NCBI GenBank assembly: GCA_016873165.1
Contig: VGXV01000016.1
Span: 1-64,000, forward strand
Source of the DNA: Planctomycetota bacterium
GTDB taxonomy: Bacteria; Planctomycetota; Brocadiia; Brocadiales; Brocadiaceae
DNA length: 64,000 nucleotides
Reading direction: 5' to 3'
In this document: in pieces, positions 1 to 64,000 of the stretch
How the letters are laid out: each line of letters starts with the position of its first letter
Position numbering within the stretch: position 1 is the stretch's first letter
Translations under genes and position numbers: made by a program
Notes under the pieces: model-generated
What the model was told of the DNA's origin: nothing
The model's database searches: none
What the model saw: only the letters and a program-made list of their open reading frames with translations

Positions 1-19
1 TATCTTGCTCTTTAACCAT
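1..19 (-). CDS. 5' end of a gene running off the left edge
   Basis: On the minus strand an ATG at 17-19 opens a frame (M-V-K-E-Q-D) that runs off the window. A strong Shine-Dalgarno AGGAGG lies at 28-33, about 8 bases upstream of the ATG. This spacing is the main evidence. Only six codons are visible, so no function can be given. It is the next gene after the two small minus-strand genes at 141-670. Confidence 0.5.
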
Positions 20-55
20 TTGGGTTACCTCCTCTTATTATTAGGTTAATGTCAC

Positions 56-77
56 TTACCTTATTATAATGAGGTAA
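56..77. promoter_or_regulatory. Inverted repeat TTACCT-N10-AGGTAA, possible operator
   Basis: Six-base perfect arms at 56-61 and 72-77 flank a 10-base AT spacer that reads TATAAT on both strands. It lies between the partial gene at 1-19 and the gene at 141-353, in the right place for an operator over the promoter of the leftward gene. The match is short and could be chance. Confidence 0.25.
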
Positions 78-140
78 TCCAGATGATTTCACCTACTTTT
101 TCTTCCCTCTCGTGCAAGATTCAGGTAATATCTTACTTTA

Positions 141-353
141 CTATTTAATCGGCTCAAAGACATGCTCGACTTTGTACCTTACAACTTTTTTACCTTTTAC
201 CTGTTCTTTTATTTTTAAAGGCATTTCTTTATCCACAAAATCAAGCTCTACACCATCAGGTATAGATTCTATGGTCTCAGGGTGATCGATTAACTGTTTT
301 ATAAAATCAAATGTCATTCCAATGTTTCTTTCAACAAATTCTTTCTTTGTCAT
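141..353 (-). CDS. Small conserved hypothetical protein (DUF5647-like)
   Basis: A 70-residue protein, charged and without a signal peptide or membrane segment, with a predicted helical N-terminus and a short basic beta-rich C-terminus. The start (V-E-R-N-I-G-M-T-F-D-F) resembles a short uncharacterised family that I recall as DUF5647; this is from memory. Its ATG overlaps the TAA of the upstream gene in a TAATG junction at 351-355, so the two are translationally coupled. Function unknown. Paired small genes like this are often toxin-antitoxin-like, but no diagnostic motif is visible. Confidence 0.7.
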   Translation of the reverse strand: MTKKEFVERNIGMTFDFIKQLIDHPETIESIPDGVELDFVDKEMPLKIKEQVKGKKVVRYKVEHVFEPIK

Positions 354-670
354 TATTTCATCCCCTTTTTGAATTTTTCTTTATACCATTCCCATCTATC
401 TTTTATGTCCTGTTCTGCATATGTTAAGGCATCTTTTAGATTTTGTATAGGTATTGGTTTTTTCACTTCGTCTCCTTTAGGGTTCAATAAATCCCGGTGG
501 AAAAACCCATGAGAGCAATCATATCTCACTATAGGATACCATTTGTCCCTTATTTTGGATTCATACTGGATGACAACATCGGTAACAATTGCTTTCTCAG
601 TACTGATTTTTATTCTTATCCTATCATCTCCATCTAAACTGAGATTCTTTGTAAATTCCTTTTCTCCCAC
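353..670 (-). CDS. Small conserved hypothetical protein (DUF7718-like)
   Basis: A 105-residue soluble protein. The centre, with W-Y-P-I-V-R-Y-D followed by C-S-H-G-F-F-H-R-D-L, resembles a short uncharacterised family I recall as DUF7718; I am unsure of the name. The C-terminus is a charged amphipathic helix ending in K-F-K-K-G-M-K. It is the upstream member of a coupled pair with the gene at 141-353, with one base of overlap. No catalytic motif or export signal is seen. Confidence 0.7.
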   Translation of the reverse strand: MGEKEFTKNLSLDGDDRIRIKISTEKAIVTDVVIQYESKIRDKWYPIVRYDCSHGFFHRDLLNPKGDEVKKPIPIQNLKDALTYAEQDIKDRWEWYKEKFKKGMK

Positions 671-855
671 AAAACTCCTTATACTCTATTATTGTACGCT
701 GCTACAACTGTACCGAAATAATTTTTATCCTTCCCATTTAGCTGGTAATTATAGAATGGAAAACAATTATTTTCAAGCTATGGTTTCTCGTTTTGTTTCA
801 TGCCGACTACGGCAATTCGGTGTGAAGCCCACTCATACAAATTCACATCATATTT

Positions 856-2055
856 TTATTTCTTTTTTCGAAACAGAGCAACCAGCAGAATTCCGCTCAT
901 GCATGCCATCCCCGCGCCGAAGCAAAACGCTGTCTGGATATTGATGTATTTCCACAATGCCCCCATAACAACACTGGCGGGAAAGGATGTAATGCCCACC
1001 GCCGTATGATAAATGCCAAATGCCGTAGCGCGATGCGTCGGGGAAATAATATCCGCGACATATGCGCGCAATGTGCCTTCAGAAAGTCCGTAGTAAAGCC
1101 CATACACAATAAATAACGACCATACATGGTATGGCTTCGAAGCAAAGGCAAATCCAAGGTAAACTATGGCGTACACGAAAAACCCCAAAAGTATTACTTT
1201 TTTCCGGCCAATTTTATCGGAAATCATGCCAAAAGGCATAGCGGCTAAGGCATAAACCGTATTAAACACCATCCACAAAACCGGAATTACGGCAACAGGT
1301 ATTCCGATTGTTTTTGCGCGTAAAATAAGGAAAGCATCACTGGAATTTCCCAGGGTAAACAAGACAATAACGAGGATGAGATATTTAAATTCTCTACTGA
1401 ATGAACTGAAGTTGATCTTAGGAGGGTCTATTTCTTCAGAAGGCGGTTTCTTTTTTTCTTTAACAAAAATTATGATACATACAACAGCAAGAAACGCAGG
1501 AATAAATGAAAACGCAAAAACCGCGCGATAATTTTCTTTCAGAAAATACAACACAATGAAGGCAAGGATAGGCCCGACTATGGCGCCTGCGGTATCCATC
1601 GCCCTGTGGAAACCATACGACTTTCCCAATGATTCCTTCGGTGCAGATTCCGCGATAATGGCATCACGAGGAGCATTTCTCACTCCCTTGCCAATCCGGT
1701 CGGCGAATCGTATAACTAAAACATGCCATCCGGCTCCGGAGAGGGCAAAAAAAGGTTTTGCTATTGTTGAAAGAGAATAACCAAAAACAACCAACGGTTT
1801 GCGCTTTCCAAAGCGGTCGGAAATATACCCCGAGAATACCTTCAGCACGCTTGCCGTACTTTCCGCAATGCCTTCGATCACGCCAATATAAACCGTGCCG
1901 ATTCCGAGAATCACGGATAAAAAGACCGGCAGGATGGGATAAATCATTTCCGTACTGGCATCGGTAAGAAAACTTACAATCCCCAGTATGAAAATATTTC
2001 TGTGAAATCCGAGAAAATAAGGTTTCTTATTCTCAGTCTGCATTTCCCGCGACAT
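856..2055 (-). CDS. MFS transporter
   Basis: A 399-residue integral membrane protein with about 12 hydrophobic segments, the usual length for a major facilitator. The family loop motif appears twice: D-R-F-G-K-R-K-P near residues 80-86 after helix 2, and S-D-K-I-G-R-K-K after helix 8. An R-x-x-D-R-x-G-K-G-x-R-N-A-P-R-D stretch in the 2-3/4-5 region is typical of small-molecule/drug-type members. The substrate cannot be told. The start overlaps the end of tldE by 23 bases, so it is probably the last gene of the tldD-pilT-pilU-tldE operon. A second ATG four codons in is an alternative start. Confidence 0.85.
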   Translation of the reverse strand: MSREMQTENKKPYFLGFHRNIFILGIVSFLTDASTEMIYPILPVFLSVILGIGTVYIGVIEGIAESTASVLKVFSGYISDRFGKRKPLVVFGYSLSTIAKPFFALSGAGWHVLVIRFADRIGKGVRNAPRDAIIAESAPKESLGKSYGFHRAMDTAGAIVGPILAFIVLYFLKENYRAVFAFSFIPAFLAVVCIIIFVKEKKKPPSEEIDPPKINFSSFSREFKYLILVIVLFTLGNSSDAFLILRAKTIGIPVAVIPVLWMVFNTVYALAAMPFGMISDKIGRKKVILLGFFVYAIVYLGFAFASKPYHVWSLFIVYGLYYGLSEGTLRAYVADIISPTHRATAFGIYHTAVGITSFPASVVMGALWKYINIQTAFCFGAGMACMSGILLVALFRKKK

Positions 2056-3346
2056 TTACCGATTTAAAGTAAAACGGAGGCACCTTTGTTGATCCATGCC
2101 ATTCCGCAGTATCGCCAATCGCAACGATATTATTAAATACGTCAAACACATTCCCCGCAACCATGCAATCCTTTACCCTGCCTACGATTTCACCGTTTTC
2201 GATAAGATACCCGAGGTCTATATTTACGGAAAATTCACCGGCCAGAACGTTGCTTTGTCCGCCGCCAAGCACCTGGTCTACCAGAATGCCGTATTTAACA
2301 TCCTTTACCATAGCGTCAAAAGGCATATCGCCCGTTTCAACAATGATATTTGCGTATCCGGGAGACGGCTGGGAAGAAAACCCCCGGTTGCCGTTCCCTG
2401 TTGATCGGGTTTTCATAATGCCGGCAGTCTGCAGGTCGAAAATGTAATTTTTCAGCACGCCTTTCTCAAATAACGGCGTGCGCTGTGCGGGCACTCCTTC
2501 CGAATCCAGAGGATAGCTCAGATCAGCAAAATCAATAGTCGCGTCATCGTAAATACTCACCCTTGCATCTATCACCTTTTCTCCCAACTTGTTGGTAAGG
2601 GGAGACGCGCCTTTTTGTAATAATTTCCCATTGCATCCGGCTTCAAATGTGGAAAGAAAGACGTCCATCGCTTTTGCAGTAACTACCACGGGATAATTGC
2701 CGGTCTTTAATTTCAGTTCTTTCTTTGCGCATTTCAAATCATTGAGCGCTTTATTCACATGCTTGTTGAGATCGGTAACGAGTCCTTTCGAACTCTCTCC
2801 CTCGCTGATTGAAAGAAGGCTTTGGCCTTTAATCTTCAATATCTCTATGCCGATTCCCACCGAAGTCGACTCAATGGTAATATCCAATCCTTTTGAATTG
2901 AGGAGGCGTCGTTTTCCATGACCTTTCCCTATTCCCGCACTGCATTCATAGCCGGGATCAACCGCCAGCGCCCTTTCAATTGCCTCTTTTCCGATGGTTA
3001 CGCATTTCTCGATGGGAAAATCAATAACCGCCCTGTCAAAAACATTTACCTTCGGATACTTTTTTTGCCCGGGAAAATCGAACGCGGCAATTTGCCCGAA
3101 TTCAGCGCTTTCCAGCGCATTCGCCACGAGCTTTTCCGGCTTTCTGAAATCGGTGGTACAGGAAAACCCTATTTTCCCATCCTTTATCACCCGAAGGCCG
3201 ATTCCCCGGATGGATTTCGTATTTATGTATTTTAGTTTATTATTTTCGAAACTTACCGAACGTGTTTCCCCTTCTTCATAAATAACTTCAGCCTGTGCCG
3301 TATGTTTCAGCGCCTGCTCCAATACTTTTTCTTCAATAGTATTCAT
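2033..3346 (-). CDS. pmbA: TldE/PmbA-family protein, non-metallopeptidase partner of TldD
   Basis: A 437-residue protein of the TldD/PmbA (U62) family. It has the family's N-terminal region, then the C-terminal core with D-S-E-G-V-P-A-Q-R-T-P-L-F and G-N-G-N-R-G-F near residues 290-340. It lacks the HExxxH zinc motif, which marks it as the TldE-type subunit. In characterised bacteria TldD and TldE form a heterodimer that degrades unfolded peptides and matures peptide products such as microcin B17. The TldD partner is at 5597-6958, separated from this gene by two pilus ATPase genes on the same strand, so they are probably one operon. Confidence 0.88.
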   Translation of the reverse strand: MNTIEEKVLEQALKHTAQAEVIYEEGETRSVSFENNKLKYINTKSIRGIGLRVIKDGKIGFSCTTDFRKPEKLVANALESAEFGQIAAFDFPGQKKYPKVNVFDRAVIDFPIEKCVTIGKEAIERALAVDPGYECSAGIGKGHGKRRLLNSKGLDITIESTSVGIGIEILKIKGQSLLSISEGESSKGLVTDLNKHVNKALNDLKCAKKELKLKTGNYPVVVTAKAMDVFLSTFEAGCNGKLLQKGASPLTNKLGEKVIDARVSIYDDATIDFADLSYPLDSEGVPAQRTPLFEKGVLKNYIFDLQTAGIMKTRSTGNGNRGFSSQPSPGYANIIVETGDMPFDAMVKDVKYGILVDQVLGGGQSNVLAGEFSVNIDLGYLIENGEIVGRVKDCMVAGNVFDVFNNIVAIGDTAEWHGSTKVPPFYFKSVNVAGNAD

Positions 3347-3421
3347 TTAAATAAAACCCCGTTCTTTTAATTTTATACCTGCAGTAAATCAGTATTTTCC
3401 GGTATCAAACATTAAATATTT

Positions 3422-4525
3422 TTACTTTAATTTAAAACGTGTCGCCTGCCCTTCTTTCTCACCTTCAATTCCTTCCGACTTTATCCTCAGCCGCAGATCA
3501 TTTGCGCTGTCTGCATAGGCAATGGCGTTTTCATAACTTATTTTCCCTTCTTTAAAAAGCTGAAACAATGACTGGTCCAGCGTCATCATCCCTTCCTGGT
3601 TTCCTTTTGCCATCATTTCCTTCATCATCCCTATCTCTTTTTTCAAAATAAGGTCTTTTATCCTTGGAGTATCCAGCAATACTTCAAAGGCGCCTGCCCT
3701 TTTTCCATCCTTTGCAGGAATTAATCTTTGTGAAATTATTGCCCGTAAATTCAGTGACAGGAGCATGTATATTTGTTCATGCCGTTCCGAGGGGAAAAAG
3801 TTAATAATCCTTTCAATCGCCTGGTTTGCGTTATTTGCATGAAGCGTTCCTAAACATAAATGTCCTGTTTCCGCAAAGATAATGGCCGATTCCATTGTTT
3901 CGGTATCGCGGATTTCTCCCACCAGAATAACGTCCGGCGCCTGGCGTAAGGTATTTTTCAGCGCATTGTGAAATGACAAACTATCAATGCCAATCTCTCT
4001 CTGCGTGATAACGGACTTTTTATGACGATGAACAAATTCAATGGGGTCTTCCACCGTAATAATGTGCCCTGAATTATTCGCATTCCGGTGATCAATCATC
4101 GCCGCCAGTGTTGTAGATTTTCCTGAACCGGTGGCGCCTACGACAAGCACAAGCCCCCGTTTTGTCATGGCAATGTCTTTGAACACTTGTGGAAGCATTA
4201 AATCGTCAATGGTCTGAATGTTTATTTTTATCTGTCGGATAACAAGACCAATATTCCTTTGCTGAAAAAATATATTTACCCTGAAACGTCCGAGCGAAGG
4301 ATAATACAAAGCCAGATTCATTTCCATATTTTCATAAAAATCCGCTTTTTGTTTTTCGCTCATTACTGATTCGGCAAGGGCATGGGTATCTTCGGCGGTC
4401 AATGCATCATGGCTTGCGGGAATATTGCTTCCTTCCTTTCTGAATACGGGTGGCAAGCCAACGGTAATGTAAATATCAGAAGCATCCAGCCGTACCATTT
4501 CCTCCAATAAATCTTTTATCTCCAC
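3422..4525 (-). CDS. pilU: PilT/PilU-type pilus retraction ATPase
   Basis: A 367-residue secretion ATPase of the GspE/PilT family. Walker A G-A-T-G-S-G-K-S-T lies at 130-138, then the Asp box near T-V-E-D-P-I-E-F, Walker B I-L-V-G-E-I-R-D and a His box H-L-C-L-G-T-L-H-A. Length and the N-terminal PAS-like half match PilT/PilU rather than the longer PilB. It should act at the cytoplasmic base of a type IV pilus during retraction. It follows a second PilT-like gene by 21 bases. Calling this one PilU (accessory) and the other PilT rests only on order and on divergence of the C-terminal tail. Confidence 0.85.
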   Translation of the reverse strand: MEIKDLLEEMVRLDASDIYITVGLPPVFRKEGSNIPASHDALTAEDTHALAESVMSEKQKADFYENMEMNLALYYPSLGRFRVNIFFQQRNIGLVIRQIKINIQTIDDLMLPQVFKDIAMTKRGLVLVVGATGSGKSTTLAAMIDHRNANNSGHIITVEDPIEFVHRHKKSVITQREIGIDSLSFHNALKNTLRQAPDVILVGEIRDTETMESAIIFAETGHLCLGTLHANNANQAIERIINFFPSERHEQIYMLLSLNLRAIISQRLIPAKDGKRAGAFEVLLDTPRIKDLILKKEIGMMKEMMAKGNQEGMMTLDQSLFQLFKEGKISYENAIAYADSANDLRLRIKSEGIEGEKEGQATRFKLK

Positions 4526-4546
4526 GGGGGAAAACTCCTTAAAAAT

Positions 4547-5596
4547 TTACTTTATGCCATCCAAAACAGCGGGGGAACTTACAAGATTCTTAACAGCGTC
4601 TTTAGAAACAAGACCGTTCCTGCACAAATCTATCAGCGCCTGATCCATTGTCTGCATCCCATGCTGGCGTCCGGTTTGCAATGCCGAAGGGATTTGAGCA
4701 ATTTTATTTTCCCTGATCAGATTTCTTACCGCCGGAGTGCCTATCATAATTTCCAGCGCCGCGATACGTCCGGAACCTTCCTTCCTTTTAATAAGCTGCT
4801 GGGTAATTACCGCCTGAAGCGATTCAGACAGCATAGTACGGATTTGCTGTTGCTGCTCTGCGGGAAATACGTCAATAATCCTGTCAATCGTTTTGGGGGC
4901 GCTGGAGGTATGCAACGTTGCAAGCACAAGATGCCCCGTTTCCGACGCGGTAAGCGCAAGCGAGATAGTCTCCAGGTCTCTCATTTCTCCCACCAGAATA
5001 ACATCGGGATCTTCACGAAGCGCCGACCGCAGGGCATTTGAAAAGCTATGGGTATTTGATCCCAATTCCCGTTGATTGATGAGGCTGTTTTTCGACTGAT
5101 GGACAAATTCTATGGGGTCTTCAATGGTAAGTATATGACATTTATATTCCCGGTTAATAAGGTCCAGCATTGCCGCCAGAGTGGTGGATTTTCCGCTGCC
5201 GGTAGGCCCGGTTACAAGGATAAGACCCTTCTCCTTTTTCGTTAATTCCGTCACAATGGCGGGCATATTCAGTTGTTCCAGAAGCGGGATTTTTTCGGGA
5301 ATGGTTCTGAACACAATGGATTCCCCTCTGTTCTGCATAAAGGCGTTTACCCTGAAACGACCGATACCTTTTATTGCGATAGCGAAATCCAGCTCGTAAT
5401 GCTCCTCGTATGCCTTGCGCTGCTGATCGTTAAGAATATCATACAAGAGTTTATGCACGTCTTCCCTGTCCAGCGGCAACATGTCGACCTTTCTCATATC
5501 ACCATGGATACGTATCATTGGCGGTTCACCAGAGCTGATATGAACATCCGACGCGCTTTCTTTAATCGCAAAAGTAAGGAGTTCCATTACATCCAT
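4547..5596 (-). CDS. pilT: Type IV pilus retraction ATPase PilT
   Basis: A 349-residue PilT-type hexameric ATPase that powers pilus retraction and twitching. Walker A G-P-T-G-S-G-K-S-T is at 130-138, the Asp box at T-I-E-D-P-I-E-F-V, Walker B at I-L-V-G-E-M-R-D, and the His box is H-L-V-L-A-T-L-H-T. Its ATG follows the TGA of tldD with no gap (5594-5599), so it is translationally coupled to that gene. No other pilus genes are in the window. Confidence 0.88.
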   Translation of the reverse strand: MDVMELLTFAIKESASDVHISSGEPPMIRIHGDMRKVDMLPLDREDVHKLLYDILNDQQRKAYEEHYELDFAIAIKGIGRFRVNAFMQNRGESIVFRTIPEKIPLLEQLNMPAIVTELTKKEKGLILVTGPTGSGKSTTLAAMLDLINREYKCHILTIEDPIEFVHQSKNSLINQRELGSNTHSFSNALRSALREDPDVILVGEMRDLETISLALTASETGHLVLATLHTSSAPKTIDRIIDVFPAEQQQQIRTMLSESLQAVITQQLIKRKEGSGRIAALEIMIGTPAVRNLIRENKIAQIPSALQTGRQHGMQTMDQALIDLCRNGLVSKDAVKNLVSSPAVLDGIK

Positions 5597-6958
5597 TCAT
5601 CGCCCTCCGATAACAACATTTCGTATTCGAACGTGAGGCCCGCCGTCACTGACACGCAAAGGCGACTGGCCTCCCTTGCCACATCCCCCCATTCCCCCGA
5701 ATATGTTAAGATCGTTTCCAATCGCATCTATATTCATGAGAGTTTCAAATACGTTTCCGGTAAGAACCACATCACGCACCTTTTCTTTCAGTTGTCCGTT
5801 GCGTATCATGTAAGCCTCTTCCGCGCTGAAGGTAAACATTTCCATATTAGTTTGTCCTCCTAAAGCGCCGATTGCATAAATACCGTTATCGACTTCCGAT
5901 AACATTTTTTCGAAGGTATCGTTACGCGATTCCATATAAGTATTCGTCATGCGGACAATGGGCTCATTGCCATAGCTGATAGCACGCGCGTTGCCTGTCG
6001 GCTTTTCATTCATCTTTGCCGCTGTTTCCCTCGAATGAAGCCTGTTTGTCAGGATGCCGTTTTTAATAAGATACGTTTTTTGCGTCGGAGTGCCCTCGCT
6101 ATCGTACTTATTGTATCCTGCCTCTCCGGTTAACGTGCCGTCGTCAACAATCGACAAGGCATCTGTGCCAAAGCGTTTTCCGAGAACCATGATCTCCCGC
6201 AACTGAGCATTTTCATAGACAAAATCAGCCTCGCTGAGGTGCCCGAACGCCTCGTGAACAAAAACCCCGCACAGTTTCGGGTCAATAATGACCGTATATT
6301 TGCCGCCATTTACCGGCTTTGCCGAAAGCTGGTCAATCGCGCGTTTTGCCACTTTCTCGCATTCATGTTCCATATTTATCACATTGTTATATCCCCGCAA
6401 ATCCCCGACGGAATGATAGGCCTGCTGAACGTTCATGCCGTCTCTTGCCATGGCTAGCAGAGAAATGCCGCAGAAAATTGTTTCCTGAACAATAAGGCTT
6501 CCCTCGGTATTGGCGAAATATACCGAACCGTGCGAGTCTATATAGCGAACATTAGAGGTTTGTATTTGTTTTGAAGAAAGGATTATATTGTTGTATTTGT
6601 CGCAAAGAGACTGCTTTTCTTTCAAAGATATCTCCGCCGGGTCTTTGTCCGCTTCTGTTTTTGTATGATCATTTATTATAGGAACCGGAGCAAGCCGGCT
6701 TTTATTCGTTCCGACAAATTTTGCCTGCTCACAGGCCATTTCAATATATTTTGGAAGATTTTCCAAATCGTTGAAAGCGACAAAACCCCACCCTCCGTTT
6801 ACCAGCGCCCGTACGCATCCGCCAAAAGTATTTTTTTCTCCGATGCTTTCAAGCTCTTTCCCAACATAGGTGATGCCGGTGCTGACTCCCTCGTGAACAC
6901 GTACTTCAGCATAGTCGGCTTTGGCCAGTTTTAACGCGTTTTTTATAATCTTTTCCAT
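5597..6958 (-). CDS. tldD: Metalloprotease TldD
   Basis: A 453-residue TldD-family metallopeptidase. The zinc motif H-E-A-F-G-H is at 235-240, with E243 following in the L-S-E-A-D segment as in the family. With TldE (2033-3346) it should form a heterodimer in which only TldD carries metal. It is first in a likely operon tldD-pilT-pilU-tldE-MFS, 111 bases after the end of ligA. Length and both N- and C-terminal family regions are complete. Confidence 0.92.
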   Translation of the reverse strand: MEKIIKNALKLAKADYAEVRVHEGVSTGITYVGKELESIGEKNTFGGCVRALVNGGWGFVAFNDLENLPKYIEMACEQAKFVGTNKSRLAPVPIINDHTKTEADKDPAEISLKEKQSLCDKYNNIILSSKQIQTSNVRYIDSHGSVYFANTEGSLIVQETIFCGISLLAMARDGMNVQQAYHSVGDLRGYNNVINMEHECEKVAKRAIDQLSAKPVNGGKYTVIIDPKLCGVFVHEAFGHLSEADFVYENAQLREIMVLGKRFGTDALSIVDDGTLTGEAGYNKYDSEGTPTQKTYLIKNGILTNRLHSRETAAKMNEKPTGNARAISYGNEPIVRMTNTYMESRNDTFEKMLSEVDNGIYAIGALGGQTNMEMFTFSAEEAYMIRNGQLKEKVRDVVLTGNVFETLMNIDAIGNDLNIFGGMGGCGKGGQSPLRVSDGGPHVRIRNVVIGGR

Positions 6959-7069
6959 TTGGGTTATCCCTTTTAAAGTAGAGCATTCAAATATTTTACA
7001 ATATTTGATTCTTTATACTATTTTGTTATAACAATTGAAATAATAATATTACGGTATTATTTCCTTGGA

Positions 7070-9097
<2,028 letters not shown>

Positions 9098-9238
9098 TTA
9101 TATTCAACTAAATAATCTATTGAGGGAAAAAACCTTTTCGTTATGGATTACAGTCTCTTTTGCTGAATAATTGTTCCTGAAAACCCGTCATAATCTTCCC
9201 ATCGTCATTTTCAGGATGGGAATAACTTTGACTTTTCC

Positions 9239-9266
9239 AGTATAACAAAGTTTATATAAGAGTCAA
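9239..9266 (-). promoter_or_regulatory. Sigma-70-type promoter for ligA
   Basis: On the minus strand TTGACT at 9266-9261 is followed after 16 bases by TATACT at 9244-9239, one mismatch from consensus in each box. It points at ligA (start 9094) and would give a leader of roughly 140 bases. It lies 27 bases from a promoter on the opposite strand within the 379-base gap 9095-9473. That gap holds no ORF I can support. Confidence 0.6.
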
Positions 9267-9293
9267 CGTATTCTATATTAATGACAGAATCAC

Positions 9294-9322
9294 TTGACTT
9301 TATACTGCATTTTTTATACACT
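9294..9322 (+). promoter_or_regulatory. Sigma-70-type promoter for the SPOR-like membrane protein gene
   Basis: TTGACT at 9294-9299, a 17-base spacer, then TACACT at 9317-9322. It points at the gene starting at 9474, with a leader of about 145 bases. The leader contains GTGG-N6-CCAC (from 9421) and a nearby direct repeat CCACATAAT (two copies, starting near 9431 and 9452), just ahead of the GGAG ribosome site. Confidence 0.5.
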
Positions 9323-9473
9323 CTTTTGAAAGTGTTTTGTGTTGTTACGTTGTTATAGTCGTTTGAGAATACACTGGCGTGATTGAGTCACTTTTTTATT
9401 TATTTTAGTGTCTTAATAATGTGGTGCAAACCACATAATTTTATAAAACTCCCACATAATGGAGTAATAAACT

Positions 9474-10442
9474 ATGGTAAAAGGAAGTGATTCGAAGGTT
9501 TTTTTTGAGTTGTTCAAAAAACCTGAGGAAAAAGACGACTCACAAAGAGGTGAACTGCCACCGAAACCAGAGGCAGCAGAAGCAACATCTCAGCAGGCAG
9601 CCGGGGTTCCGGCTCAGCAGAAAATAAGACAAGAACCTCAAAATATACCAACGAATCGGCCAACCGCTTCCGTTTCACCGGATACTGAAGTAAAGGCGGA
9701 ACCATCCGACCCCCTGAAATGGATTAAAAATACAAGCACTGAAGAACTTTCGATTGAGAAAAAAATAACGGAAAAGCCACAGGCAACGCCTGCTCCGGTT
9801 GCGTCAGAGACCGTTCCTCCGAAAAGAATAGTTGTTGCGCCACCTGCTTCCGTTCCTCCGAGGAATAATGAAATAGTGCTCCGCAAAGACGAGGTAGTAT
9901 TAAGGCAGGAAACGCTCATTATTGGCGCGATTGCCGCAACTTTTCTCTCTATCGCCTGTTTCTTCGTCGGACACAAGGTAGGATACAATAAAGGTGTAAC
10001 CAACCAGGCAGAAGAGTGGCTGGAAACAATAGAGCCGAAAGAAACGCAGCATAGCGGAATCGGTCAGTCAAAATCCGTAGAAGCGCCAAAGGCAAAGACA
10101 GCAAGGGACGCTGCTCCGAAAGTTGAAAAAAAATCCGGACAAGAAGCGAAACTCGTTTTACAGGATAAATCAACGATAAAAGACAAATGGACAATACGCG
10201 TGATTTCATATAAAAATTCAAAAGCAAACGTGTCACGCGCCAAAGAAATAGCCGGGTTGCTGCAGGAATCGCTGGGGTATAACGCTTTTGTCGTCAATAC
10301 GGGACAAGAGATTTTTGTTTGTGTGGGAGAATTTGAAGATTGGAACAACACCGATTTAGCTAATGCCCAAAAGGCCGTTGCCAATTTTGAATATCAGAAT
10401 AAAAAACAGTTTACAGGATGCTATCCTGTGCGTATGAGATGA
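9474..10442 (+). CDS. Single-span membrane protein with C-terminal SPOR-like domain
   Basis: A 322-residue protein. Residues 1-145 are low-complexity, rich in Pro, Ala, Glu and Lys, and likely disordered. One membrane helix lies at about 147-167. Residues 180-235 are another charged linker. The last 80 residues (W-T-I-R-V-I-S-Y onward, with I-F-V-C-V-G-E-F) look like a small alpha/beta SPOR-type fold. SPOR domains usually bind denuded peptidoglycan at division sites. This assignment is by pattern only. If right, the C-terminus is outside the cytoplasm. A GGAG ribosome site lies 11 bases before the ATG. It precedes the small basic protein gene by 14 bases. Confidence 0.75.
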   Translation: MVKGSDSKVFFELFKKPEEKDDSQRGELPPKPEAAEATSQQAAGVPAQQKIRQEPQNIPTNRPTASVSPDTEVKAEPSDPLKWIKNTSTEELSIEKKITEKPQATPAPVASETVPPKRIVVAPPASVPPRNNEIVLRKDEVVLRQETLIIGAIAATFLSIACFFVGHKVGYNKGVTNQAEEWLETIEPKETQHSGIGQSKSVEAPKAKTARDAAPKVEKKSGQEAKLVLQDKSTIKDKWTIRVISYKNSKANVSRAKEIAGLLQESLGYNAFVVNTGQEIFVCVGEFEDWNNTDLANAQKAVANFEYQNKKQFTGCYPVRMR

Positions 10443-10456
10443 AATAAGGAGAAACT

Positions 10457-10702
10457 ATGAGTGTTGATAAAAGTTTAAAACCAAAAGGAAAGCTTGCAAG
10501 GCCGAGGAATGTATATAGAAAAATAGAACGTATTGCAATATTAAAAGCAGAAGGACGCTGGACTCCGGAGTCCTCTGCTTTCGGCATTCCAAAAGTAAGA
10601 GTAGAAAAACTGAAACGCAAAGGAAAGGCCGCAAAGAAAGCTGAAGCGCCCGCAGCGGCAGCAGCAGCAACCGAAGGAAAGGCTGAAAAAGAGAAAAAAT
10701 GA
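10457..10702 (+). CDS. Small basic protein of the PVC ribosome-associated family
   Basis: An 81-residue, highly basic protein. It begins M-S-V-D-K-S-L, with K-G-K-L-A-R-P-R-N-V and G-R-W-T-P-E-S-S-A-F-G-I-P-K-V-R. This matches a small basic protein family known from Planctomycetes, Verrucomicrobia and Chlamydiae and considered ribosome-linked (I recall TIGR04137). The tail is a Lys/Ala/Glu-rich extension. An AAGGAG ribosome site sits 8 bases upstream. The stop overlaps the next gene's start as ATGA. It is the best lineage marker in the window. Confidence 0.85.
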   Translation: MSVDKSLKPKGKLARPRNVYRKIERIAILKAEGRWTPESSAFGIPKVRVEKLKRKGKAAKKAEAPAAAAAATEGKAEKEKK

Positions 10703-11790
10703 TCGCCCGCAGGATGTCTCACATAGACTCCTCCGGCATCAGAAAGGTCTTTGACCTTGCGCAAAAAATGAAAAGTCCGGTGAACCTCAGCATAGGCCAG
10801 CCGGACTTTGATGTTCCCGGAGAAATCAAAGAAAAAGCAATCGATGCCATTCACGAAGGCGCAAACAAATACACCATAACACAAGGCATACCGGAATTCC
10901 GCAATGTCCTCATGGAGCGCCTTAAGAAGGAAAGAGGCGTGGATGCGGAAAGCATTATTGTCACTTCGGGTGTCTCCGGCGCGTTAACGTTAGCCTTTAT
11001 GGCGTTGGTGGATCCCGGTGATGAAGTGATAATCCCCGATCCCGCATTTGTAATATACAAACACCTGGCAAATTTCTGCAGCGGGAAACCCGTGTATGTC
11101 GATACTTACCCCGATTTCAAATTAACCGCGGAACGCATTCAGCCGCACATTACCGGCAAGACAAAAATAATCGTCATTAACAGCCCTGCCAACCCTACAG
11201 GGGTAATGAGTACGCATCAGGAATTGAAAGACATCGCTGAACTTGCGAAAAAACACAATCTGCTCGTAATCTCCGATGAGATTTACCACGATTATGACTA
11301 CAACAACGAATTTGAGAGCATCGGGAAGTATTATGATAAAACGCTTGTCCTCGACGGATTTTCCAAATCCTTTGCCATGACGGGATGGCGATTAGGTTAC
11401 GCGGCAGGCCCTGACGACATCATCAGGGAAATGATAAAATTACAGCAATACACCTTCGTATGCGCCCCTTCCTTTGCGCAGCACGCGGTAACCAGATCAT
11501 GGGGATTCGATCTGAGCAAATACATCGCGGATTACCGGAAGAAGAGGGATATGATGTATGAAGGGCTAAAGGATAAGTTTCATATTGTAAAACCCGGAGG
11601 GGCTTTTTATTTCTTTCCGCAGGTTCCCTGGGGAACTGATGAAGAATTTGTTTCAACCGCTATCCAAAATAATCTCTTAATCATCCCGGGCAGTGTTTTC
11701 TCCGAACGCCGCACCCACTTCCGCATTTCATATGCCGCAACGGAAGAAACTATTGAAAAGGGACTGAAAATCCTTAACAGTATCGCGTAA
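10699..11790 (+). CDS. Class I/II PLP-dependent aminotransferase
   Basis: A 363-residue fold-type I aminotransferase. The PLP lysine is K223 in S-K-S-F-A-M-T-G-W-R-L-G-Y. The N-P-T-G motif is at 165-168, S-D-E-I-Y near 193, and the C-terminal substrate-binding Arg is in H-F-R-I-S-Y-A. It is closest to the aspartate/aromatic aminotransferase (AspC-like, subgroup I-gamma) branch; the amino-acid substrate cannot be fixed from sequence alone. Its start overlaps the small basic protein's stop by four bases. Confidence 0.88.
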   Translation: MIARRMSHIDSSGIRKVFDLAQKMKSPVNLSIGQPDFDVPGEIKEKAIDAIHEGANKYTITQGIPEFRNVLMERLKKERGVDAESIIVTSGVSGALTLAFMALVDPGDEVIIPDPAFVIYKHLANFCSGKPVYVDTYPDFKLTAERIQPHITGKTKIIVINSPANPTGVMSTHQELKDIAELAKKHNLLVISDEIYHDYDYNNEFESIGKYYDKTLVLDGFSKSFAMTGWRLGYAAGPDDIIREMIKLQQYTFVCAPSFAQHAVTRSWGFDLSKYIADYRKKRDMMYEGLKDKFHIVKPGGAFYFFPQVPWGTDEEFVSTAIQNNLLIIPGSVFSERRTHFRISYAATEETIEKGLKILNSIA

Positions 11791-11861
11791 GCTCTTTTTG
11801 TACAACCCCGTACAGCAACAATAACGAATAATAGCAAAAGTACCTTTTAAAATTACTATAT

Positions 11862-13415
11862 TTGCAGGTATATACAAAAATCTTGATAGCAAAAAAAGGA
11901 TTTTGGTATTTTTTGGGATTCCTGACAGGAATCTTCCTCCTGTTCTGGAAACTGGATGGCATTGTCGGACTTCACAGGGATGAGGCGATATTTGGCCTGT
12001 TGACGGAGATGATTCTCGACGGAGCGCGTCCCCTTACCGGTATTTTTAACAACTATACCTCTCCGGTTCACTCCTATATGCTTGCCCTCTGTGTGAAACT
12101 TCTTGGAAACTCTATCTGGAGCCTGCGATGTCTTGGCCCCGTGTTTACCCTAATCACCATTGCCGCGATTTTCGATATTTTACGGCGATATTTTCCCGTT
12201 CGTGCGCGATGGGCTGCCTGCCTCCTTCTTACCTTCCCGCCGGTGGTTATGCTTTCACGGCTTTGCGGAGAAGTTTTTGTGCTGAATCCATTTCTCTTTT
12301 TTGGCACTATCTGGATATATGTAAAACTCTGCAATAGTGCAAAAAAGGCAATGAGAATAACCGGATGGATACTTACCGGCTTTTTGCTGTCGCTGGGTAT
12401 ATGGAATCACATCATTTTCCTCCCCAGCGCGGTTTCTCTTGTTATTTGCTATGCGGTATTCAAATGGCCAGGACTGAGGCGTTTTCCGATACAATGCGCA
12501 TGGTGCGCCCTTGGATTTTCACTGGGACTGGCGCCGCGGTTTGCTTCAATGCTTGCGCTGGGAATGGAATTATTCCCCAAAAAACCTTCCATCCCCCCGG
12601 CTTCGCTGAAAACAGCGCTCCTGAATTTGTTATACACCCTGTCGGGCGACGGCCTTTATGCCCGCTTTTCCGGAGGAAGTGTGCTCCCCTTCGTATGGGG
12701 AATTCCCGCAATACTGGCAATCTTTGCGGCAATATTCCATATTTCAAAGCACAATAAAATGGAAAGGAAGATGTTCTGGGGCATCGTTGTTTTTATCGCT
12801 CTTAACTTTGCCGGAATCTGGCAAATTACGCCATTTGGCTCGGTCGGTTCCCGCGTATGGCTGCTTATCGCATGGGTGTTTCCTGCTCTGCTAGGCATGT
12901 GCATAACAAATTCCAACACATGGCTATGGCGTATCATGGGCGGCATTGTAATTTCAATCCATTTAATATTACTGACGGTAAATTATTATATTCCTAACAG
13001 CCGTTCAAACGGCGCAATAGAGCCTTCCGTTTATGTGGGAGGCAAAACGGATAATTCATGGGATTACTACGATCACCGTAGAATCACGGAAACGCTGCTT
13101 CATACTACCGAAGAATGCATTTTTATTTCCAATATTAACGTATTTACCCTCTATTATCTCACTCCGGAAGATCAAAGACCGCGAATTAAATTGTTATGGC
13201 CTATCATTTTGGGAGGCGGGGGAGATACCCCTGAGAAAAAAGAGATATACGACCGGGTAACCTATAAAGGGACAATGCCAAAATCCGTCCTTTTTGTCTT
13301 TTACGATAATGACAAAGATTATCTGGAACATTTTACCCGGCAGCCGTTTTATCATATGACTTCTCTTGTCAGGGACATTGCTTTTCCCGGATTTCGCATA
13401 TACCGTCTGAAATAA
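11862..13415 (+). CDS. GT39-type membrane glycosyltransferase (ArnT/PMT-like)
   Basis: A 517-residue polytopic membrane protein with about 10-12 hydrophobic helices and a soluble C-terminal domain from about residue 375. The first loop has H-R-D-E-A-I-F-G, the acidic pair typical of GT-C enzymes that use polyprenyl-phosphate sugars, such as ArnT and protein mannosyltransferases. It likely transfers a sugar to a lipid or protein on the outer face of the membrane; donor and acceptor are unknown. The start is TTG, since the first ATG is 48 codons downstream and would lose the catalytic loop. No clear ribosome site is seen. Confidence 0.78.
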   Translation: MQVYTKILIAKKGFWYFLGFLTGIFLLFWKLDGIVGLHRDEAIFGLLTEMILDGARPLTGIFNNYTSPVHSYMLALCVKLLGNSIWSLRCLGPVFTLITIAAIFDILRRYFPVRARWAACLLLTFPPVVMLSRLCGEVFVLNPFLFFGTIWIYVKLCNSAKKAMRITGWILTGFLLSLGIWNHIIFLPSAVSLVICYAVFKWPGLRRFPIQCAWCALGFSLGLAPRFASMLALGMELFPKKPSIPPASLKTALLNLLYTLSGDGLYARFSGGSVLPFVWGIPAILAIFAAIFHISKHNKMERKMFWGIVVFIALNFAGIWQITPFGSVGSRVWLLIAWVFPALLGMCITNSNTWLWRIMGGIVISIHLILLTVNYYIPNSRSNGAIEPSVYVGGKTDNSWDYYDHRRITETLLHTTEECIFISNINVFTLYYLTPEDQRPRIKLLWPIILGGGGDTPEKKEIYDRVTYKGTMPKSVLFVFYDNDKDYLEHFTRQPFYHMTSLVRDIAFPGFRIYRLK

Positions 13416-13618
13416 TCTTTTTCAGCTACTATTGGTATTAGGCTGAAATGCGTAATTTTAATGGAAATGCATCATCTAATTGTATAAAATTGGTGTCGTT
13501 ATGGAACATTTATTGAAAACATATGGCAATACTCTTTCTTTATGCATGAAATAGCAACATGCAAATATGATCTGATTGGTTGTCTTTTTTTTATAAACGG
13601 ATGAATTGAAGGGATATT

Positions 13619-13993
13619 ATGCAAAGCATACTCGTTGTTGACGATGATTCTCAAATTCGAAATCTTTTGAAAACATTTTTAAGAGACGAGGGGTATCTGG
13701 TTTCAGACGCAAGGAACGGCCAACAGGCAATTGAAATGTGTAAATTGAAAAAGTATGAATTGTTTATAGTGGATATTTACATGCCAGGAAAGGATGGAAT
13801 TGCGTTTATTGAAGAACTGCTGGAATTTTCTCCCGAAGCAAAAATAATCGCAATCTCCGGCGGAGAACAATGTCACTTTTTCACATCCACCGTGAAATTA
13901 AATTCTGCCATATCAAAAGGCGCGCTTGTCACCATGCAAAAGCCTTTTCAACTGGAAAAATTGCTGAGTATCGTTAAAGAAATTGTTCCGTAA
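13619..13993 (+). CDS. Stand-alone receiver-domain response regulator (CheY-like)
   Basis: A 124-residue single receiver domain. The acidic pocket is D8-D9-D10, the phospho-acceptor Asp is in F-I-V-D-I-Y-M-P-G near residue 53, the conserved Ser in A-I-S-G-G, and the Lys in Q-K-P-F near 109. It has no output domain, so it must act by protein binding or as a phosphorelay intermediate. No kinase gene is adjacent; the nearest in the window is at 26146. GGGATATT just before the ATG is the only ribosome-site candidate. Confidence 0.85.
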   Translation: MQSILVVDDDSQIRNLLKTFLRDEGYLVSDARNGQQAIEMCKLKKYELFIVDIYMPGKDGIAFIEELLEFSPEAKIIAISGGEQCHFFTSTVKLNSAISKGALVTMQKPFQLEKLLSIVKEIVP

Positions 13994-14100
13994 AGTTTTT
14001 TGTCTTTTTCTCACAAACTGGATGGCATAAAGGAAAGGGCGCTATCCCCTTTATCTTCCGCAATACTCCACATGCTGAAGGCTGAGGAAAATGGTGTTTC

Positions 14101-15585
14101 ATGAAGACCTTCATAGGCACTGATGAACAAATCGACGTTTTTACATACGCAGTCCGTAAGAATGTTATCCTGAAATATACAAGCCAGCTTGCATTAATAC
14201 TCGCGTTGCTTACCCTCGTACCCATTGGGATGTCGCTGATTTTTGCGGAATATTCCCTTACTCTGCGATACACATTAATGGAATTGGTATTATTGTCGTA
14301 CGGAGTTGCCCTTCTACGGTTGCCTGCTCCTACCCATATACAGGTAAATGAGGTATTTTCTGTCATTGGTCTGACATTCATTTTTTTTCCCTTTCTCATG
14401 TGCATCCCACTGATGAATGACGGACTGTCATTTTTGGACGCTTTGTTTGAGGCTACATCGGGAATTACGACAACAGGATTATCCACACTTACCACTGTAG
14501 AAGACAAAACACGAACGTTTCTTTTTACCCGGGCATGGATGCAGTGGTATGGAGGTCTCGGTTTTGTGGTTTTTTCAGTAGCTTTGCTCATGCGTAACAA
14601 TATTGCGGCAAAACGGTTGATAGAATCGGAACCAACCAGCGAAACCCTGGTAACCACGACACGAACCCACGCGCGCCATGTTTTGTATATTTACCTTTTT
14701 CTCACTCTTATTGGTATTTTTGTCGCATGGCTGCTTATAGGAGATTTTTTTGCAGCGATAACGCATATCTTATCCGCAGTTTCCACCGGCGGTTTCTCCA
14801 TGTATAATCGTAATGTGTCTCACATCGCTTCTCCCATTGGCCAATATAGCATTATGCTTTTTTGCCTGTTAGGAGCAATATCGCTGCCATTATATTATCG
14901 GATTTTCCACAACGGATGGAAAAAAACAATTTTTGATATCGAGTTACGGACATTGCTTATCAGTGGGTGCGTTGCAAGCGGCGCATTGATTTTTTTTGCG
15001 GTAAACAGCGGAACAATGCCGTGGAAAAAAGCATTAATCTGCTTGCCATTCCTTGGTTTTTCCGCTCAGACAACCACAGGGTTTTCCAATATGGAGCTGC
15101 CTTTAGTTGATCCGGCATCAAAACTAACATTAATCTTTTCAATGATAAGCGGCGGAAGCATTGGCTCAACTGCGGGGGGAATAAAAATGCTGCGGATGCT
15201 GGTTTTGTTTCGTATGATACAGTTTACAATAAAACGGACGTCCGTTCCCTATCATGCAGTAATATACCCAAGACTGACCGGCAAGCGCCTGGAATCTGAT
15301 GATATTATACGGATGCTTTTGGTAATTATGTTGTTTGTTATTCTCACACTTGTATCATGGATGCCATTTATATTGTACGGATACAATCCGTTAGACGCAC
15401 TCTTTGAAGTAGTATCGGCAATAGGTACGACTGGTTTATCTGCCGGTATTACCCGCAGCGACTTAGAACCGGTCTTGAAGGGAATCCTTTGTTTTGATAT
15501 GCTTGCGGGAAGACTGGAAATACTGGCATTGCTTGTTGTACTCTATCCCGGCACATGGTTTGGAAAGAGAGGAGAATCGTTATGA
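14101..15585 (+). CDS. trkH: Potassium uptake channel subunit TrkH/KtrB
   Basis: A 494-residue integral membrane protein of the TrkH/TrkG/KtrB family. It has the four pore-loop segments of the superfamily, visible as T-S-G-I-T-T-T-G-L-S, S-A-V-S-T-G-G-F-S, A-Q-T-T-T-G-F-S and S-A-I-G-T-T-G-L-S. Together they form a K+ selectivity filter. It works with the NAD(H)-binding regulator encoded next to it. Its TGA overlaps the regulator's ATG as ATGA (15582-15585). Confidence 0.92.
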   Translation: MKTFIGTDEQIDVFTYAVRKNVILKYTSQLALILALLTLVPIGMSLIFAEYSLTLRYTLMELVLLSYGVALLRLPAPTHIQVNEVFSVIGLTFIFFPFLMCIPLMNDGLSFLDALFEATSGITTTGLSTLTTVEDKTRTFLFTRAWMQWYGGLGFVVFSVALLMRNNIAAKRLIESEPTSETLVTTTRTHARHVLYIYLFLTLIGIFVAWLLIGDFFAAITHILSAVSTGGFSMYNRNVSHIASPIGQYSIMLFCLLGAISLPLYYRIFHNGWKKTIFDIELRTLLISGCVASGALIFFAVNSGTMPWKKALICLPFLGFSAQTTTGFSNMELPLVDPASKLTLIFSMISGGSIGSTAGGIKMLRMLVLFRMIQFTIKRTSVPYHAVIYPRLTGKRLESDDIIRMLLVIMLFVILTLVSWMPFILYGYNPLDALFEVVSAIGTTGLSAGITRSDLEPVLKGILCFDMLAGRLEILALLVVLYPGTWFGKRGESL

Positions 15586-16250
15586 GGGCGGTAATTGTGG
15601 GGGCAAGTTCTTTATCGGCAATGACTGCCAGGATACTGCTTGCCCGTGGCCATGAAGTAATTATTATAGAGCAAAACAAAGAGCGCATTGAAGCATTATC
15701 AAATGAATTGAATTGCGGTTTTCTGCACGGTGACGGCAGCAAACCTGCAATCCTCAGAGAGGCAGACCCGCAACATACGGATTTTTTATTTTGCCTGACG
15801 GGCAATGATCAAAGCAACATCCTTTCAAGTCTCGTGGGGCGTTCGCTCGGATTCTCAAGAGTAGTGACAAAAATAGAAGACCCTGAGTTTGAACATATTT
15901 GCATAGAACTTGGGCTCGAAGATGCAATTATCCCGGAACAGACTATCGGACGTTACCTTGCCGATATGTTTGAGGGGCAAGACCTGATGGAACTTTCCGC
16001 ATTAATCAAGAACGAGGCGCGTGTATTTTCATTTATTGCAAAGAACACCGATGCGGTTTCTGTCAGCCAATTGAAACTCCCCGATGAGTGCCGCGTGATG
16101 TTTCTCTACCGTAATGAGAAATTCATCATTGCTGACAGCGAAACCAAATTAAAAGAGGAAGATGAGGTTGTTCTGATCACTCATAGTAAAAATTTACCGC
16201 ATTTGCATCAACGCTGGATCGCAAAAAGAACTAAACTAAAATTAAAATAG
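15582..16250 (+). CDS. trkA: TrkA-type RCK regulatory subunit of K+ uptake
   Basis: A 222-residue protein with one RCK_N Rossmann domain (1-130) and one RCK_C domain (about 140-222). This is the short, single-unit layout of KtrA and archaeal TrkA rather than the doubled E. coli form. It gates TrkH in response to nucleotide. The start is taken at the ATG at 15582 because of the ATGA overlap with trkH and a GGAG site at 15571-15574; an upstream in-frame codon would add nine residues. The dinucleotide loop reads V-G-A-S-S-L-S instead of GxGxxG, so ligand preference may differ from textbook TrkA. Confidence 0.88.
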   Translation: MRAVIVGASSLSAMTARILLARGHEVIIIEQNKERIEALSNELNCGFLHGDGSKPAILREADPQHTDFLFCLTGNDQSNILSSLVGRSLGFSRVVTKIEDPEFEHICIELGLEDAIIPEQTIGRYLADMFEGQDLMELSALIKNEARVFSFIAKNTDAVSVSQLKLPDECRVMFLYRNEKFIIADSETKLKEEDEVVLITHSKNLPHLHQRWIAKRTKLKLK

Positions 16251-16312
16251 AGTCTTTTTTATTAGTAACGATACATTCACTATTCCACACTCTGCATGGA
16301 GGTTTTACAGAT

Positions 16313-17233
16313 ATGAAACTTTTAACACGCTCTGATTTTGACGGACTGGGCTGTGCGGTGCTCCTTAAGGAGATCGGCCTTGTCAATGACATAAAATTTG
16401 TGCACCCGAAGGATATTCAGGATGGAAAAGTGGAAGTTACTTCCGAAGACATTCTTGCCAATATTCCCTATGTAAAAGGATGCGGCCTTTGGTTTGATCA
16501 CCACTCAAGCGAAGATGAAAGAAAGACATACGGACGTTATGAAGGGTTAAGCGATCCTTCCGCACTCAGCGCGGCAAGCGTAATCTATAAATATTACGGA
16601 GGAGAAAAAAAATTTACGAATCCGCTTATAAAAGAATTATTAAAGGCGGTTGACAAGGCGGATTCCGCAAATTTTACCGCTGATGAAATTTTACATCCAA
16701 AAGGATGGGTGCTCCTTGCATTTGTTACAGATTCGAGGACAGGGCTGGGAAGATATAAAGACTTCAGAATAAGCAACTATCAATTGATGCTAAACATGAT
16801 TGATTACTGCAGGGCAAAGACTATCGATGAAATTCTTGCCGATAAAGACGTGCAGGAACGGGTGACACTCTATTTTCAACAGGACACATTGTTTCGTGAG
16901 ATGATTAAAGCGAATACAAAAACTTACGGAAGGGTTGTTGTGCTTGATTTAAGGAGTCAGAAAGAAATTTACACGGGAAATCGTTTTCTCCTCTATAGTC
17001 TTTATCCTGACCAAAATATCTCTCTCCAGGTAATGTGGGGATTACATGAACAAAATGTTGTTATCACATGTGGCCACAGCATTATAAACCGGACATCTCA
17101 TGTTGATGTCGGGTCTTTGATGTTAAAATATGGCGGCGGCGGACACAAGAAAGCCGGTTCATGCCAGGTGGAAACGAGAATGGCCGATAAAATACTGGAA
17201 GAGATTGTACAGGAAATGAACAAAGATCGTTAA
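16313..17233 (+). CDS. DHH-family phosphoesterase
   Basis: A 306-residue DHH/DHHA1 phosphoesterase. Motif I is R-S-D-F-D-G-L near residues 6-12, the signature D62-H63-H64 follows W-F, and the C-terminal DHHA1 motif is G-G-G-G-H-K-K-A-G-S near 270. The family cleaves short oligonucleotides, pAp, cyclic dinucleotides or polyphosphate; this form resembles proteins labelled exopolyphosphatase-related. A GGAGG ribosome site lies upstream of the ATG. The substrate is undetermined. Confidence 0.85.
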   Translation: MKLLTRSDFDGLGCAVLLKEIGLVNDIKFVHPKDIQDGKVEVTSEDILANIPYVKGCGLWFDHHSSEDERKTYGRYEGLSDPSALSAASVIYKYYGGEKKFTNPLIKELLKAVDKADSANFTADEILHPKGWVLLAFVTDSRTGLGRYKDFRISNYQLMLNMIDYCRAKTIDEILADKDVQERVTLYFQQDTLFREMIKANTKTYGRVVVLDLRSQKEIYTGNRFLLYSLYPDQNISLQVMWGLHEQNVVITCGHSIINRTSHVDVGSLMLKYGGGGHKKAGSCQVETRMADKILEEIVQEMNKDR

Positions 17234-17394
17234 ATAAAAGGTGTTGTATATTACCTTCCCCGACCTTTTCGAATGGAAAATTTTGTAGAAAATTTAAATA
17301 TTGTTTGGTAAAAGAAAGTACCATAATATTATAGTATTCTTTTAGAATAAAATTTTAAACTTTATAGATACTGGAAAGCATTTATTTTCACAAA

Positions 17395-18975
17395 ATGATC
17401 AATAAAGAACAGACACAATTTGGCACACGCACAACAACAACACGTGACGAAGTTATAAAGAGCGTGCTGAATTCCCAGTCGGTTACTACCCTGCCAACCG
17501 TTGCAACAAAGGTAATCACTCTCTCTTCAAAAGAAGATACCAGCGTTAAAGATATAGCGGACCTGCTTTCGAAAGACGCTTCTCTCTCAGCGAAAGTATT
17601 GAAAATCGCAAATTCCGCATTTTACAGCTTCCCTGTCAAAATCAGCACGGTCTTGCAAGCGGTGTCAAGAATTGGGATAAATGCAATCCGAAGCCTCGTT
17701 CTTTCCTTTTCTTTTCTTACCATTCAAACAAATAACAAAACAAACGCATTCAATTACGAGAAGTTTCTGGAAAAATCCCTCGCATCTGCCGTTGCGGCAA
17801 AACTTATCATGAGTGAAATCAACAAGAACTATTCGGAAGAAATATTTACTGCAGCGCTTCTGCAAAATATCGGAGAACTTATTCTCGCAAATACTTTTCC
17901 GAAACAATACGAACAGGTAATAACAAACAAAGCAAACGATGGCAACGATGATAGCATTGAACTTGAACAACAGGTTATCGGGGCAGACCATACTCTTATA
18001 GGGTATGAAATTACGAAAAGATGGTCTTTTCCGGATGAACTTATTGTGCCGATACGATACCATCATTTTCCCGAACAGTATGAGGGGCAAGACAAAAAAC
18101 TCAAACTATTTGCCAATGTTGTTCACTTATCGGGACTGGTAGTCAACATTTTCTATTTTAACGAACCTGTTGAACCATGTATATACCATAAAAAGTTTAG
18201 TGAAAAATCAGAGGAAATGCTTGGGTTTAATGAAGAAATTATAGAATGTATTTTAAAACAGGTAGATTCGGAAATAGAAAAGATTGCAGAAATTTTCGGT
18301 TTCAAAATCGAAAAACCAAAACCTATAGAAGATTTGTTAATTGACGCAAATAACGCCCTGAGCGCCTTAAATATGACATACGTCCAACTCAATAAAGAGC
18401 ATATTGAGGCAAAATTGCAGTTACAAAAACTCAACAAAGAACTGGAAGAACGAAATCAACAACTCGAAAATCTTGCAAATATTGATGGGCTGACTGAGGT
18501 ATATAATCATCGTTTCTTTCAGGTCTTTCTCGACAGAGAACTGAATAATGCCTTAAAAACTGAATGTGTCGTAAGTTTAATCTTTTTTGACATTGACCAT
18601 TTTAAAAAATTTAATGATTCCTATGGACATCCGGTCGGCGATCATATTCTTAAACAGATGTGTCAATTAGTGAAAAAACACTTACGCACATGTGATATTA
18701 TTGCCCGGTATGGCGGTGAGGAATTTGCCATCATCCTCAATGAGACAAAAAAGGAAAAGGCACAAATTATTGCGGAAAGAATGCGTTCCACAATTGAACA
18801 ATATTTATTTATCATCGACGGCAAGCAATTCAATGTCACCGCCAGTTTTGGCGTTGCAGAAATAACCCCATTCATTGACAACTGCACAAAAGAAAATTTA
18901 ATATATTTTGCGGATACTGCCTTGTTAGAATCGAAAAAAAGGGGAAGAAACAGGGTGACGAGTTACAATTTATAA
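17395..18975 (+). CDS. HDOD-GGDEF signalling protein (putative diguanylate cyclase)
   Basis: A 526-residue soluble protein. An HDOD domain spans about 25-230 (L-P-T-V-A-T-K-V, then S-A-K-V-L-K-I-A-N-S-A-F), a coiled-coil linker about 340-385, and a GGDEF domain about 390-526. The active-site loop is R-Y-G-G-E-E-F near residue 440 and the end is K-K-R-G-R-N-R-V, so it should make cyclic di-GMP. A canonical RxxD inhibitory site is not evident. It is one of two GGDEF-type proteins here; the other, in the hybrid kinase, has a degenerate loop. Confidence 0.88.
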   Translation: MINKEQTQFGTRTTTTRDEVIKSVLNSQSVTTLPTVATKVITLSSKEDTSVKDIADLLSKDASLSAKVLKIANSAFYSFPVKISTVLQAVSRIGINAIRSLVLSFSFLTIQTNNKTNAFNYEKFLEKSLASAVAAKLIMSEINKNYSEEIFTAALLQNIGELILANTFPKQYEQVITNKANDGNDDSIELEQQVIGADHTLIGYEITKRWSFPDELIVPIRYHHFPEQYEGQDKKLKLFANVVHLSGLVVNIFYFNEPVEPCIYHKKFSEKSEEMLGFNEEIIECILKQVDSEIEKIAEIFGFKIEKPKPIEDLLIDANNALSALNMTYVQLNKEHIEAKLQLQKLNKELEERNQQLENLANIDGLTEVYNHRFFQVFLDRELNNALKTECVVSLIFFDIDHFKKFNDSYGHPVGDHILKQMCQLVKKHLRTCDIIARYGGEEFAIILNETKKEKAQIIAERMRSTIEQYLFIIDGKQFNVTASFGVAEITPFIDNCTKENLIYFADTALLESKKRGRNRVTSYNL

Positions 18976-19150
18976 TCCTTGGATATGCGGCAAGTATAGC
19001 CAAATAAATCAGGTTTTCGAAATATCAAATAAGTTTTTAGTCAGAAACACATTTGAAAAGCATTGACTCAACATTCATTTTTGCGCATTAAAACAACTAT
19101 CCTCTTTCAACGTATTCCCAACAAATCGCATATTTTCAAAATACTTTTTC

Positions 19151-19177
19151 TTGACTCGTGGCAATAACGGTTATAAA
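19151..19177 (+). promoter_or_regulatory. Possible promoter upstream of the parvulin gene
   Basis: TTGACT at 19151-19156 and TATAAA at 19172-19177 with a short 15-base spacer. It would start a leader of about 140 bases before the gene at 19323. The 347-base gap 18976-19322 has no other supported feature except the structured leader at 19210-19265. Confidence 0.35.
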
Positions 19178-19209
19178 CTGAAAGTGATTGTCTTTCATAG
19201 AAAGGCATA

Positions 19210-19265
19210 AGGATAAAAATGGCAAATGAGGCCGGGTGACGGAAAGACGGTTCGGCTTTTGTGCA
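19210..19265 (+). other. Structured 5' leader, faint resemblance to a c-di-GMP-I (GEMM) core
   Basis: The leader carries ATGGCAAA followed 10 bases later by TGACGGAAAGAC, spaced like the GGCAAA and GACGCAAAGCC strands of c-di-GMP-I riboswitches. A GCCG/CGGC stem encloses the second block. The match is incomplete (GACGG for GACGC, no clear GGGCCTA block), so I call it a structured leader, not a riboswitch. Confidence 0.2.
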
Positions 19266-19322
19266 ATTTTCGGTGTATTTACGCATAGTTGGCAATTATT
19301 TTAACGACGAAAGGAGTATCGC

Positions 19323-19601
19323 ATGACAAGAGCGCGGGCGCGTCATATTCTGGTTTCGACCCAAAAAGAATGTGAAGATATTAAATCAAAGATAGAAAAT
19401 GGAGAAGACTTTGCCAAGATGGCCCAAAAGTATTCTCAATGCCCATCAGGACGGCAGGGGGGAGACCTCGGAGAATTTGGTCCAGGCCAAATGGTGAAGG
19501 AATTCGACACGGTAGTATTCAATAAAGAAGTCGGCAAAGTTCACGGGCCGGTCTGGACGCAGTTCGGCTATCATCTTATTGAAATTACCAGCCGAAAATA
19601 A
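19323..19601 (+). CDS. Single-domain parvulin peptidyl-prolyl isomerase
   Basis: A 92-residue protein consisting of one PpiC/rotamase domain: R-A-R-H-I-L-V at the N-terminus, G-G-D-L-G-E-F-G-P-G-Q-M near 54-63, and F-G-Y-H-L-I-E-I at the end. These are the core parvulin motifs. There is no signal peptide or membrane segment, so it is probably cytoplasmic, like E. coli PpiC. An AAAGGAG ribosome site is 8 bases upstream. A small DUF465 gene follows by 32 bases. Confidence 0.9.
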   Translation: MTRARARHILVSTQKECEDIKSKIENGEDFAKMAQKYSQCPSGRQGGDLGEFGPGQMVKEFDTVVFNKEVGKVHGPVWTQFGYHLIEITSRK

Positions 19602-19633
19602 TTAATTTGAATTTTATAGAGAGGAAATGAAAA

Positions 19634-19900
19634 ATGCAAAGCGAACATCACGACCTTGTGCATGAATTTCCTGAATTCCGGGAAAAAATTCATGACTTGA
19701 AACTGTCTGACCATCACTTCAAAAAACTCTTTGATGAATACCACAAACTTGATCGTGAGGTATACCGGGTTGAATACAATATCGAACCACGCTCAGATAC
19801 GGCGCTTGAAGATCTGAAAAAGCGCAGGCTTGCTATAAAAGATGAGCTTTACCATATTCTGGCACACGGCATTCCAAAATCAGGAACTGCGGGGATGTAA
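19634..19900 (+). CDS. DUF465 (YdcH-like) small coiled-coil protein
   Basis: An 88-residue, mostly helical protein with the DUF465 pattern: E-F-P-E-F-R-E-K-I-H-D-L-K, then H-F-K-K-L-F-D-E-Y-H-K-L-D-R-E-V, ending in L-K-K-R-R-L-A-I-K-D-E-L-Y. DUF465 proteins are small coiled coils of unknown function. AGAGAGGAAATG gives a plausible ribosome site. It follows the parvulin gene closely. Confidence 0.82.
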   Translation: MQSEHHDLVHEFPEFREKIHDLKLSDHHFKKLFDEYHKLDREVYRVEYNIEPRSDTALEDLKKRRLAIKDELYHILAHGIPKSGTAGM

Positions 19901-19931
19901 ATTAGGCATTCGGCTACTTTTAACAGAGTTT

Positions 19932-20035
19932 GGTGGGGCATTACCCACCAAACGTAGAGACGCATTGCTATGCGTCTCTGCAAGCAGCGTGAAACGGTGG
20001 GCATTGCCCACCCTACAAAAAGTGAAATTCCTTAA
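19932..20035 (+). repeat. Composite dispersed palindromic repeat, copy 1
   Basis: Three inverted repeats in series: GGTGGG/CCCACC (19932-19937, 19944-19949), AGAGACGCAT/ATGCGTCTCT (19956-19965, 19970-19979, four-base loop), and GGTGGGC/GCCCACC (19996-20002, 20006-20012). The unit ends with GAAATTCCTTAA at 20024-20035. The middle stem recurs at 29583-29610, and the end motif recurs at 29502, 31305 (partial) and 57346. It is non-coding and lies downstream of the DUF465 gene. Confidence 0.75.
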
Positions 20036-20148
20036 TATAAATATATTCCCAAAGGGAATGGCCTCTGCATAGAAGATAAAAAGAGACGTGCGAAAATATT
20101 ACAAATTCGGCGTTTAGCATCTCAGTAACATGAAATTTTATTATACGT

Positions 20149-20186
20149 TTCAGATGGAATACTGATGAATCAGTATTCCATCTGAA
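20149..20186. repeat. Perfect 38-bp palindrome upstream of the DUF362 gene
   Basis: Perfect 18-base arms at 20149-20166 and 20169-20186, separated only by GA. The element ends 13 bases before the ATG of the Tat-exported DUF362 gene (20200), so in mRNA its stem would sit right at the ribosome site, where no good Shine-Dalgarno is seen. There is no T-tract on either side, so it is not a normal terminator. It could be an RNA translational control stem, an operator, or a small mobile palindrome. Confidence 0.85.
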
Positions 20187-20199
20187 GAATAGAAGCCGC

Positions 20200-21315
20200 A
20201 TGAGTGCATTTTATACAGGTTTCACCAGAAGGGGTTTTCTCAGGAGGGCAGCAGGAACAATTGCCCTGAGCGTACTCCCCCTTTCTTTTACGAGTTACGG
20301 AGAAAGGCAACAGAAAAAACATTCTGTTTACATTTCAAAACACAGTTCTTATAGTGAAAGCTCCTATCCGCAATTAAAAAAACGTATTGAAGAGATGGTT
20401 GTGAAGCTCTACCAAAATACCCCTTTTTTTTCTTACGGAGATAAAATTTCGCTTAAAATAAATCTCGTTGCAACAAGAGATTGTCTGGATTTGCCCGCTG
20501 GTTACACTTACGTGACGAACCCAATGGTAGTAAAGGCGCTTGGAGAAGTATTGCTTGATCTTGGCGCAGGTTCGTTATTTATCATTGAAGGAGCCACCCA
20601 TCCTTCAGATACGATGGAGGCATTTGCAATACTTGGATACGACATAATTGCAACCCATCTCGGAGCAACTTTGGTTGATCTGAATAAGGCAAAACCGTAC
20701 GCTGATTTTACTCAAGTAGATATCGAAAACGGACTTATTTACGGTTCCATCCTGGTAAACAATCATCTTCTCGAAACGGACTGCCTTACTACCGTCTCTA
20801 AATTAAAAGTCCATAGTTCTGCAGGGATTACCTTGTCTCTGAAAAATCTGATTGGTCTGTTGCCCATTCAAGAATATGGCATAAATGGAACCGGCGCCCG
20901 AATGCAGTATGTGCACTTTCCGGACGAAAGAACGCAAATTCCTTATAATATAGTGGATATCGCAAGGGCATTTCCGGTTGATTTTGCGTTTATCGATGGA
21001 ATAACTGCTATTGATAAAGGAGAAGGACCATGGGTAAAAAATATCTCTTATGTAACACCGGGTGTGCTGATTGCAGGAGATAATGCTGTTGCGGTGGATA
21101 GCATAGGAACGATAATAATGGGTTTTGACCCGGAAACGGCATACCCCTATCAACCATTTGTGAATTGTTACAATCACATACAACTTGCAAGCAATTACAG
21201 TCTTGGTTCCAACAACTTAAACGATATCGCTGTTTTCGGTGAAAATTTAAGTGATGTGATTTTTCCTTACGAACCACCGGACCGAAAAAGCACACCGGCA
21301 GAATCTTATTATTAA
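20200..21315 (+). CDS. Tat-exported DUF362 protein
   Basis: A 371-residue protein with an N-terminal twin-arginine signal: F-T-R-R-G-F-L-R-R at residues 8-16, then a hydrophobic stretch to about 30. The mature part matches DUF362: K-I-S-L-K-I-N-L-V near 85, V-T-N-P-M-V-V-K-A, and a central S-K-L-K-V-H-S segment followed by L-K-N-L-I-G-L-L. Many DUF362 proteins carry an iron-sulfur domain, but no clustered cysteines are seen here. Tat export suggests a folded cofactor. The ligand is unknown. It converges with the redox operon at a shared terminator. Confidence 0.82.
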   Translation: MSAFYTGFTRRGFLRRAAGTIALSVLPLSFTSYGERQQKKHSVYISKHSSYSESSYPQLKKRIEEMVVKLYQNTPFFSYGDKISLKINLVATRDCLDLPAGYTYVTNPMVVKALGEVLLDLGAGSLFIIEGATHPSDTMEAFAILGYDIIATHLGATLVDLNKAKPYADFTQVDIENGLIYGSILVNNHLLETDCLTTVSKLKVHSSAGITLSLKNLIGLLPIQEYGINGTGARMQYVHFPDERTQIPYNIVDIARAFPVDFAFIDGITAIDKGEGPWVKNISYVTPGVLIAGDNAVAVDSIGTIIMGFDPETAYPYQPFVNCYNHIQLASNYSLGSNNLNDIAVFGENLSDVIFPYEPPDRKSTPAESYY

Positions 21316-21355
21316 AAAAAGCAGGGCAAATTAAAAAAATTTACCCTGCTTTTTT
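21314..21355. terminator. Bidirectional intrinsic terminator
   Basis: A hairpin with arms around AAAAAGCAGGG and CCCTGCTTTTT, an A/T-rich loop, and A- and T-tracts on its two flanks. It therefore works in both directions. It lies between the convergent DUF362 gene (ends 21315) and the rubrerythrin-like gene (ends 21364). Confidence 0.85.
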
Positions 21356-21363
21356 ATCTCGAC

Positions 21364-21807
21364 TTAATTTTCTGAAAATACCATATCGTCATAGGCTGTT
21401 TCTAATTTATGCTTGTGCTTCAATTCTTCCTGGGCGAGGATTTTGCACATTTTTCTCATTTCGGGATTCTCTGTTGATTGAGCCATGCTAACATAAAAAT
21501 TATACGCCTTTTGTTCCTTTTTCATGGCAATAATCAAGACATCCTGAAAGTCTTTGATTTCCGATACATCTTTATCCACCAAAAATTCGGTGATATGCAA
21601 ATCCTGTGTTTCATCAGGTTTGAAGTCCATTACTTTTGAAGCATCAAATTTTTGCAACATCTCTTTATGCTTTATTTCTTCCTGCGCAAGCTCTTTTAGC
21701 CAGACTTTTGACGCCGGGTCTTTAACAAGTTTTAAAGCATCCAGATAAAATTTTTGCGATTCGTCTTCATGTTTCGCCGCTTTTGCAATGAGTTCTTTTA
21801 CATTCAT
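21364..21807 (-). CDS. Rubrerythrin-like diiron (ferritin-fold) protein
   Basis: A 147-residue four-helix protein with two similar halves. Diiron ligands are suggested by K-H-E-D-E-S (start of helix 1), E-E-I-K-H-K-E near residue 50, K-K-E-Q-K-A-Y near 98, and E-E-L-K-H-K-H near 130. It lacks the C-terminal rubredoxin domain of classical rubrerythrin. A separate rubredoxin is encoded upstream at 23549, so electrons may come in trans. A likely role is peroxide reduction. A strong GGGAGGA ribosome site precedes the ATG. It lies 162 bases after trxR, so it may have its own promoter. Confidence 0.85.
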   Translation of the reverse strand: MNVKELIAKAAKHEDESQKFYLDALKLVKDPASKVWLKELAQEEIKHKEMLQKFDASKVMDFKPDETQDLHITEFLVDKDVSEIKDFQDVLIIAMKKEQKAYNFYVSMAQSTENPEMRKMCKILAQEELKHKHKLETAYDDMVFSEN

Positions 21808-21968
21808 TATTGCAATTCCTCCCTACGGTTAAAATTTATAACATTGTCTTTTTATTTAAACGAACGAATTGCCTTTCAAGCAACATTGAGAAATTTTCAT
21901 AAATGAGCAGTATTTTATAAAAAAAGAGGCGGTAAAAACAGCTTTTTTTGGCAATTACTGCAGGTTTT

Positions 21969-22916
21969 CTATCTTTTTATTTTGCCAAATGCTTTTAATT
22001 CGGCAAGTTTATGTTCGGCAGCAATAGCAGCGGTAACACCATCACCCACGGAAGTTGCAATTTGCCGGTACGACCATTTTCTTACGTCGCCTACGGCATA
22101 AATGCCCTCTATTTCCGTTTCCATGTGCATATTTGTTTCGATATGGCACCCCACATCAACACACAATAAGTTCCCTAAAAATGATGTGTTCGGTATACTT
22201 CCGATAAAAATAAAAATTCCCTGACACGGTAAATTATTTTTTTCCCCTGTTGCTACATTTCTGGTAATAGCGCCTTCCACATTTTCCTTGCCATGGATTT
22301 CTATAACGGTTGTATTAAACATAACTTTTATCTTGGGATGAGAAAAAACTTCGTCCTGATAAATTTTTGTTGCCCTGAATGCATCCCGCCTATGAATTAT
22401 CTTCACAGTTTTAGCATATTTTGTCAGGAAAATGCTTTCCGTCAAAGCGGAATCACCGCCGCCGACGACAACTACATCCTTGCCTCTGAAAAATGCTCCG
22501 TCACACGTGGCACAATAACTGACTCCCCTTCCGTAAAATTCACTTTCTCCCGGGATTTCCAATTTTTTGGGATCAGCGCCACAGGCAAGAATAACCACAT
22601 AGCTCGCATATTCGCCGGCATCCGTGGTCACTATTTTAAGACCATCATCTTCTACTCGTAGTTTTAAAACTTCTTCATAACGGATATTTAATCCAAAACG
22701 CTTTGCCTGGTTCTCCATTCGTTGTGTTAAATCAACACCACTGATTACCTCCGGAAAACCCGGGTAATTTTCGATCATGTCTGTGCCGGCCAGTTGTCCG
22801 CCGGTAAATTTTCTTTCAAAGATTACCGTCTTTAATAATGCGCGGCACGTATATACTGACGCTGCAAGCGCCGCAGGTCCGCCTCCCACTATTATTACGT
22901 CATAATCCCTGTTCAC
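21969..22916 (-). CDS. trxB: Thioredoxin reductase
   Basis: A FAD/NAD(P)H two-domain flavoprotein of the TrxR class. The FAD motif V-G-G-G-P-A-A is near the N-terminus, the redox pair is C-A-T-C-D, and a second nucleotide motif V-V-G-G-G-D-S-A and a G-D-V-R motif follow. I take the GTG at 22914-22916 as start. It gives a GTGA overlap with the cytochrome stop, and places the active cysteines at residues 135 and 138, as in E. coli TrxB. An upstream ATG at 22955 would add 13 residues and overlap the cytochrome by 43 bases. The context suggests reduction of a thioredoxin or of the neighbouring redox proteins. Confidence 0.88.
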   Translation of the reverse strand: MNRDYDVIIVGGGPAALAASVYTCRALLKTVIFERKFTGGQLAGTDMIENYPGFPEVISGVDLTQRMENQAKRFGLNIRYEEVLKLRVEDDGLKIVTTDAGEYASYVVILACGADPKKLEIPGESEFYGRGVSYCATCDGAFFRGKDVVVVGGGDSALTESIFLTKYAKTVKIIHRRDAFRATKIYQDEVFSHPKIKVMFNTTVIEIHGKENVEGAITRNVATGEKNNLPCQGIFIFIGSIPNTSFLGNLLCVDVGCHIETNMHMETEIEGIYAVGDVRKWSYRQIATSVGDGVTAAIAAEHKLAELKAFGKIKR

Positions 22917-23539
22917 ATCCCTTTTAATCCTTTCATGGCATTTAAAACCTGCCATCCGTAGAAATTCAGGGCAAACTGTTTTTTCTCAATATGGCATTCC
23001 AGACATTGCTTTGTGCCTTTTGTCACCCAGTCACGCGTGACAAAAGCCGTCTTTGCCTGAGCGCCTTTCGGCGTCAGTTGATCTTTTCCCGCATGGCAAA
23101 AATCGCATCCCGTAGCCATTGTTTCACAAAGCTCGAACATCTTCTTTGCCTGATTTTCCTTTTCTGTATAATGTTTCCCATCCACGTGACAGTAATCGCA
23201 ATCTACCCCAAGGGCAACAGAGGCTGCCATCATTTTTTTTGAAACTTCACCTTCTTCCGTAAAAACGGTCAAATCTTCGTTATGACAATAACTACATTCC
23301 ACACCGAAAAGTTTTGTTATTTTCTCAACCTGAGCAATTCTGTCTTCCCTGGTGCCCTTAAAATAAGGGTTTGAATAGGTTACCGCAGGTTGATGAGACT
23401 CAGGTTTCTTTTCTGTCTCCGTCAGTGCATGCTTACAAAACGAAAAAAATGTCACCACAGAAACAATCCCGATGCACATCCAAATATTTTTTTGTAAAAA
23501 ATTTAACATAAGAAGAGAATAAAAAAGAGGTTTCATCAA
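22913..23539 (-). CDS. Tetraheme c-type cytochrome, membrane-anchored
   Basis: A 208-residue protein with an N-terminal hydrophobic segment (about 19-35), acting as anchor or signal. Four CxxCH haem sites lie at 82-86, 114-118, 145-149 and 179-183. The spacing and the K-K-M-M / K-K-M-F methionines after the first and second haem sites resemble the reaction-centre tetraheme cytochrome fold (methionine as sixth ligand). It should act outside the cytoplasmic membrane (or in the anammoxosome lumen) as an electron carrier. It sits between rubredoxin and thioredoxin reductase genes, ten bases after rubredoxin. Confidence 0.88.
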   Translation of the reverse strand: MMKPLFYSLLMLNFLQKNIWMCIGIVSVVTFFSFCKHALTETEKKPESHQPAVTYSNPYFKGTREDRIAQVEKITKLFGVECSYCHNEDLTVFTEEGEVSKKMMAASVALGVDCDYCHVDGKHYTEKENQAKKMFELCETMATGCDFCHAGKDQLTPKGAQAKTAFVTRDWVTKGTKQCLECHIEKKQFALNFYGWQVLNAMKGLKGM

Positions 23540-23548
23540 ACAATACTA

Positions 23549-23710
23549 CTAATCAAGTTTGTCAAATAAATCTTTATTTGCTCCACATGACGGACATACC
23601 CAGTCGTCATGTATCGATTCAAAAGAAGTACCCGGCGCCACTCCATTATCAGGATCACCACTTTTCGGATCATATACGTAACCGCATACACTGCATTCCC
23701 ATTTTTCCAT
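23549..23710 (-). CDS. Rubredoxin
   Basis: A 53-residue rubredoxin with Fe ligands C6, C9, C39 and C42 (C-S-V-C-G-Y and C-P-S-C-G-A). It has the normal core, including [11 protein letters not shown] and D-W-V-C. The start is set at the ATG at 23708-23710 because of the GGGAGGA ribosome site just upstream; the longer reading from 23758 adds 16 non-family residues. It is a one-electron cytoplasmic carrier, probably feeding the rubrerythrin-like protein at 21364. Confidence 0.93.
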
Positions 23711-23808
23711 TACTTTCCTCCCGTATTTATGTCCTGCCGAAATTAACAAGAAAAACATAACTTTATTACTTTATATCATTATTGTTTTTTAAGGTCAATC
23801 ATTATTAT

Positions 23809-24651
23809 TCATGAGTAACTATTCTCAAAAAACTTGCCAAAATCGTGTTTGTATATCTTAAATTCCTTTTTCCATAACACTGCATGGGCTTCTATATCCC
23901 TTTCGATATTGCCCCACATTTGCCCATAGAATTCTTTGTCATTGAGCATGTCGTCAAATCTTTTTTTTAACGAAGGTTCAATTTTTAGTAGGTGATTTAC
24001 TATTTCATGAATATCCTTCAGGTTAAAATTTAAAAATTCGAATTCAATGCATTTTGCTTTTGTGAAAGAGCAAAATACATTTTTTAAATCCGTTATCCAC
24101 GGTACAACGGGAGAAAAATAGGGAATAACCGTCAATCCCTCTTCAAGAAGCGTAATAATGGCGTTATTTCTCTCAGCAAATGAAGGACTTTCCGGCTCTA
24201 AAAGTTGTTTAAGGTCATTGTTGAAATTATTCGTCGTAAAATATATTTTGCTGCAAAACCCCTGTTTCAATAATGGAAGGTACTCAAGTATGTAAGGAGA
24301 ACGGGTAAGTATTACGTACGATACATTATTATTATGTAAAATCTCTATAATCTTTTTTGTGATCTGATACGTATGTTCTACAGGCTGAAAACATTCTGTC
24401 GTAGACCCCAAAAGAACTGTTTTCGGTCTCGTCATTTCGATTTCCTTTTTTAGAAGATCGGGCGCGTTCATTCTCACGTTTACGTAAGTTCCCCATGGCT
24501 TCTTTTTTTTATAAACGGCCTTGTTCGATTTTACATAGCAATACATGCAGGAATACTCGCAACCCATGTACGGATTTATGACATATTCCCCCAAATCAAT
24601 CGAAGTAGGGTTGAGTATCCGGTCTATGGCAACTTCATTTATCTCTGTCAT
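23809..24651 (-). CDS. Radical SAM protein, spore photoproduct lyase-like family
   Basis: A 280-residue radical SAM enzyme. The 4Fe-4S motif is C31-x3-C35-x2-C38 within M-G-C-E-Y-S-C-M-Y-C-Y-V. The rest (P-K-T-V-L-L-G-S-T-T-E-C-F-Q-P-V-E, then I-L-T-R-S-P-Y) fits the SplB/Rv2578c-like group. True spore photoproduct lyase acts on DNA in spore formers; these relatives occur widely and their substrates are mostly unknown. It overlaps the upstream radical SAM gene by 17 bases, so the two are co-transcribed. Confidence 0.82.
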   Translation of the reverse strand: MTEINEVAIDRILNPTSIDLGEYVINPYMGCEYSCMYCYVKSNKAVYKKKKPWGTYVNVRMNAPDLLKKEIEMTRPKTVLLGSTTECFQPVEHTYQITKKIIEILHNNNVSYVILTRSPYILEYLPLLKQGFCSKIYFTTNNFNNDLKQLLEPESPSFAERNNAIITLLEEGLTVIPYFSPVVPWITDLKNVFCSFTKAKCIEFEFLNFNLKDIHEIVNHLLKIEPSLKKRFDDMLNDKEFYGQMWGNIERDIEAHAVLWKKEFKIYKHDFGKFFENSYS

Positions 24652-25957
24652 TTTTTTCTATCAGATTCCCGAGAAACGCATTAGTGTGCCGAATCTTGTT
24701 TTTTTTGATTTCTTCAACAAATATTTCCATTCTTTCCATTGCTGCCGGATTTGATTTATAGTCTGCCGTTTTGTTGGCATTTGTGCCGTCATAATAGGTA
24801 AAAGGGTTTACCTGCGCAATCTGTGGAATAACATCTTTGTGCTGAATAATAAAATTGAGCGTCGTCCGGAAATCATCTTCCGTTTCACCGGGATACCCCA
24901 CAATAATGCTCACACCAAAAAACAGATTCTCTTTGTGAAGGGCGTTAAAGAAACTAAGGGCGTCATCATGACTAAATCCTTTGTTCATATTTTTAAGGGT
25001 AGTATCTGATGCCGATTCCAGTCCGACAAAAAGGTTATAACAGCCGCTTTGCTTCATCTTTTTAAAAACGGAATGTTCCATATCATTCCTGATTGCTATT
25101 TGCGCCTCCCAGTGAATCGAACCAAATCTTTCGATGATGCCCTCGCATAACAAATCCAGTTCTTTAATGTTTGCATTGATAAGAGAATCATAAAATATAA
25201 AATACTCACCGTTGTTTTTCTCTTTGTGGTACGCAATCTCATCAAGGATGCTTTTCCTCAGTCTCGTCCTGAACCCTTTATAAAGAAGTCTTTCCGAACA
25301 AAAGTTGCATCGTCTGATACATCCCCTTGAAAATTGAAGGGGGATTGCATGTTTTTTAGGATAGCTACTTAAATCGATTCCATTATATCGTGGGAAAGAA
25401 AGGTCTTTCAGATTATGAAGTTGTTCAAATCCCGCCACCTTCCCTTTACAATGTTTTCCACCAAGATAATTGAGCAATGGTATTTCGCCCTCACCCACAA
25501 TCAGGTAATCTGCCGGCTGAAAAATATCTTCCCGAAAAACTCCGGTACCTTTAAAAAACTGACGCGTTATTTCCGGCCCCCCGAACACAAGTTTTACGTT
25601 GTTCTTTTTCGATTTCAACACGTTGGCAATATTGAGTGTCATGTACAAATTGCTTTTAAAGCAGGAAAATCCGATTACATCATAGGCAAGCATTTTTTCT
25701 ATCGCGTTGTCAAATTCATCAGGATAGTTCTCCTTGATAAGAGAAAATATGGTTTCTTCAAGAGAGGTGTTGCAACTGACAACCCACTGTTTTTGCAGCA
25801 ATTGCCCTGACAAGGCATAAAAGGAATGATTAAAATCAATGATATCGGCGCCGATTCCGTTTTCTTCAAGAAATGCCTGGAGAAATCCAAGTCCGATGGG
25901 TGGCATATTTGGCCAGGCAAGGGGAAGGAGGGTAAGAAGAATGTTGTTTTTTGTCAT
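24635..25957 (-). CDS. B12-binding-domain radical SAM protein
   Basis: A radical SAM protein with an N-terminal cobalamin-binding-like domain (P-P-I-G-L-G-F-L-Q-A-F-L, then V-I-G-F-S-C-F and L-V-F-G-G-P-E) and a SAM domain. The cluster motif reads R-G-C-I-R-R-C-N-F-C-S. This is the BchE/P-methylase class that often methylates or rearranges lipids and cofactors. I place the start at the ATG at 25957, opening the conserved K-N-N-I-L-L-T-L-L-P; upstream ATGs at 25996 and 25978 are possible, and no start has a clear ribosome site. Substrate unknown. Confidence 0.82.
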   Translation of the reverse strand: MTKNNILLTLLPLAWPNMPPIGLGFLQAFLEENGIGADIIDFNHSFYALSGQLLQKQWVVSCNTSLEETIFSLIKENYPDEFDNAIEKMLAYDVIGFSCFKSNLYMTLNIANVLKSKKNNVKLVFGGPEITRQFFKGTGVFREDIFQPADYLIVGEGEIPLLNYLGGKHCKGKVAGFEQLHNLKDLSFPRYNGIDLSSYPKKHAIPLQFSRGCIRRCNFCSERLLYKGFRTRLRKSILDEIAYHKEKNNGEYFIFYDSLINANIKELDLLCEGIIERFGSIHWEAQIAIRNDMEHSVFKKMKQSGCYNLFVGLESASDTTLKNMNKGFSHDDALSFFNALHKENLFFGVSIIVGYPGETEDDFRTTLNFIIQHKDVIPQIAQVNPFTYYDGTNANKTADYKSNPAAMERMEIFVEEIKKNKIRHTNAFLGNLIEKNDRDK

Positions 25958-26145
25958 AAAAATATACTGGAAAATCATACCATATGTATAACGCATTTCA
26001 ACTCGTTTCCGGATTTCACGAACCGGGACAAGTCTGATTACTGATACGGTGCAGAAGAAGCAGTAAAGGATATTCTGTCTAAAACATTGTTTTGAAGTGC
26101 AGAGCTGTGATTTGGGTTGTAAAATTTATTATGGCAACAGTTTGT

Positions 26146-29100
26146 TCATGTAGTTTTGCTTCTTTGATATACTTCTGTCCTGTTTCTTCCCTTTGCAACA
26201 GCGGCGGAGAGAGAAGATTCTGCAGCGTAGATTAATTCTTCCGGAGTTTGCGACTGAAATTCAACAAGTCCCAGGCTGATGGTTATTTTCCCGCCGGGCT
26301 GTACTTCTTCATGAAGGAACGGATAGTCGTGAATTACAGAAACAAATCTCTTTGCAAGCCTGGTTGCCGGCGGCATAAGAGTATTTGTTAACAGCAGGGC
26401 AAAAGAGCTGTTTCCGTATCTGACAAAAATATCCGAACCTCGTATATTTTTTTTGATGAGTTCCGCAGTTTTTTTAATGACAAGATTGCCGTAGTATTCC
26501 CCCTTCTGAGCAATATAGTTTTCAAAGTGGTCGATATCAAAAAGCATAAGCGCCAGCGGCAATTTATATCTGTCCGCCCGCAATGTTTCCTGAACCAGGC
26601 GTATCTGAAAATATCTGTGATTGAAAATTCCCGTCAGTTCATCAACAAGCCCGGCTCTTTTCGGATGCAATATTTCAATATCTTTCAAGTGGTTTATGAA
26701 AGATTTGGTTCCCAATGATTCCTTCCACAGCACCCTTTCAATCTGATCCACCATTTCCAGCCTTTCATTTGGGGACAGCGTCTCTGTGGCAATAGCAAAA
26801 ATAGGTATGTCTTTTAAAGCGGGATTTTCCTGAAATTCTTTTATTATCTTAAATCCCTTCTCATGTATGCCCAAATCAATGATAATAGAATTTGGTTTTG
26901 TCGCTAATGCAAGGCTGAGTCCGCTTTCAATATCAGAAGCCGATTGCATCAGCAGCCCCTCGTTTTCAATGGCGTTATGAAGGATTTCCAGCGTGGTCTC
27001 ATCACTGGTAATGACGAGGATGTTTATATGAAAACGGCTTTTTTTTGTGACAAAAGACATCTCTGAAAGTTTTTCGATAAGCATTGCCCTTTCCACCGGT
27101 TTTACCAGGTAGTCTGTTGCCCCCAGAGCAAAGGCCAGCTCTTTATTTTCAACGATAGAATGAATTATTACGGGGATGTTTCTGGTTTCCGGATTTGCCT
27201 TAAGCGACTGAAGCACCTCCCATCCGTCTTTTTTGGGCAGCATGATATCCAGGGTGATTGCAAAGGGGTTAAGTTCTTTTGCCTTGAGCAGGGCTTCTTC
27301 GCCGTCATAGGCATACGCTATCCTGTAGCCTGCCTGGGTAAGATGAACGGTAAGGATTTCTACCGTAGGCAAATCGTCTTCCACTACAAGTATTAGCGGA
27401 CCTTCTTGTTTTTTTTCAGGCAAAGCGGTCAGAGAAGTTATAGGTGATGTCATTCCCGGATATTCATCCCTGAGTATGAATGGCATATATATAGTAAAGA
27501 CAGAACCCTGGCCAATGTCTCCTTCGACCTCTATATGGCCTCCGTGTATTTCCACGAGTTTTTTTGTAAGTGAAAGGCCGAGTCCTGTGCCTTCAGTGGA
27601 TTTGGAAGAGTCAATCTGCTCAAATTCCTCAAAAATCCGCTCCCTGTCTTCCGGTTTAATGCCTATTCCTTTGTCCCACACGGAGACCTTAAGGAATTCC
27701 TGAGATTCCGCTGCCCACGGGAATATCTTCCTGCCGCTGGCTATTTTATCTACATTTATCCCTACTTTGCCATGAGAAGGGGTGAATTTAATGGCATTGC
27801 TTACCAGATTATAGAGGATTTGCTTAAACTTTATCTTATCTGCGGTAAAATTGGCATCATAGTTAATGGCCAGTTCTGGCGCTATTGTTTTCCGTTCCGC
27901 CAGCGGTTTTATTACACTCAATACCTCGTCGATGACGCTTTTTACAGGAAATGTCTGATATGAAATTTCTGCCTTGCCTGCCTCTATCTTTGCCAGATCG
28001 AGGATATTATTAACAAGATAAAGGAGATGTTTTGAGGATCCGAAGATAGTGTTCAGGTACTTTTGCTGTCTTTCGGTTAAGTCTCCAAAGGTTTTTTGGA
28101 GCAGTATTTCGGAAAAACCTATTATGGAATGAAGGGGCGTTCTGAGTTCATGGCTTGCGTTTGCTATAAAACGGCCTTTCAGCTCGTTTGCCCTGACAAG
28201 TTCCCTGTTCATTTTTTCAAGCGCATTTGTCCTCTCAAGCACTTTTTCTTCCAGGTTGTTGGTCAGTTCCTCAAGTTCCTTATTCTTTTTCTTAAGCTCG
28301 CTTTTCATGCGTTTTTCTTCGGTAATGTCTTTGCTTATCCCTACAGTGCCAATAACATTTCCCGCCTTATCCCGTAATTCCGATATGGTAAGGCTTATGT
28401 CAACTGGTGTGTTATTTTTTTTGAGGAGTGTGGTTTCATAATTACACAGGGCGCCTTTTTCCCTGAGCAATTCGAGGATATTTGTTCTTTCTCGTTTATT
28501 CACATAGAGTTCAGAACATTTCATGCCCCTGACTTCATGTTCCTTGTAGCCTAAAATCTTCTCGCCACCCTTTGAAAATTTAACAATCCTTCCTTCGCAG
28601 TCGGTGGTGATAATCATATCCCCCGAATCATCCAGCATCCCCTGAAAGTATGTGATGGATGCTTCCAAATTGTGAAGCAATTTATACTTTTCGATCGCCT
28701 GGGCGGCCATTGCAGAGAAGAGTTTTATGAGGTTTTTATGCCGTTCTGTAAACACCCGTGGCTTGAAATCATCCAAATAGAGTATGCCGACCGTGCTGCC
28801 ATTGAGAAGCAGCGGCGCTGCAAGAAGGGATTTTATCCCTTCTTTTAGAATCACCGTATCATGAAATAAAGGGTTTTTCTCAATATCCTGAAACTCGACC
28901 GGTTCCGTTTGTTCCAGTATATAACGGGTAATGCCTTCCCCTCTGGGTTTCCATCGCAGTGATTTCAGAAAATCGCTGCTTAATCCTTTTTGCGCAGCCA
29001 TAACCATTTCTTCGCCGTCAATAATTGCAATGCTGCCGGCAGGTGTATCCGTAAGCCTCATGGCGGAACGAAGCGCTTCGTCAAGGGCATCCGCCAAACT

Positions 29101-29478
29101 TTTTGCCCGTGTAATGAGGAGTCCGCTTTGATACAGCGCCTCCATGTCCTTTCTGGCTTCCTGCTGCCGTGTCACCAGTTCCCAGAGAAATTTTGCCCCT
29201 GTGCCCTCGATGACTTCCAAAGGATAGGGGGATGACTTCCTGATTAATTCGGTTATAGCGGAATTGCCGGTGACATTTAAAACAACATCGGGTTTTTGGC
29301 TATAGAGTCCGCTGATATCGTTTGCAATAACAATTCCCAATTCCTTTGCAAGGCGCAAAGCAGGCGCATTTTTGTCCGTATCGGTTATGCCTACCACCTG
29401 CACACCGCCATTGGCATGAAATATATCAAGCAGGGCCTTGCCGCCCTTTCCTGCGCCTACCACAGCAATTTTTATCAT
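26146..29478 (-). CDS. Hybrid histidine kinase with N-terminal Rossmann domain
   Basis: A 1110-residue soluble multidomain protein. Residues 1-105 form a dinucleotide-binding Rossmann fold (V-V-G-A-G-K-G-G-K-A at 6-15, then I-T-D-T-D), like homoserine dehydrogenase or dihydrodipicolinate reductase. Next come GAF (about 112-265), PAS (275-390), coiled coil, HisKA with phospho-His H443 in S-H-E-L-R-T-P, HATPase (540-665, D-K-G-I-G-I and G-T-G-L-G-L-S), receiver 1 (about 690-810, D near 743), a second weaker receiver (about 820-935), and a C-terminal GGDEF-like domain whose loop is R-Y-G-N-S-S-F and so is probably inactive. No membrane segment is seen, so it senses an intracellular cue. Next on the strand is an HD-GYP regulator. 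Confidence 0.9.
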   Translation of the reverse strand: MIKIAVVGAGKGGKALLDIFHANGGVQVVGITDTDKNAPALRLAKELGIVIANDISGLYSQKPDVVLNVTGNSAITELIRKSSPYPLEVIEGTGAKFLWELVTRQQEARKDMEALYQSGLLITRAKSLADALDEALRSAMRLTDTPAGSIAIIDGEEMVMAAQKGLSSDFLKSLRWKPRGEGITRYILEQTEPVEFQDIEKNPLFHDTVILKEGIKSLLAAPLLLNGSTVGILYLDDFKPRVFTERHKNLIKLFSAMAAQAIEKYKLLHNLEASITYFQGMLDDSGDMIITTDCEGRIVKFSKGGEKILGYKEHEVRGMKCSELYVNKRERTNILELLREKGALCNYETTLLKKNNTPVDISLTISELRDKAGNVIGTVGISKDITEEKRMKSELKKKNKELEELTNNLEEKVLERTNALEKMNRELVRANELKGRFIANASHELRTPLHSIIGFSEILLQKTFGDLTERQQKYLNTIFGSSKHLLYLVNNILDLAKIEAGKAEISYQTFPVKSVIDEVLSVIKPLAERKTIAPELAINYDANFTADKIKFKQILYNLVSNAIKFTPSHGKVGINVDKIASGRKIFPWAAESQEFLKVSVWDKGIGIKPEDRERIFEEFEQIDSSKSTEGTGLGLSLTKKLVEIHGGHIEVEGDIGQGSVFTIYMPFILRDEYPGMTSPITSLTALPEKKQEGPLILVVEDDLPTVEILTVHLTQAGYRIAYAYDGEEALLKAKELNPFAITLDIMLPKKDGWEVLQSLKANPETRNIPVIIHSIVENKELAFALGATDYLVKPVERAMLIEKLSEMSFVTKKSRFHINILVITSDETTLEILHNAIENEGLLMQSASDIESGLSLALATKPNSIIIDLGIHEKGFKIIKEFQENPALKDIPIFAIATETLSPNERLEMVDQIERVLWKESLGTKSFINHLKDIEILHPKRAGLVDELTGIFNHRYFQIRLVQETLRADRYKLPLALMLFDIDHFENYIAQKGEYYGNLVIKKTAELIKKNIRGSDIFVRYGNSSFALLLTNTLMPPATRLAKRFVSVIHDYPFLHEEVQPGGKITISLGLVEFQSQTPEELIYAAESSLSAAVAKGRNRTEVYQRSKTT

Positions 29479-29501
29479 AGAGGTTTTTCGTAATGTGATG
29501 T

Positions 29502-29610
29502 TTAAGGAATTTCAATGCTTCGGCTCCGCTCAGCATGACGTCGTTCTGAGCGGAGTCGGGGAATCAAAGTTTCACGTTGTTTGTAGAGACGCATAGCAAT
29601 GCGTCTCTAC
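29502..29610 (-). repeat. Composite dispersed palindromic repeat, copy 2
   Basis: The unit starts with TTAAGGAATTTC at 29502-29513. A stem CGGCTCCGCTCAG/CTGAGCGGAGTCG (29521-29533, 29546-29558, one G-U-type mismatch) follows. A perfect 12-base stem GTAGAGACGCAT/ATGCGTCTCTAC (29583-29594, 29599-29610, loop AGCA) ends it. It joins modules that occur separately at 19932-20035, 31305-31400 and 42181-42230. It lies between the hybrid kinase and HD-GYP genes. Confidence 0.78.
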
Positions 29611-29618
29611 GTTTAACC

Positions 29619-30623
29619 CTAATCCTTCTTCAATGGCCACTGATTGAGATATTGTTTTTCCATCATCTCTACAAATTTATCGATAAGGTGGGGGTCCCAT
29701 TGCCCCGACATCTTTTCTTTTTTCATGGTTTCTATGACTTCTGCGCGTGTAAAAACATTTTCCCTGTAAGGCCGTATAGATGTCATCGCATCAAAGGTAT
29801 CCACAATATTTACAATCCTCGCCATCACGGGTATTTCGTTGCCTTCCAATCTATCCGGATAGCCTTTTCCGTCCCATCTCTCGTGGTGATTTCTTATAAT
29901 AGGAAGTATCTGACGTAAGGAGTAGAGCGGTTTGCAGATTTTTGATCCTATTACAGGGTGGTTCCTGACAAGGTCTATTTCGTTCGGGAAAAGACAGGAG
30001 TTTTTAAGGAGTATTGTTTCATTTATCCCTATCTTCCCGATATCATGCAATATGCCGCCTTTTCTGATATTAATGATATCTTTGTCGGGAAATCCTAAAA
30101 AACCGGCAAATTCTGCTGATAAATTACCCACCCTCTCTGAATGTCCTTTTGTATAGGTGTCTTTGGCTTCAATGGCAATTGCAAGGGTGAAGATTATGTC
30201 TTCAGAGCATTCCAGTTCGTCCTGAAGTCTCTCAAGTTTGATAAGGGAACGAATCTTTGTGGTAAGTTCGAGGGTATTGAATGGCTTGCTGAAAAAATCG
30301 TCCGCTCCCGCCTCAAGGCCTGTTATTTTGTCTTCTATCTGATTTAAACTTGTTACAAGGATTACGGGGAAAAACTTTCGCCTTGATACCGATTTCAGTC
30401 GTTTGCATAATTCATAGCCATTCATTCCCGGCATCATCACATCCAGAACGGCTAATTCCGGAGAATGAATTTCTGCAAACCGGATAGCCTTATTTACATC
30501 GGTTGTGGCTTCAACCCTGTAATTTTCTGTTGTCAATATCGCCTCGATAAGTTCAAGGTGTGCTTCAACATCGTCTACAACGAGGATTAACGGCGGTTTT
30601 TCTTCTTCCAATAAATATTCCAT
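29619..30623 (-). CDS. Response regulator with HD-GYP c-di-GMP phosphodiesterase domain
   Basis: A 334-residue two-domain protein. The receiver domain spans 10-125, with D17-D18, phospho-acceptor D61 and K113. The HD-GYP domain spans about 140-334, with H161-S-E-R-V, H193-D194-I-G-K-I, N-H-P-V-I-G-S-K, and H-H-E-R-W-D-G-K-G-Y-P near 245-255. All metal ligands and the GYP triad are present, so it should hydrolyse c-di-GMP when phosphorylated. It is encoded upstream of the hybrid kinase on the same strand, with a repeat element in the 140-base gap. Confidence 0.9.
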   Translation of the reverse strand: MEYLLEEEKPPLILVVDDVEAHLELIEAILTTENYRVEATTDVNKAIRFAEIHSPELAVLDVMMPGMNGYELCKRLKSVSRRKFFPVILVTSLNQIEDKITGLEAGADDFFSKPFNTLELTTKIRSLIKLERLQDELECSEDIIFTLAIAIEAKDTYTKGHSERVGNLSAEFAGFLGFPDKDIINIRKGGILHDIGKIGINETILLKNSCLFPNEIDLVRNHPVIGSKICKPLYSLRQILPIIRNHHERWDGKGYPDRLEGNEIPVMARIVNIVDTFDAMTSIRPYRENVFTRAEVIETMKKEKMSGQWDPHLIDKFVEMMEKQYLNQWPLKKD

Positions 30624-30781
30624 TACATAGGTGTATTTTGTAAAAAGTTATTATATTTTTCTGTGGGCGTGCTGATGGTTTACCAATTCCATAGGAACGA
30701 CTTCCGGTTGCCGGTCATCGATTGCGATTTTAAACAACAAGATCAAGATTTTGGAGATAATAATAGTAACTTTAATTTATC

Positions 30782-30810
30782 TTGTCAAGCAAATATAAAG
30801 GTAGTATAAA
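30782..30810 (+). promoter_or_regulatory. Putative promoter of the GNDxY-repeat protein gene
   Basis: TTGTCA at 30782-30787, 17-base spacer, TATAAA at 30805-30810. Transcription would start almost at the ATG codons at 30817 and 30823, giving a leaderless or nearly leaderless message; no Shine-Dalgarno is visible upstream of either ATG, which fits that idea. The rest of the 193-base divergent gap shows nothing else. Confidence 0.4.
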
Positions 30811-30816
30811 CATGCA

Positions 30817-33297
30817 ATGTTTATGAAAATTCTTTCTATCGTAATTTTTTTAAATGTGCTTACAGCAAATATGTTCTGTAACAATGCACCGGCAAAAGAG
30901 GATATTTCGGTATCTGTCAGTGATAAAGATTTTTCTGCGGAAAATTTCTTCGGATTTTCGGGAACGGCCTTTGATAAGGAAAAAGTAAATTTCAACAAAG
31001 GATGGCTTGGTATTTTTATGGAGAACGAGAAGGGCATTTTGGTTATTGAGACGACAAAAGGTTCTCCGGCAGAAATTTCCGGGCTGAAAACAGGAGATAT
31101 CATCACAAAGATTAATGACGAACCTCTCATAGATAATGAGGGAAAAAATTTAATCAAATTCAAGAGTATTATCGAAGCTATGGGCGCGGAAGCCGTTCCG
31201 ACACTGACGGTGGTAAGGGAGAACAATGAAATTGAATGTAAACCAAGGCTCATCGCGAAATTTTTAAAGAAGGTGAAATCTCCTGTAAGACCTCCTATCT
31301 TAACAAGGAATTTCAATGCTTCGACTCCGCTCAGCATGACTCCGCTCATAGATGACTCCGCTCAGATGACGTCATTCCGGGCGGAGTCGAGGAATCAAAG
31401 TGGTAGAATGCCTAAAGAAACAAACATAACTCAAAGCGCTAAAAAAGAATCAGGACAATCATTTCTCCGCTTTGCTATGGAAAGCGAAGAATACAAAAAA
31501 ATGTGCGCCAATACCATTCAGAGAATGGGAGAGGAAGCGTATTCCAGGGAAGGATATCAATCAAATGAAGAATCCAATCCGTTTCGGTTGTCCATAATAG
31601 ATTATTTGTTGCAAAATCCGATGGATACGTATGAAGCCGGAAAAATCATCCACAGCGTTCTTTGTAAAGAAAAGGGTTCCGATCAGATTCAATCGGCGGC
31701 AAAGCTATTGGATGTTGAATTTTCACTAAATGAAGAAGGAGTAAATTCCGGGGGTGATTTACCATCACAGATACAGGGGCTCATTGATGATATTGTTCCG
31801 TGTGTTTCATTTATTAGCGATGCATTTCATACTTTAACAAAGGAAGAGTTTGATTTTTTGTATCAGTCTGCGCAAAAGATATGGATTCCCAATGAAACTA
31901 TTGAACCGTCCGACATTGCCAAAGCGCTGGAATTATCCCAAAAGGTTGATCTTTCAAAATTATTTAAAGCCGCAGCGCTGATGCTCAATAGGATCGAAAG
32001 TCTGAAAAATCAGAAGGATGATCAAGCAGAAACGCATTTGCAGCCGTTCAACATACCAACATCCCTTAAAAACACATCTACCACAGAAACTTCTTCTGAT
32101 AAAGAACCCGGAGAGGGGAGAGGTTATTCCGGTGATGTTTTGCTGGTGCAGGATACAAACATAGGCAAAATTGTTATCGGCGGAACCGGCGCTACATATT
32201 ATTATGATGATGCAGCGGTTATTGTGGATCTCGGAGGAAATGATTATTATTTCAATAACGCAGGGGCATCGGGGAGGGAAATGCCCGTTTCCGTGTGCAT
32301 TGATTTTTCCGGCAGCGACACCTATGATGGGAAAAATCCTTTTTCGCAGGGAACGGGAAGGTTCGGAATCGGCATTCTGAAGGATTTTGAGGGGGATGAT
32401 ACGTATTTGGGGCAAAACTTTGCCCAAGGTTCCTGTCTCTATGGAATAGGAATGGTAATAGATAATGAAGGGGATGATTTCTACAGTGGAAATGCTTTAA
32501 ATATCGGAGTAGGTTTTTTTGGATTGGGGCAACTGGTTGATGTTAATGGAAATGATACATATTTCAGCCGCCAGTATTCACAGGGAGTCGGCTTTACAAA
32601 GGGAATCGGCGTATTGGAGGATGACAACGGAAACGATTTCTATTTTGCAGGCGGAAAATATCCTGATTTCAGGGACCCGGAAAAATCCTTCCAGTCCATG
32701 TCCCAGGGCATTGGCATGGGTATCAGGCCGGAAACTACCATCGTGGGGGCATCAGGAGGCATAGGTGTGCTTATTGATAAAAAAGGCGCTGACAAATACC
32801 ATGGCGACTATTTTTCTCAGGGCAGCGGGTATTATTTTTCAATGGGATTATTGTTTGATACGGAAGGAAGCGATACCTATCATGCCAGCCGTTACGCGCA
32901 AGGCGCGGGAATACATTCGGCAATTGGAATGCTGGCAGACGATGAAGGGGACGACAAATACGAATGCTCTTTTGGTGTTTCACAAGGGTGCGGACATGAT
33001 ACCAGCATCGGGTTTCTTATCGATAACTCAGGGAACGATACCTATTTAAGCGGAGTGGTTTCGCAGGGCGCCGGTATGGAGAGGGGGTTGGGTGTTTTAG
33101 CGGATTTTCAGGGGAATGACATGTACCATGCAAAGGACAGCAGTCAGGGGGTTTCCTTTCCTTCAAAGACAGAAGAAATCATTGGCATTGGCATGTTGCT
33201 TGATAATCAGGGAGAGAGCGATGTTTTTCGGGATGCCATAGAAAAAGATTCCCTTTTTTATCGGGCAAATGGCGGCATTCTATTAAACAAAAAATAA
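30817..33297 (+). CDS. Exported PDZ protein with C-terminal GNDxY repeats
   Basis: An 826-residue protein of unknown function. An N-terminal signal peptide (hydrophobic 4-20) is followed by a PDZ domain (about 58-145: G-W-L-G-I-F, G-S-P-A-E-I-S-G-L-K-T-G-D-I-I). Residues 163-194 are encoded by an in-frame copy of a dispersed DNA repeat. A helical domain spans about 205-400. From about 450 to 815 there are roughly ten imperfect 24-36-residue repeats of the form G-x-G-x-L-x-D-x-x-G-N-D-x-Y ... S-Q-G-x-G. The repeats look like parallel beta-helix turns, with Asp/Asn positions that could bind calcium. The ATG at 30823 is an alternative start. It is probably periplasmic or surface-located. I do not recognise a named family. 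Confidence 0.8.
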   Translation: MFMKILSIVIFLNVLTANMFCNNAPAKEDISVSVSDKDFSAENFFGFSGTAFDKEKVNFNKGWLGIFMENEKGILVIETTKGSPAEISGLKTGDIITKINDEPLIDNEGKNLIKFKSIIEAMGAEAVPTLTVVRENNEIECKPRLIAKFLKKVKSPVRPPILTRNFNASTPLSMTPLIDDSAQMTSFRAESRNQSGRMPKETNITQSAKKESGQSFLRFAMESEEYKKMCANTIQRMGEEAYSREGYQSNEESNPFRLSIIDYLLQNPMDTYEAGKIIHSVLCKEKGSDQIQSAAKLLDVEFSLNEEGVNSGGDLPSQIQGLIDDIVPCVSFISDAFHTLTKEEFDFLYQSAQKIWIPNETIEPSDIAKALELSQKVDLSKLFKAAALMLNRIESLKNQKDDQAETHLQPFNIPTSLKNTSTTETSSDKEPGEGRGYSGDVLLVQDTNIGKIVIGGTGATYYYDDAAVIVDLGGNDYYFNNAGASGREMPVSVCIDFSGSDTYDGKNPFSQGTGRFGIGILKDFEGDDTYLGQNFAQGSCLYGIGMVIDNEGDDFYSGNALNIGVGFFGLGQLVDVNGNDTYFSRQYSQGVGFTKGIGVLEDDNGNDFYFAGGKYPDFRDPEKSFQSMSQGIGMGIRPETTIVGASGGIGVLIDKKGADKYHGDYFSQGSGYYFSMGLLFDTEGSDTYHASRYAQGAGIHSAIGMLADDEGDDKYECSFGVSQGCGHDTSIGFLIDNSGNDTYLSGVVSQGAGMERGLGVLADFQGNDMYHAKDSSQGVSFPSKTEEIIGIGMLLDNQGESDVFRDAIEKDSLFYRANGGILLNKK
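31305..31400 (+). repeat. Dispersed repeat inserted in frame in a coding region, copy 3
   Basis: A 96-base segment begins AAGGAATTTCAATGCTTCG and ends GGAATCAAAG, both shared with the intergenic copy at 29502. The outer stem is CGACTCCGC/GCGGAGTCG (31322-31330, 31381-31389). Between the arms GACTCCGCTCA occurs three times (31323, 31338, 31354). The length is 32 codons exactly, with no stop, so the host ORF stays open. Confidence 0.85.
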
Positions 33298-33362
33298 GCG
33301 TTTCAGGAGAATAGGGGTGATGGGGAATATCTGTTAACCGTAACATTGCCTATTATCGGAAA

Positions 33363-34316
33363 ATGCACATAGAATTTATTGAACGCAAAGCGGCTGTCTT
33401 AGCGAGGCCTACGCTGAAATGTTTGAGCGAGGTTGCAACAATTAATCCCACGACAGGGTGCAGCCATCAATGCGCATATTGTTATGCAAGAGGATATTCA
33501 ATCTATCCCGGAGATGGAAGGGTATGTATATATAAAAATATGGCTGAGAAGTTAAAAAAAGAACTGTCCCGACGAAGGAAACTGCCTAAATATGTCTTTT
33601 TCAGTTCTTCATGTGATGCCCTTCAACCAATTCCACAAGTAATAAACCTGTCGTATGAATTAATGAGTATCCTGTTAGCGCATGATATTGGGATAAATCT
33701 TCTGACGAAAGGACGGATACCTGCAAAATTTCTCGATCTGTTCCAAAAATATAAACAGTTAGTTCATATTCAGATAGGCATTACCTCATTAGACCGAAAT
33801 GTACAAAGAATTATAGAACCTTATGCATCTTCCCCGAGCGAAAGAATCCGGAATATTGAACGATTATGTGCCATCGGGATTGTTCCCGAAGTAAAATTAG
33901 ACCCCCTTATCCCCGGAATAACCGATACCAACCTCAATTTGCAGGCCTTATTCAGTATTTTGCAGAAGTACGGAATAAACGATATGGGTATTAATTATCT
34001 CTTTTTAAGACCATACATTAAAAAAAATCTTTATACCGCACTTCGGAAAACCTCATTCTTGAAAGAGATACTTGAGCATTACCAAAAGAGTAAATCCATC
34101 AGCCTGTTGGCAGAAAAATCCCGTGTACATGCACTCGATGTGAGCTATAGACGGAATAGTTACCGTAACATCGCAGATTTAGCAAGTACTTATGGAATAA
34201 ACGCTTATGTTTGTGGTTGTAAAAATCCAGATATAACGGAAGAACCGTTATGCGGTATAAATTGGGGAAAGCATTTTGAAAATATCCCGGAGCAGAGAAA
34301 ATTGTTTGTAATGTAA
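33363..34316 (+). CDS. Radical SAM protein, spore photoproduct lyase-like family
   Basis: A 317-residue radical SAM protein. The cluster motif is C33-x3-C37-x2-C40 in T-G-C-S-H-Q-C-A-Y-C-Y-A-R-G-Y. F-F-S-S-S-C-D-A-L-Q-P-I-P and L-T-K-G-R-I-P-A-K-F follow, as in SplB-related proteins. A C-terminal C-G-C-K-N-P segment near 291 may hold extra ligands. It is distinct from the similar gene at 23809. The genes around it give no clue to substrate. Confidence 0.8.
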   Translation: MHIEFIERKAAVLARPTLKCLSEVATINPTTGCSHQCAYCYARGYSIYPGDGRVCIYKNMAEKLKKELSRRRKLPKYVFFSSSCDALQPIPQVINLSYELMSILLAHDIGINLLTKGRIPAKFLDLFQKYKQLVHIQIGITSLDRNVQRIIEPYASSPSERIRNIERLCAIGIVPEVKLDPLIPGITDTNLNLQALFSILQKYGINDMGINYLFLRPYIKKNLYTALRKTSFLKEILEHYQKSKSISLLAEKSRVHALDVSYRRNSYRNIADLASTYGINAYVCGCKNPDITEEPLCGINWGKHFENIPEQRKLFVM

Positions 34317-34557
34317 TTTTAACAAAAGGATGTTTTATTGATACTGCTGTTTGCTTAACCTATGTATTTACAATAAGATATGTGTATTTTTCTGCTATTT
34401 TCCCAACAAATACGGTCGTAAGAGGAAAAATGCCGGAGAATAAATGGGAATGGAGGAAATAATCCATAAAATATTTATAAATAATGAGTTAAATATGACA
34501 TATTGTGTATATTTTTTTGAAACAATCAATCCTTCATTATCTTGCCTATTTAATTCC

Positions 34558-34585
34558 TTGACAAAAAATAGGTGGCATTTATAAT
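34558..34585 (+). promoter_or_regulatory. Consensus sigma-70 promoter of htpX
   Basis: Perfect TTGACA at 34558-34563 and perfect TATAAT at 34580-34585, 16-base spacer. It points at htpX (ATG 34685), with a leader of about 95 bases. The rest of the 368-base gap 34317-34684 is AT-rich and shows no ORF I can support. Confidence 0.75.
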
Positions 34586-34588
34586 GAC

Positions 34589-34604
34589 TTTTGAGGTCTC
34601 AAAA
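34589..34604 (+). promoter_or_regulatory. Inverted repeat TTTTGAG-GT-CTCAAAA at the htpX start site
   Basis: Perfect seven-base arms (34589-34595, 34598-34604) lie 3 bases after the -10 box, over the predicted transcription start. This is where a repressor operator would sit. It is not the CIRCE element (TTAGCACTC type). The regulator is unknown. Confidence 0.45.
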
Positions 34605-34684
34605 CATTTAAAAATAGTAAATTTTTGTGCAGACCTTGGTAGTGAAAGTATTTTTAGCATGTATTGTTTTGGAGTAGAGGATAT

Positions 34685-35527
34685 ATGAATTATTTCAAAA
34701 CAGCCGTTCTTTTAGTAGCCTTAACCCTATTGCTCATTTGGGCGGGAAGTATTTTTGGCGGCAGGCAAGGGGCGATGTTTGCCTTTGTGATAGCAATGGG
34801 GATGAATTTTTTTAGTTATTGGTTCAGTGATAAAGTTGTGCTGGGAATATACAGGGCGCGCCGGATTACAGGGCAGGAATCGCCGGAGTATTATGCCCTT
34901 GTTAAAGAGCTTACGGCAAATGCCAATTTGCCTATGCCAAATTTATATATTATTCCCACCCAGTCGATGAATGCCTTTGCTACCGGCAGAAATCCTCATC
35001 ATGCCGCTGTAGCGGTTACCGAAGGATTATTAAACTCTTTGACCCGTGAAGAACTGAAAGGCGTTCTGGCGCACGAGCTTTCTCATATTAAGAATAGAGA
35101 TATATTAATATCCACCATCGTTGCAACAATTGCCGGCGCAATCACTATGCTGGCGAATATGGCTCAGTGGACTGCAATGTTTGGTGGTCATGATGATGAC
35201 GAAGATAGCGGAGGGGGTGGAGCGATAGCCTTCCTCATTCTTGCGATAGTAGCTCCTATCGCCGCTTTGCTGATACAAATGGCTATTTCGCGTTCAAGAG
35301 AATATGCCGCTGATAAAGGCGGAGCGCTTATGGCGCATAGTCCTGACGGATTGGCAAACGCTCTTGCAAAATTGCATCAAGCCGCAATGATCAGACCGTT
35401 AAATGCGGGAACGGCATCAGCACACCTTTTTATTGTAAATCCGTTGAGTGGCCGTTCGATTGTTTCGCTTTTCAGCACACATCCCCCAATTGATGAGAGA
35501 ATAAAAAGACTTAGATCAATGGCTTGA
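34685..35527 (+). CDS. htpX: Membrane zinc metalloprotease HtpX
   Basis: A 280-residue M48 protease. Two N-terminal membrane helices (about 4-20 and 30-48) precede the zinc motif H130-E131-L-S-H134. The third ligand is in R-E-Y-A-A-D, and two more hydrophobic helices lie between them. HtpX degrades misfolded inner-membrane proteins with its catalytic site facing the cytoplasm. The start is the ATG at 34685, preceded by GGAG; an upstream TTG would add seven residues. It has a near-perfect promoter with an operator-like inverted repeat. Confidence 0.92.
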
Positions 35528-35581
35528 ATGGTAGCAGGAACTTAACTTTAGTAAATGATTTTTTTCTTTGGAGGAACGTTG

Positions 35582-35896
35582 ATGGTGCACTATACATGTG
35601 ATATGTGTGGGAAACCGTTACTTGCGGGTGAGGATATACGTTATGTTGTAAAAATTGAAGTATATTCCACCTGTGACGACATAATGGATACAGACGACCT
35701 GGATGAAGAACTGTGGGAAATGGAAGACGATAGCGAAGATAACGACCGGTCGGATGGGGAAGATATGGAAGGCGATAGAGATGACGAGGAATACAGAACG
35801 TTTCGTTTTGATTTATGCCACAAGTGTCACAAAAAATATCTACAGGATCCATTATTTTTAAAATCATGGAATAGGACGCGATTTTCGGAAAATTAA
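35582..35896 (+). CDS. Small acidic protein with split CxxC zinc-ribbon-like motifs
   Basis: A 104-residue protein. C-D-M-C-G-K at residues 6-11 and C-H-K-C-H-K near 80 form a likely four-cysteine metal site. They are separated by a very acidic stretch (about 30-65) of Asp and Glu. The start at 35582 follows a GGAGG site at 35570-35574; an upstream in-frame ATG at 35555 overlaps that site and is unlikely. The fold could be a zinc ribbon with an inserted acidic loop. Function unknown. It lies 54 bases after htpX. Confidence 0.75.
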   Translation: MVHYTCDMCGKPLLAGEDIRYVVKIEVYSTCDDIMDTDDLDEELWEMEDDSEDNDRSDGEDMEGDRDDEEYRTFRFDLCHKCHKKYLQDPLFLKSWNRTRFSEN

Positions 35897-35976
35897 TTTT
35901 TTTTAAGGTATTCATTAAAATAACCACTTCCATTAACAAGAGAAAAACGGAAGTATTGCCATGCAGAGCATAATTT

Positions 35977-37245
35977 ATGGGAATGACAATCACAGAGAAG
36001 ATCATCGCAGCGCATTGTGGTGTCCGGGAAGTGCATCCCGGCCAATTCGTTTATGCAAATGTGGATATTTGCCTTGGGAACGATATCACAGCTCCCATTG
36101 CCATTGAGGAATTTGAGAAGGCAGGAATCAAAAAAGTTTTTGATCCTGAAAAAATTGTTTTAGTCCCCGATCATTTCACTCCGAATAAGGATATTAAATC
36201 CGCCCAACAGTCGAAATCCCTCCGTGTATTCGCAGAAAAACACCGTCTGAAATATTATTTCGAGATCGGACGCATGGGTATTGAACATGCCCTGCTCCCG
36301 GAGCAAGGAATTGTTGCTCCCGGCGAACTTGTAATCGGAGCCGACTCCCATACGTGCACCTATGGCGCGCTTGGAGCATTTTCAACCGGTGTGGGCAGCA
36401 CGGACTTGGCCGCATGTTTTGCCACAGGCAAGGTCTGGCTTAAAGTGCCGGAGTCGATCAAATTTGTTTTTCACGGCAAGGCAAAACGCTGGACGTCGGG
36501 CAAGGACTTCATATTATATACCATAGGAAAAATTGGCGTTGACGGCGCGCTCTATAAGGCAATGGAATTTACCGGTCCCGCCATTTCTGAATTATCTATG
36601 GACGACCGCTTTGCCATATGCAATATGGCTATTGAAGCAGGGGCAAAAAGTGGAATTATCGCTCCTGATAAAATTACGGAAAGCTATGTAAATGGAAGGG
36701 TTAAAAAAGGATATGTGAAATATCACAGTGATCCTGACAGCAAGTATTCCATGGTATACGAATTTAACGCTGATGATATTCCCCCGCAAGTGGCTCTTCC
36801 CAGTTTACCTGAAAATACGAAACCCGTCGATGATGCTTGCGGAATTAAAATAGACCAGGTAGTTATTGGTTCATGCACGAACGGGAGAATATCCGATTTG
36901 CGCATAGCGGCAAAAATTCTGAAAGGGAAGAAAGCGCATCCTTCTATCCGGTTAATTATTATTCCGGCAACGCAGGATATCTATAAACAGGCATTAAAAG
37001 AAGGGCTTATTGAAATATTTATAGACGCAGAAGCAGTCGTCTCTACTCCGACGTGCGGTCCATGTCTTGGCGGACACATGGGAATACTGGCGGAAGGAGA
37101 AAGGGCTCTTACCACAACAAATCGTAATTTCGTAGGCCGCATGGGACATCCGAAGAGTGAGATATACCTGTGCAGTCCTGCGGTAGCCGCTGCGTCTGCT
37201 ATTACAGGTAAAATAACAACACCCGATGAAATAATAAAGTTATGA
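35977..37245 (+). CDS. leuC: 3-isopropylmalate dehydratase large subunit (LeuC/HacA type)
   Basis: A 422-residue aconitase-superfamily large subunit, in the shorter (about 420-residue) class found in archaea and many anaerobes. 4Fe-4S ligands are suggested by G-S-C-T-N-G-R near 292 and [10 protein letters not shown] near 350. It interconverts 2- and 3-isopropylmalate in leucine synthesis together with LeuD (41599-42087), which is split from it by a 4.3 kb gene. The same subtype also includes homoaconitase and methylmalate isomerases, so the substrate is inferred. Confidence 0.88.
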
Positions 37246-37261
37246 AGGGAACGGAAAAACT

Positions 37262-40200
37262 ATGTACCAGAAAAAGTATATAGGCGTGGATATTGGTTCT
37301 GTTAGCGTAAAAGCTGTTTTAATAAATGACAGAAAAGAGATTTTAGAAGATCATTACGTTCGTTCACACGGTCAGCCGGTTGAAACGTTCCTTTTGGTGA
37401 TAAGAGATATACTCAACCGAATCCATTTGGATGATATTGACGGCATTGCGATAACCGGAACAGGCGGAAAGCTGATAGCGGACTTAATGGGCATTGCCTT
37501 TATCAACGAGGTTGTCGCTCACAGCAAGGCCGCGACAACGCTGCATCCCGATGTTCGCACTATAATAGAAATAGGCGGCGAAGATTCCAAGTTGATGCTT
37601 ATTGAGCGTGATGCTTCAACCGGGCAGACGAAAGTGTCGGATTTTTCCATGAATACCATGTGTGCAGCCGGCACCGGTTCCTTTTTGGATCAACAGGCAA
37701 CAAGACTGGGCATTTCCATTGAAAAAGAGTTTGGAGAACTTGCGTTAAAGTCAAAAAATCCTCCGCGTATTGCCGGACGTTGCAGCGTATTTGCCAAAAC
37801 AGACATGATACACTTGCAGCAAGAAGGCACCCCGGTTTACGATATCGTTGCAGGGCTTTGTTATGCAATGGCGAGGAATTTTAAAAGCAACATCGGCAAG
37901 GGAAAAGAATTTCTGAAACCTATCGTTTTCCAGGGAGGTGTTGTCGCAAATGCCGGCATGGTGAAGGCATTTGAAGATATATTGGAATTAAAGCCCGGCG
38001 AGCTTGTCATTCCGAATTACTATAAGGTAATGGGCGCGATTGGCTCTGTATTTACCCTGATAGATAAAGAAATACAATCTCCGTTCCGCGGTTTGAAAGC
38101 AATAGAGGAGTATTTGAAAAACCGCAGTTCCAAAGCGTCAAATCTTGCCCCCCTTCATTCGGATCATTATAAAATCGTCGATCAGACACATCTTCTTTCC
38201 GAAGGTGAGAAGGTCGAGGCGTACGTCGGAATCGATGTGGGTTCTATCAGTACGAACGTCGTTGTTATCGACAAACATAAAAATATTCTGGCGAGGCGCT
38301 ATCTTATGACTGCGGGAAGACCTCTTGAAGCCGTAAAACAGGGTCTTTATGAAGTAGGTCTGGAAATAGGGGATAAGGTGGTAATCCATGGGGCAGGGAC
38401 TACGGGTTCCGGGCGTTATTTAACGGGAGATTTTATTGGCGCGGATATCGCGAAAAACGAGATTACCGCGCATGCCACTGCGGCGGCTAATGTAAACAAA
38501 GAAGTCGATACGATCTTTGAAATCGGCGGGCAGGATTCGAAATTTGTCCGGCTGGAAAACGGCGCTGTTGTGGATTTTGCCATGAATAAGGTGTGTGCGG
38601 CAGGCACCGGTTCGTTTCTGGAAGAACAAGCGGAAAAACTTAATGTAAATATAAAGAAGGAATTTAATGATAAAGCTCTTTCATCATGCTGTCCTTCACA
38701 TCTCGGTGAGAGATGCACCGTATTTATGGAATCGGATTTAAACCATCATCAGCAGAGAGGCACCTCGAAAGAAGACTTGCTTGCCGGTTTGAGCTATTCT
38801 GTGGTGTTAAATTTTATAAACAGGGTGGTTGAAGACCGCCCTATCGGCAATACCATTTTCTTTCAGGGAGGGGTTGCGGCAAACCGGGGAGTGAAGTCAG
38901 CGTTTGAAAAAGTAACGGGGAAGAAGGTAATTGTTCCTCCTCACCATGATATTATGGGGGCAATCGGTTCCGCCATTATCTCAATGGAAGAGAAAACATG
39001 GGAGAAGTCGCGGTTTAAGGGGTTCGATCTCAGGCATAAACGATACGAACTTTCCTCTTTTGTTTGCAAGGACTGCTCGAATATTTGTGAAATCAGAAAG
39101 GTCAGCATTGAAGGGGAAGATCCGCTTCATTACGGAAGCCGGTGCGGAAAGTTTGATGATGAAAGGACATTGAAAAAAGGAAAGCATTTGTCAAGGCTTT
39201 TCAATGAAAGAAAACAGGCGTTATTTAATACCTATTCAAAGAACAAACCCGACAATCCCATTGGAAAGAAAATAGGCATACCGCAGGTTTCCACTTTTTA
39301 TGATTTGTTTCCGATGTGGAAGGCGTTTTTTACCGAAATGGGTTTGGAGGTTATTACTTCCCGCGATACAAACAAAGATATTATTTATAACGGTGTTGAG
39401 ATTATTACGGCGGAAACGTGTTTTCCCATCAAAGTAGCTCACGGACATGTTATTGACATACTGGAAAGGGAAATTGATTATCTGTTTTTGCCCAGCGTTA
39501 TCAATTTAACACACGTCAGCAACAAACTTACCCATTCATATGCCTGTCCCTATGTGCAATGCATACCGTATCTTGTGCGTGCCGGTATTGATCTGGATAA
39601 GCGGAAGTTCAAGACACTGTCGCCGGTGATTCATTTTGAATACGGGAAAGAATTTCTGGTGAAAACACTCCACAAAATTGCAAAAAGCGTTGGGGTCTCC
39701 GGAAGCATTGTAGAGAAGGCAATCGAAGCGGCATTTGAGGTGCAAAGCACCTTTACCAGAAATTTAGAGACGCGCGGAAAGGAAATCCTGGATAAGATTC
39801 CGGAAAATGAAAAAGCGTTTATTCTGATTAGCAGGTCATACAATGGCTGCGACACGGGAATGAACCTTGGGCTTCCTGAAAAATTGCGTGATCTGGGAAT
39901 ACTGGTTATTCCCCTTGATTATTTGAAGCTGGACATTGAAGATGTTTCCCATGATTATCCTAATATGTACTGGAAAACCGGACAAAGATTTCTTGCCGCC
40001 GCACGATTAATAGCGAAAGACAAGAGACTCTATCCTTTATATATCACAAACTTCGGCTGCGGACCCGATTCATTCATTAGCAAGTTTTTCTATAAGGAAT
40101 TGGCGGGGAAACCTTGTTTGACCATAGAAATAGATGAACACAGCGCGGATGTCGGCGCTATAACCCGTTGCGAGGCATTTATTGATAGCCTTAAAAACGT

Positions 40201-41533
40201 TAAACCTGTATCGAAAATTAAAAAGCAGCAGGAAGAGGTGTCAACACGGCAAATTGCCGCGAAAAAAAGGCGGACACTTTATATTCCGCATATGTGTGAT
40301 CATGGCAGAATGGTGGCTGCCGCTATGAGAGCGAATGGAATGCCTGCAGAAGCATTGCCCATGGCTGATGATAATTCCGTCGATATCGGAAGAAAATATA
40401 CATCAGGGAAAGAGTGCTACCCTGCGATACTTACAACGGGAGACATTATTAAAAAATCATTGGCGCCCGATTTTGACCCGGAAGCAAGCGCTTTTCTGAT
40501 GGCAACGGCATCCGGCCCTTGCAGGTTTGGACAGTATAATAAATTTCAACGCATGGTGCTGGATGATCTTGGCCTTGCAAATGTCCCTCTCTATACTTTG
40601 GATCAGGGAGAAAATTACGAGGAAGATACCAAGGGGCTGGGGACGAGGTTCAGAAAACTTGCGTGGAACGGCATTGTCTTTGTCGATCTCATGCAGAAAT
40701 TGCAAAGGGAAACAAGGCCTTATGAGGTAAATAAGGGCGAAACTGATGCAGTATATGAGAATAGCCTGAGAAAGGCAGTTGCGGCGCTTGATAAAAGTAT
40801 GAGCTTGCTTGATGTTGCAAAAGAGGCAAGGAGAGAATTTGAAAATATAAAGGTAGACAGGAGTAAACCGCGGCCATTGATCGGTCTTATTGGAGAAAAT
40901 TATGTGCGCCTCAATGATTTTGCCAATAATTTTCTCATTAAAAATGTAGAGCGGCTCAATGGAGAAGTCTTTAATCCGCCATTTGGAGAATGGATTAACT
41001 ACATTGCACATTGCCGCAGGGAATCATGTTTTAACGAAAAAAATTATAAGGCATATTTTGGAGAATTCATTTCTGATATTGTTCAGCGATACGATGCGCA
41101 CAAACTTACGAGTGTATTTAAGGGGCAAATACGCCATTTTTACAAAGATACGACGATCAAAAATCTTATAAAGAGGGGGAAAAAATATATTGATGCCTCT
41201 TATAAAGGAGACCCTGTTCTGAGTTTAGGAAAAGCGATTGAATATGTAGAAGAAGGATTTGACGGAATCATTAACGTTCTTCCGTTTCATTGTATGCCGG
41301 GAACCATCGTGAATGGAGTGCTTGAGCGGTTTCAAAAAGAGTATAATGGTATCCCCTGCCTGAAATTATCCTTTGACGGTCAGGAGCAAACAAATGAGGA
41401 AACCCGTCTGGAAGCATTTATGCACCAGGCATACCAGAGAATGGAAGGGCGGCTGAATCGTAAAAAACAGGATGTCAAAAAATATCAGCACTCATCAGAA
41501 AATGTTTCGAAGTCTTATGCCAGGGCAGGATGA
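37262..41533 (+). CDS. Giant CoA-dehydratase/reductase activase-like protein
   Basis: A 1423-residue protein of the 2-hydroxyacyl-CoA dehydratase activator family. It has two tandem ASKHA ATPase units (about 1-270 and 320-580), each with G-V-D-I-G-S/G-I-D-V-G-S, a G-x-Q/E-D-S-K motif and C-A-A-G-T-G-S-F-L. C-rich (C-K-D-C, C-E-I) and DUF2229-like regions follow from about 600. The C-terminal part, from about 1000, resembles the HgdB-type 4Fe-4S subunit. Such proteins use ATP to fire a low-potential electron into a dehydratase or benzoyl-CoA-type reductase. The fused single-gene form is common in anaerobes and its substrate is unknown. It starts 17 bases after leuC. Confidence 0.88.
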   Translation: MYQKKYIGVDIGSVSVKAVLINDRKEILEDHYVRSHGQPVETFLLVIRDILNRIHLDDIDGIAITGTGGKLIADLMGIAFINEVVAHSKAATTLHPDVRTIIEIGGEDSKLMLIERDASTGQTKVSDFSMNTMCAAGTGSFLDQQATRLGISIEKEFGELALKSKNPPRIAGRCSVFAKTDMIHLQQEGTPVYDIVAGLCYAMARNFKSNIGKGKEFLKPIVFQGGVVANAGMVKAFEDILELKPGELVIPNYYKVMGAIGSVFTLIDKEIQSPFRGLKAIEEYLKNRSSKASNLAPLHSDHYKIVDQTHLLSEGEKVEAYVGIDVGSISTNVVVIDKHKNILARRYLMTAGRPLEAVKQGLYEVGLEIGDKVVIHGAGTTGSGRYLTGDFIGADIAKNEITAHATAAANVNKEVDTIFEIGGQDSKFVRLENGAVVDFAMNKVCAAGTGSFLEEQAEKLNVNIKKEFNDKALSSCCPSHLGERCTVFMESDLNHHQQRGTSKEDLLAGLSYSVVLNFINRVVEDRPIGNTIFFQGGVAANRGVKSAFEKVTGKKVIVPPHHDIMGAIGSAIISMEEKTWEKSRFKGFDLRHKRYELSSFVCKDCSNICEIRKVSIEGEDPLHYGSRCGKFDDERTLKKGKHLSRLFNERKQALFNTYSKNKPDNPIGKKIGIPQVSTFYDLFPMWKAFFTEMGLEVITSRDTNKDIIYNGVEIITAETCFPIKVAHGHVIDILEREIDYLFLPSVINLTHVSNKLTHSYACPYVQCIPYLVRAGIDLDKRKFKTLSPVIHFEYGKEFLVKTLHKIAKSVGVSGSIVEKAIEAAFEVQSTFTRNLETRGKEILDKIPENEKAFILISRSYNGCDTGMNLGLPEKLRDLGILVIPLDYLKLDIEDVSHDYPNMYWKTGQRFLAAARLIAKDKRLYPLYITNFGCGPDSFISKFFYKELAGKPCLTIEIDEHSADVGAITRCEAFIDSLKNVKPVSKIKKQQEEVSTRQIAAKKRRTLYIPHMCDHGRMVAAAMRANGMPAEALPMADDNSVDIGRKYTSGKECYPAILTTGDIIKKSLAPDFDPEASAFLMATASGPCRFGQYNKFQRMVLDDLGLANVPLYTLDQGENYEEDTKGLGTRFRKLAWNGIVFVDLMQKLQRETRPYEVNKGETDAVYENSLRKAVAALDKSMSLLDVAKEARREFENIKVDRSKPRPLIGLIGENYVRLNDFANNFLIKNVERLNGEVFNPPFGEWINYIAHCRRESCFNEKNYKAYFGEFISDIVQRYDAHKLTSVFKGQIRHFYKDTTIKNLIKRGKKYIDASYKGDPVLSLGKAIEYVEEGFDGIINVLPFHCMPGTIVNGVLERFQKEYNGIPCLKLSFDGQEQTNEETRLEAFMHQAYQRMEGRLNRKKQDVKKYQHSSENVSKSYARAG

Positions 41534-41598
41534 AAAGCGCTCAAGTAACATAGTACGCGGAATACAAGAATTTTTATCGAAGTGAGATTATAAATACA

Positions 41599-42087
41599 AT
41601 GAAAAGTAAATGTTGGAAATTTGGTGATAACGTTAATACCGATGAGATTATCCCGGCGCGATATTTAAATACAACAGATACCAATGAACTGGCAAAGCAC
41701 TGCATGGAGGATGCTGACCCTGATTTTATAAAAAAAGCCAGGAAAGGCGATGTCATTGTTGCGGGGGAGAATTTTGGTTGCGGATCTTCGCGGGAGCATG
41801 CCCCTATTTCCATAAAAGCCGCCGGTATTTCATGCGTTATTGCAAAATCATTTGCCAGAATATTTTTCAGGAATGCCATTAACATCGGCCTGCTTATTTT
41901 TGAATGCCCCAAAGCTGCGGAACAAATCAAAGAAGGGGATGAGATAGAGGTAAAACTGGCGCAGAGTGAAATCTTTAACCATACCTCGAAAAAGACTTTT
42001 ACCTTTGAACCGTTTCCGCCGGAAATGCAGGAAATTATTAAATCGGGCGGGTTAATGAATTTTGTGAAAACTAAAATGGGGCAATAA
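41599..42087 (+). CDS. leuD: 3-isopropylmalate dehydratase small subunit
   Basis: A 162-residue swivelling-domain subunit: G-D-N-V-N-T-D-E-I-I-P-A-R-Y at 9-22, the substrate loop G-C-G-S-S-R-E-H-A-P near 60, and K-S-F-A-R-I-F-F-R-N. It pairs with the large subunit at 35977. The small size matches the LeuC subtype. It is 65 bases downstream of the activase gene on the same strand, so all three are probably co-transcribed. Confidence 0.92.
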   Translation: MKSKCWKFGDNVNTDEIIPARYLNTTDTNELAKHCMEDADPDFIKKARKGDVIVAGENFGCGSSREHAPISIKAAGISCVIAKSFARIFFRNAINIGLLIFECPKAAEQIKEGDEIEVKLAQSEIFNHTSKKTFTFEPFPPEMQEIIKSGGLMNFVKTKMGQ

Positions 42088-42180
42088 ACGAGCCATACAC
42101 ATGTGCTAACATGCAGACCTTTTTATAGCAAAACAAACAAGATTTTCGGAATATAAAACGAATCCTTACTTTTATAAACC

Positions 42181-42230
42181 CTTCGACTCCGCTCAGGGTG
42201 ACAGTTTTGCCATACTGAGCGGAGTCGAAG
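42181..42230. repeat. Dispersed palindromic repeat, copy 4 (stem-only form)
   Basis: Perfect 16-base arms CTTCGACTCCGCTCAG (42181-42196) and CTGAGCGGAGTCGAAG (42215-42230) around an 18-base loop. The arms match the CTCCGCTCAG module of the copies at 29521 and 31322, without the TTAAGGAATTTC end. It lies in the 239-base gap between leuD and the flavodiiron gene, where I see nothing else. Confidence 0.85.
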
Positions 42231-42326
42231 CATTAAAAGGCGAATCGAAAACCAGATTTGTTTGGCTATACAATAAATTGCACACGCGAAAAATACAAAT
42301 TTTCCAAAAACGCTTCTATTTAAAAA

Positions 42327-43514
42327 ATGCAGACCTTGCAACTTACAAATGACGTTTACTGGGTGGGGGCTTTAAACTCTACACTCAGGGCATTTGATAT
42401 TGTTTTTGAAGCAAGATTTGGCAGCACATATAATTCATATCTTATCAGGGCTGATAAACCGGCAATAATCGATGGTGTACATGAAAAATTTACCGCGGAA
42501 TACCTCAGCAAACTGCAATCGTTAATTGATCTCAAAGATATTTGCTATATCGTGGTAAATCACACTGAAATGGATCACACCGGATCGCTGACCTCTCTGT
42601 TAAAGGAAGCTACAAATGCTCAGATTTTATCCACAAAGACGTCTTCTCTGTTTCTGAAGAATATTCTGTATTCGGATTACAACGGAAAAGTGGTTGAGGA
42701 TGGAGAATGTGTTTCCCTGGGCAACAAACAGTTGCAGTTTATTCATGCCCCGTTCTGGCATTGGCCGGACACCATGTTTACGTATGTGCAGGAGGATGCG
42801 ATACTTTTCCCCTGCGACGGATTTGCAACCCATTTTTGCGATGAAAGGCTTTTTGACGATAGGGTAGATGACTTTTCTGAAGATTTTCGCTATTATTTTG
42901 AGCACATAATGGGACCTTTCCGGAAAAAAGTGCTTGAAGCCTTAGATAAAATTAAGCAACTGGATATACAAATGATTGCTCCCAGTCATGGGCCTATATT
43001 GAGAACCAATCCGCAAAAATATATAAATACATACAGAGATTGGAGCACGCCGAAACCCCCTCAAAATAAAAAACTCATAGTAATTTTATATGTATCCATT
43101 TATGGAAATACAAAAAAAATGGCGGAAGCGATAGCAAAGGGCGCTTCTACGGTAAATACCGAAGTAAAACTGATGGATGTTTCCGGTATTTCCCCGGAAC
43201 ACATACGATCTGAAATTGAATCTGCCGATGGGTTGCTGTTTGGCTCCCCAACGATGAATGGGGATGCAATAAAACCCATCTGGGATATGATAAACATTTT
43301 ATTTAGCCTCAACATTAAAGGCAAGAAATGTGCGACATTCGGCACGTATGGATGGAGCGGAGAGGCAGCAAAACTCATGGAAGACCGCTTGAGAGGTCTC
43401 AGGCTAAATGTGGCGTTGCCGCCGTTAAAGATTAATTTTATCCCCACAGAAGATATATTGAAAAAATGTTCAATCTACGGATATGATTTTGCCAAATCAC
43501 TCACCAGCTTCTAA
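42327..43514 (+). CDS. fprA: A-type flavodiiron protein (FprA)
   Basis: A 395-residue flavodiiron protein. The beta-lactamase-like domain (1-250) carries the diiron ligand set H79-x-E81-x-D83-H84, then H in H-A-P-F-W-H, D in P-C-D-G-F and H in P-S-H-G-P. A flavodoxin domain (about 255-395) starts with Y-V-S-I-Y-G-N-T-K-K. These enzymes reduce O2 to water or NO to N2O, using rubredoxin or F420H2. In an anammox cell NO is a central intermediate, so either O2 or NO defence is plausible. Confidence 0.92.
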   Translation: MQTLQLTNDVYWVGALNSTLRAFDIVFEARFGSTYNSYLIRADKPAIIDGVHEKFTAEYLSKLQSLIDLKDICYIVVNHTEMDHTGSLTSLLKEATNAQILSTKTSSLFLKNILYSDYNGKVVEDGECVSLGNKQLQFIHAPFWHWPDTMFTYVQEDAILFPCDGFATHFCDERLFDDRVDDFSEDFRYYFEHIMGPFRKKVLEALDKIKQLDIQMIAPSHGPILRTNPQKYINTYRDWSTPKPPQNKKLIVILYVSIYGNTKKMAEAIAKGASTVNTEVKLMDVSGISPEHIRSEIESADGLLFGSPTMNGDAIKPIWDMINILFSLNIKGKKCATFGTYGWSGEAAKLMEDRLRGLRLNVALPPLKINFIPTEDILKKCSIYGYDFAKSLTSF

Positions 43515-43602
43515 ATCAGCGATGTACGCTTTTCATAAAAATGATGTTTTTCTCCCCTTTTCTTTTGGATGGTTTTATGGTGGAAGAATGAACGTTTTAA
43601 AA

Positions 43603-43631
43603 TTGACATATTTGTAAAATATAAGTACCAT
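43603..43631 (+). promoter_or_regulatory. Putative promoter of aprA-aprB
   Basis: TTGACA at 43603-43608, 17-base spacer, TACCAT at 43626-43631. The aprA ATG is 182 bases downstream, so the leader would be long. The remainder of the 298-base gap has no ORF and no riboswitch pattern I recognise. Confidence 0.4.
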
Positions 43632-43812
43632 TACACTTTCTTTTTTCATGAAAAGATGAATTCTGGAACATTTATTTCAAGGCGTTTTCTTCGTAAAACC
43701 AATCGGAATTGCCGGAACAACAGTAACTAATCCACATCAGATTAAACTTCCAGCTTCATTCTTGAGGGTAGCGGTATTTTCCGGAAATAGTTTATCTTAA
43801 GATGTTGCAGTA

Positions 43813-45486
43813 ATGGATATTAAAAATATAGATACTGACATATTGATTATCGGCGGAGGGGCTGCCGGCTGTTATGCGGCGCTGCAAATTTATAAACAAT
43901 CTCCCCGCTGTAAAGTAGTTATTATGGAAAAAGCACATATTGAACGCAGCGGTTGCCTTGCAATGGGGCTCAATGCCATCAATGCGTATATTCATCCGGG
44001 AGAATCCCCGGAAGCGTATGTTGATTATGTAGAGAAAGAGTTTGAAGGAGTTATAAGAAAAGACCTGACACTCACCATTGCAAAAAGATTAAATGAAGTG
44101 GTGAAGGAAGTTGAGGCGTTAGGATTGCCTATTGAAAAAGATGAAAATGGCGCATACACAAAACGGGGGTCGCGCAGTGTTCGTATTTTTGGTGAACGGC
44201 TGAAACCGATCCTTGCGGAAGCGGTTATGAGAACGTCCGCTCAGGTTCTGAATCGTGTCGTTGCGACAAATTTCATTTATAATGGGAAAAGGGTCTGCGG
44301 GGCTTTTGGCTATGGAGTCAGAGACAACCGTTTATATGTAGTGCGGGCAAAAGCCGTTATTGTCTCAACGGGCGGTGCATCCGGAATATATAAACCTATC
44401 AACACCGGCGGAGCGCGTCATTTAATGTGGTATTGCCCATGGAATGCCGGAACCGGTTATGCCATGGGGATACGTGTTGGCGCTGAAATGACCGGGTTTG
44501 AGAACAGATTTATTCCTTTGCGTGTAAAGGACGTCAATGCCCCTACGGGCACTATTGCTGTGGGCGTCTATTCAAAACAGGTAAATGCCCTCGGGGAAGA
44601 CTATCTTGGCTGCCACTATCAGCATTTAGGAGGGAGAAAATGCTTAACCCAGTACCGGCTCTTTGCCACATTGGAAGAAATGAAGGCGTGCCGCGGGCCG
44701 TGTTATCTTGACACTACAAACCTGAATGATGAAGAAGAAAAGCAATTAAAAGAGGATTATCTGAACATGAATCCCCAGATCGTTCTCCTGTGGGCAAGCA
44801 ACGGAATGGGGCCGCGCAAGAAATCCGTGGAAATCCGCGGAACGGAACCGTATGTTGTGGGCGGTCATTGCCAGGCAGGGTATTGGATCGATACGGAGAG
44901 AAGAACCACCATTCCCGGACTTTATGCTGCCGGAGAATCCGCTGGCGGCGCTCCGAAAAAATACGTCAGTGGCTGTTGGGTTGAAGGCGCTATTGCGGCA
45001 GCATCAGCGCTGAAAGATATAGGAGATGTAACAGCATCCGATATTAACGGGGAAGTTATCGAAAAGGAAAAATCCAGATTATCCGGTATGTTAAACAGGA
45101 CTATCGGGGTAACGCCATCGGATGCGAGAGAACGTCTTCAGAAAATAATGGATGAATATGCCGGAGGGATTTCCTTTAATTATATGCTCCATGAAAACAG
45201 ATTATTGGAAGCACGGCAATTATTGCAATGCTTGCATAACCATACAAAGGAATTGATGGCTGCTGACAGTTACAACCTTGTGGAAGCATTGGAGTGTATT
45301 GACAGAATCGATGTCGCAAGGGTATTGGTGGAACATCTCATATACCGGAAAGAGACGCGATGGGCGTGTTATCAAAGCAGATGGGATTATCCCAAGAAGG
45401 ATGATAAACATTGGCTGAAGTATGCTAATTCAGTCTATGATATTGAAACGAACAAAATAAAAATGTTAGAACGGCCTTTACAATAA
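43813..45486 (+). CDS. aprA: APS reductase alpha subunit-like flavoprotein
   Basis: A 557-residue FAD protein of the fumarate reductase/AprA family. The N-terminal dinucleotide motif is G-G-G-A-A-G-C-Y near 16-23. AprA-type features include M-G-L-N-A-I-N-A-Y, N-A-G-T-G-Y-A-M-G near 215, E-N-R-F-I-P-L-R, and the C-terminal A-A-G-E-S-A-G-G-A-P. It is shorter than the dissimilatory AprA I remember (about 620-660), so it may be of the assimilatory-like group. It overlaps the aprB start by one base. The reaction is APS to AMP plus sulfite, or the reverse. Confidence 0.82.
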   Translation: MDIKNIDTDILIIGGGAAGCYAALQIYKQSPRCKVVIMEKAHIERSGCLAMGLNAINAYIHPGESPEAYVDYVEKEFEGVIRKDLTLTIAKRLNEVVKEVEALGLPIEKDENGAYTKRGSRSVRIFGERLKPILAEAVMRTSAQVLNRVVATNFIYNGKRVCGAFGYGVRDNRLYVVRAKAVIVSTGGASGIYKPINTGGARHLMWYCPWNAGTGYAMGIRVGAEMTGFENRFIPLRVKDVNAPTGTIAVGVYSKQVNALGEDYLGCHYQHLGGRKCLTQYRLFATLEEMKACRGPCYLDTTNLNDEEEKQLKEDYLNMNPQIVLLWASNGMGPRKKSVEIRGTEPYVVGGHCQAGYWIDTERRTTIPGLYAAGESAGGAPKKYVSGCWVEGAIAAASALKDIGDVTASDINGEVIEKEKSRLSGMLNRTIGVTPSDARERLQKIMDEYAGGISFNYMLHENRLLEARQLLQCLHNHTKELMAADSYNLVEALECIDRIDVARVLVEHLIYRKETRWACYQSRWDYPKKDDKHWLKYANSVYDIETNKIKMLERPLQ

Positions 45487-45803
45487 TGAGCATCTTTATC
45501 GATAAAACAATTTGCAACGGATGCAAAGGTTTGCCGGAAGCCCGCTGTGAACGCATTTGTCCCGGGAATCTCTGTTACCGTAATAAAAATATGAAAGCGG
45601 AAATACGCGACCAGTCGGCATGCTGGACGTGCGCATGCTGCGTAAAAGAATGTCCCGTTCAGGCAATCGAATTGAAATTGCCGTTTGAGATATGCAGTAA
45701 CAGCGCCTCGTTGAAAGTGCGTCTGACAAAGGACAAAACAATCTGGACGATCAGGAATTCAAAAGGTGAAAAAGAAGAATTTATTATAACGGCACGAAAT
45801 TAA
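45486..45803 (+). CDS. aprB: APS reductase beta subunit-like ferredoxin
   Basis: A 105-residue iron-sulfur protein with two 4Fe-4S sets. C10, C13, C21 and C25 form the AprB-type irregular first motif (C-N-G-C-K-x7-C-x3-C-P). C46, C49, C52 and C56 form the second (C-W-T-C-A-C-C-V-K-E-C-P). It is shorter than dissimilatory AprB, lacking most of the C-terminal arm that wraps AprA. The ATG overlaps aprA's stop in TAATG. It should pass electrons to or from the FAD of AprA. Confidence 0.83.
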   Translation: MSIFIDKTICNGCKGLPEARCERICPGNLCYRNKNMKAEIRDQSACWTCACCVKECPVQAIELKLPFEICSNSASLKVRLTKDKTIWTIRNSKGEKEEFIITARN

Positions 45804-45921
45804 TTTTATCAGGATTCACAAGAAATGAAAAAAGAAGCAACGGAATGTTCCCGATTGCCCTTTTGATTTTATGGTGAAATCACACATATTTAAAAGGTTT
45901 TGAAAGGAGAAAGGGTGAACC

Positions 45922-47091
45922 ATGGTCAAGAATATTCCCCCACATGGCGGTAAATTGATAAATCGGATAGCCTCTGCGGAAGAGAGAGAGGCGCTGCTGG
46001 ACAAGGCAAAAAATTATACTATGAAGAAGATCGAGCTCGATTCGCGCGAGATAACAGACCTTGATATGATAGCGGTCGGTGCGATGAGTCCGCTTGAGGG
46101 GTTCATGTGCAAGAAGGATTATGATAACGTTGTGGACAACATGAGGCTGGCAAACGGGCTGCCGTGGTCTATCCCCATTACCTTATCTGCGACCAAAGGG
46201 GAAATTGAGGGGATGAAGCCGGGGAATGACGTTGCCCTTATCGATAAGGCGAATGAAGTAATTGCCATATTGCACCTGGAAGAAATTTTTCATCACGATA
46301 AAACGAAAGAATCACTCGAGGTGTATGGAACGGATGACAAAAAACACCCCGGAGTTGACTATGTTTGCAAGATGGACGATTATCTCCTTGGCGGCAAAGT
46401 GACCGTTGTTAACAGGGCAAAACCGAGCGATTTTCTTGCTTACAGACTTGATCCTGCTGAAACAAGGGAATTGTTTGTAAAGAAAGGATGGAAGAGAGTT
46501 GTCGGGTTCCAGACGCGTAATCCTGTACACCGCGCGCATGAATATATTCAGAAATGCGCCCTTGAGATCGTTGACGCCATTCTTCTGCATCCGCTTGTGG
46601 GTGCGACAAAGAGCGATGATATTCCGGCAGACGTGAGGATAAAGAGCTACGAAATTCTCCTGGATAAATATTATCCAAAAGATCGCGCGATGCTGTCGGT
46701 ATTTCCCGCCGCGATGAGATATGCGGGACCGCGTGAAGCGATCTTCCACGCATTGCTGAGGAAAAACTACGGTTGTACGCATTTCATTGTGGGAAGAGAC
46801 CATGCCGGAGTGGGCAGTTATTACGGCACATTCGATGCACATTACATATTTGATGAATTTAACGCGCATGAAATAGGCATTACCCCGCTCTTTTTCGATC
46901 ACACGTTTTACTGCAAAGCGTGCAATGGCATGGCATCCTACAAGACCTGCCCGCACGATTCGGCAAACCATGTCATCTTAAGCGGCACCGAGGTAAGAAG
47001 GATGCTGGGCGAAGGAGTAGCCCCGCCTCCAACCTTCACAAGACCGGAGGTCGCAAAGGTATTAAGCGATTACTACCAGAGCGCCCGGTAG
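45922..47091 (+). CDS. sat: ATP sulfurylase (sulfate adenylyltransferase, Sat)
   Basis: A 389-residue homo-oligomeric ATP sulfurylase. The nucleotide motif [10 protein letters not shown] is at 197-206, and G-R-D-H-A-G-V-G lies near 290. C-terminal cysteines (C-K-A-C-N, C-P-H) may bind zinc, as in several prokaryotic Sat enzymes. It activates sulfate to APS, or makes ATP from APS and pyrophosphate. It follows aprAB by 118 bases. An AAAGGAG is found upstream, with the start ATG at 45922. Confidence 0.93.
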
Positions 47092-47118
47092 CTTGTTGTT
47101 ATAATATCAGTTAAATCA

Positions 47119-47174
47119 AAACGGGGTAATTTTCAGGCAATACGCTCAGTCGTACCCTGAAAATTACCCCGTTT
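47119..47174 (+). terminator. Long hairpin downstream of sat (probable terminator)
   Basis: Perfect 19-base arms at 47119-47137 and 47156-47174 around an 18-base loop, starting 28 bases after the sat stop. Only a weak CATTTT follows, so it is an atypical terminator or an mRNA-stabilising stem. The rest of the 309-base gap 47092-47400 holds the promoter at 47341. Confidence 0.65.
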
Positions 47175-47340
47175 CATTTTCTGATTTAAATGTTTTGCCA
47201 ACATACCTCAGGACATGTCTTATAACGCTTAAGAAATTTAATCGTCGATGCTATTAAACATAACGTCCCTAATATTAATACTACTATCAAAGTATTATGG
47301 AAAAATGTTCAATGCTTCACTCAATTCTACGGATTTTCCT

Positions 47341-47369
47341 TTGACAACAGATATGGTAAGCCATAGAAT
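47341..47369 (+). promoter_or_regulatory. Sigma-70-type promoter before the DUF2971-like pseudogene
   Basis: Perfect TTGACA at 47341-47346, a 17-base spacer, TAGAAT at 47364-47369. It reads into the cassette-like island starting at 47401. If the island is an integron-like array this could be its expression promoter. Confidence 0.55.
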
Positions 47370-47400
47370 GCTGGCATTAATAGAATAAAGATAAAAATAA

Positions 47401-48226
47401 ATGTTAGGCGTTAATATGGTTTACCTCGAAATAGATGACGATCACTACATCGTGAATGCAAGAAACGCGCACATAGATACCGCAGAATTTGAGGAAGGAA
47501 TCCTTGCCGAGGTCAGGAACAATAGCGGGATTGCGGATGAAGCACTTGTTGAGTTGATCTACAATAAGGCATTTTCCATGACCGCTGCAGCACCTGTCAA
47601 TCCGGGAGACGACGTTCTAATCTGCAGGTATTTAACTCCGACGAAGTTTATCAAATTTCTTGACACTCGCCAGATCGCTTTTCCGATTGCCACGCAATTC
47701 TCTGATAAGCGGGAGTGCGTAGTCCCTGAAGACTACGACCACGCAGTCCTTCGGACCTTCGCGAAACTTAAACGTTCTGGAACGATTTGGGCAAAATATG
47801 TCCGATCTAAGGCTTCCGCTTGGAACATATCGTGCTGGACGGAACTCAGTAATTACTTTGATGATCACCTAATGTGGGAAGCCTATGCCGGAGGTAGTGA
47901 TGGTATCGGTATAACGATTAGGTACGGCCAGCTAAGGAGTTATCTTCTAAGTTCTGTTGGGAAATAGCCGAAGATGGGCAGCTCCAGTGCGGGCGAGTGA
48001 ATTATGAAACTTGCCGTTTAACAAGCACTATATGTTTAGAAATGAGAAAGAAGTCAGGTTTGCTTTCCGATCACGTCATTCCAAGGTGGTACTAATACCT
48101 GTCGAGGAGATATTCCATCTTTTTGGTGTGAGAATCTCTCCTGCTGCAGAACCTAGACATGCTGAAATGATTCGTAGGATGTGGCTTAGTTATGGCGGTA
48201 AAGATCGGATACAACACCCAACATAG
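47401..48226 (+). pseudogene. DUF2971-like gene broken by two frameshifts
   Basis: Three consecutive reading frames together spell one protein. Frame 1 (47401-47967) gives 188 residues ending S-S-V-G-K-stop. A shift near 47961 continues E-I-A-E-D-G-Q-L-Q-C-G-R-V-N-Y-E-T-C. A second shift near 48012 continues N-K-H-Y-M-F-R-N-E-K-E-V-R-F-A-F-R-S-R to 48226. Pieces such as K-F-L-D-T-R-Q-I, C-W-T and W-E-A-Y-A and the E-K-E-V-R-F-A-F-R end fit DUF2971. It could be a true pseudogene or a sequence error. The start lies inside GTTAGGCGTTA, a motif typical of integron recombination sites. Confidence 0.72.
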
Positions 48227-48235
48227 TATGGAGAC

Positions 48236-48325
48236 GCCTAACAAAAAATTCAACATAGACAAAATGAAGCGGTGTTCCGCTTCACTACACACTGTTTTAT
48301 TTTGCCAGTTAGTTAGTCGTTATGA
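48236..48325 (+). repeat. attC-like recombination site 1
   Basis: The site begins with GCCTAAC (48236-48242), a match to the RYYYAAC core, and ends with GTTAGTC-GTTATGA (48312-48325). A perfect hairpin TGAAGCGG/CCGCTTCA lies in the middle, and the flanking CAAAAT and ATTTTG blocks can pair. About 90 bases long. It sits between the DUF2971-like pseudogene and the DUF4258-DUF2283 pair. Confidence 0.5.
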
Positions 48326-48350
48326 ATAAAAATAAAAAGAGGAACAAAGT

Positions 48351-48572
48351 TTGAAAATAAATTATAGTCGACATGCAAGAAGGCAAATGAAATGGAGAGA
48401 AATCACTGAGGATGAGGTTAAAAACACTATCCGTGAACCTGAAAAAATTGAATATTCAACAAAGGGTAGAAAAAATGCCTTGAAACATATTAATGAAAAA
48501 TGGATCAAAGTAACATTTAAAGAAGAAGATGGTATAATAATTATAATTACAGTAATGGATAAAAATAAATAG
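48351..48572 (+). CDS. DUF4258 protein, putative toxin
   Basis: A 73-residue protein with a TTG start and an AGAGGAACAAAG region upstream. It matches DUF4258: Y-S-R-H-A-R-R-Q-M-K-W-R-E-I-T near residues 5-19, then E-V-K-N-T-I-R-E-P-E, and a beta-rich tail. The fold is RelE/HigB-like and such genes often pair with DUF2283 partners as toxin-antitoxin-like units. It precedes a DUF2283 gene by 11 bases. Confidence 0.78.
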   Translation: MKINYSRHARRQMKWREITEDEVKNTIREPEKIEYSTKGRKNALKHINEKWIKVTFKEEDGIIIIITVMDKNK

Positions 48573-48583
48573 GAGGAAATAAG

Positions 48584-48802
48584 ATGAAGATTGAATATGA
48601 TAGTGAGGTAGATGCTCTCTACATAAGAATTCAAGAAAAAAAGGTATCTCACACTAAAGAATTGGAAGAAGGAATAAATATTGATTTAGATGAAGAAAAT
48701 AAAATTATCGGTTTAGAAATAATTGGTGCAACAGAACTGTATAATAAAAAGGATATTTTCAATGTATCAACCGAGAATTTGATTCTTGAAAAAATAGCTT
48801 AA
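48584..48802 (+). CDS. DUF2283 protein, putative antitoxin
   Basis: A 72-residue protein of the DUF2283 family: Y-D-S-E-V-D-A-L-Y-I-R-I near residues 4-15, G-I-N-I-D-L-D-E-E-N-K-I-I-G-L-E-I near 31-47. It follows the DUF4258 gene with an AGGAGG ribosome site. Partnership as antitoxin is inferred from pairing, not shown. Confidence 0.8.
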   Translation: MKIEYDSEVDALYIRIQEKKVSHTKELEEGINIDLDEENKIIGLEIIGATELYNKKDIFNVSTENLILEKIA

Positions 48803-48830
48803 GTGATATCTACAGATGCAAAATATTTCA

Positions 48831-48880
48831 TAACAAGTCGCTCGACCTGATCACGAGAGGTACTGCATTTTTTGGTTATG
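48831..48880 (+). repeat. Partial attC-like half site
   Basis: TAACAAGTCGCTCGACCTGA at 48831 resembles the left half (R''-L'') of many integron attC sites. GTTATG at 48875 could be the right core, but the complementary L' stretch is missing. It may be a truncated site. It follows the DUF2283 gene. Confidence 0.3.
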
Positions 48881-48959
48881 TGTTCTGCTATCAAAAAATG
48901 AAGGTATAACAAAACCAGATAATTAACAAAATTCCACATATTAAAGGAAATATAGGAAG

Positions 48960-49022
48960 ATGAATATCAACTTTTCGGTAATGAATCCGGTCGAATTTTG
49001 TGTAAAGGAAGATTTAAAATGA
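48960..49022 (+). CDS. Possible 20-residue leader-type ORF
   Basis: An ATG at 48960, with AGGAAG directly upstream, opens a 20-codon frame (M-N-I-N-F-S-V-M-N-P...). Its TGA overlaps the next ORF's ATG as ATGA. This could be a coupling peptide or the remnant of a partner gene. No homology can be claimed. Confidence 0.25.
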   Translation: MNINFSVMNPVEFCVKEDLK

Positions 49023-49222
49023 AACAAGGCCAATATATAAAAGAAGAGAAATTATTGAAAAAAGGTATTGATATTTTGATGGAAAAACTAGGACCTGTAG
49101 AAACAAGCCGTTTTTTGTCTTTTCCTATCCCAAAAAGGATGGAGTCCGTTAAAAGGCACCATAAGTGGCAATCTAAGCTTGAAAAAGAAGCATTTTTCAA
49201 TGATGTATTCAGTGGTCAGTGA
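49019..49222 (+). CDS. Small hypothetical protein in the cassette island
   Basis: A 67-residue, charged, helical protein: E-E-K-L-L-K-K-G-I-D-I-L-M-E-K-L-G-P-V-E-T-S-R-F-L (pattern seen in small orphan or antitoxin-like ORFs), ending F-N-D-V-F-S-G-Q. The start at 49019 has an AAAGGAAG site; an upstream in-frame ATG at 48998 is less likely. It is flanked by attC-like sequences and other toxin-antitoxin genes, but a toxin partner is not obvious. Confidence 0.6.
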   Translation: MKQGQYIKEEKLLKKGIDILMEKLGPVETSRFLSFPIPKRMESVKRHHKWQSKLEKEAFFNDVFSGQ

Positions 49223-49230
49223 AGAATCTC

Positions 49231-49355
49231 AGTTAACAAGCGGGTCAACTTGACACTTACCAGCGGTGCTTTTTAGTTGTTCGATCACTTAATGCCCTTT
49301 CAATTTGTTTACTTAGGAACATGTCTGTACGGGCAAGTTACCCTTTACGTTATGA
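49231..49355 (+). repeat. attC-like recombination site 2
   Basis: The left part has (GTT)AAC at 49232-49237, then GGGTCAACTTG at 49242-49252. The right part has CAAGTTACCC at 49334-49343, then GTTATGA at 49349-49355. The two inner arms pair with one extra unpaired C in the left arm, as the extrahelical base does in attC sites. The enclosed part is about 80 bases. It separates the orphan ORF from hicAB. Confidence 0.55.
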
Positions 49356-49378
49356 GAAAATAATATCTTGGAGAAACA

Positions 49379-49573
49379 GTGAAATTTAATGAACTTGTTA
49401 GACTTCTTGAAAAAGAAGGATTCAAGATTATAAAAGAAAAAGGGTCTATAAGGTATTATGGAAAAACCGGATTGGATAAATTAGTTCGTATAGATTATCA
49501 TGGTTCAAAAGAAGTTCCCAAAGGAACCTGCCATGCTATACTAAAATCAGCAGGAATAAAAAAGGAAAAATAA
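49379..49573 (+). CDS. hicA: HicA-type mRNA interferase toxin
   Basis: A 64-residue HicA protein with a GTG start and TTGGAG upstream. The double-stranded RNA-binding-like fold is shown by L-L-E-K-E-G-F-K at 9-16, and the H-G-S-K-E-V-P-K-G-T motif near 41-50 carries the family's catalytic His and K-G-T. HicA is a small RNA-cleaving toxin neutralised by HicB, which follows after 12 bases. Confidence 0.85.
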   Translation: MKFNELVRLLEKEGFKIIKEKGSIRYYGKTGLDKLVRIDYHGSKEVPKGTCHAILKSAGIKKEK

Positions 49574-49585
49574 GGAGGTAAAAAA

Positions 49586-49831
49586 ATGATTGATTTAGAA
49601 TATTCATTAATTATAGAGGCAACGGAAGAACCTGACTATTTTGGATTCTACTCAGAAGATTTGGAAGGTTTTAGCGGTATCGGCCATTCTATAGAGGATT
49701 GCATTTATAAAGCAAAATGGGGTATGAAGGAACATATTAGATTACTAAAAGAAAAAGGGTTACCCATCCCACAAAAAAGTGAAAATCCCAAAATTATTAT
49801 TCAAAATGAAGAGAAATTGGCGGTTGTTTAG
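49586..49831 (+). CDS. hicB: HicB-type antitoxin
   Basis: An 81-residue HicB protein with the partial RNase H-like fold: Y-S-L-I-I-E-A-T-E-E at 6-15, Y-S-E-D-L-E-G-F-S-G-I-G near 22-33, and E-D-C-I-Y-K-A-K-W-G-M-K-E-H-I. It has a strong AGGAGG ribosome site. It lacks a long C-terminal DNA-binding domain, so autoregulation may need another factor. It forms a standard module with hicA. Confidence 0.87.
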   Translation: MIDLEYSLIIEATEEPDYFGFYSEDLEGFSGIGHSIEDCIYKAKWGMKEHIRLLKEKGLPIPQKSENPKIIIQNEEKLAVV

Positions 49832-49918
49832 CATAGAAGAAAATTTGACTTAACAAAAGAAACCGGGTAATAAAGGGGCCTGTGACCGTTTTTGCCTTAC
49901 TGTAATTCCTCCATTGAG

Positions 49919-50212
49919 TTAACGTTCATATCTTTTTTGATTGCTGCCATAATTTTTAGATTCAAGATTTGAAAAATAGGCAGTTATTTTCTCTTTTTTG
50001 CTCTCATCCATTTCTTTCGCATACAGCCTCGAAAATAATTTCTCTTTCAATTCAGAAGAGGTTATATTTTCTCTGTTTTGTTGAATTGAGGATTGGATAA
50101 TTGCTTTAGCAAAGCCAAACATAGAGCATCCCATCTTTAACCGTTCTTCCGGCGTTTTTTTCATCATCAATTCCTTAAATTTTAATTCTATTTCCGGATG
50201 GGTGTCATGCAT
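49919..50212 (-). CDS. Small hypothetical protein paired with a nucleotidyltransferase
   Basis: A 97-residue helical protein. R-L-K-M-G-C-S-M-F-G-F-A-K-A-I near residues 27-41 is the clearest conserved-looking stretch. The ATG at 50212 overlaps the end of the upstream nucleotidyltransferase by 8 bases; a longer in-frame start at 50233 is less likely. Such paired genes resemble toxin-antitoxin units where the nucleotidyltransferase is the enzyme. This is inference from the arrangement. Confidence 0.65.
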   Translation of the reverse strand: MHDTHPEIELKFKELMMKKTPEERLKMGCSMFGFAKAIIQSSIQQNRENITSSELKEKLFSRLYAKEMDESKKEKITAYFSNLESKNYGSNQKRYER

Positions 50213-50753
50213 TGATAACCTTCCTGTATACATCCTGCAGATTCATTTTCTCTAACCATTTGTTTATGTAAGTATGGTCAATAGTATGTGTTGCCCCTAA
50301 CAGGTTTTTCACATCAGAAATTTGTATGTGTGATTGGCTTTCTTTTGCCCACCAAAGTTTTGATATTATTAAATCCTCCAGACTTACTATCCATATGGGA
50401 ATGCTATCAATATTTATTTGGAGCCGTCTTTGAAACTCTATTTGCCGGTATTCATCTGATTTTCTTATAATAAAATCGACTTTGATTATAAATTCGTTAT
50501 GGATAATATTAAATATTCCACGATTATGGACTGCTTGTGTTACCGAATCACGATCTATATAGAAATTATCCTTAAAAAGATTTACCGCATTTGTGATATC
50601 TTTTTCCTGCAATTCAATAACAATGTCTATATCTCTTGTCATTCTAGGGAAAGCATAATAATTCATAGCAATGGATCCCGTTATCATGTAAGGGATTTTG
50701 GCGTTATTCAGGCATTGTGTTACTTCTTTTAAAACTTCTAACTCATCATTCAT
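50205..50753 (-). CDS. Nucleotidyltransferase-fold protein
   Basis: A 182-residue protein. G-S-I-A-M-N-Y-Y-A-F-P-R-M-T-R-D-I-D-I-V-I near 25-45 gives the Gly-Ser and D-x-D signature of the polymerase beta-like nucleotidyltransferase fold. V-D-F-I and S-L-E-D-L-I-I-S-K-L-W-W follow, as in AbiEii-like or DUF6036-like proteins. The start ATG at 50753 is chosen over a longer frame from 50813 because the extra residues look untypical. It could modify tRNA or another molecule as a toxin; the target is unknown. Confidence 0.78.
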   Translation of the reverse strand: MNDELEVLKEVTQCLNNAKIPYMITGSIAMNYYAFPRMTRDIDIVIELQEKDITNAVNLFKDNFYIDRDSVTQAVHNRGIFNIIHNEFIIKVDFIIRKSDEYRQIEFQRRLQINIDSIPIWIVSLEDLIISKLWWAKESQSHIQISDVKNLLGATHTIDHTYINKWLEKMNLQDVYRKVINA

Positions 50754-50930
50754 ACAAAGAAAGAAAGGACAAGCCTTTGTGTAATACAAAAGAAAAGAGA
50801 TAAACAAATGCAAACGCGATAAACATGTAAACGCCAGCGTAACAAAAGAAGCAAAAGTAAAGAAGGATTGTTGATAATTTAATGTTTACAGTAATTAAAC
50901 GGTTGCGGTGCCATTAAAAACTGAAATAAT

Positions 50931-53900
50931 TTACATGCCTTTTGCTACCGTTATTCCTTTTGTTGCCACAAATGATCGTATGCTTACCAGATCATGGTCG
51001 TCACGGGCGACGATGGTGATTACGTTTGGCCCTTCCTTTAGCGAGTGTTTTGCATCTATTTTTAATGACGCTTGTTGTTTTTGGCTTAAATATTTGTTTG
51101 ATTTGAAGAAGATTTTATCATTGTTTACCAGCACGTAAGCGTGTTTTACTGTGATATCATCTTTTACCATTGCGGAAAGGGAGAATTGTTCCTCCCCGAA
51201 TAAAATATTTGGCGCGCTGTCCAGGGAAATGGTGGGGGGGATTCGTTGTATAAATGGTTCAAGGTTGCCGGGTGACACATCTGTGTTTGCTGCAACCGTT
51301 ACATCTTTAGAGGATATCCATCCGTATCTGTTGTTGGGGAGTTCCGCCCTGTACCAGTCAGGGGTTTTTGCGTCAGACTTGAGAATAGTGCCTTCATTCA
51401 TCATTGACACAACAGGGGAGTCGAACGACATTCCTCCATACAGCGGGATATGATTTTTGTTTATCTTTAACAGTTTGGTATCGAATACCATCTTCTGATT
51501 GTTCGCATTCGCGACTACTGGGAATTTTAATTTATTGCTCAAAAATACCCCGAAAATAGAGTCCGAGATAATAAGATCTACATTAAATTCGTTGGAAGCA
51601 ATAGTTTCTTTAACGGCAAAAGTCAACTCGGCCTCTTTGATTTCCCCGGGGTTTAATTGGCCAATTTCAACCCTTCCTTTCTCGACAAATACCTCCTTAT
51701 CGCTTAAATTTCTTAGGGTAACAACGGTTTTCTCGGCAACTCCTTCTCCCATGTTTTTTACCGTTACCAGGAGATTTATATTTTCGCCTTTGTTTATCAA
51801 TCCATCACCGTTATTCCTTTCCGATGAGTTTTTTACCGTATCCAAAATCTGATAGGAAAAGGCAAAAAGCGGCTGGGGCAATGCCTCAGTAGCAATGGTG
51901 AAATTGAGATTTTCCGGGTTGTTTTTGTTTAATTCCTCAAATTTAATGGTAACTTCGTCTTCCCTTTGTAAAGAATTTTTTGGCATTTCTATTGTTTTGG
52001 TGTACGATTTTTTGCTTCCTTTATCCAGTTTTCCGAAAATAAATTCATGTTTATCGAAAAGGCCGTTTTTGCTTGAAGAAATTCCGCGCAGTTGGTAGAG
52101 CGGCTTCGTCCCTGTATTTTCAATGGTTACCGTAAGGGTAATTTTCTCCCCTGCTTTTACCCGTTTATTCACGGGGTTTGTTGAAAAAGTGACGTTTGTG
52201 GAGGATGTCCCTTCATTTGCTCCTTCAGACCAGTCGATATTCAAACTCTGAAGCGCCTCAGCAGTCTTCTTTTCTTCCTGTTTCGAGATTGTATCTATTA
52301 TAGGAAGAGAGTTTTGTAAAAACCCTTCATTTTTTTTCCAGGTAGATGCGTTTGCCAATAATTTTCTGGCAAAAATAATATGAAAGTCCTTGTCAAAATC
52401 AGGCAACTTGTAAGGGTCTTCGTCGGTTTCCGGTTCTTCACCTTCCTCTTTTTCTGCAGTTTCGCCCTCTTCTTTTTCTTTTGTTTCATAGAAGTATTTA
52501 AGCGTGGCAAAAGGGACTTCTTCCTTATGATGATCGTCTAAATGTTTTTTCAGATCTTCTTCCCGTATTGCGGTGATGCCATGAAAAAGATTAATATTGT
52601 CCTTTTCCACCACTACCGGAATAAGCTGTATGTCAGGGGTTATGCCAAAGGATTGAATGTCGGTATAGAGCGGGGTAAGGTATTTTGCGATGGTTAATTT
52701 TAACGCCGAACCGTCCATTAACTCGATAAGTTGCTGAACGGACCCTTTCCCGAATGTTCTGTCTCCGACAATTGTCGCGCGGTTATTTTCTTTCAGCGCT
52801 CCAGCGACAATTTCAGCGCCGGAAGCGCTGCCCGCGTCGACAAGCACCACGATAGGATAAAATTCTTCGTCAGTATTCGTCTTTTTTGCGTCAACTACTT
52901 CTCTGGGATGACCGCCAGGTCCGACGGTAACAACAATAGCGCCAGTTTCAAGAAATTTATCAGATACTTTAATCGCCTGGTCCAATAATCCTCCCGAGTT
53001 GTTTCTCAAATCGACTATAAGCCCTTTTATTTTATTATTGGCAATGTTCAGTTGTTTTAATTGTTCATTAAGGCACTGAGAGGTATCATCCTGAAAATTT
53101 CTAATTCTTACGTAACCGTATCCGCCTTCGATAGATGCAGATTCTACCGTTGGAATTACTATTATTTCCCGTTTAAGGGTTATGAGTGTTGTCTGAGCCG
53201 CTTTTGACTTTAAAACAGAAAGCGTGACGGGTGAATCGGGATCGCCGCGCAATTTTCCCACGGATTCCGTAAGGTCCATATCTATGGTTGATTCTCCGTC
53301 AATTTCCACAATTTTATCTCCTGCCTTTATGCCAGCCCTTGCCGCAGGAGTTCCTTCAATCGGGGAAATTACCGTCAGGGAGCCGTCCCGTATGCCAACC
53401 ACCATGCCCAGTCCTCCGAACTTGCCCGTAGTGCCAATCTTAAATTCATCAAATTGCTTTGGCGGTAAAATAATAGAATGCGGGTCAAGCTGCGTCAACA
53501 TTCCGTTGATTGCCGTATATTCCACGTCGCTTGTGGTGAGAGATTCATCCTCTTCCCGGTGTTTATTAATAAAATCCAGGGAGTCCTGTAACACTTTGAA
53601 TACATCCTTGGAGCGGCGCACTTCGGACAAATCAAATGTTTTTGAAACATTATCTATGGTAACGGTTTCTGTCTTTTTTTCTTCGGAGTAATCGGTCAAA
53701 ACTTCCGGTATGACTCTTTCCTGCCAATCAAGAGCCCCTTTAATCATTTCCACATTATCAATACGGTCAGGGTCTACATACAGGCGGTTAACATAGGAAA
53801 GCACAATTCCAGGAAGGCGGAATTTATATTCAGAATCTTCTTTTTCTGACTGGTTTTCAAAATGAGGTTCCAGCCCGAATGTTTTGGATGGAGCGACAAA

Positions 53901-53969
53901 AATACCGGAGACGGAAGTGATGGAAATAATTAGAATCAATACATAGTTGAATGGATACTTTAATTTCAT
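50931..53969 (-). CDS. S41 C-terminal processing protease with long C-terminal extension
   Basis: A 1012-residue exported protein. An N-terminal hydrophobic signal (8-27) is followed by an S41 peptidase with its PDZ domain (about 175-260: G-L-G-M-V-V, G-D-K-I-V-E-I-D-G). The catalytic Ser lies in D-A-G-S-A-S-G-A-E near 380 and the Lys in T-F-G-K-G-S-V near 405. An acidic Glu-rich insert follows near 500. The C-terminal 400 residues hold CARDB-like beta domains (N-T-G-T-K-P-L, K-N-M-G-E-G-V-A) and an SH3-like segment (W-Y-R-A-E-L-P-N-N-R-Y-G-W). Ordinary CtpA proteases stop near 400-500 residues. It is transcribed away from a PpiD-like foldase. Confidence 0.88.
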   Translation of the reverse strand: MKLKYPFNYVLILIISITSVSGIFVAPSKTFGLEPHFENQSEKEDSEYKFRLPGIVLSYVNRLYVDPDRIDNVEMIKGALDWQERVIPEVLTDYSEEKKTETVTIDNVSKTFDLSEVRRSKDVFKVLQDSLDFINKHREEDESLTTSDVEYTAINGMLTQLDPHSIILPPKQFDEFKIGTTGKFGGLGMVVGIRDGSLTVISPIEGTPAARAGIKAGDKIVEIDGESTIDMDLTESVGKLRGDPDSPVTLSVLKSKAAQTTLITLKREIIVIPTVESASIEGGYGYVRIRNFQDDTSQCLNEQLKQLNIANNKIKGLIVDLRNNSGGLLDQAIKVSDKFLETGAIVVTVGPGGHPREVVDAKKTNTDEEFYPIVVLVDAGSASGAEIVAGALKENNRATIVGDRTFGKGSVQQLIELMDGSALKLTIAKYLTPLYTDIQSFGITPDIQLIPVVVEKDNINLFHGITAIREEDLKKHLDDHHKEEVPFATLKYFYETKEKEEGETAEKEEGEEPETDEDPYKLPDFDKDFHIIFARKLLANASTWKKNEGFLQNSLPIIDTISKQEEKKTAEALQSLNIDWSEGANEGTSSTNVTFSTNPVNKRVKAGEKITLTVTIENTGTKPLYQLRGISSSKNGLFDKHEFIFGKLDKGSKKSYTKTIEMPKNSLQREDEVTIKFEELNKNNPENLNFTIATEALPQPLFAFSYQILDTVKNSSERNNGDGLINKGENINLLVTVKNMGEGVAEKTVVTLRNLSDKEVFVEKGRVEIGQLNPGEIKEAELTFAVKETIASNEFNVDLIISDSIFGVFLSNKLKFPVVANANNQKMVFDTKLLKINKNHIPLYGGMSFDSPVVSMMNEGTILKSDAKTPDWYRAELPNNRYGWISSKDVTVAANTDVSPGNLEPFIQRIPPTISLDSAPNILFGEEQFSLSAMVKDDITVKHAYVLVNNDKIFFKSNKYLSQKQQASLKIDAKHSLKEGPNVITIVARDDHDLVSIRSFVATKGITVAKGM

Positions 53970-54224
53970 GAATATTCCCTTTTTTGGTCAAAAAATCACA
54001 TAATAATACCGGTGCAGAGAGACAATAAAAGATACGCCGGAAACTGTTGAATGGCAATTATTCATTCGTTAAAAAAGGAGAGCGATAGGGCAAGAAATCA
54101 TGCATAACAATTACCGTAACTGTCGGTTTTGCATAAAAATAACTAAATTAGTATAAAGAGAAGGAGTTTATTTATCAAGAAAATTTGCCTTTCCAACCCA
54201 TATTCGTATTTATGAAAAAAGCAT

Positions 54225-54253
54225 TTGATAATTATCAGAAGAACAGATAGAAT
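54225..54253 (+). promoter_or_regulatory. Promoter of the SurA/PpiD-like gene
   Basis: TTGATA at 54225-54230, 17-base spacer, TAGAAT at 54248-54253. The ATG at 54317 has a GAGGG ribosome site. The other part of the 347-base divergent gap 53970-54316 shows no supported feature. Confidence 0.5.
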
Positions 54254-54316
54254 ACCAACTTTGTCATATTTTAGCTTCATTAATACAGGGTTTTTATAAA
54301 ATTTAAGAGGGAAATA

Positions 54317-56068
54317 ATGGTATCCGCTTCCTGGTTGCGAAAGAATCAAAAAATTGTTTACATCATTATGATATTTGCTGTTTCAGTATGGGGTATTAGC
54401 TATTCCGCAATGGAATTAATACCCAAAAAGCCTATTGGAAAAGTTTTGGGAAGAAAGGTTACCCAGGATGAATTTGCCGATATGGCGATCAGATGGCAGA
54501 GATTATTTTTTCCTCAGACGCAGGAATCTGTTGTTCCCATGATCTGGAAACAGCTTATGATGGTTGAAAAGGCAAATCAAATGGGATTGATGATAACAAG
54601 TCCGGAAGTCGAAGATGGTTTAAGGAGAATTGCTTTTCAGATTTTTGGGCAAAATCCCGATCTTGACAGGCAACGGTTAATTCAATTCCTGTGTAATACG
54701 TTCAAACTTAATCCTGATCAGATACAACGTACCATCAGGGAAGCATTGCTGGTTGAAAAACTGGAAGTGCTATTACGAGCATCCGCAAAAGTGACAAGCG
54801 AGGAGCTCTGGCACCGGTTTTCTCTGGAAAATGAACAGGTAAAATTAAAAATTCTGGCATTAAAGGCAAGTGATTTTGCGGATTCGGTTCAGGTAAATGA
54901 AGAAGAACTTGTTGCGTTTTATAATGAATATAAGAATAAAGAATATGATGGACATAGCGGAACTCCTGGATATATGCTTCCTGAAATGGTAAAAATAGAA
55001 TGTCTGGTTGCCAGATTTAATGATATGGAGTCGCTTGTAACGGTAGCAGAAGAAGATATTAAGAAGTATTACGAAGATAATAAGGAAACGCAATACAAAA
55101 TCGATTCCTCGGAAACAAAAACGGAAGCGCCCGATGCTCAGGAAGAAAAAACAGACGCGACCGCAAAAGACGATACAAAGGAAAAAGATATCAAAAAAAC
55201 CACTTACAAGTTATATGCTGAGGTAAAAGACGAAATTCAAAAAACACTTAGCAGGCAAAAGGCAAGGGAAAAGGCATCAGAGGTAATAAATAAGGTGGAT
55301 GAGGAGATTTATGCGACAATAGATAAGGCTGACCGCCAGGGTTTCATTGATCTTGCCAGAAAATATAAATTGACCCATACCATTCCTACCGGGAAAGAAT
55401 CAAAAGGCGAGTTTCTTACCGAAAAAGATTTGTGGGAAATTTTCCCGGGGTCTGACCAGATTGTGAATGTAGCTTTTGACAGGGAAAAATTTGAACCATC
55501 CATGCCTCTTGAGTTTGTTGAGGGAATTGTTATTGTTCAGGTAATTGATAAGAAATACCCTGCCCCTGCCCCATTTGAGGATATTAAAAATAAGGTTGCG
55601 CAAGACCTTGCGATGGTAAAGGGGTTGCAAAAATCGAAGGAAGTAGCGGAAAAATATTTAACCGGTTCTTATTCCGCCAGTGCGTTTGATGATATTGTCA
55701 AGCTAATCAAAACTGAATATGGCAAAAAAGATTTTCTGGTATGTGAAACCGATTACATTAACCGCCCTGCGAAACTTTTTGAAAGAGATTCCCGTTACAT
55801 TGAAGCGCTTAATGCAGACCGCCCCAATATCGCAAAAAAGGCCTTCGAATTAAAAGAAGGTGAGGTATCTTTTGCCATTGAAACTACTGATGAAAAGGCA
55901 TGTTATATAATAACTGTGATTGAAAGAAAGCCTGCCGATAAATCTCTTTTTGAAAAAACCAGGGAAACTGTCAAGAAACGGTTTTTATACGAAAAACAGG
56001 AAGCATTCCTGACTGCATGGAAGGCCGATATGGATAAACACATGGAAATTTACACAAAATTTCAATAG
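54317..56068 (+). CDS. Membrane-anchored SurA/PpiD-like periplasmic foldase
   Basis: A 583-residue protein with one N-terminal membrane helix (about 12-33), as in PpiD. A SurA_N-type helical domain follows: G-K-V-L-G-R-K-V-T-Q-D-E-F, then W-K-Q-L-M-M-V-E-K-A. A central low-complexity Lys/Asp/Thr linker lies near 260-300, and a C-terminal helical chaperone-like part ends in K-K-R-F-L-Y-E-K-Q-E-A-F. A full parvulin catalytic core with the G-G-D-L-G motif is not visible, so it may be a chaperone only. It faces the S41 protease gene, suggesting a shared envelope quality-control role. Confidence 0.78.
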   Translation: MVSASWLRKNQKIVYIIMIFAVSVWGISYSAMELIPKKPIGKVLGRKVTQDEFADMAIRWQRLFFPQTQESVVPMIWKQLMMVEKANQMGLMITSPEVEDGLRRIAFQIFGQNPDLDRQRLIQFLCNTFKLNPDQIQRTIREALLVEKLEVLLRASAKVTSEELWHRFSLENEQVKLKILALKASDFADSVQVNEEELVAFYNEYKNKEYDGHSGTPGYMLPEMVKIECLVARFNDMESLVTVAEEDIKKYYEDNKETQYKIDSSETKTEAPDAQEEKTDATAKDDTKEKDIKKTTYKLYAEVKDEIQKTLSRQKAREKASEVINKVDEEIYATIDKADRQGFIDLARKYKLTHTIPTGKESKGEFLTEKDLWEIFPGSDQIVNVAFDREKFEPSMPLEFVEGIVIVQVIDKKYPAPAPFEDIKNKVAQDLAMVKGLQKSKEVAEKYLTGSYSASAFDDIVKLIKTEYGKKDFLVCETDYINRPAKLFERDSRYIEALNADRPNIAKKAFELKEGEVSFAIETTDEKACYIITVIERKPADKSLFEKTRETVKKRFLYEKQEAFLTAWKADMDKHMEIYTKFQ

Positions 56069-56287
56069 AAATTTTTGCATGACCACATGGCGGCAATGCG
56101 TGGAATGAATGTGTGTTGCATAACGATGCTTGTTGCCATGGGCATTTTATCTCACATCAAAAATTTATAGATATTTTCTTGCCCCGGAATGTCAATGCCG
56201 CATATTTTCTGATAAAAGCAAATGAAAGTATTTTTCCTGCCAATACTTTATGGTTGTTCTTAAAACAATGCATAGAGGGAGTGATCA

Positions 56288-57244
56288 TTGGAAAAAATTT
56301 ACAGCATAAATGAGTTGAAGAGAAAAATTCATGATCCGGTAGTAACACTGGGTGTTTTTGACGGTGTGCATCGCGGACATCAGAAAATTATTGAATACAC
56401 AAGGCGTTTAGCTTCTGAAAAAGGCGGAAATTCCGTCATTATCACCTTCACCATACACCCGAGAGTTCTTCTGGAAAACAAAACTCCTTTCTTTATCACT
56501 TCTTTGCCGCATCGTTTGGTATTATTTCAGCGTCTGGGAGTTGACTATACGTTAATATTGCCATTTGATGAAACTCTTGCTCAAACAGACGCGGAAGATT
56601 TTATAAAAAATATCCTCGTAAAAAAATTAGGAACGAAACATATAGTGCTTGGTTTTAACTGCCATTTTGGAAAGAATAGAAGTGGAAATATCAAACTTGT
56701 GAAGGAACTGGCAGATAAATACCAGTATGAGGCATACGAATGTCCGCCGGAAAAATATAATGGGCGGATTATCAGCAGCACTAATATTCGAAAAGCAATA
56801 CAGGAAGGTTCTCTGGAAGATGCGGAAGCCATGCTTGGACGGCCTGTTTCAATTTTGGGCACCATCGTAAAGAAATCCGGCAGGGGCGCCTCGCTGGGAT
56901 ATCCTACCGCAAATTTGGATTTACACCATGAAATCAGGCCTCCACAAGGGGTGTATGCAACAAAGGTCTTTTGGAAAGAAAAGGAATATCTGGCGTTGAC
57001 CAATATCGGTTTACGTCCCACTTTTTCCAAAGAATTATTTTCAAGCGAAGACGAAACAATGGAAATAGAAACACACATTCTTGATTTTCACGAATCTATT
57101 TACGGCGAAGACCTTGAAGTGCAATTTCTTTTCAGGATCAGAGATGAGATACCTTTTAATTCCGTTGACGATTTAAAACGACAAATTGAAAAAGATAAGG
57201 AAATAGTGCTGAAAAAGGCATTATCTTATTCCTTGTTAAAATAG
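56288..57244 (+). CDS. ribF: Bifunctional riboflavin kinase/FAD synthetase
   Basis: A 318-residue RibF. The FAD synthetase half has L-G-V-F-D-G-V-H-R-G-H-Q at 21-32 and the S-S-T-N-I-R-K-A motif near 165. The riboflavin kinase half has G-R-G-A-S-L-G-Y-P-T-A-N near 200-211. It converts riboflavin to FMN and FAD. The start is TTG at 56288, preceded by GGGAG, since no ATG fits the family start. No FMN riboswitch pattern is seen in the 219-base gap upstream. Confidence 0.92.
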   Translation: MEKIYSINELKRKIHDPVVTLGVFDGVHRGHQKIIEYTRRLASEKGGNSVIITFTIHPRVLLENKTPFFITSLPHRLVLFQRLGVDYTLILPFDETLAQTDAEDFIKNILVKKLGTKHIVLGFNCHFGKNRSGNIKLVKELADKYQYEAYECPPEKYNGRIISSTNIRKAIQEGSLEDAEAMLGRPVSILGTIVKKSGRGASLGYPTANLDLHHEIRPPQGVYATKVFWKEKEYLALTNIGLRPTFSKELFSSEDETMEIETHILDFHESIYGEDLEVQFLFRIRDEIPFNSVDDLKRQIEKDKEIVLKKALSYSLLK

Positions 57245-57293
57245 TAACATAGCAGATTAAATTGCGCATTGCGGCTGCTTTTTTGATGGTGTA

Positions 57294-57357
57294 GAGCGAA
57301 GCGCCACTTCGCTCGAACAAAGCAATCGCTTCGTTCTCCAACTTAGAAATTCCTTAA
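57294..57357 (+). repeat. Dispersed palindromic repeat, copy 5
   Basis: The stem GAGCGAAG/CTTCGCTC (57294-57301, 57307-57314) is followed by a second imperfect one, GAACAAAGC/GCTTCGTTC. GAAATTCCTTAA at 57346-57357 ends it. The end motif is shared with copies at 20024, 29502 and, partly, 31305. It lies between ribF and pncB. Confidence 0.65.
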
Positions 57358-57417
57358 CGTTAAATTACGCAAAAATGGCGTAGGAAAACCACCGGTGGAT
57401 TTTCATTTGTTCCATCC

Positions 57418-58794
57418 ATGAAAAAACCAAAATCCCTTTTCCTATCCGAAGATTCTCTGGGAATTGTTACCGATTTCTATCAGCTTACTATGGCTGCCGG
57501 ATATTTTGAACACGGTATGCATGATATCGTTACGTTTGAATATTATATTCGCCACCTTCCGGAAAATCGTTCTTACATAATTGCAGCAGGATTGGAGCAA
57601 TTCCTCCATTATCTTACTCATGTTCGTTTTTCACAAGAATCTATCCGGTTTATCAGGCAACAACCGTCTTTCAGTCATGTAAGCGATGAGTTTTTTGAAT
57701 ATCTGAAAAATTTTGCATTCAGGGGGGATGTCTTTGCCGTTCCGGAAGGAACGATTGTGTTCGCGGAAGAGCCGATAATACGAGTGACCGCCCCTATAAT
57801 CGAGGCGCAAATCATAGAAACATATCTCCTTTCAACCATTAATTTTCAGAGTTCTATTGCAACGAAGTCATCGAGAGTCGTTTATGCTTCCCGGGGGCGT
57901 GATATCATTGATTTTGGGACACGCCGCGCTCATGGTCCTCATGCAGGAGTTCTTGCTGCGCGGGCTTGTTTTATCGGAGGATGTAAAAGCACCTCTAACG
58001 TTTTCGCGGCGTATGAACTTGGTATTCCTCCTGTTGGAACGATTGCCCATTCATGGGTAATGGTGTTTGGAAATGAAGTGGAGTCATTTCATAAGTATCA
58101 TGAAACCTTTCCTGACGACACGGTGCTCCTTATTGATACCTATAATACTCTCACAGGAGCGCAGCATGCTGCCGCTATAGGTGAAAAACTTAAGGGCGTC
58201 CGTATCGATAGCGGAAACTTACCGGAACTGAGCAGGGAAGTAAGAAAAATATTAAATAGCCGTGGAATGAATCATGTTAGAATAATCGCAAGTGGTGATC
58301 TCAATGAAGATCGTATTGATGATTTGCTAAAGAACGAAGCACCTATTGATTCCTTTGGCGTGGGCACTGAAATGGTAACATCAAAGGATGCGCCTGCGTT
58401 GGGAGGAATTTACAAACTGGTTGAGCAGGAACATGGTGGAAAACCGATTCCTAAAATGAAGCTGAGTAAAGATAAACTGACCTATCCTCACAAAAAACAA
58501 ATATACCGGGTTGTTGATAAAAATAATAATTTTGTGGAGGATATAGTAGGGCTGGAGAATGAGAGGCGTGATAGAAATGCTCTTTTAATACAGGTGGTAA
58601 AAGAGGGGAAAATCTGTTACACTTTGCCTGCTTTGCAGGAGATTCAAAATAACGCATCAGACAATATTGCCCGTTTGCCTGAGCCGTATAAGCGTCTCAG
58701 AAACGCTGAAGCGTATCCCGTGAAAAAAAGTCCGGCATTAGAAACAAAAAAAAGAGAAGCAGAGCAGTTTCTGAGCAGGATAAATATATCATAG
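57418..58794 (+). CDS. pncB: Nicotinate phosphoribosyltransferase
   Basis: A 458-residue enzyme: T-D-F-Y-Q-L-T-M at 17-24, F-G-T-R-R-A-H-G near 165, G-T-I-A-H-S-W near 207, R-I-D-S-G near 262 and G-V-G-T-E near 316. These are family signatures. It makes nicotinate mononucleotide from nicotinate and PRPP, with ATP, in NAD salvage. nadE follows on the same strand, so the two form a short NAD module. Confidence 0.92.
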   Translation: MKKPKSLFLSEDSLGIVTDFYQLTMAAGYFEHGMHDIVTFEYYIRHLPENRSYIIAAGLEQFLHYLTHVRFSQESIRFIRQQPSFSHVSDEFFEYLKNFAFRGDVFAVPEGTIVFAEEPIIRVTAPIIEAQIIETYLLSTINFQSSIATKSSRVVYASRGRDIIDFGTRRAHGPHAGVLAARACFIGGCKSTSNVFAAYELGIPPVGTIAHSWVMVFGNEVESFHKYHETFPDDTVLLIDTYNTLTGAQHAAAIGEKLKGVRIDSGNLPELSREVRKILNSRGMNHVRIIASGDLNEDRIDDLLKNEAPIDSFGVGTEMVTSKDAPALGGIYKLVEQEHGGKPIPKMKLSKDKLTYPHKKQIYRVVDKNNNFVEDIVGLENERRDRNALLIQVVKEGKICYTLPALQEIQNNASDNIARLPEPYKRLRNAEAYPVKKSPALETKKREAEQFLSRINIS

Positions 58795-58837
58795 GCGTAT
58801 AATCACATCTCAATAAAAACCCTTTTACGAAAAATAT

Positions 58838-60481
58838 ATGAAAGTAGCGCTTGCGCAAATTAATCCTATTGTAGGCGATTTTGAAAATAATATACGGAAA
58901 ATTTGTTCATTCATAGAACAAGCAAAAAGGAAAAAAGCAGACCTCGTAATTTTCCCTGAACTGGTGGTTACCGGCTACCCGCCAAAGGATTTTCTTGATG
59001 TTCCTGCTTTTGTGGAGCATAATCTGAAAGCATTGGAGGATATAACACACCATGTATCAGGTATTGCCGTTATCGTGGGTTTTGTTGATAAAAATAAACA
59101 CTCTTACGGCAAACTCGTCCATAATGCGGCTGCTTTTATTCAGGAGAGAAAAATTGTGTCGATACACCATAAGTCACTTCTCCCTACGTATGATGTCTTT
59201 GACGAATCCCGTTACTTCGAGCCCGCATGTTCCATTACTCCTGTCCGATTTAATAATTACACGCTTGGAATATCTATTTGTGAGGATATATGGAATGATG
59301 AAGAATTCTGGACTCGTCCTCTTTATGAAACAGACCCCATTGAAAAACTAATGGCAAACGGGGCAAACATTATTATCAATATCTCGGCGTCTCCTTTTAC
59401 CGTGGGAAAACACGATACTATACGGCTGCGCATGCTTACTCATGACGCAAAGAAGTACAAAGTCCCATTCATTTATGTAAATCAGGTGGGCGGCAATGAT
59501 GAACTTGTCTTTGACGGGAGCAGCACTGTTATCAATGCGCAGGGCAAGCTTATTGCGCAGGCGGAGGCTTTTGAGGAAGATTTAGTCATTGTGGATATAG
59601 AAAATTCTGCAATACAGGCGGTTCCTAAATCTTTTTCCCCTATTGAAACAGTTCAGAAAACCCTTCTTCTCGGGCTTCGTGATTATGTTACGAAGTGTGG
59701 TTTTAAAAAAGTGGTTATTGGATTAAGCGGCGGCATTGATTCTGCGGTCACTGCTGCTCTTGCCGCAGAGGCTTTGGGAAGTGAAAACGTAATCGGCGTA
59801 ATCATGCCCTCGCAATTTTCTTCACAGGGAAGCGTTGATGATGCGGTGAAACTTTCAAAAAACCTTGGCATTGCCTATCGGATATTTCCTATTAAGGATT
59901 TATTTGATCATTATCAGAATGTATTGAGTGAAGAATTCAAGGGGATTCCTCCTGATATAACGGAGGAAAATTTGCAAGCACGAATTCGCGGCAATATTAT
60001 CATGGCTTTGTCGAATAAGTACGGATATCTTGTCCTTTCTACGGGGAACAAATCCGAGATGGCCGTGGGATATTGCACATTATACGGAGATATGAGTGGT
60101 GGGCTTGCGCTTATTTCCGATGTGCCGAAAACCATGGTGTACGAATTGGCAAAACACATAAACCGGGAAAAGGAGATAATACCGCAGGAAACAATAAACA
60201 AACCCCCCTCCGCCGAATTAAAACCAAATCAACTCGATCAGGATAGTCTGCCGCCTTATGATATTCTCGATGACATATTAAAGGCTTATGTTGAAGACGC
60301 AAAATGCCTTGATGAAATTGTTCGCATGGGTTTTGATGAAACAACCGTGCGTGATATTATTCAAAAGGTAAACAGAAATGAATATAAGAGACGTCAGGCG
60401 GCTCCGGGTATAAAAGTAACCTCGAAGGCATTCGGTTCCGGCAGAAGAATGCCCATTGCACATAAATTTACCGGTGAATAA
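58838..60481 (+). CDS. nadE: Glutamine-hydrolysing NAD+ synthetase
   Basis: A 547-residue two-domain NadE. The N-terminal nitrilase-like glutaminase has the Glu in F-P-E-L near 45, the Lys in H-H-K-S-L-L-P-T-Y, and the Cys in S-I-C-E-D-I-W. The C-terminal synthetase has G-L-S-G-G-I-D-S-A near 295 and S-T-G-N-K-S-E. It amidates nicotinate adenine dinucleotide to NAD. It converges with murA, 19 bases away. Confidence 0.95.
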   Translation: MKVALAQINPIVGDFENNIRKICSFIEQAKRKKADLVIFPELVVTGYPPKDFLDVPAFVEHNLKALEDITHHVSGIAVIVGFVDKNKHSYGKLVHNAAAFIQERKIVSIHHKSLLPTYDVFDESRYFEPACSITPVRFNNYTLGISICEDIWNDEEFWTRPLYETDPIEKLMANGANIIINISASPFTVGKHDTIRLRMLTHDAKKYKVPFIYVNQVGGNDELVFDGSSTVINAQGKLIAQAEAFEEDLVIVDIENSAIQAVPKSFSPIETVQKTLLLGLRDYVTKCGFKKVVIGLSGGIDSAVTAALAAEALGSENVIGVIMPSQFSSQGSVDDAVKLSKNLGIAYRIFPIKDLFDHYQNVLSEEFKGIPPDITEENLQARIRGNIIMALSNKYGYLVLSTGNKSEMAVGYCTLYGDMSGGLALISDVPKTMVYELAKHINREKEIIPQETINKPPSAELKPNQLDQDSLPPYDILDDILKAYVEDAKCLDEIVRMGFDETTVRDIIQKVNRNEYKRRQAAPGIKVTSKAFGSGRRMPIAHKFTGE

Positions 60482-60500
60482 ATAACAATTCGGAAATGTT

Positions 60501-61775
60501 TTATTCTTTTACACGTGTTATATTTGCTCCGAGTTGTGACAACCGTTTTTCAATCTGTTCATATCCCCTGTCCAAATGATAGATACGGTGAATGTGTGTT
60601 GTGCCTTTTGCCACGAGGCCGGCAAGTACAAGTCCTGCGCCTGCGCGGAGATCGGAGACCATGACATGCGTGCCCGAAAGGGATGGAGTGCCGTTTATCG
60701 TGGCGCACGGGACGTTTACCTGAATATCCGCCCCCATTCTTCTCAATTCCGCGGAGTGAATAAATCTGTCGGGAAATATTTTTTCGGTAATGACGCTCTT
60801 TCCCGGCACTGTACAAAGCAGTGCCATGAATTGTGCCTGCATATCGGTGGGCAATCCTGGATAGGGTGTTGTTGTTATATCGGCGGGACGATATTTATTA
60901 TTGCTTTTCACCGTGGTATGTTTTCCGTTTGTAGTTATTTCCACACCAATTTCGCGCAGTTTTTCGATTGTCGCAGTAAGGTGGTCATTACGGACATTTT
61001 CCATGATAATTTCGCCTTTCGTTATTGCTCCGGCAATCATAAAAGTCCCGGCCTCTATTCTGTCGGGTATGATTTCATAATCCACGCCGTGTAATTCTTT
61101 AACGCCTTCAATGGTGAGCGTGTTGCTTCCTATTCCGGAAATCCTGGCGCCGGCTTTATTAAGGAAATGAGCAAGGTCTTGCACTTCAGGTTCGCAAGCA
61201 GCATCATCGATGATTGTTGTGCCTTCTGCCAATACTGCGGCGCTCATGACGTTGGATGTTCCCAGCACCGTCGTGCCATATTGCCCCTTTAAAGAAATGC
61301 GTGTGCCTTTCAGTCTGCTTGCAGAGGCGATTACGTACCCTTCGGTTGTTTCAATGTCGGATCCCAGTGCTTTAAGGCCTTTCAGATGTAAATCAATGGG
61401 GCGTTGTCCGATAACACACCCTCCGGGATACGAAACTTTTGCTTTGCCGCGTTTACTGAGCAAGGGGCCTAAAACACAGACAGACGCCCTCATTTTTCTC
61501 ACCAGATCATAAGGCGCCGTGATTTTTTCTTTATTTTCGCCATCCCGGAATATTATTTCAAGGGAACCGTCTTCAAGGTGCTGAATTTCTCCTCCGAGGT
61601 TTTCCAGTATTCTGATCTGGGTCCGAATATCAACAATATTGGGTATTCCTTTTATACGAGAGGGGCCGTGCAGTAATAAACACGCTGCCATAATGGGCAA
61701 TGCTGCATTTTTTGCCCCATTTATCCGTATTTTTCCTTCTAAACGATGTCCACCTTCAATTACGATCTTGTCCAA
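60501..61775 (-). CDS. murA: UDP-N-acetylglucosamine enolpyruvyl transferase MurA
   Basis: A 424-residue EPSP-synthase-fold enzyme that starts peptidoglycan synthesis. The N-terminal G-A-K-N-A-A-L-P and the catalytic Cys in P-G-G-C-V-I-G-Q-R-P (C120 from this start) are present. I choose the TTG at 61775, since GGGAGG lies 6 bases upstream; a longer TTG start at 61796 overlaps prmC more. It overlaps the end of prmC by 20 bases. Its presence supports that this lineage makes peptidoglycan. Confidence 0.93.
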   Translation of the reverse strand: MDKIVIEGGHRLEGKIRINGAKNAALPIMAACLLLHGPSRIKGIPNIVDIRTQIRILENLGGEIQHLEDGSLEIIFRDGENKEKITAPYDLVRKMRASVCVLGPLLSKRGKAKVSYPGGCVIGQRPIDLHLKGLKALGSDIETTEGYVIASASRLKGTRISLKGQYGTTVLGTSNVMSAAVLAEGTTIIDDAACEPEVQDLAHFLNKAGARISGIGSNTLTIEGVKELHGVDYEIIPDRIEAGTFMIAGAITKGEIIMENVRNDHLTATIEKLREIGVEITTNGKHTTVKSNNKYRPADITTTPYPGLPTDMQAQFMALLCTVPGKSVITEKIFPDRFIHSAELRRMGADIQVNVPCATINGTPSLSGTHVMVSDLRAGAGLVLAGLVAKGTTHIHRIYHLDRGYEQIEKRLSQLGANITRVKE

Positions 61776-62709
61776 TGTTGTCCTCCCTTTGAGCAATAAG
61801 GATGCGGGATATATTCTGATAATCTTTTATACGTTGTATAGATGTAAAGATGTTTGTATTTTTCATCATTTTTATGATTTGGCGCGCTTGTTTTTCCGCT
61901 ACTTCTAAAAGGAGAAAACCAGACGGCCTTAACCATGAACTTATATCTTCAAGAATGCGCTCAAACATTTCTAAACCGCTAGTACCGCTAATGAGCGCTG
62001 TGTGCGGTTCGTAATCCCTTACTTCCTGTTGTAACACAGATAATTCAGAAGAAGCTATGTATGGCGGGTTTGATACGATGAAATGTGCTTTTATTTTGAT
62101 GCCACGTGATTGCAGCGGTTCATATATATTACCGCAGAGAAATGTGATTTTATTCTCCACCCCGTGTTTTCGGGCGTTTATTTTTGCAATGTCTATTGCT
62201 TCCGGGGAAATGTCTATTGCATATATTTTCGAGATATCTATGTATTTTGCAAGGGAAACAGCAATATTTCCACTCCCAACGCCGATGTCAATAACTATAA
62301 TTTCATCTTCAGACAAGAAACCATTTGCCTTTTTTATGGCTGCCTCAACCAGCAATTCTGTTTCCGGGCGCGGTATGAGCACACTTTCGTTGACATAAAA
62401 GTCTAACGACATAAATTCTGCATGGTGGGTAATATATTGAAGCGGTGTCCTTTGAACACGCCGCTGAATGGCCTTTTTGTATTGTGATGCGATTGCGCAT
62501 TGCACCGGTTTTTCAGGGTGTGTATGAAGCTCTGTGCGATCACAACCAAGAAGATGTGACAGGATAACCTCTGCGTCCAGACGGGGAGAATCAATGCCGG
62601 AACATTGTAATTCCCTTACAGCCCATTGAATGACACCACGTATCGTAACTATAGCGGTATCGTTGTCAGCAGACGTGTTGTTCTCTCCTTTAGTAAGTTT
62701 TCCGATCAC
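61756..62709 (-). CDS. prmC: Release factor glutamine methyltransferase PrmC
   Basis: A 317-residue SAM methyltransferase: I-D-I-G-V-G-S-G-N-I-A for SAM binding near 145, and the N-P-P-Y catalytic motif in V-S-N-P-P-Y-I. It methylates the GGQ Gln of release factors, and the gene follows prfA directly. The start is GTG at 62709, overlapping the prfA stop. The N-terminal 20 residues are longer than usual, so a downstream start is possible. Confidence 0.93.
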   Translation of the reverse strand: MIGKLTKGENNTSADNDTAIVTIRGVIQWAVRELQCSGIDSPRLDAEVILSHLLGCDRTELHTHPEKPVQCAIASQYKKAIQRRVQRTPLQYITHHAEFMSLDFYVNESVLIPRPETELLVEAAIKKANGFLSEDEIIVIDIGVGSGNIAVSLAKYIDISKIYAIDISPEAIDIAKINARKHGVENKITFLCGNIYEPLQSRGIKIKAHFIVSNPPYIASSELSVLQQEVRDYEPHTALISGTSGLEMFERILEDISSWLRPSGFLLLEVAEKQARQIIKMMKNTNIFTSIQRIKDYQNISRILIAQREDNIGQDRN

Positions 62710-63785
62710 ATACTTATAGCTAACTGTTTTAACTGATCTTCTTTATAGTGGTTTGCAATGGCTTCAATAATTTCGTCCAAATATCCCAGCATAACATCAT
62801 CTAGGTTGTATACTGAAAAATTTATCCGGTGATCGGTGACCCGATTTTGAGAATAATTATACGTGCGGATTTTTTCACTGCGATCTCCGGTTCCTATCTG
62901 TGTCCTTCTCGCTTGATCCCGTTCGAGCTGTTTTTTTTCTTCAACTGATTCATATAAACGGCTTCGTAATATACGCATTGCTTTCGCCTTGTTTTTGTGC
63001 TGTGATTTTTCGTCAAGACATTTTACAACAATACCGCTTGGGATATGAGTAAGCCTGACGGCAGAACTTGTTTTATTTACTTTTTGCCCTCCCGGTCCTG
63101 AAGCGCGGAATGTTTCTACAAGGACATCTGCAGGATTAATGTCAATTTCTACTTCTTCAATTTCCGGTAAGATGGCTACCGTGGCGGTTGAAGTATGGAC
63201 TCTGCCGCTTGTTTCTGTCTGGGGCACACGCTGAACACGGTGTGTGCCGCTTTCAAAACGCAATTTCTGATAGACGTTATTGCCCTCTATGGAAAAAGTT
63301 ACTTCTTTAAATCCACCCAGGTCTGTTTCGTTGTAATCGAACAGTTCTGTTTTCCATTTTTGCCTTTCAGCGTATCTGGTATACATGCGAAACAGATCCG
63401 CCGCAAAAATGGCGGCCTCTTCGCCTCCTGTTCCCGCCCGGATTTCTGCAATAACGCTTTTACCGGAGGTTTTGTCTTCAGAGATAAATAAGTCCTTGAT
63501 TTCATCAAGGATAACCTTTTCCCGTTCCTCCAGTTCTTCCAACTCCATACGTGCCATTTCTGCAAATTCCGCATCAGATAACAGGTTTTCCGTCTCCTGT
63601 TTTCTTGTAATGGTTTTCGTCAATTGGGTATATTTTGGAACTATTTTGGAAAGACTTCCGTGCTCCTTCATGAGAGACGTATAACGTCCGGAATCGGCAA
63701 TAACCTGCGGATCTGCCAGCAGATTTTCCAGTTCACTATACCGCTTTTGCATGTCTTCCAATTTTTTTAATAAATTATTATTCAT
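62706..63785 (-). CDS. prfA: Peptide chain release factor 1
   Basis: A 359-residue class I release factor. The GGQ motif is at 232-234 in S-G-P-G-G-Q-K-V-N, and the tripeptide region is P-Q-T-E, nearest to the P-x-T motif of RF1. It reads UAG and UAA. It sits after rpmE by 12 bases and before prmC, a common bacterial order. Confidence 0.95.
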   Translation of the reverse strand: MNNNLLKKLEDMQKRYSELENLLADPQVIADSGRYTSLMKEHGSLSKIVPKYTQLTKTITRKQETENLLSDAEFAEMARMELEELEEREKVILDEIKDLFISEDKTSGKSVIAEIRAGTGGEEAAIFAADLFRMYTRYAERQKWKTELFDYNETDLGGFKEVTFSIEGNNVYQKLRFESGTHRVQRVPQTETSGRVHTSTATVAILPEIEEVEIDINPADVLVETFRASGPGGQKVNKTSSAVRLTHIPSGIVVKCLDEKSQHKNKAKAMRILRSRLYESVEEKKQLERDQARRTQIGTGDRSEKIRTYNYSQNRVTDHRINFSVYNLDDVMLGYLDEIIEAIANHYKEDQLKQLAISM

Positions 63786-63797
63786 CTTATAGTGTTG

Positions 63798-64000
63798 TTA
63801 TTTTGCTGTATCTGAATCTTGAATTATTTTGCTCTTTTTCAATCGCTTGTTAAAACGGTCGATTTGACCGGCGCTGTCAATAAATCTTTGTTTTCCTGTA
63901 TAAAAAGGGTGACATTTTGAACATATTTCTACGGCAATTTTAGGTTTTGTGGATCTGGTTTTAAATGTTTCCCCGCATCCGCACGTTACAACCGATTCTA
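63798..64000 (-). CDS. rpmE: 50S ribosomal protein L31, partial
   Basis: Reading on the minus strand from the window edge gives [12 protein letters not shown], then [15 protein letters not shown], ending D-T-A-K with TAA at 63798-63800. This is the C+ (zinc-binding) form of L31, with its four cysteines. The first few residues lie outside the window, and the tail is slightly longer than in E. coli. Confidence 0.92.

Follow-up and report, generated by a model that had tools for sequence, protein, structure and literature searches.

Our data make it very probable that a dispersed palindromic element was inserted into an open frame of a protein gene in a common ancestor of two Kuenenia species, where it lengthened a linker, and that it was subsequently changed by in-frame steps. 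The gene lies in the window, by which we mean the whole stretch of 64,000 nucleotides analysed here. Three Kuenenia genomes are compared throughout, namely those of the window species (G000), of Ca. Kuenenia hertensis (G002) and of a third Kuenenia species (G001), and with three species just one insertion branch can be placed.

Host gene and inserted element

The features of the window to which we refer are:

30817-33297, + strand: host gene, 826 aa, an intact ORF without a stop
~31300-31413, + strand: whole putatively inserted or element-derived DNA including the outer ends, delimited from the consensus and both orthologues, edges uncertain by several bases
31305-31400, + strand: core of the putatively inserted palindromic element, sequence in common with 29504-29570 and other copies and absent from the G001 orthologue
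31318-31340, + strand: left arm GCTTCGACTCCGCTCAGCATGAC, base-paired to the right arm in the hairpin prediction
31324-31338, + strand: tandem unit 1, 15 nt, ACTCCGCTCAGCATG, read as TPLSM, seen in the sequence; two units in the G002 orthologue
31339-31354, + strand: tandem unit 2, 16 nt, seen in the sequence
31355-31368, + strand: tandem unit 3, 14 nt, seen in the sequence
31371-31399, + strand: right arm GTCATTCCGGGCGGAGTCGAGGAATCAAA, the right arm of the subfamily with 1 mismatch
29504-29570, + strand: copy of the same subfamily in the intergenic DNA that separates a sensor-kinase gene from an HD-domain response-regulator gene
42181-42230, + strand: third family copy, a hairpin whose arms are the same but whose flanks differ, not covered by any coding ORF of 80 aa or more

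The encoded protein starts with a hydrophobic N-terminal helix, followed by a PDZ domain, a linker, a helical domain and C-terminal GNDxY-type repeated units. The PDZ domain at residues 43-137 (Pfam, E 6e-7) was the only domain found in a Pfam scan of the protein, and for the GNDxY-type region there was neither a Pfam match nor a PDB fold match. Foldseek likewise matched the PDZ part alone, the targets being DegQ/DegP-type proteins. The AlphaFold2 model (mean pLDDT 62) contains a PDZ-like fold, places the helical domain by its secondary structure at about residues 216-395 and predicts the C-terminal units to be all-beta, with many short strands at regular spacing. Most of the insert falls into residues 167-216, which are of low confidence (pLDDT ~25); since the model was built from 11 sequences only, the disorder of this region is a prediction. 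The insert, which adds about 36 residues with a high content of Ser, Thr, Arg and Asn, is thus predicted to be a disordered stretch that lengthens the linker between the PDZ and the helical domain. The first-pass annotation had regarded the segment as the linker that joins the PDZ domain to the next domain: position and predicted disorder agree with this, but the linker pre-existed and was lengthened.

The kinship of the segment with the non-coding copy, now delimited to 29504-29570, was confirmed, as both begin with AAGGAATTTCAATGCTTCG and end with GGAATCAAAG. Its description as residues 163-194 in exactly 32 codons is right in that there is no stop and the frame is kept, whereas the 96-nt core in fact begins at the third base of codon 163 and ends at the second base of codon 195. 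Nor are these 96 nt the whole insertion, because the outer ends of the element (TTTAAC... and ...AGCCGAAGGCCTAATTTAA) entered the gene along with the core: compared to the empty orthologue, the linker is longer by 36 codons in the window species and by 41 in Ca. K. hertensis. The three copies of GACTCCGCTCA described in the insert are also present (31323, 31338 and 31354) and stem from tandem growth of the 15-nt unit in the gene; they are three of the seven copies of GACTCCGCTCA(G/T) in the window, for which shuffling leads to an expectation of 0.07. Units 2 and 3 (16 and 14 nt) sum to 30 nt, by which the frame is restored. The predicted fold of the insert has at least 14 continuous pairs and is little better than that of shuffled sequences (z -1.75). 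The predicted protein contains the segment NFNASTPLSMTPLIDDSAQMTSFR here.

A dispersed repeat with a single open frame

The element is a dispersed palindromic repeat, a REP or MITE in the broad sense, with many copies, hairpin arms and a mainly intergenic location. Allowing at most one mismatch, the arm TTCGACTCCGCTCAG has 133 matches in G000 (reversed control 0) and 53 in G002, and there are none in the closed genome of G001 with its 4,406,153 bases (controls 0 or 1). The right-arm sequence GTCATTCCGGGCGGAGTCGAGGAATCAAA occurs at four places in G000, seven in G002 and none in G001. Opposed arms were found in 56 G000 copies, and numerous further copies have the same arms and different flanks. 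From copies of G000 and G002 we assembled by eye a 96-nt subfamily consensus (TTTAACGTTTAGGAATTTCAATGCTTCGACTCCGCTCAGCATGACGTCATTCCGAGCGGAGTCGAGGAATCAAAGTAGCCGAAGGCCTAATTTAAA), the arms of which form a hairpin. In its six-frame translation five frames contain stops; frame +1 (LTFRNFNASTPLSMTSFRAESRNQSSRRPNL) alone is open, and this is the frame read in the host gene. Among the 56 two-armed G000 copies, with 18 nt of flank included at either end, 30 have one open frame and 12 have none. The closest intergenic copies follow a simpler consensus and have complete ends. Another dispersed palindrome, GTAGAGACGCATTGCTATGCGTCTCT, is present twice in the window (19950-19995 and 29569-29614), the latter copy directly adjoining the element copy at 29504-29570.

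Copies inside genes are rare. Of 85 element clusters in G000, only the copy at 31305-31400 is internal to an intact, well-scoring long ORF, with short low-scoring ORFs over other copies counted as spurious; one further cluster (C43:7241) is located where a truncated SBBP gene ends. The internal cases among the 42 clusters of G002 are the host-gene orthologue and one SBBP gene, besides two probable wrong gene starts. In this SBBP gene a half element, which reads SHSMTSFRAESRNLI in the same frame as in the host gene, sits in a variable loop that is short in the paralogues. Element copies at gene starts (two loci; 373-aa ORF C1:86135-87253) were considered as insertions and rejected, wrong start codons being more likely. 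For short dispersed repeats in general, 7 of 234 intervals lay inside coding ORFs in a 0.7-Mb sample of G000 with a coding fraction of 0.68, a sample biased by including stretches around the elements; among these seven are one with plain protein homology and one probable wrong start.

Presence and absence of the insert in Kuenenia

Some kind of match to the host gene was detected in 41 of 59 relatives, 25 of which have strong orthologues (E <=1e-146); orthologues are found throughout the family. The orthologue of Ca. K. hertensis holds this insert as well, at an identical codon position and with recognisable outer element ends on both sides, whereas the linker of the G001 orthologue is uninterrupted and has no insert; short linkers are also found in several other genera. 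Orthology is backed on one side each, by the kinase and response-regulator neighbours in G001 and by the downstream gene in G002. In Ca. K. hertensis (G002:C7) the upstream HD-domain response-regulator gene is a short remnant beside other repeat sequence, while it is whole in G001 and in the window.

Synonymous divergence is 0.50 (Ks) between G000 and G002 and reaches 0.84 and 0.95 towards G001. Because of this greater divergence G001 is the outgroup, and as its site is empty, the insertion is therefore placed on the branch leading to G000 and G002. Over 821 codons, G000 and G002 differ by a Ka of 0.096 and a Ks of 0.495, and this low Ka relative to Ks indicates that purifying selection acts on the host gene in the two species; inside the insert, the same ratio is weak with 30 codons. 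An intact host gene with the insert together with an orthologue lacking it makes this an in-frame intragenic palindromic insertion. The first-pass annotation had named ways to examine its insertion reading, and those that compare orthologues speak for it: i) among related genomes, the G001 orthologue from the same genus lacks the segment and its genome lacks the repeat and ii) in the orthologue carrying the segment, that of Ca. K. hertensis, the DNA does show similarity to the repeat. Genome-wide, one of the 85 clusters of G000 is inside an intact coding gene, in the sole open frame of the consensus. At the level of sequence comparison, the insertion reading is thus supported.

Changes after insertion

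The 15-nt unit (ACTCCGCTCAGCATG) is in tandem in both species, with two units in G002 and three in the window. Only G002 has an extra 21 nt (CCCGCCTACCGGACAGGCAGG) within the right half of the insert. This 21-mer is itself dispersed (seven places in G002, six in G000, none in G001, control 0), and the difference is a second dispersed palindrome nested in the insert of Ca. K. hertensis. The window copy has lost 9 nt at its right end compared to G002. Between the two inserts, the length differences hence amount to 15, 21 and 9 nt, each a multiple of three; assuming one independent event each, the chance of this is about 1/27, which is modest evidence for translation of the insert.

Repeats in other linkers and variable regions

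The same linker contains CCCCCTTCGCAAGGGGG in a genome of the Ca. Brocadia lineage (G022), where the hairpin core is present at nine places (control 0); this is suggestive of a repeat in the same linker, the core being short and generic. A 33-nt hairpin in a second Ca. Brocadia linker was not counted as a dispersed repeat, as it had one extra copy in one genome. The linker peptide HSAQNDD of G008 looks like a decayed repeat.

In Kuenenia, the variable regions of SBBP-type proteins (G000:C43:7207-8310; G002:C29) contain several different palindromic repeats in frame, for example IQPPLSPFFKGD, SPLTKGGRGVV, CPPLAGVGGGLR and SHSMTSFRAESRN. SBBP proteins of both G001 and G002 contain a C-rich repeat in frame, and so does a primase-like ORF of G002 (G002:C25:71196). 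This ORF has a DUF927 domain, and the dispersed repeat separates its CHC2 zinc finger from its Toprim domain. A 281-aa ORF (G000:C2:68370-69212) has an in-frame array of C-rich hairpin repeats near its C-terminus (PEPTPDPSQEGNLKKGTSQEGN...).

Discussion

The history we propose starts in the last shared ancestor of the window species and Ca. Kuenenia hertensis, when a palindromic element of the REP or MITE type, non-autonomous and about 96 nt long with internal variants, entered an exported protein in the linker behind its PDZ domain. Of the six frames of the element it landed in the one that is open, and because of this the protein was not cut short. Later in-frame steps were the tandem growth of the 15-nt unit that encodes TPLSM, the nesting of a 21-nt palindrome in Ca. 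K. hertensis and a loss at the right end in the window species, with the protein staying under purifying selection throughout.

The element was presumably mobilised in trans, by a transposase that may belong to the Y1/HUH type. There are 13 Y1-transposase (PF01797) matches in G000; at the 10 of these loci that were read, no element was present in the flanks, which gives no support for a RAYT link. Nor do the aligned copies have the GTAG or CGTC that RAYT-associated REPs conserve at the 5' foot of the hairpin; GTAG is present in some copies only, in the outer right flank. The ends of the element are short and AT-rich (TTTAAC/TTTAAA), and no clear target-site duplication is readable because the flanks have diverged.

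The opposite direction, that the repeat arose in the host gene and was then copied to intergenic places, would account for a gene copy common to both repeat-carrying species. However, the G001 gene with its short linker demonstrates that the linker was present without any repeat, and the derived features of the gene copies, namely additional 15-nt units, the nested 21-mer and the loss at the right end, are missing elsewhere, the closest intergenic copies being simpler and complete-ended, which renders such an origin extremely improbable. A class of elements specialised for genes, like the RPE of Rickettsia, is hardly more credible: one frame is open throughout and is used in both genes found, but an element directed to genes is difficult to reconcile with a single copy of 85 inside an intact coding gene in G000 and one more ending a truncated gene, or with 7 of 234 short-repeat intervals in coding ORFs despite a coding fraction of 0.68 in the 0.7-Mb sample, and the intergenic bias largely refutes it. 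Beyond the fact that the window genome is a draft, nothing speaks for chance similarity or an assembly error, and the likelihood of these is negligible, as the controls gave 0 and an independently assembled genome shares the insert with a different inner structure; controls and two independent assemblies already refute them.

More weight, while still unlikely, has the idea that the insert was selected as beneficial, either by lengthening the linker or by forming an mRNA hairpin that acts on decay or translation. It would fit with the retention of the insert in two species, with the predicted hairpin and with the variation of the same linker in length and composition between genera, often with C-rich hairpin sequence in Ca. 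Brocadia. On the other hand, the hairpin fold barely beats shuffled sequences, and the interior of the insert has been free to change as tolerated sequence would be. Along with the ancestral insertion that we favour, we infer that the lengthening of the linker is tolerated, not beneficial.

Palindromes in frame within genes are already established, and the Kuenenia case is an added example with an unusually clear history. The RPE of Rickettsia are palindromes of about 100 nt, both intergenic and intragenic in frame, where they add 30-50 residues (Ogata et al. 2000, reviewed in PMC2229807); intragenic insertions were found in 19 genes (cited in PMC2229807). The element described here resembles them in its length and in lying between genes as well as in frame in an intact protein gene, but differs in lineage and presumably in sequence, and its copies are nearly all intergenic. 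The RPE comparison drawn in the first-pass annotation hence holds as an analogy only, and its restriction to a few lineages was too narrow, as more are known (PMC3733652, PMC2229807). REPs of the GTAG and CGTC superfamilies are also mostly intergenic with few in-frame intragenic cases (in Opitutus, Thauera, Xanthomonas and others; PMC3733652), and different REPs at about the same recB site in two Xanthomonas species (PMC3733652) resemble the shared linker site. In contrast to these, the Kuenenia element has no conserved GTAG/CGTC foot tag and no element-flanked tyrosine transposase gene among the loci read, and its host is an anammox bacterium, a group that is not among the REP hosts of PMC3733652. 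The enterobacterial RU/ERIC and the Neisseria Correia/NEMIS elements are small palindromic elements fused in frame to ORFs (PMC2759123, PMC2229807). Ours is similarly a small, mobile-like palindrome with an open frame that would be fused to a host protein; its sequence is unrelated, and a target-site duplication is known for theirs. A literature search on anammox bacteria and REPs, covering few subscription papers, found nothing relevant.

In this context, the repeat and the nested repeat in the Kuenenia linker, the hairpin in the same linker of G022 and at least two repeat families in SBBP variable regions raise the tentative idea, which we regard as possible rather than probable, that unrelated palindromic repeats land again and again in the linkers of large proteins exported by anammox bacteria and are thereby a standing source of new linker sequence. 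The case at hand is cleanly placed with respect to empty site, branch, frame and later changes, and illustrates how selfish-looking DNA may turn into protein sequence in anammox bacteria, a group for which we found no earlier report. Such insertions would survive rarely, with one intact internal case among 85 copies, and the suggested rule is that those in linkers of exported proteins may be the ones to survive.
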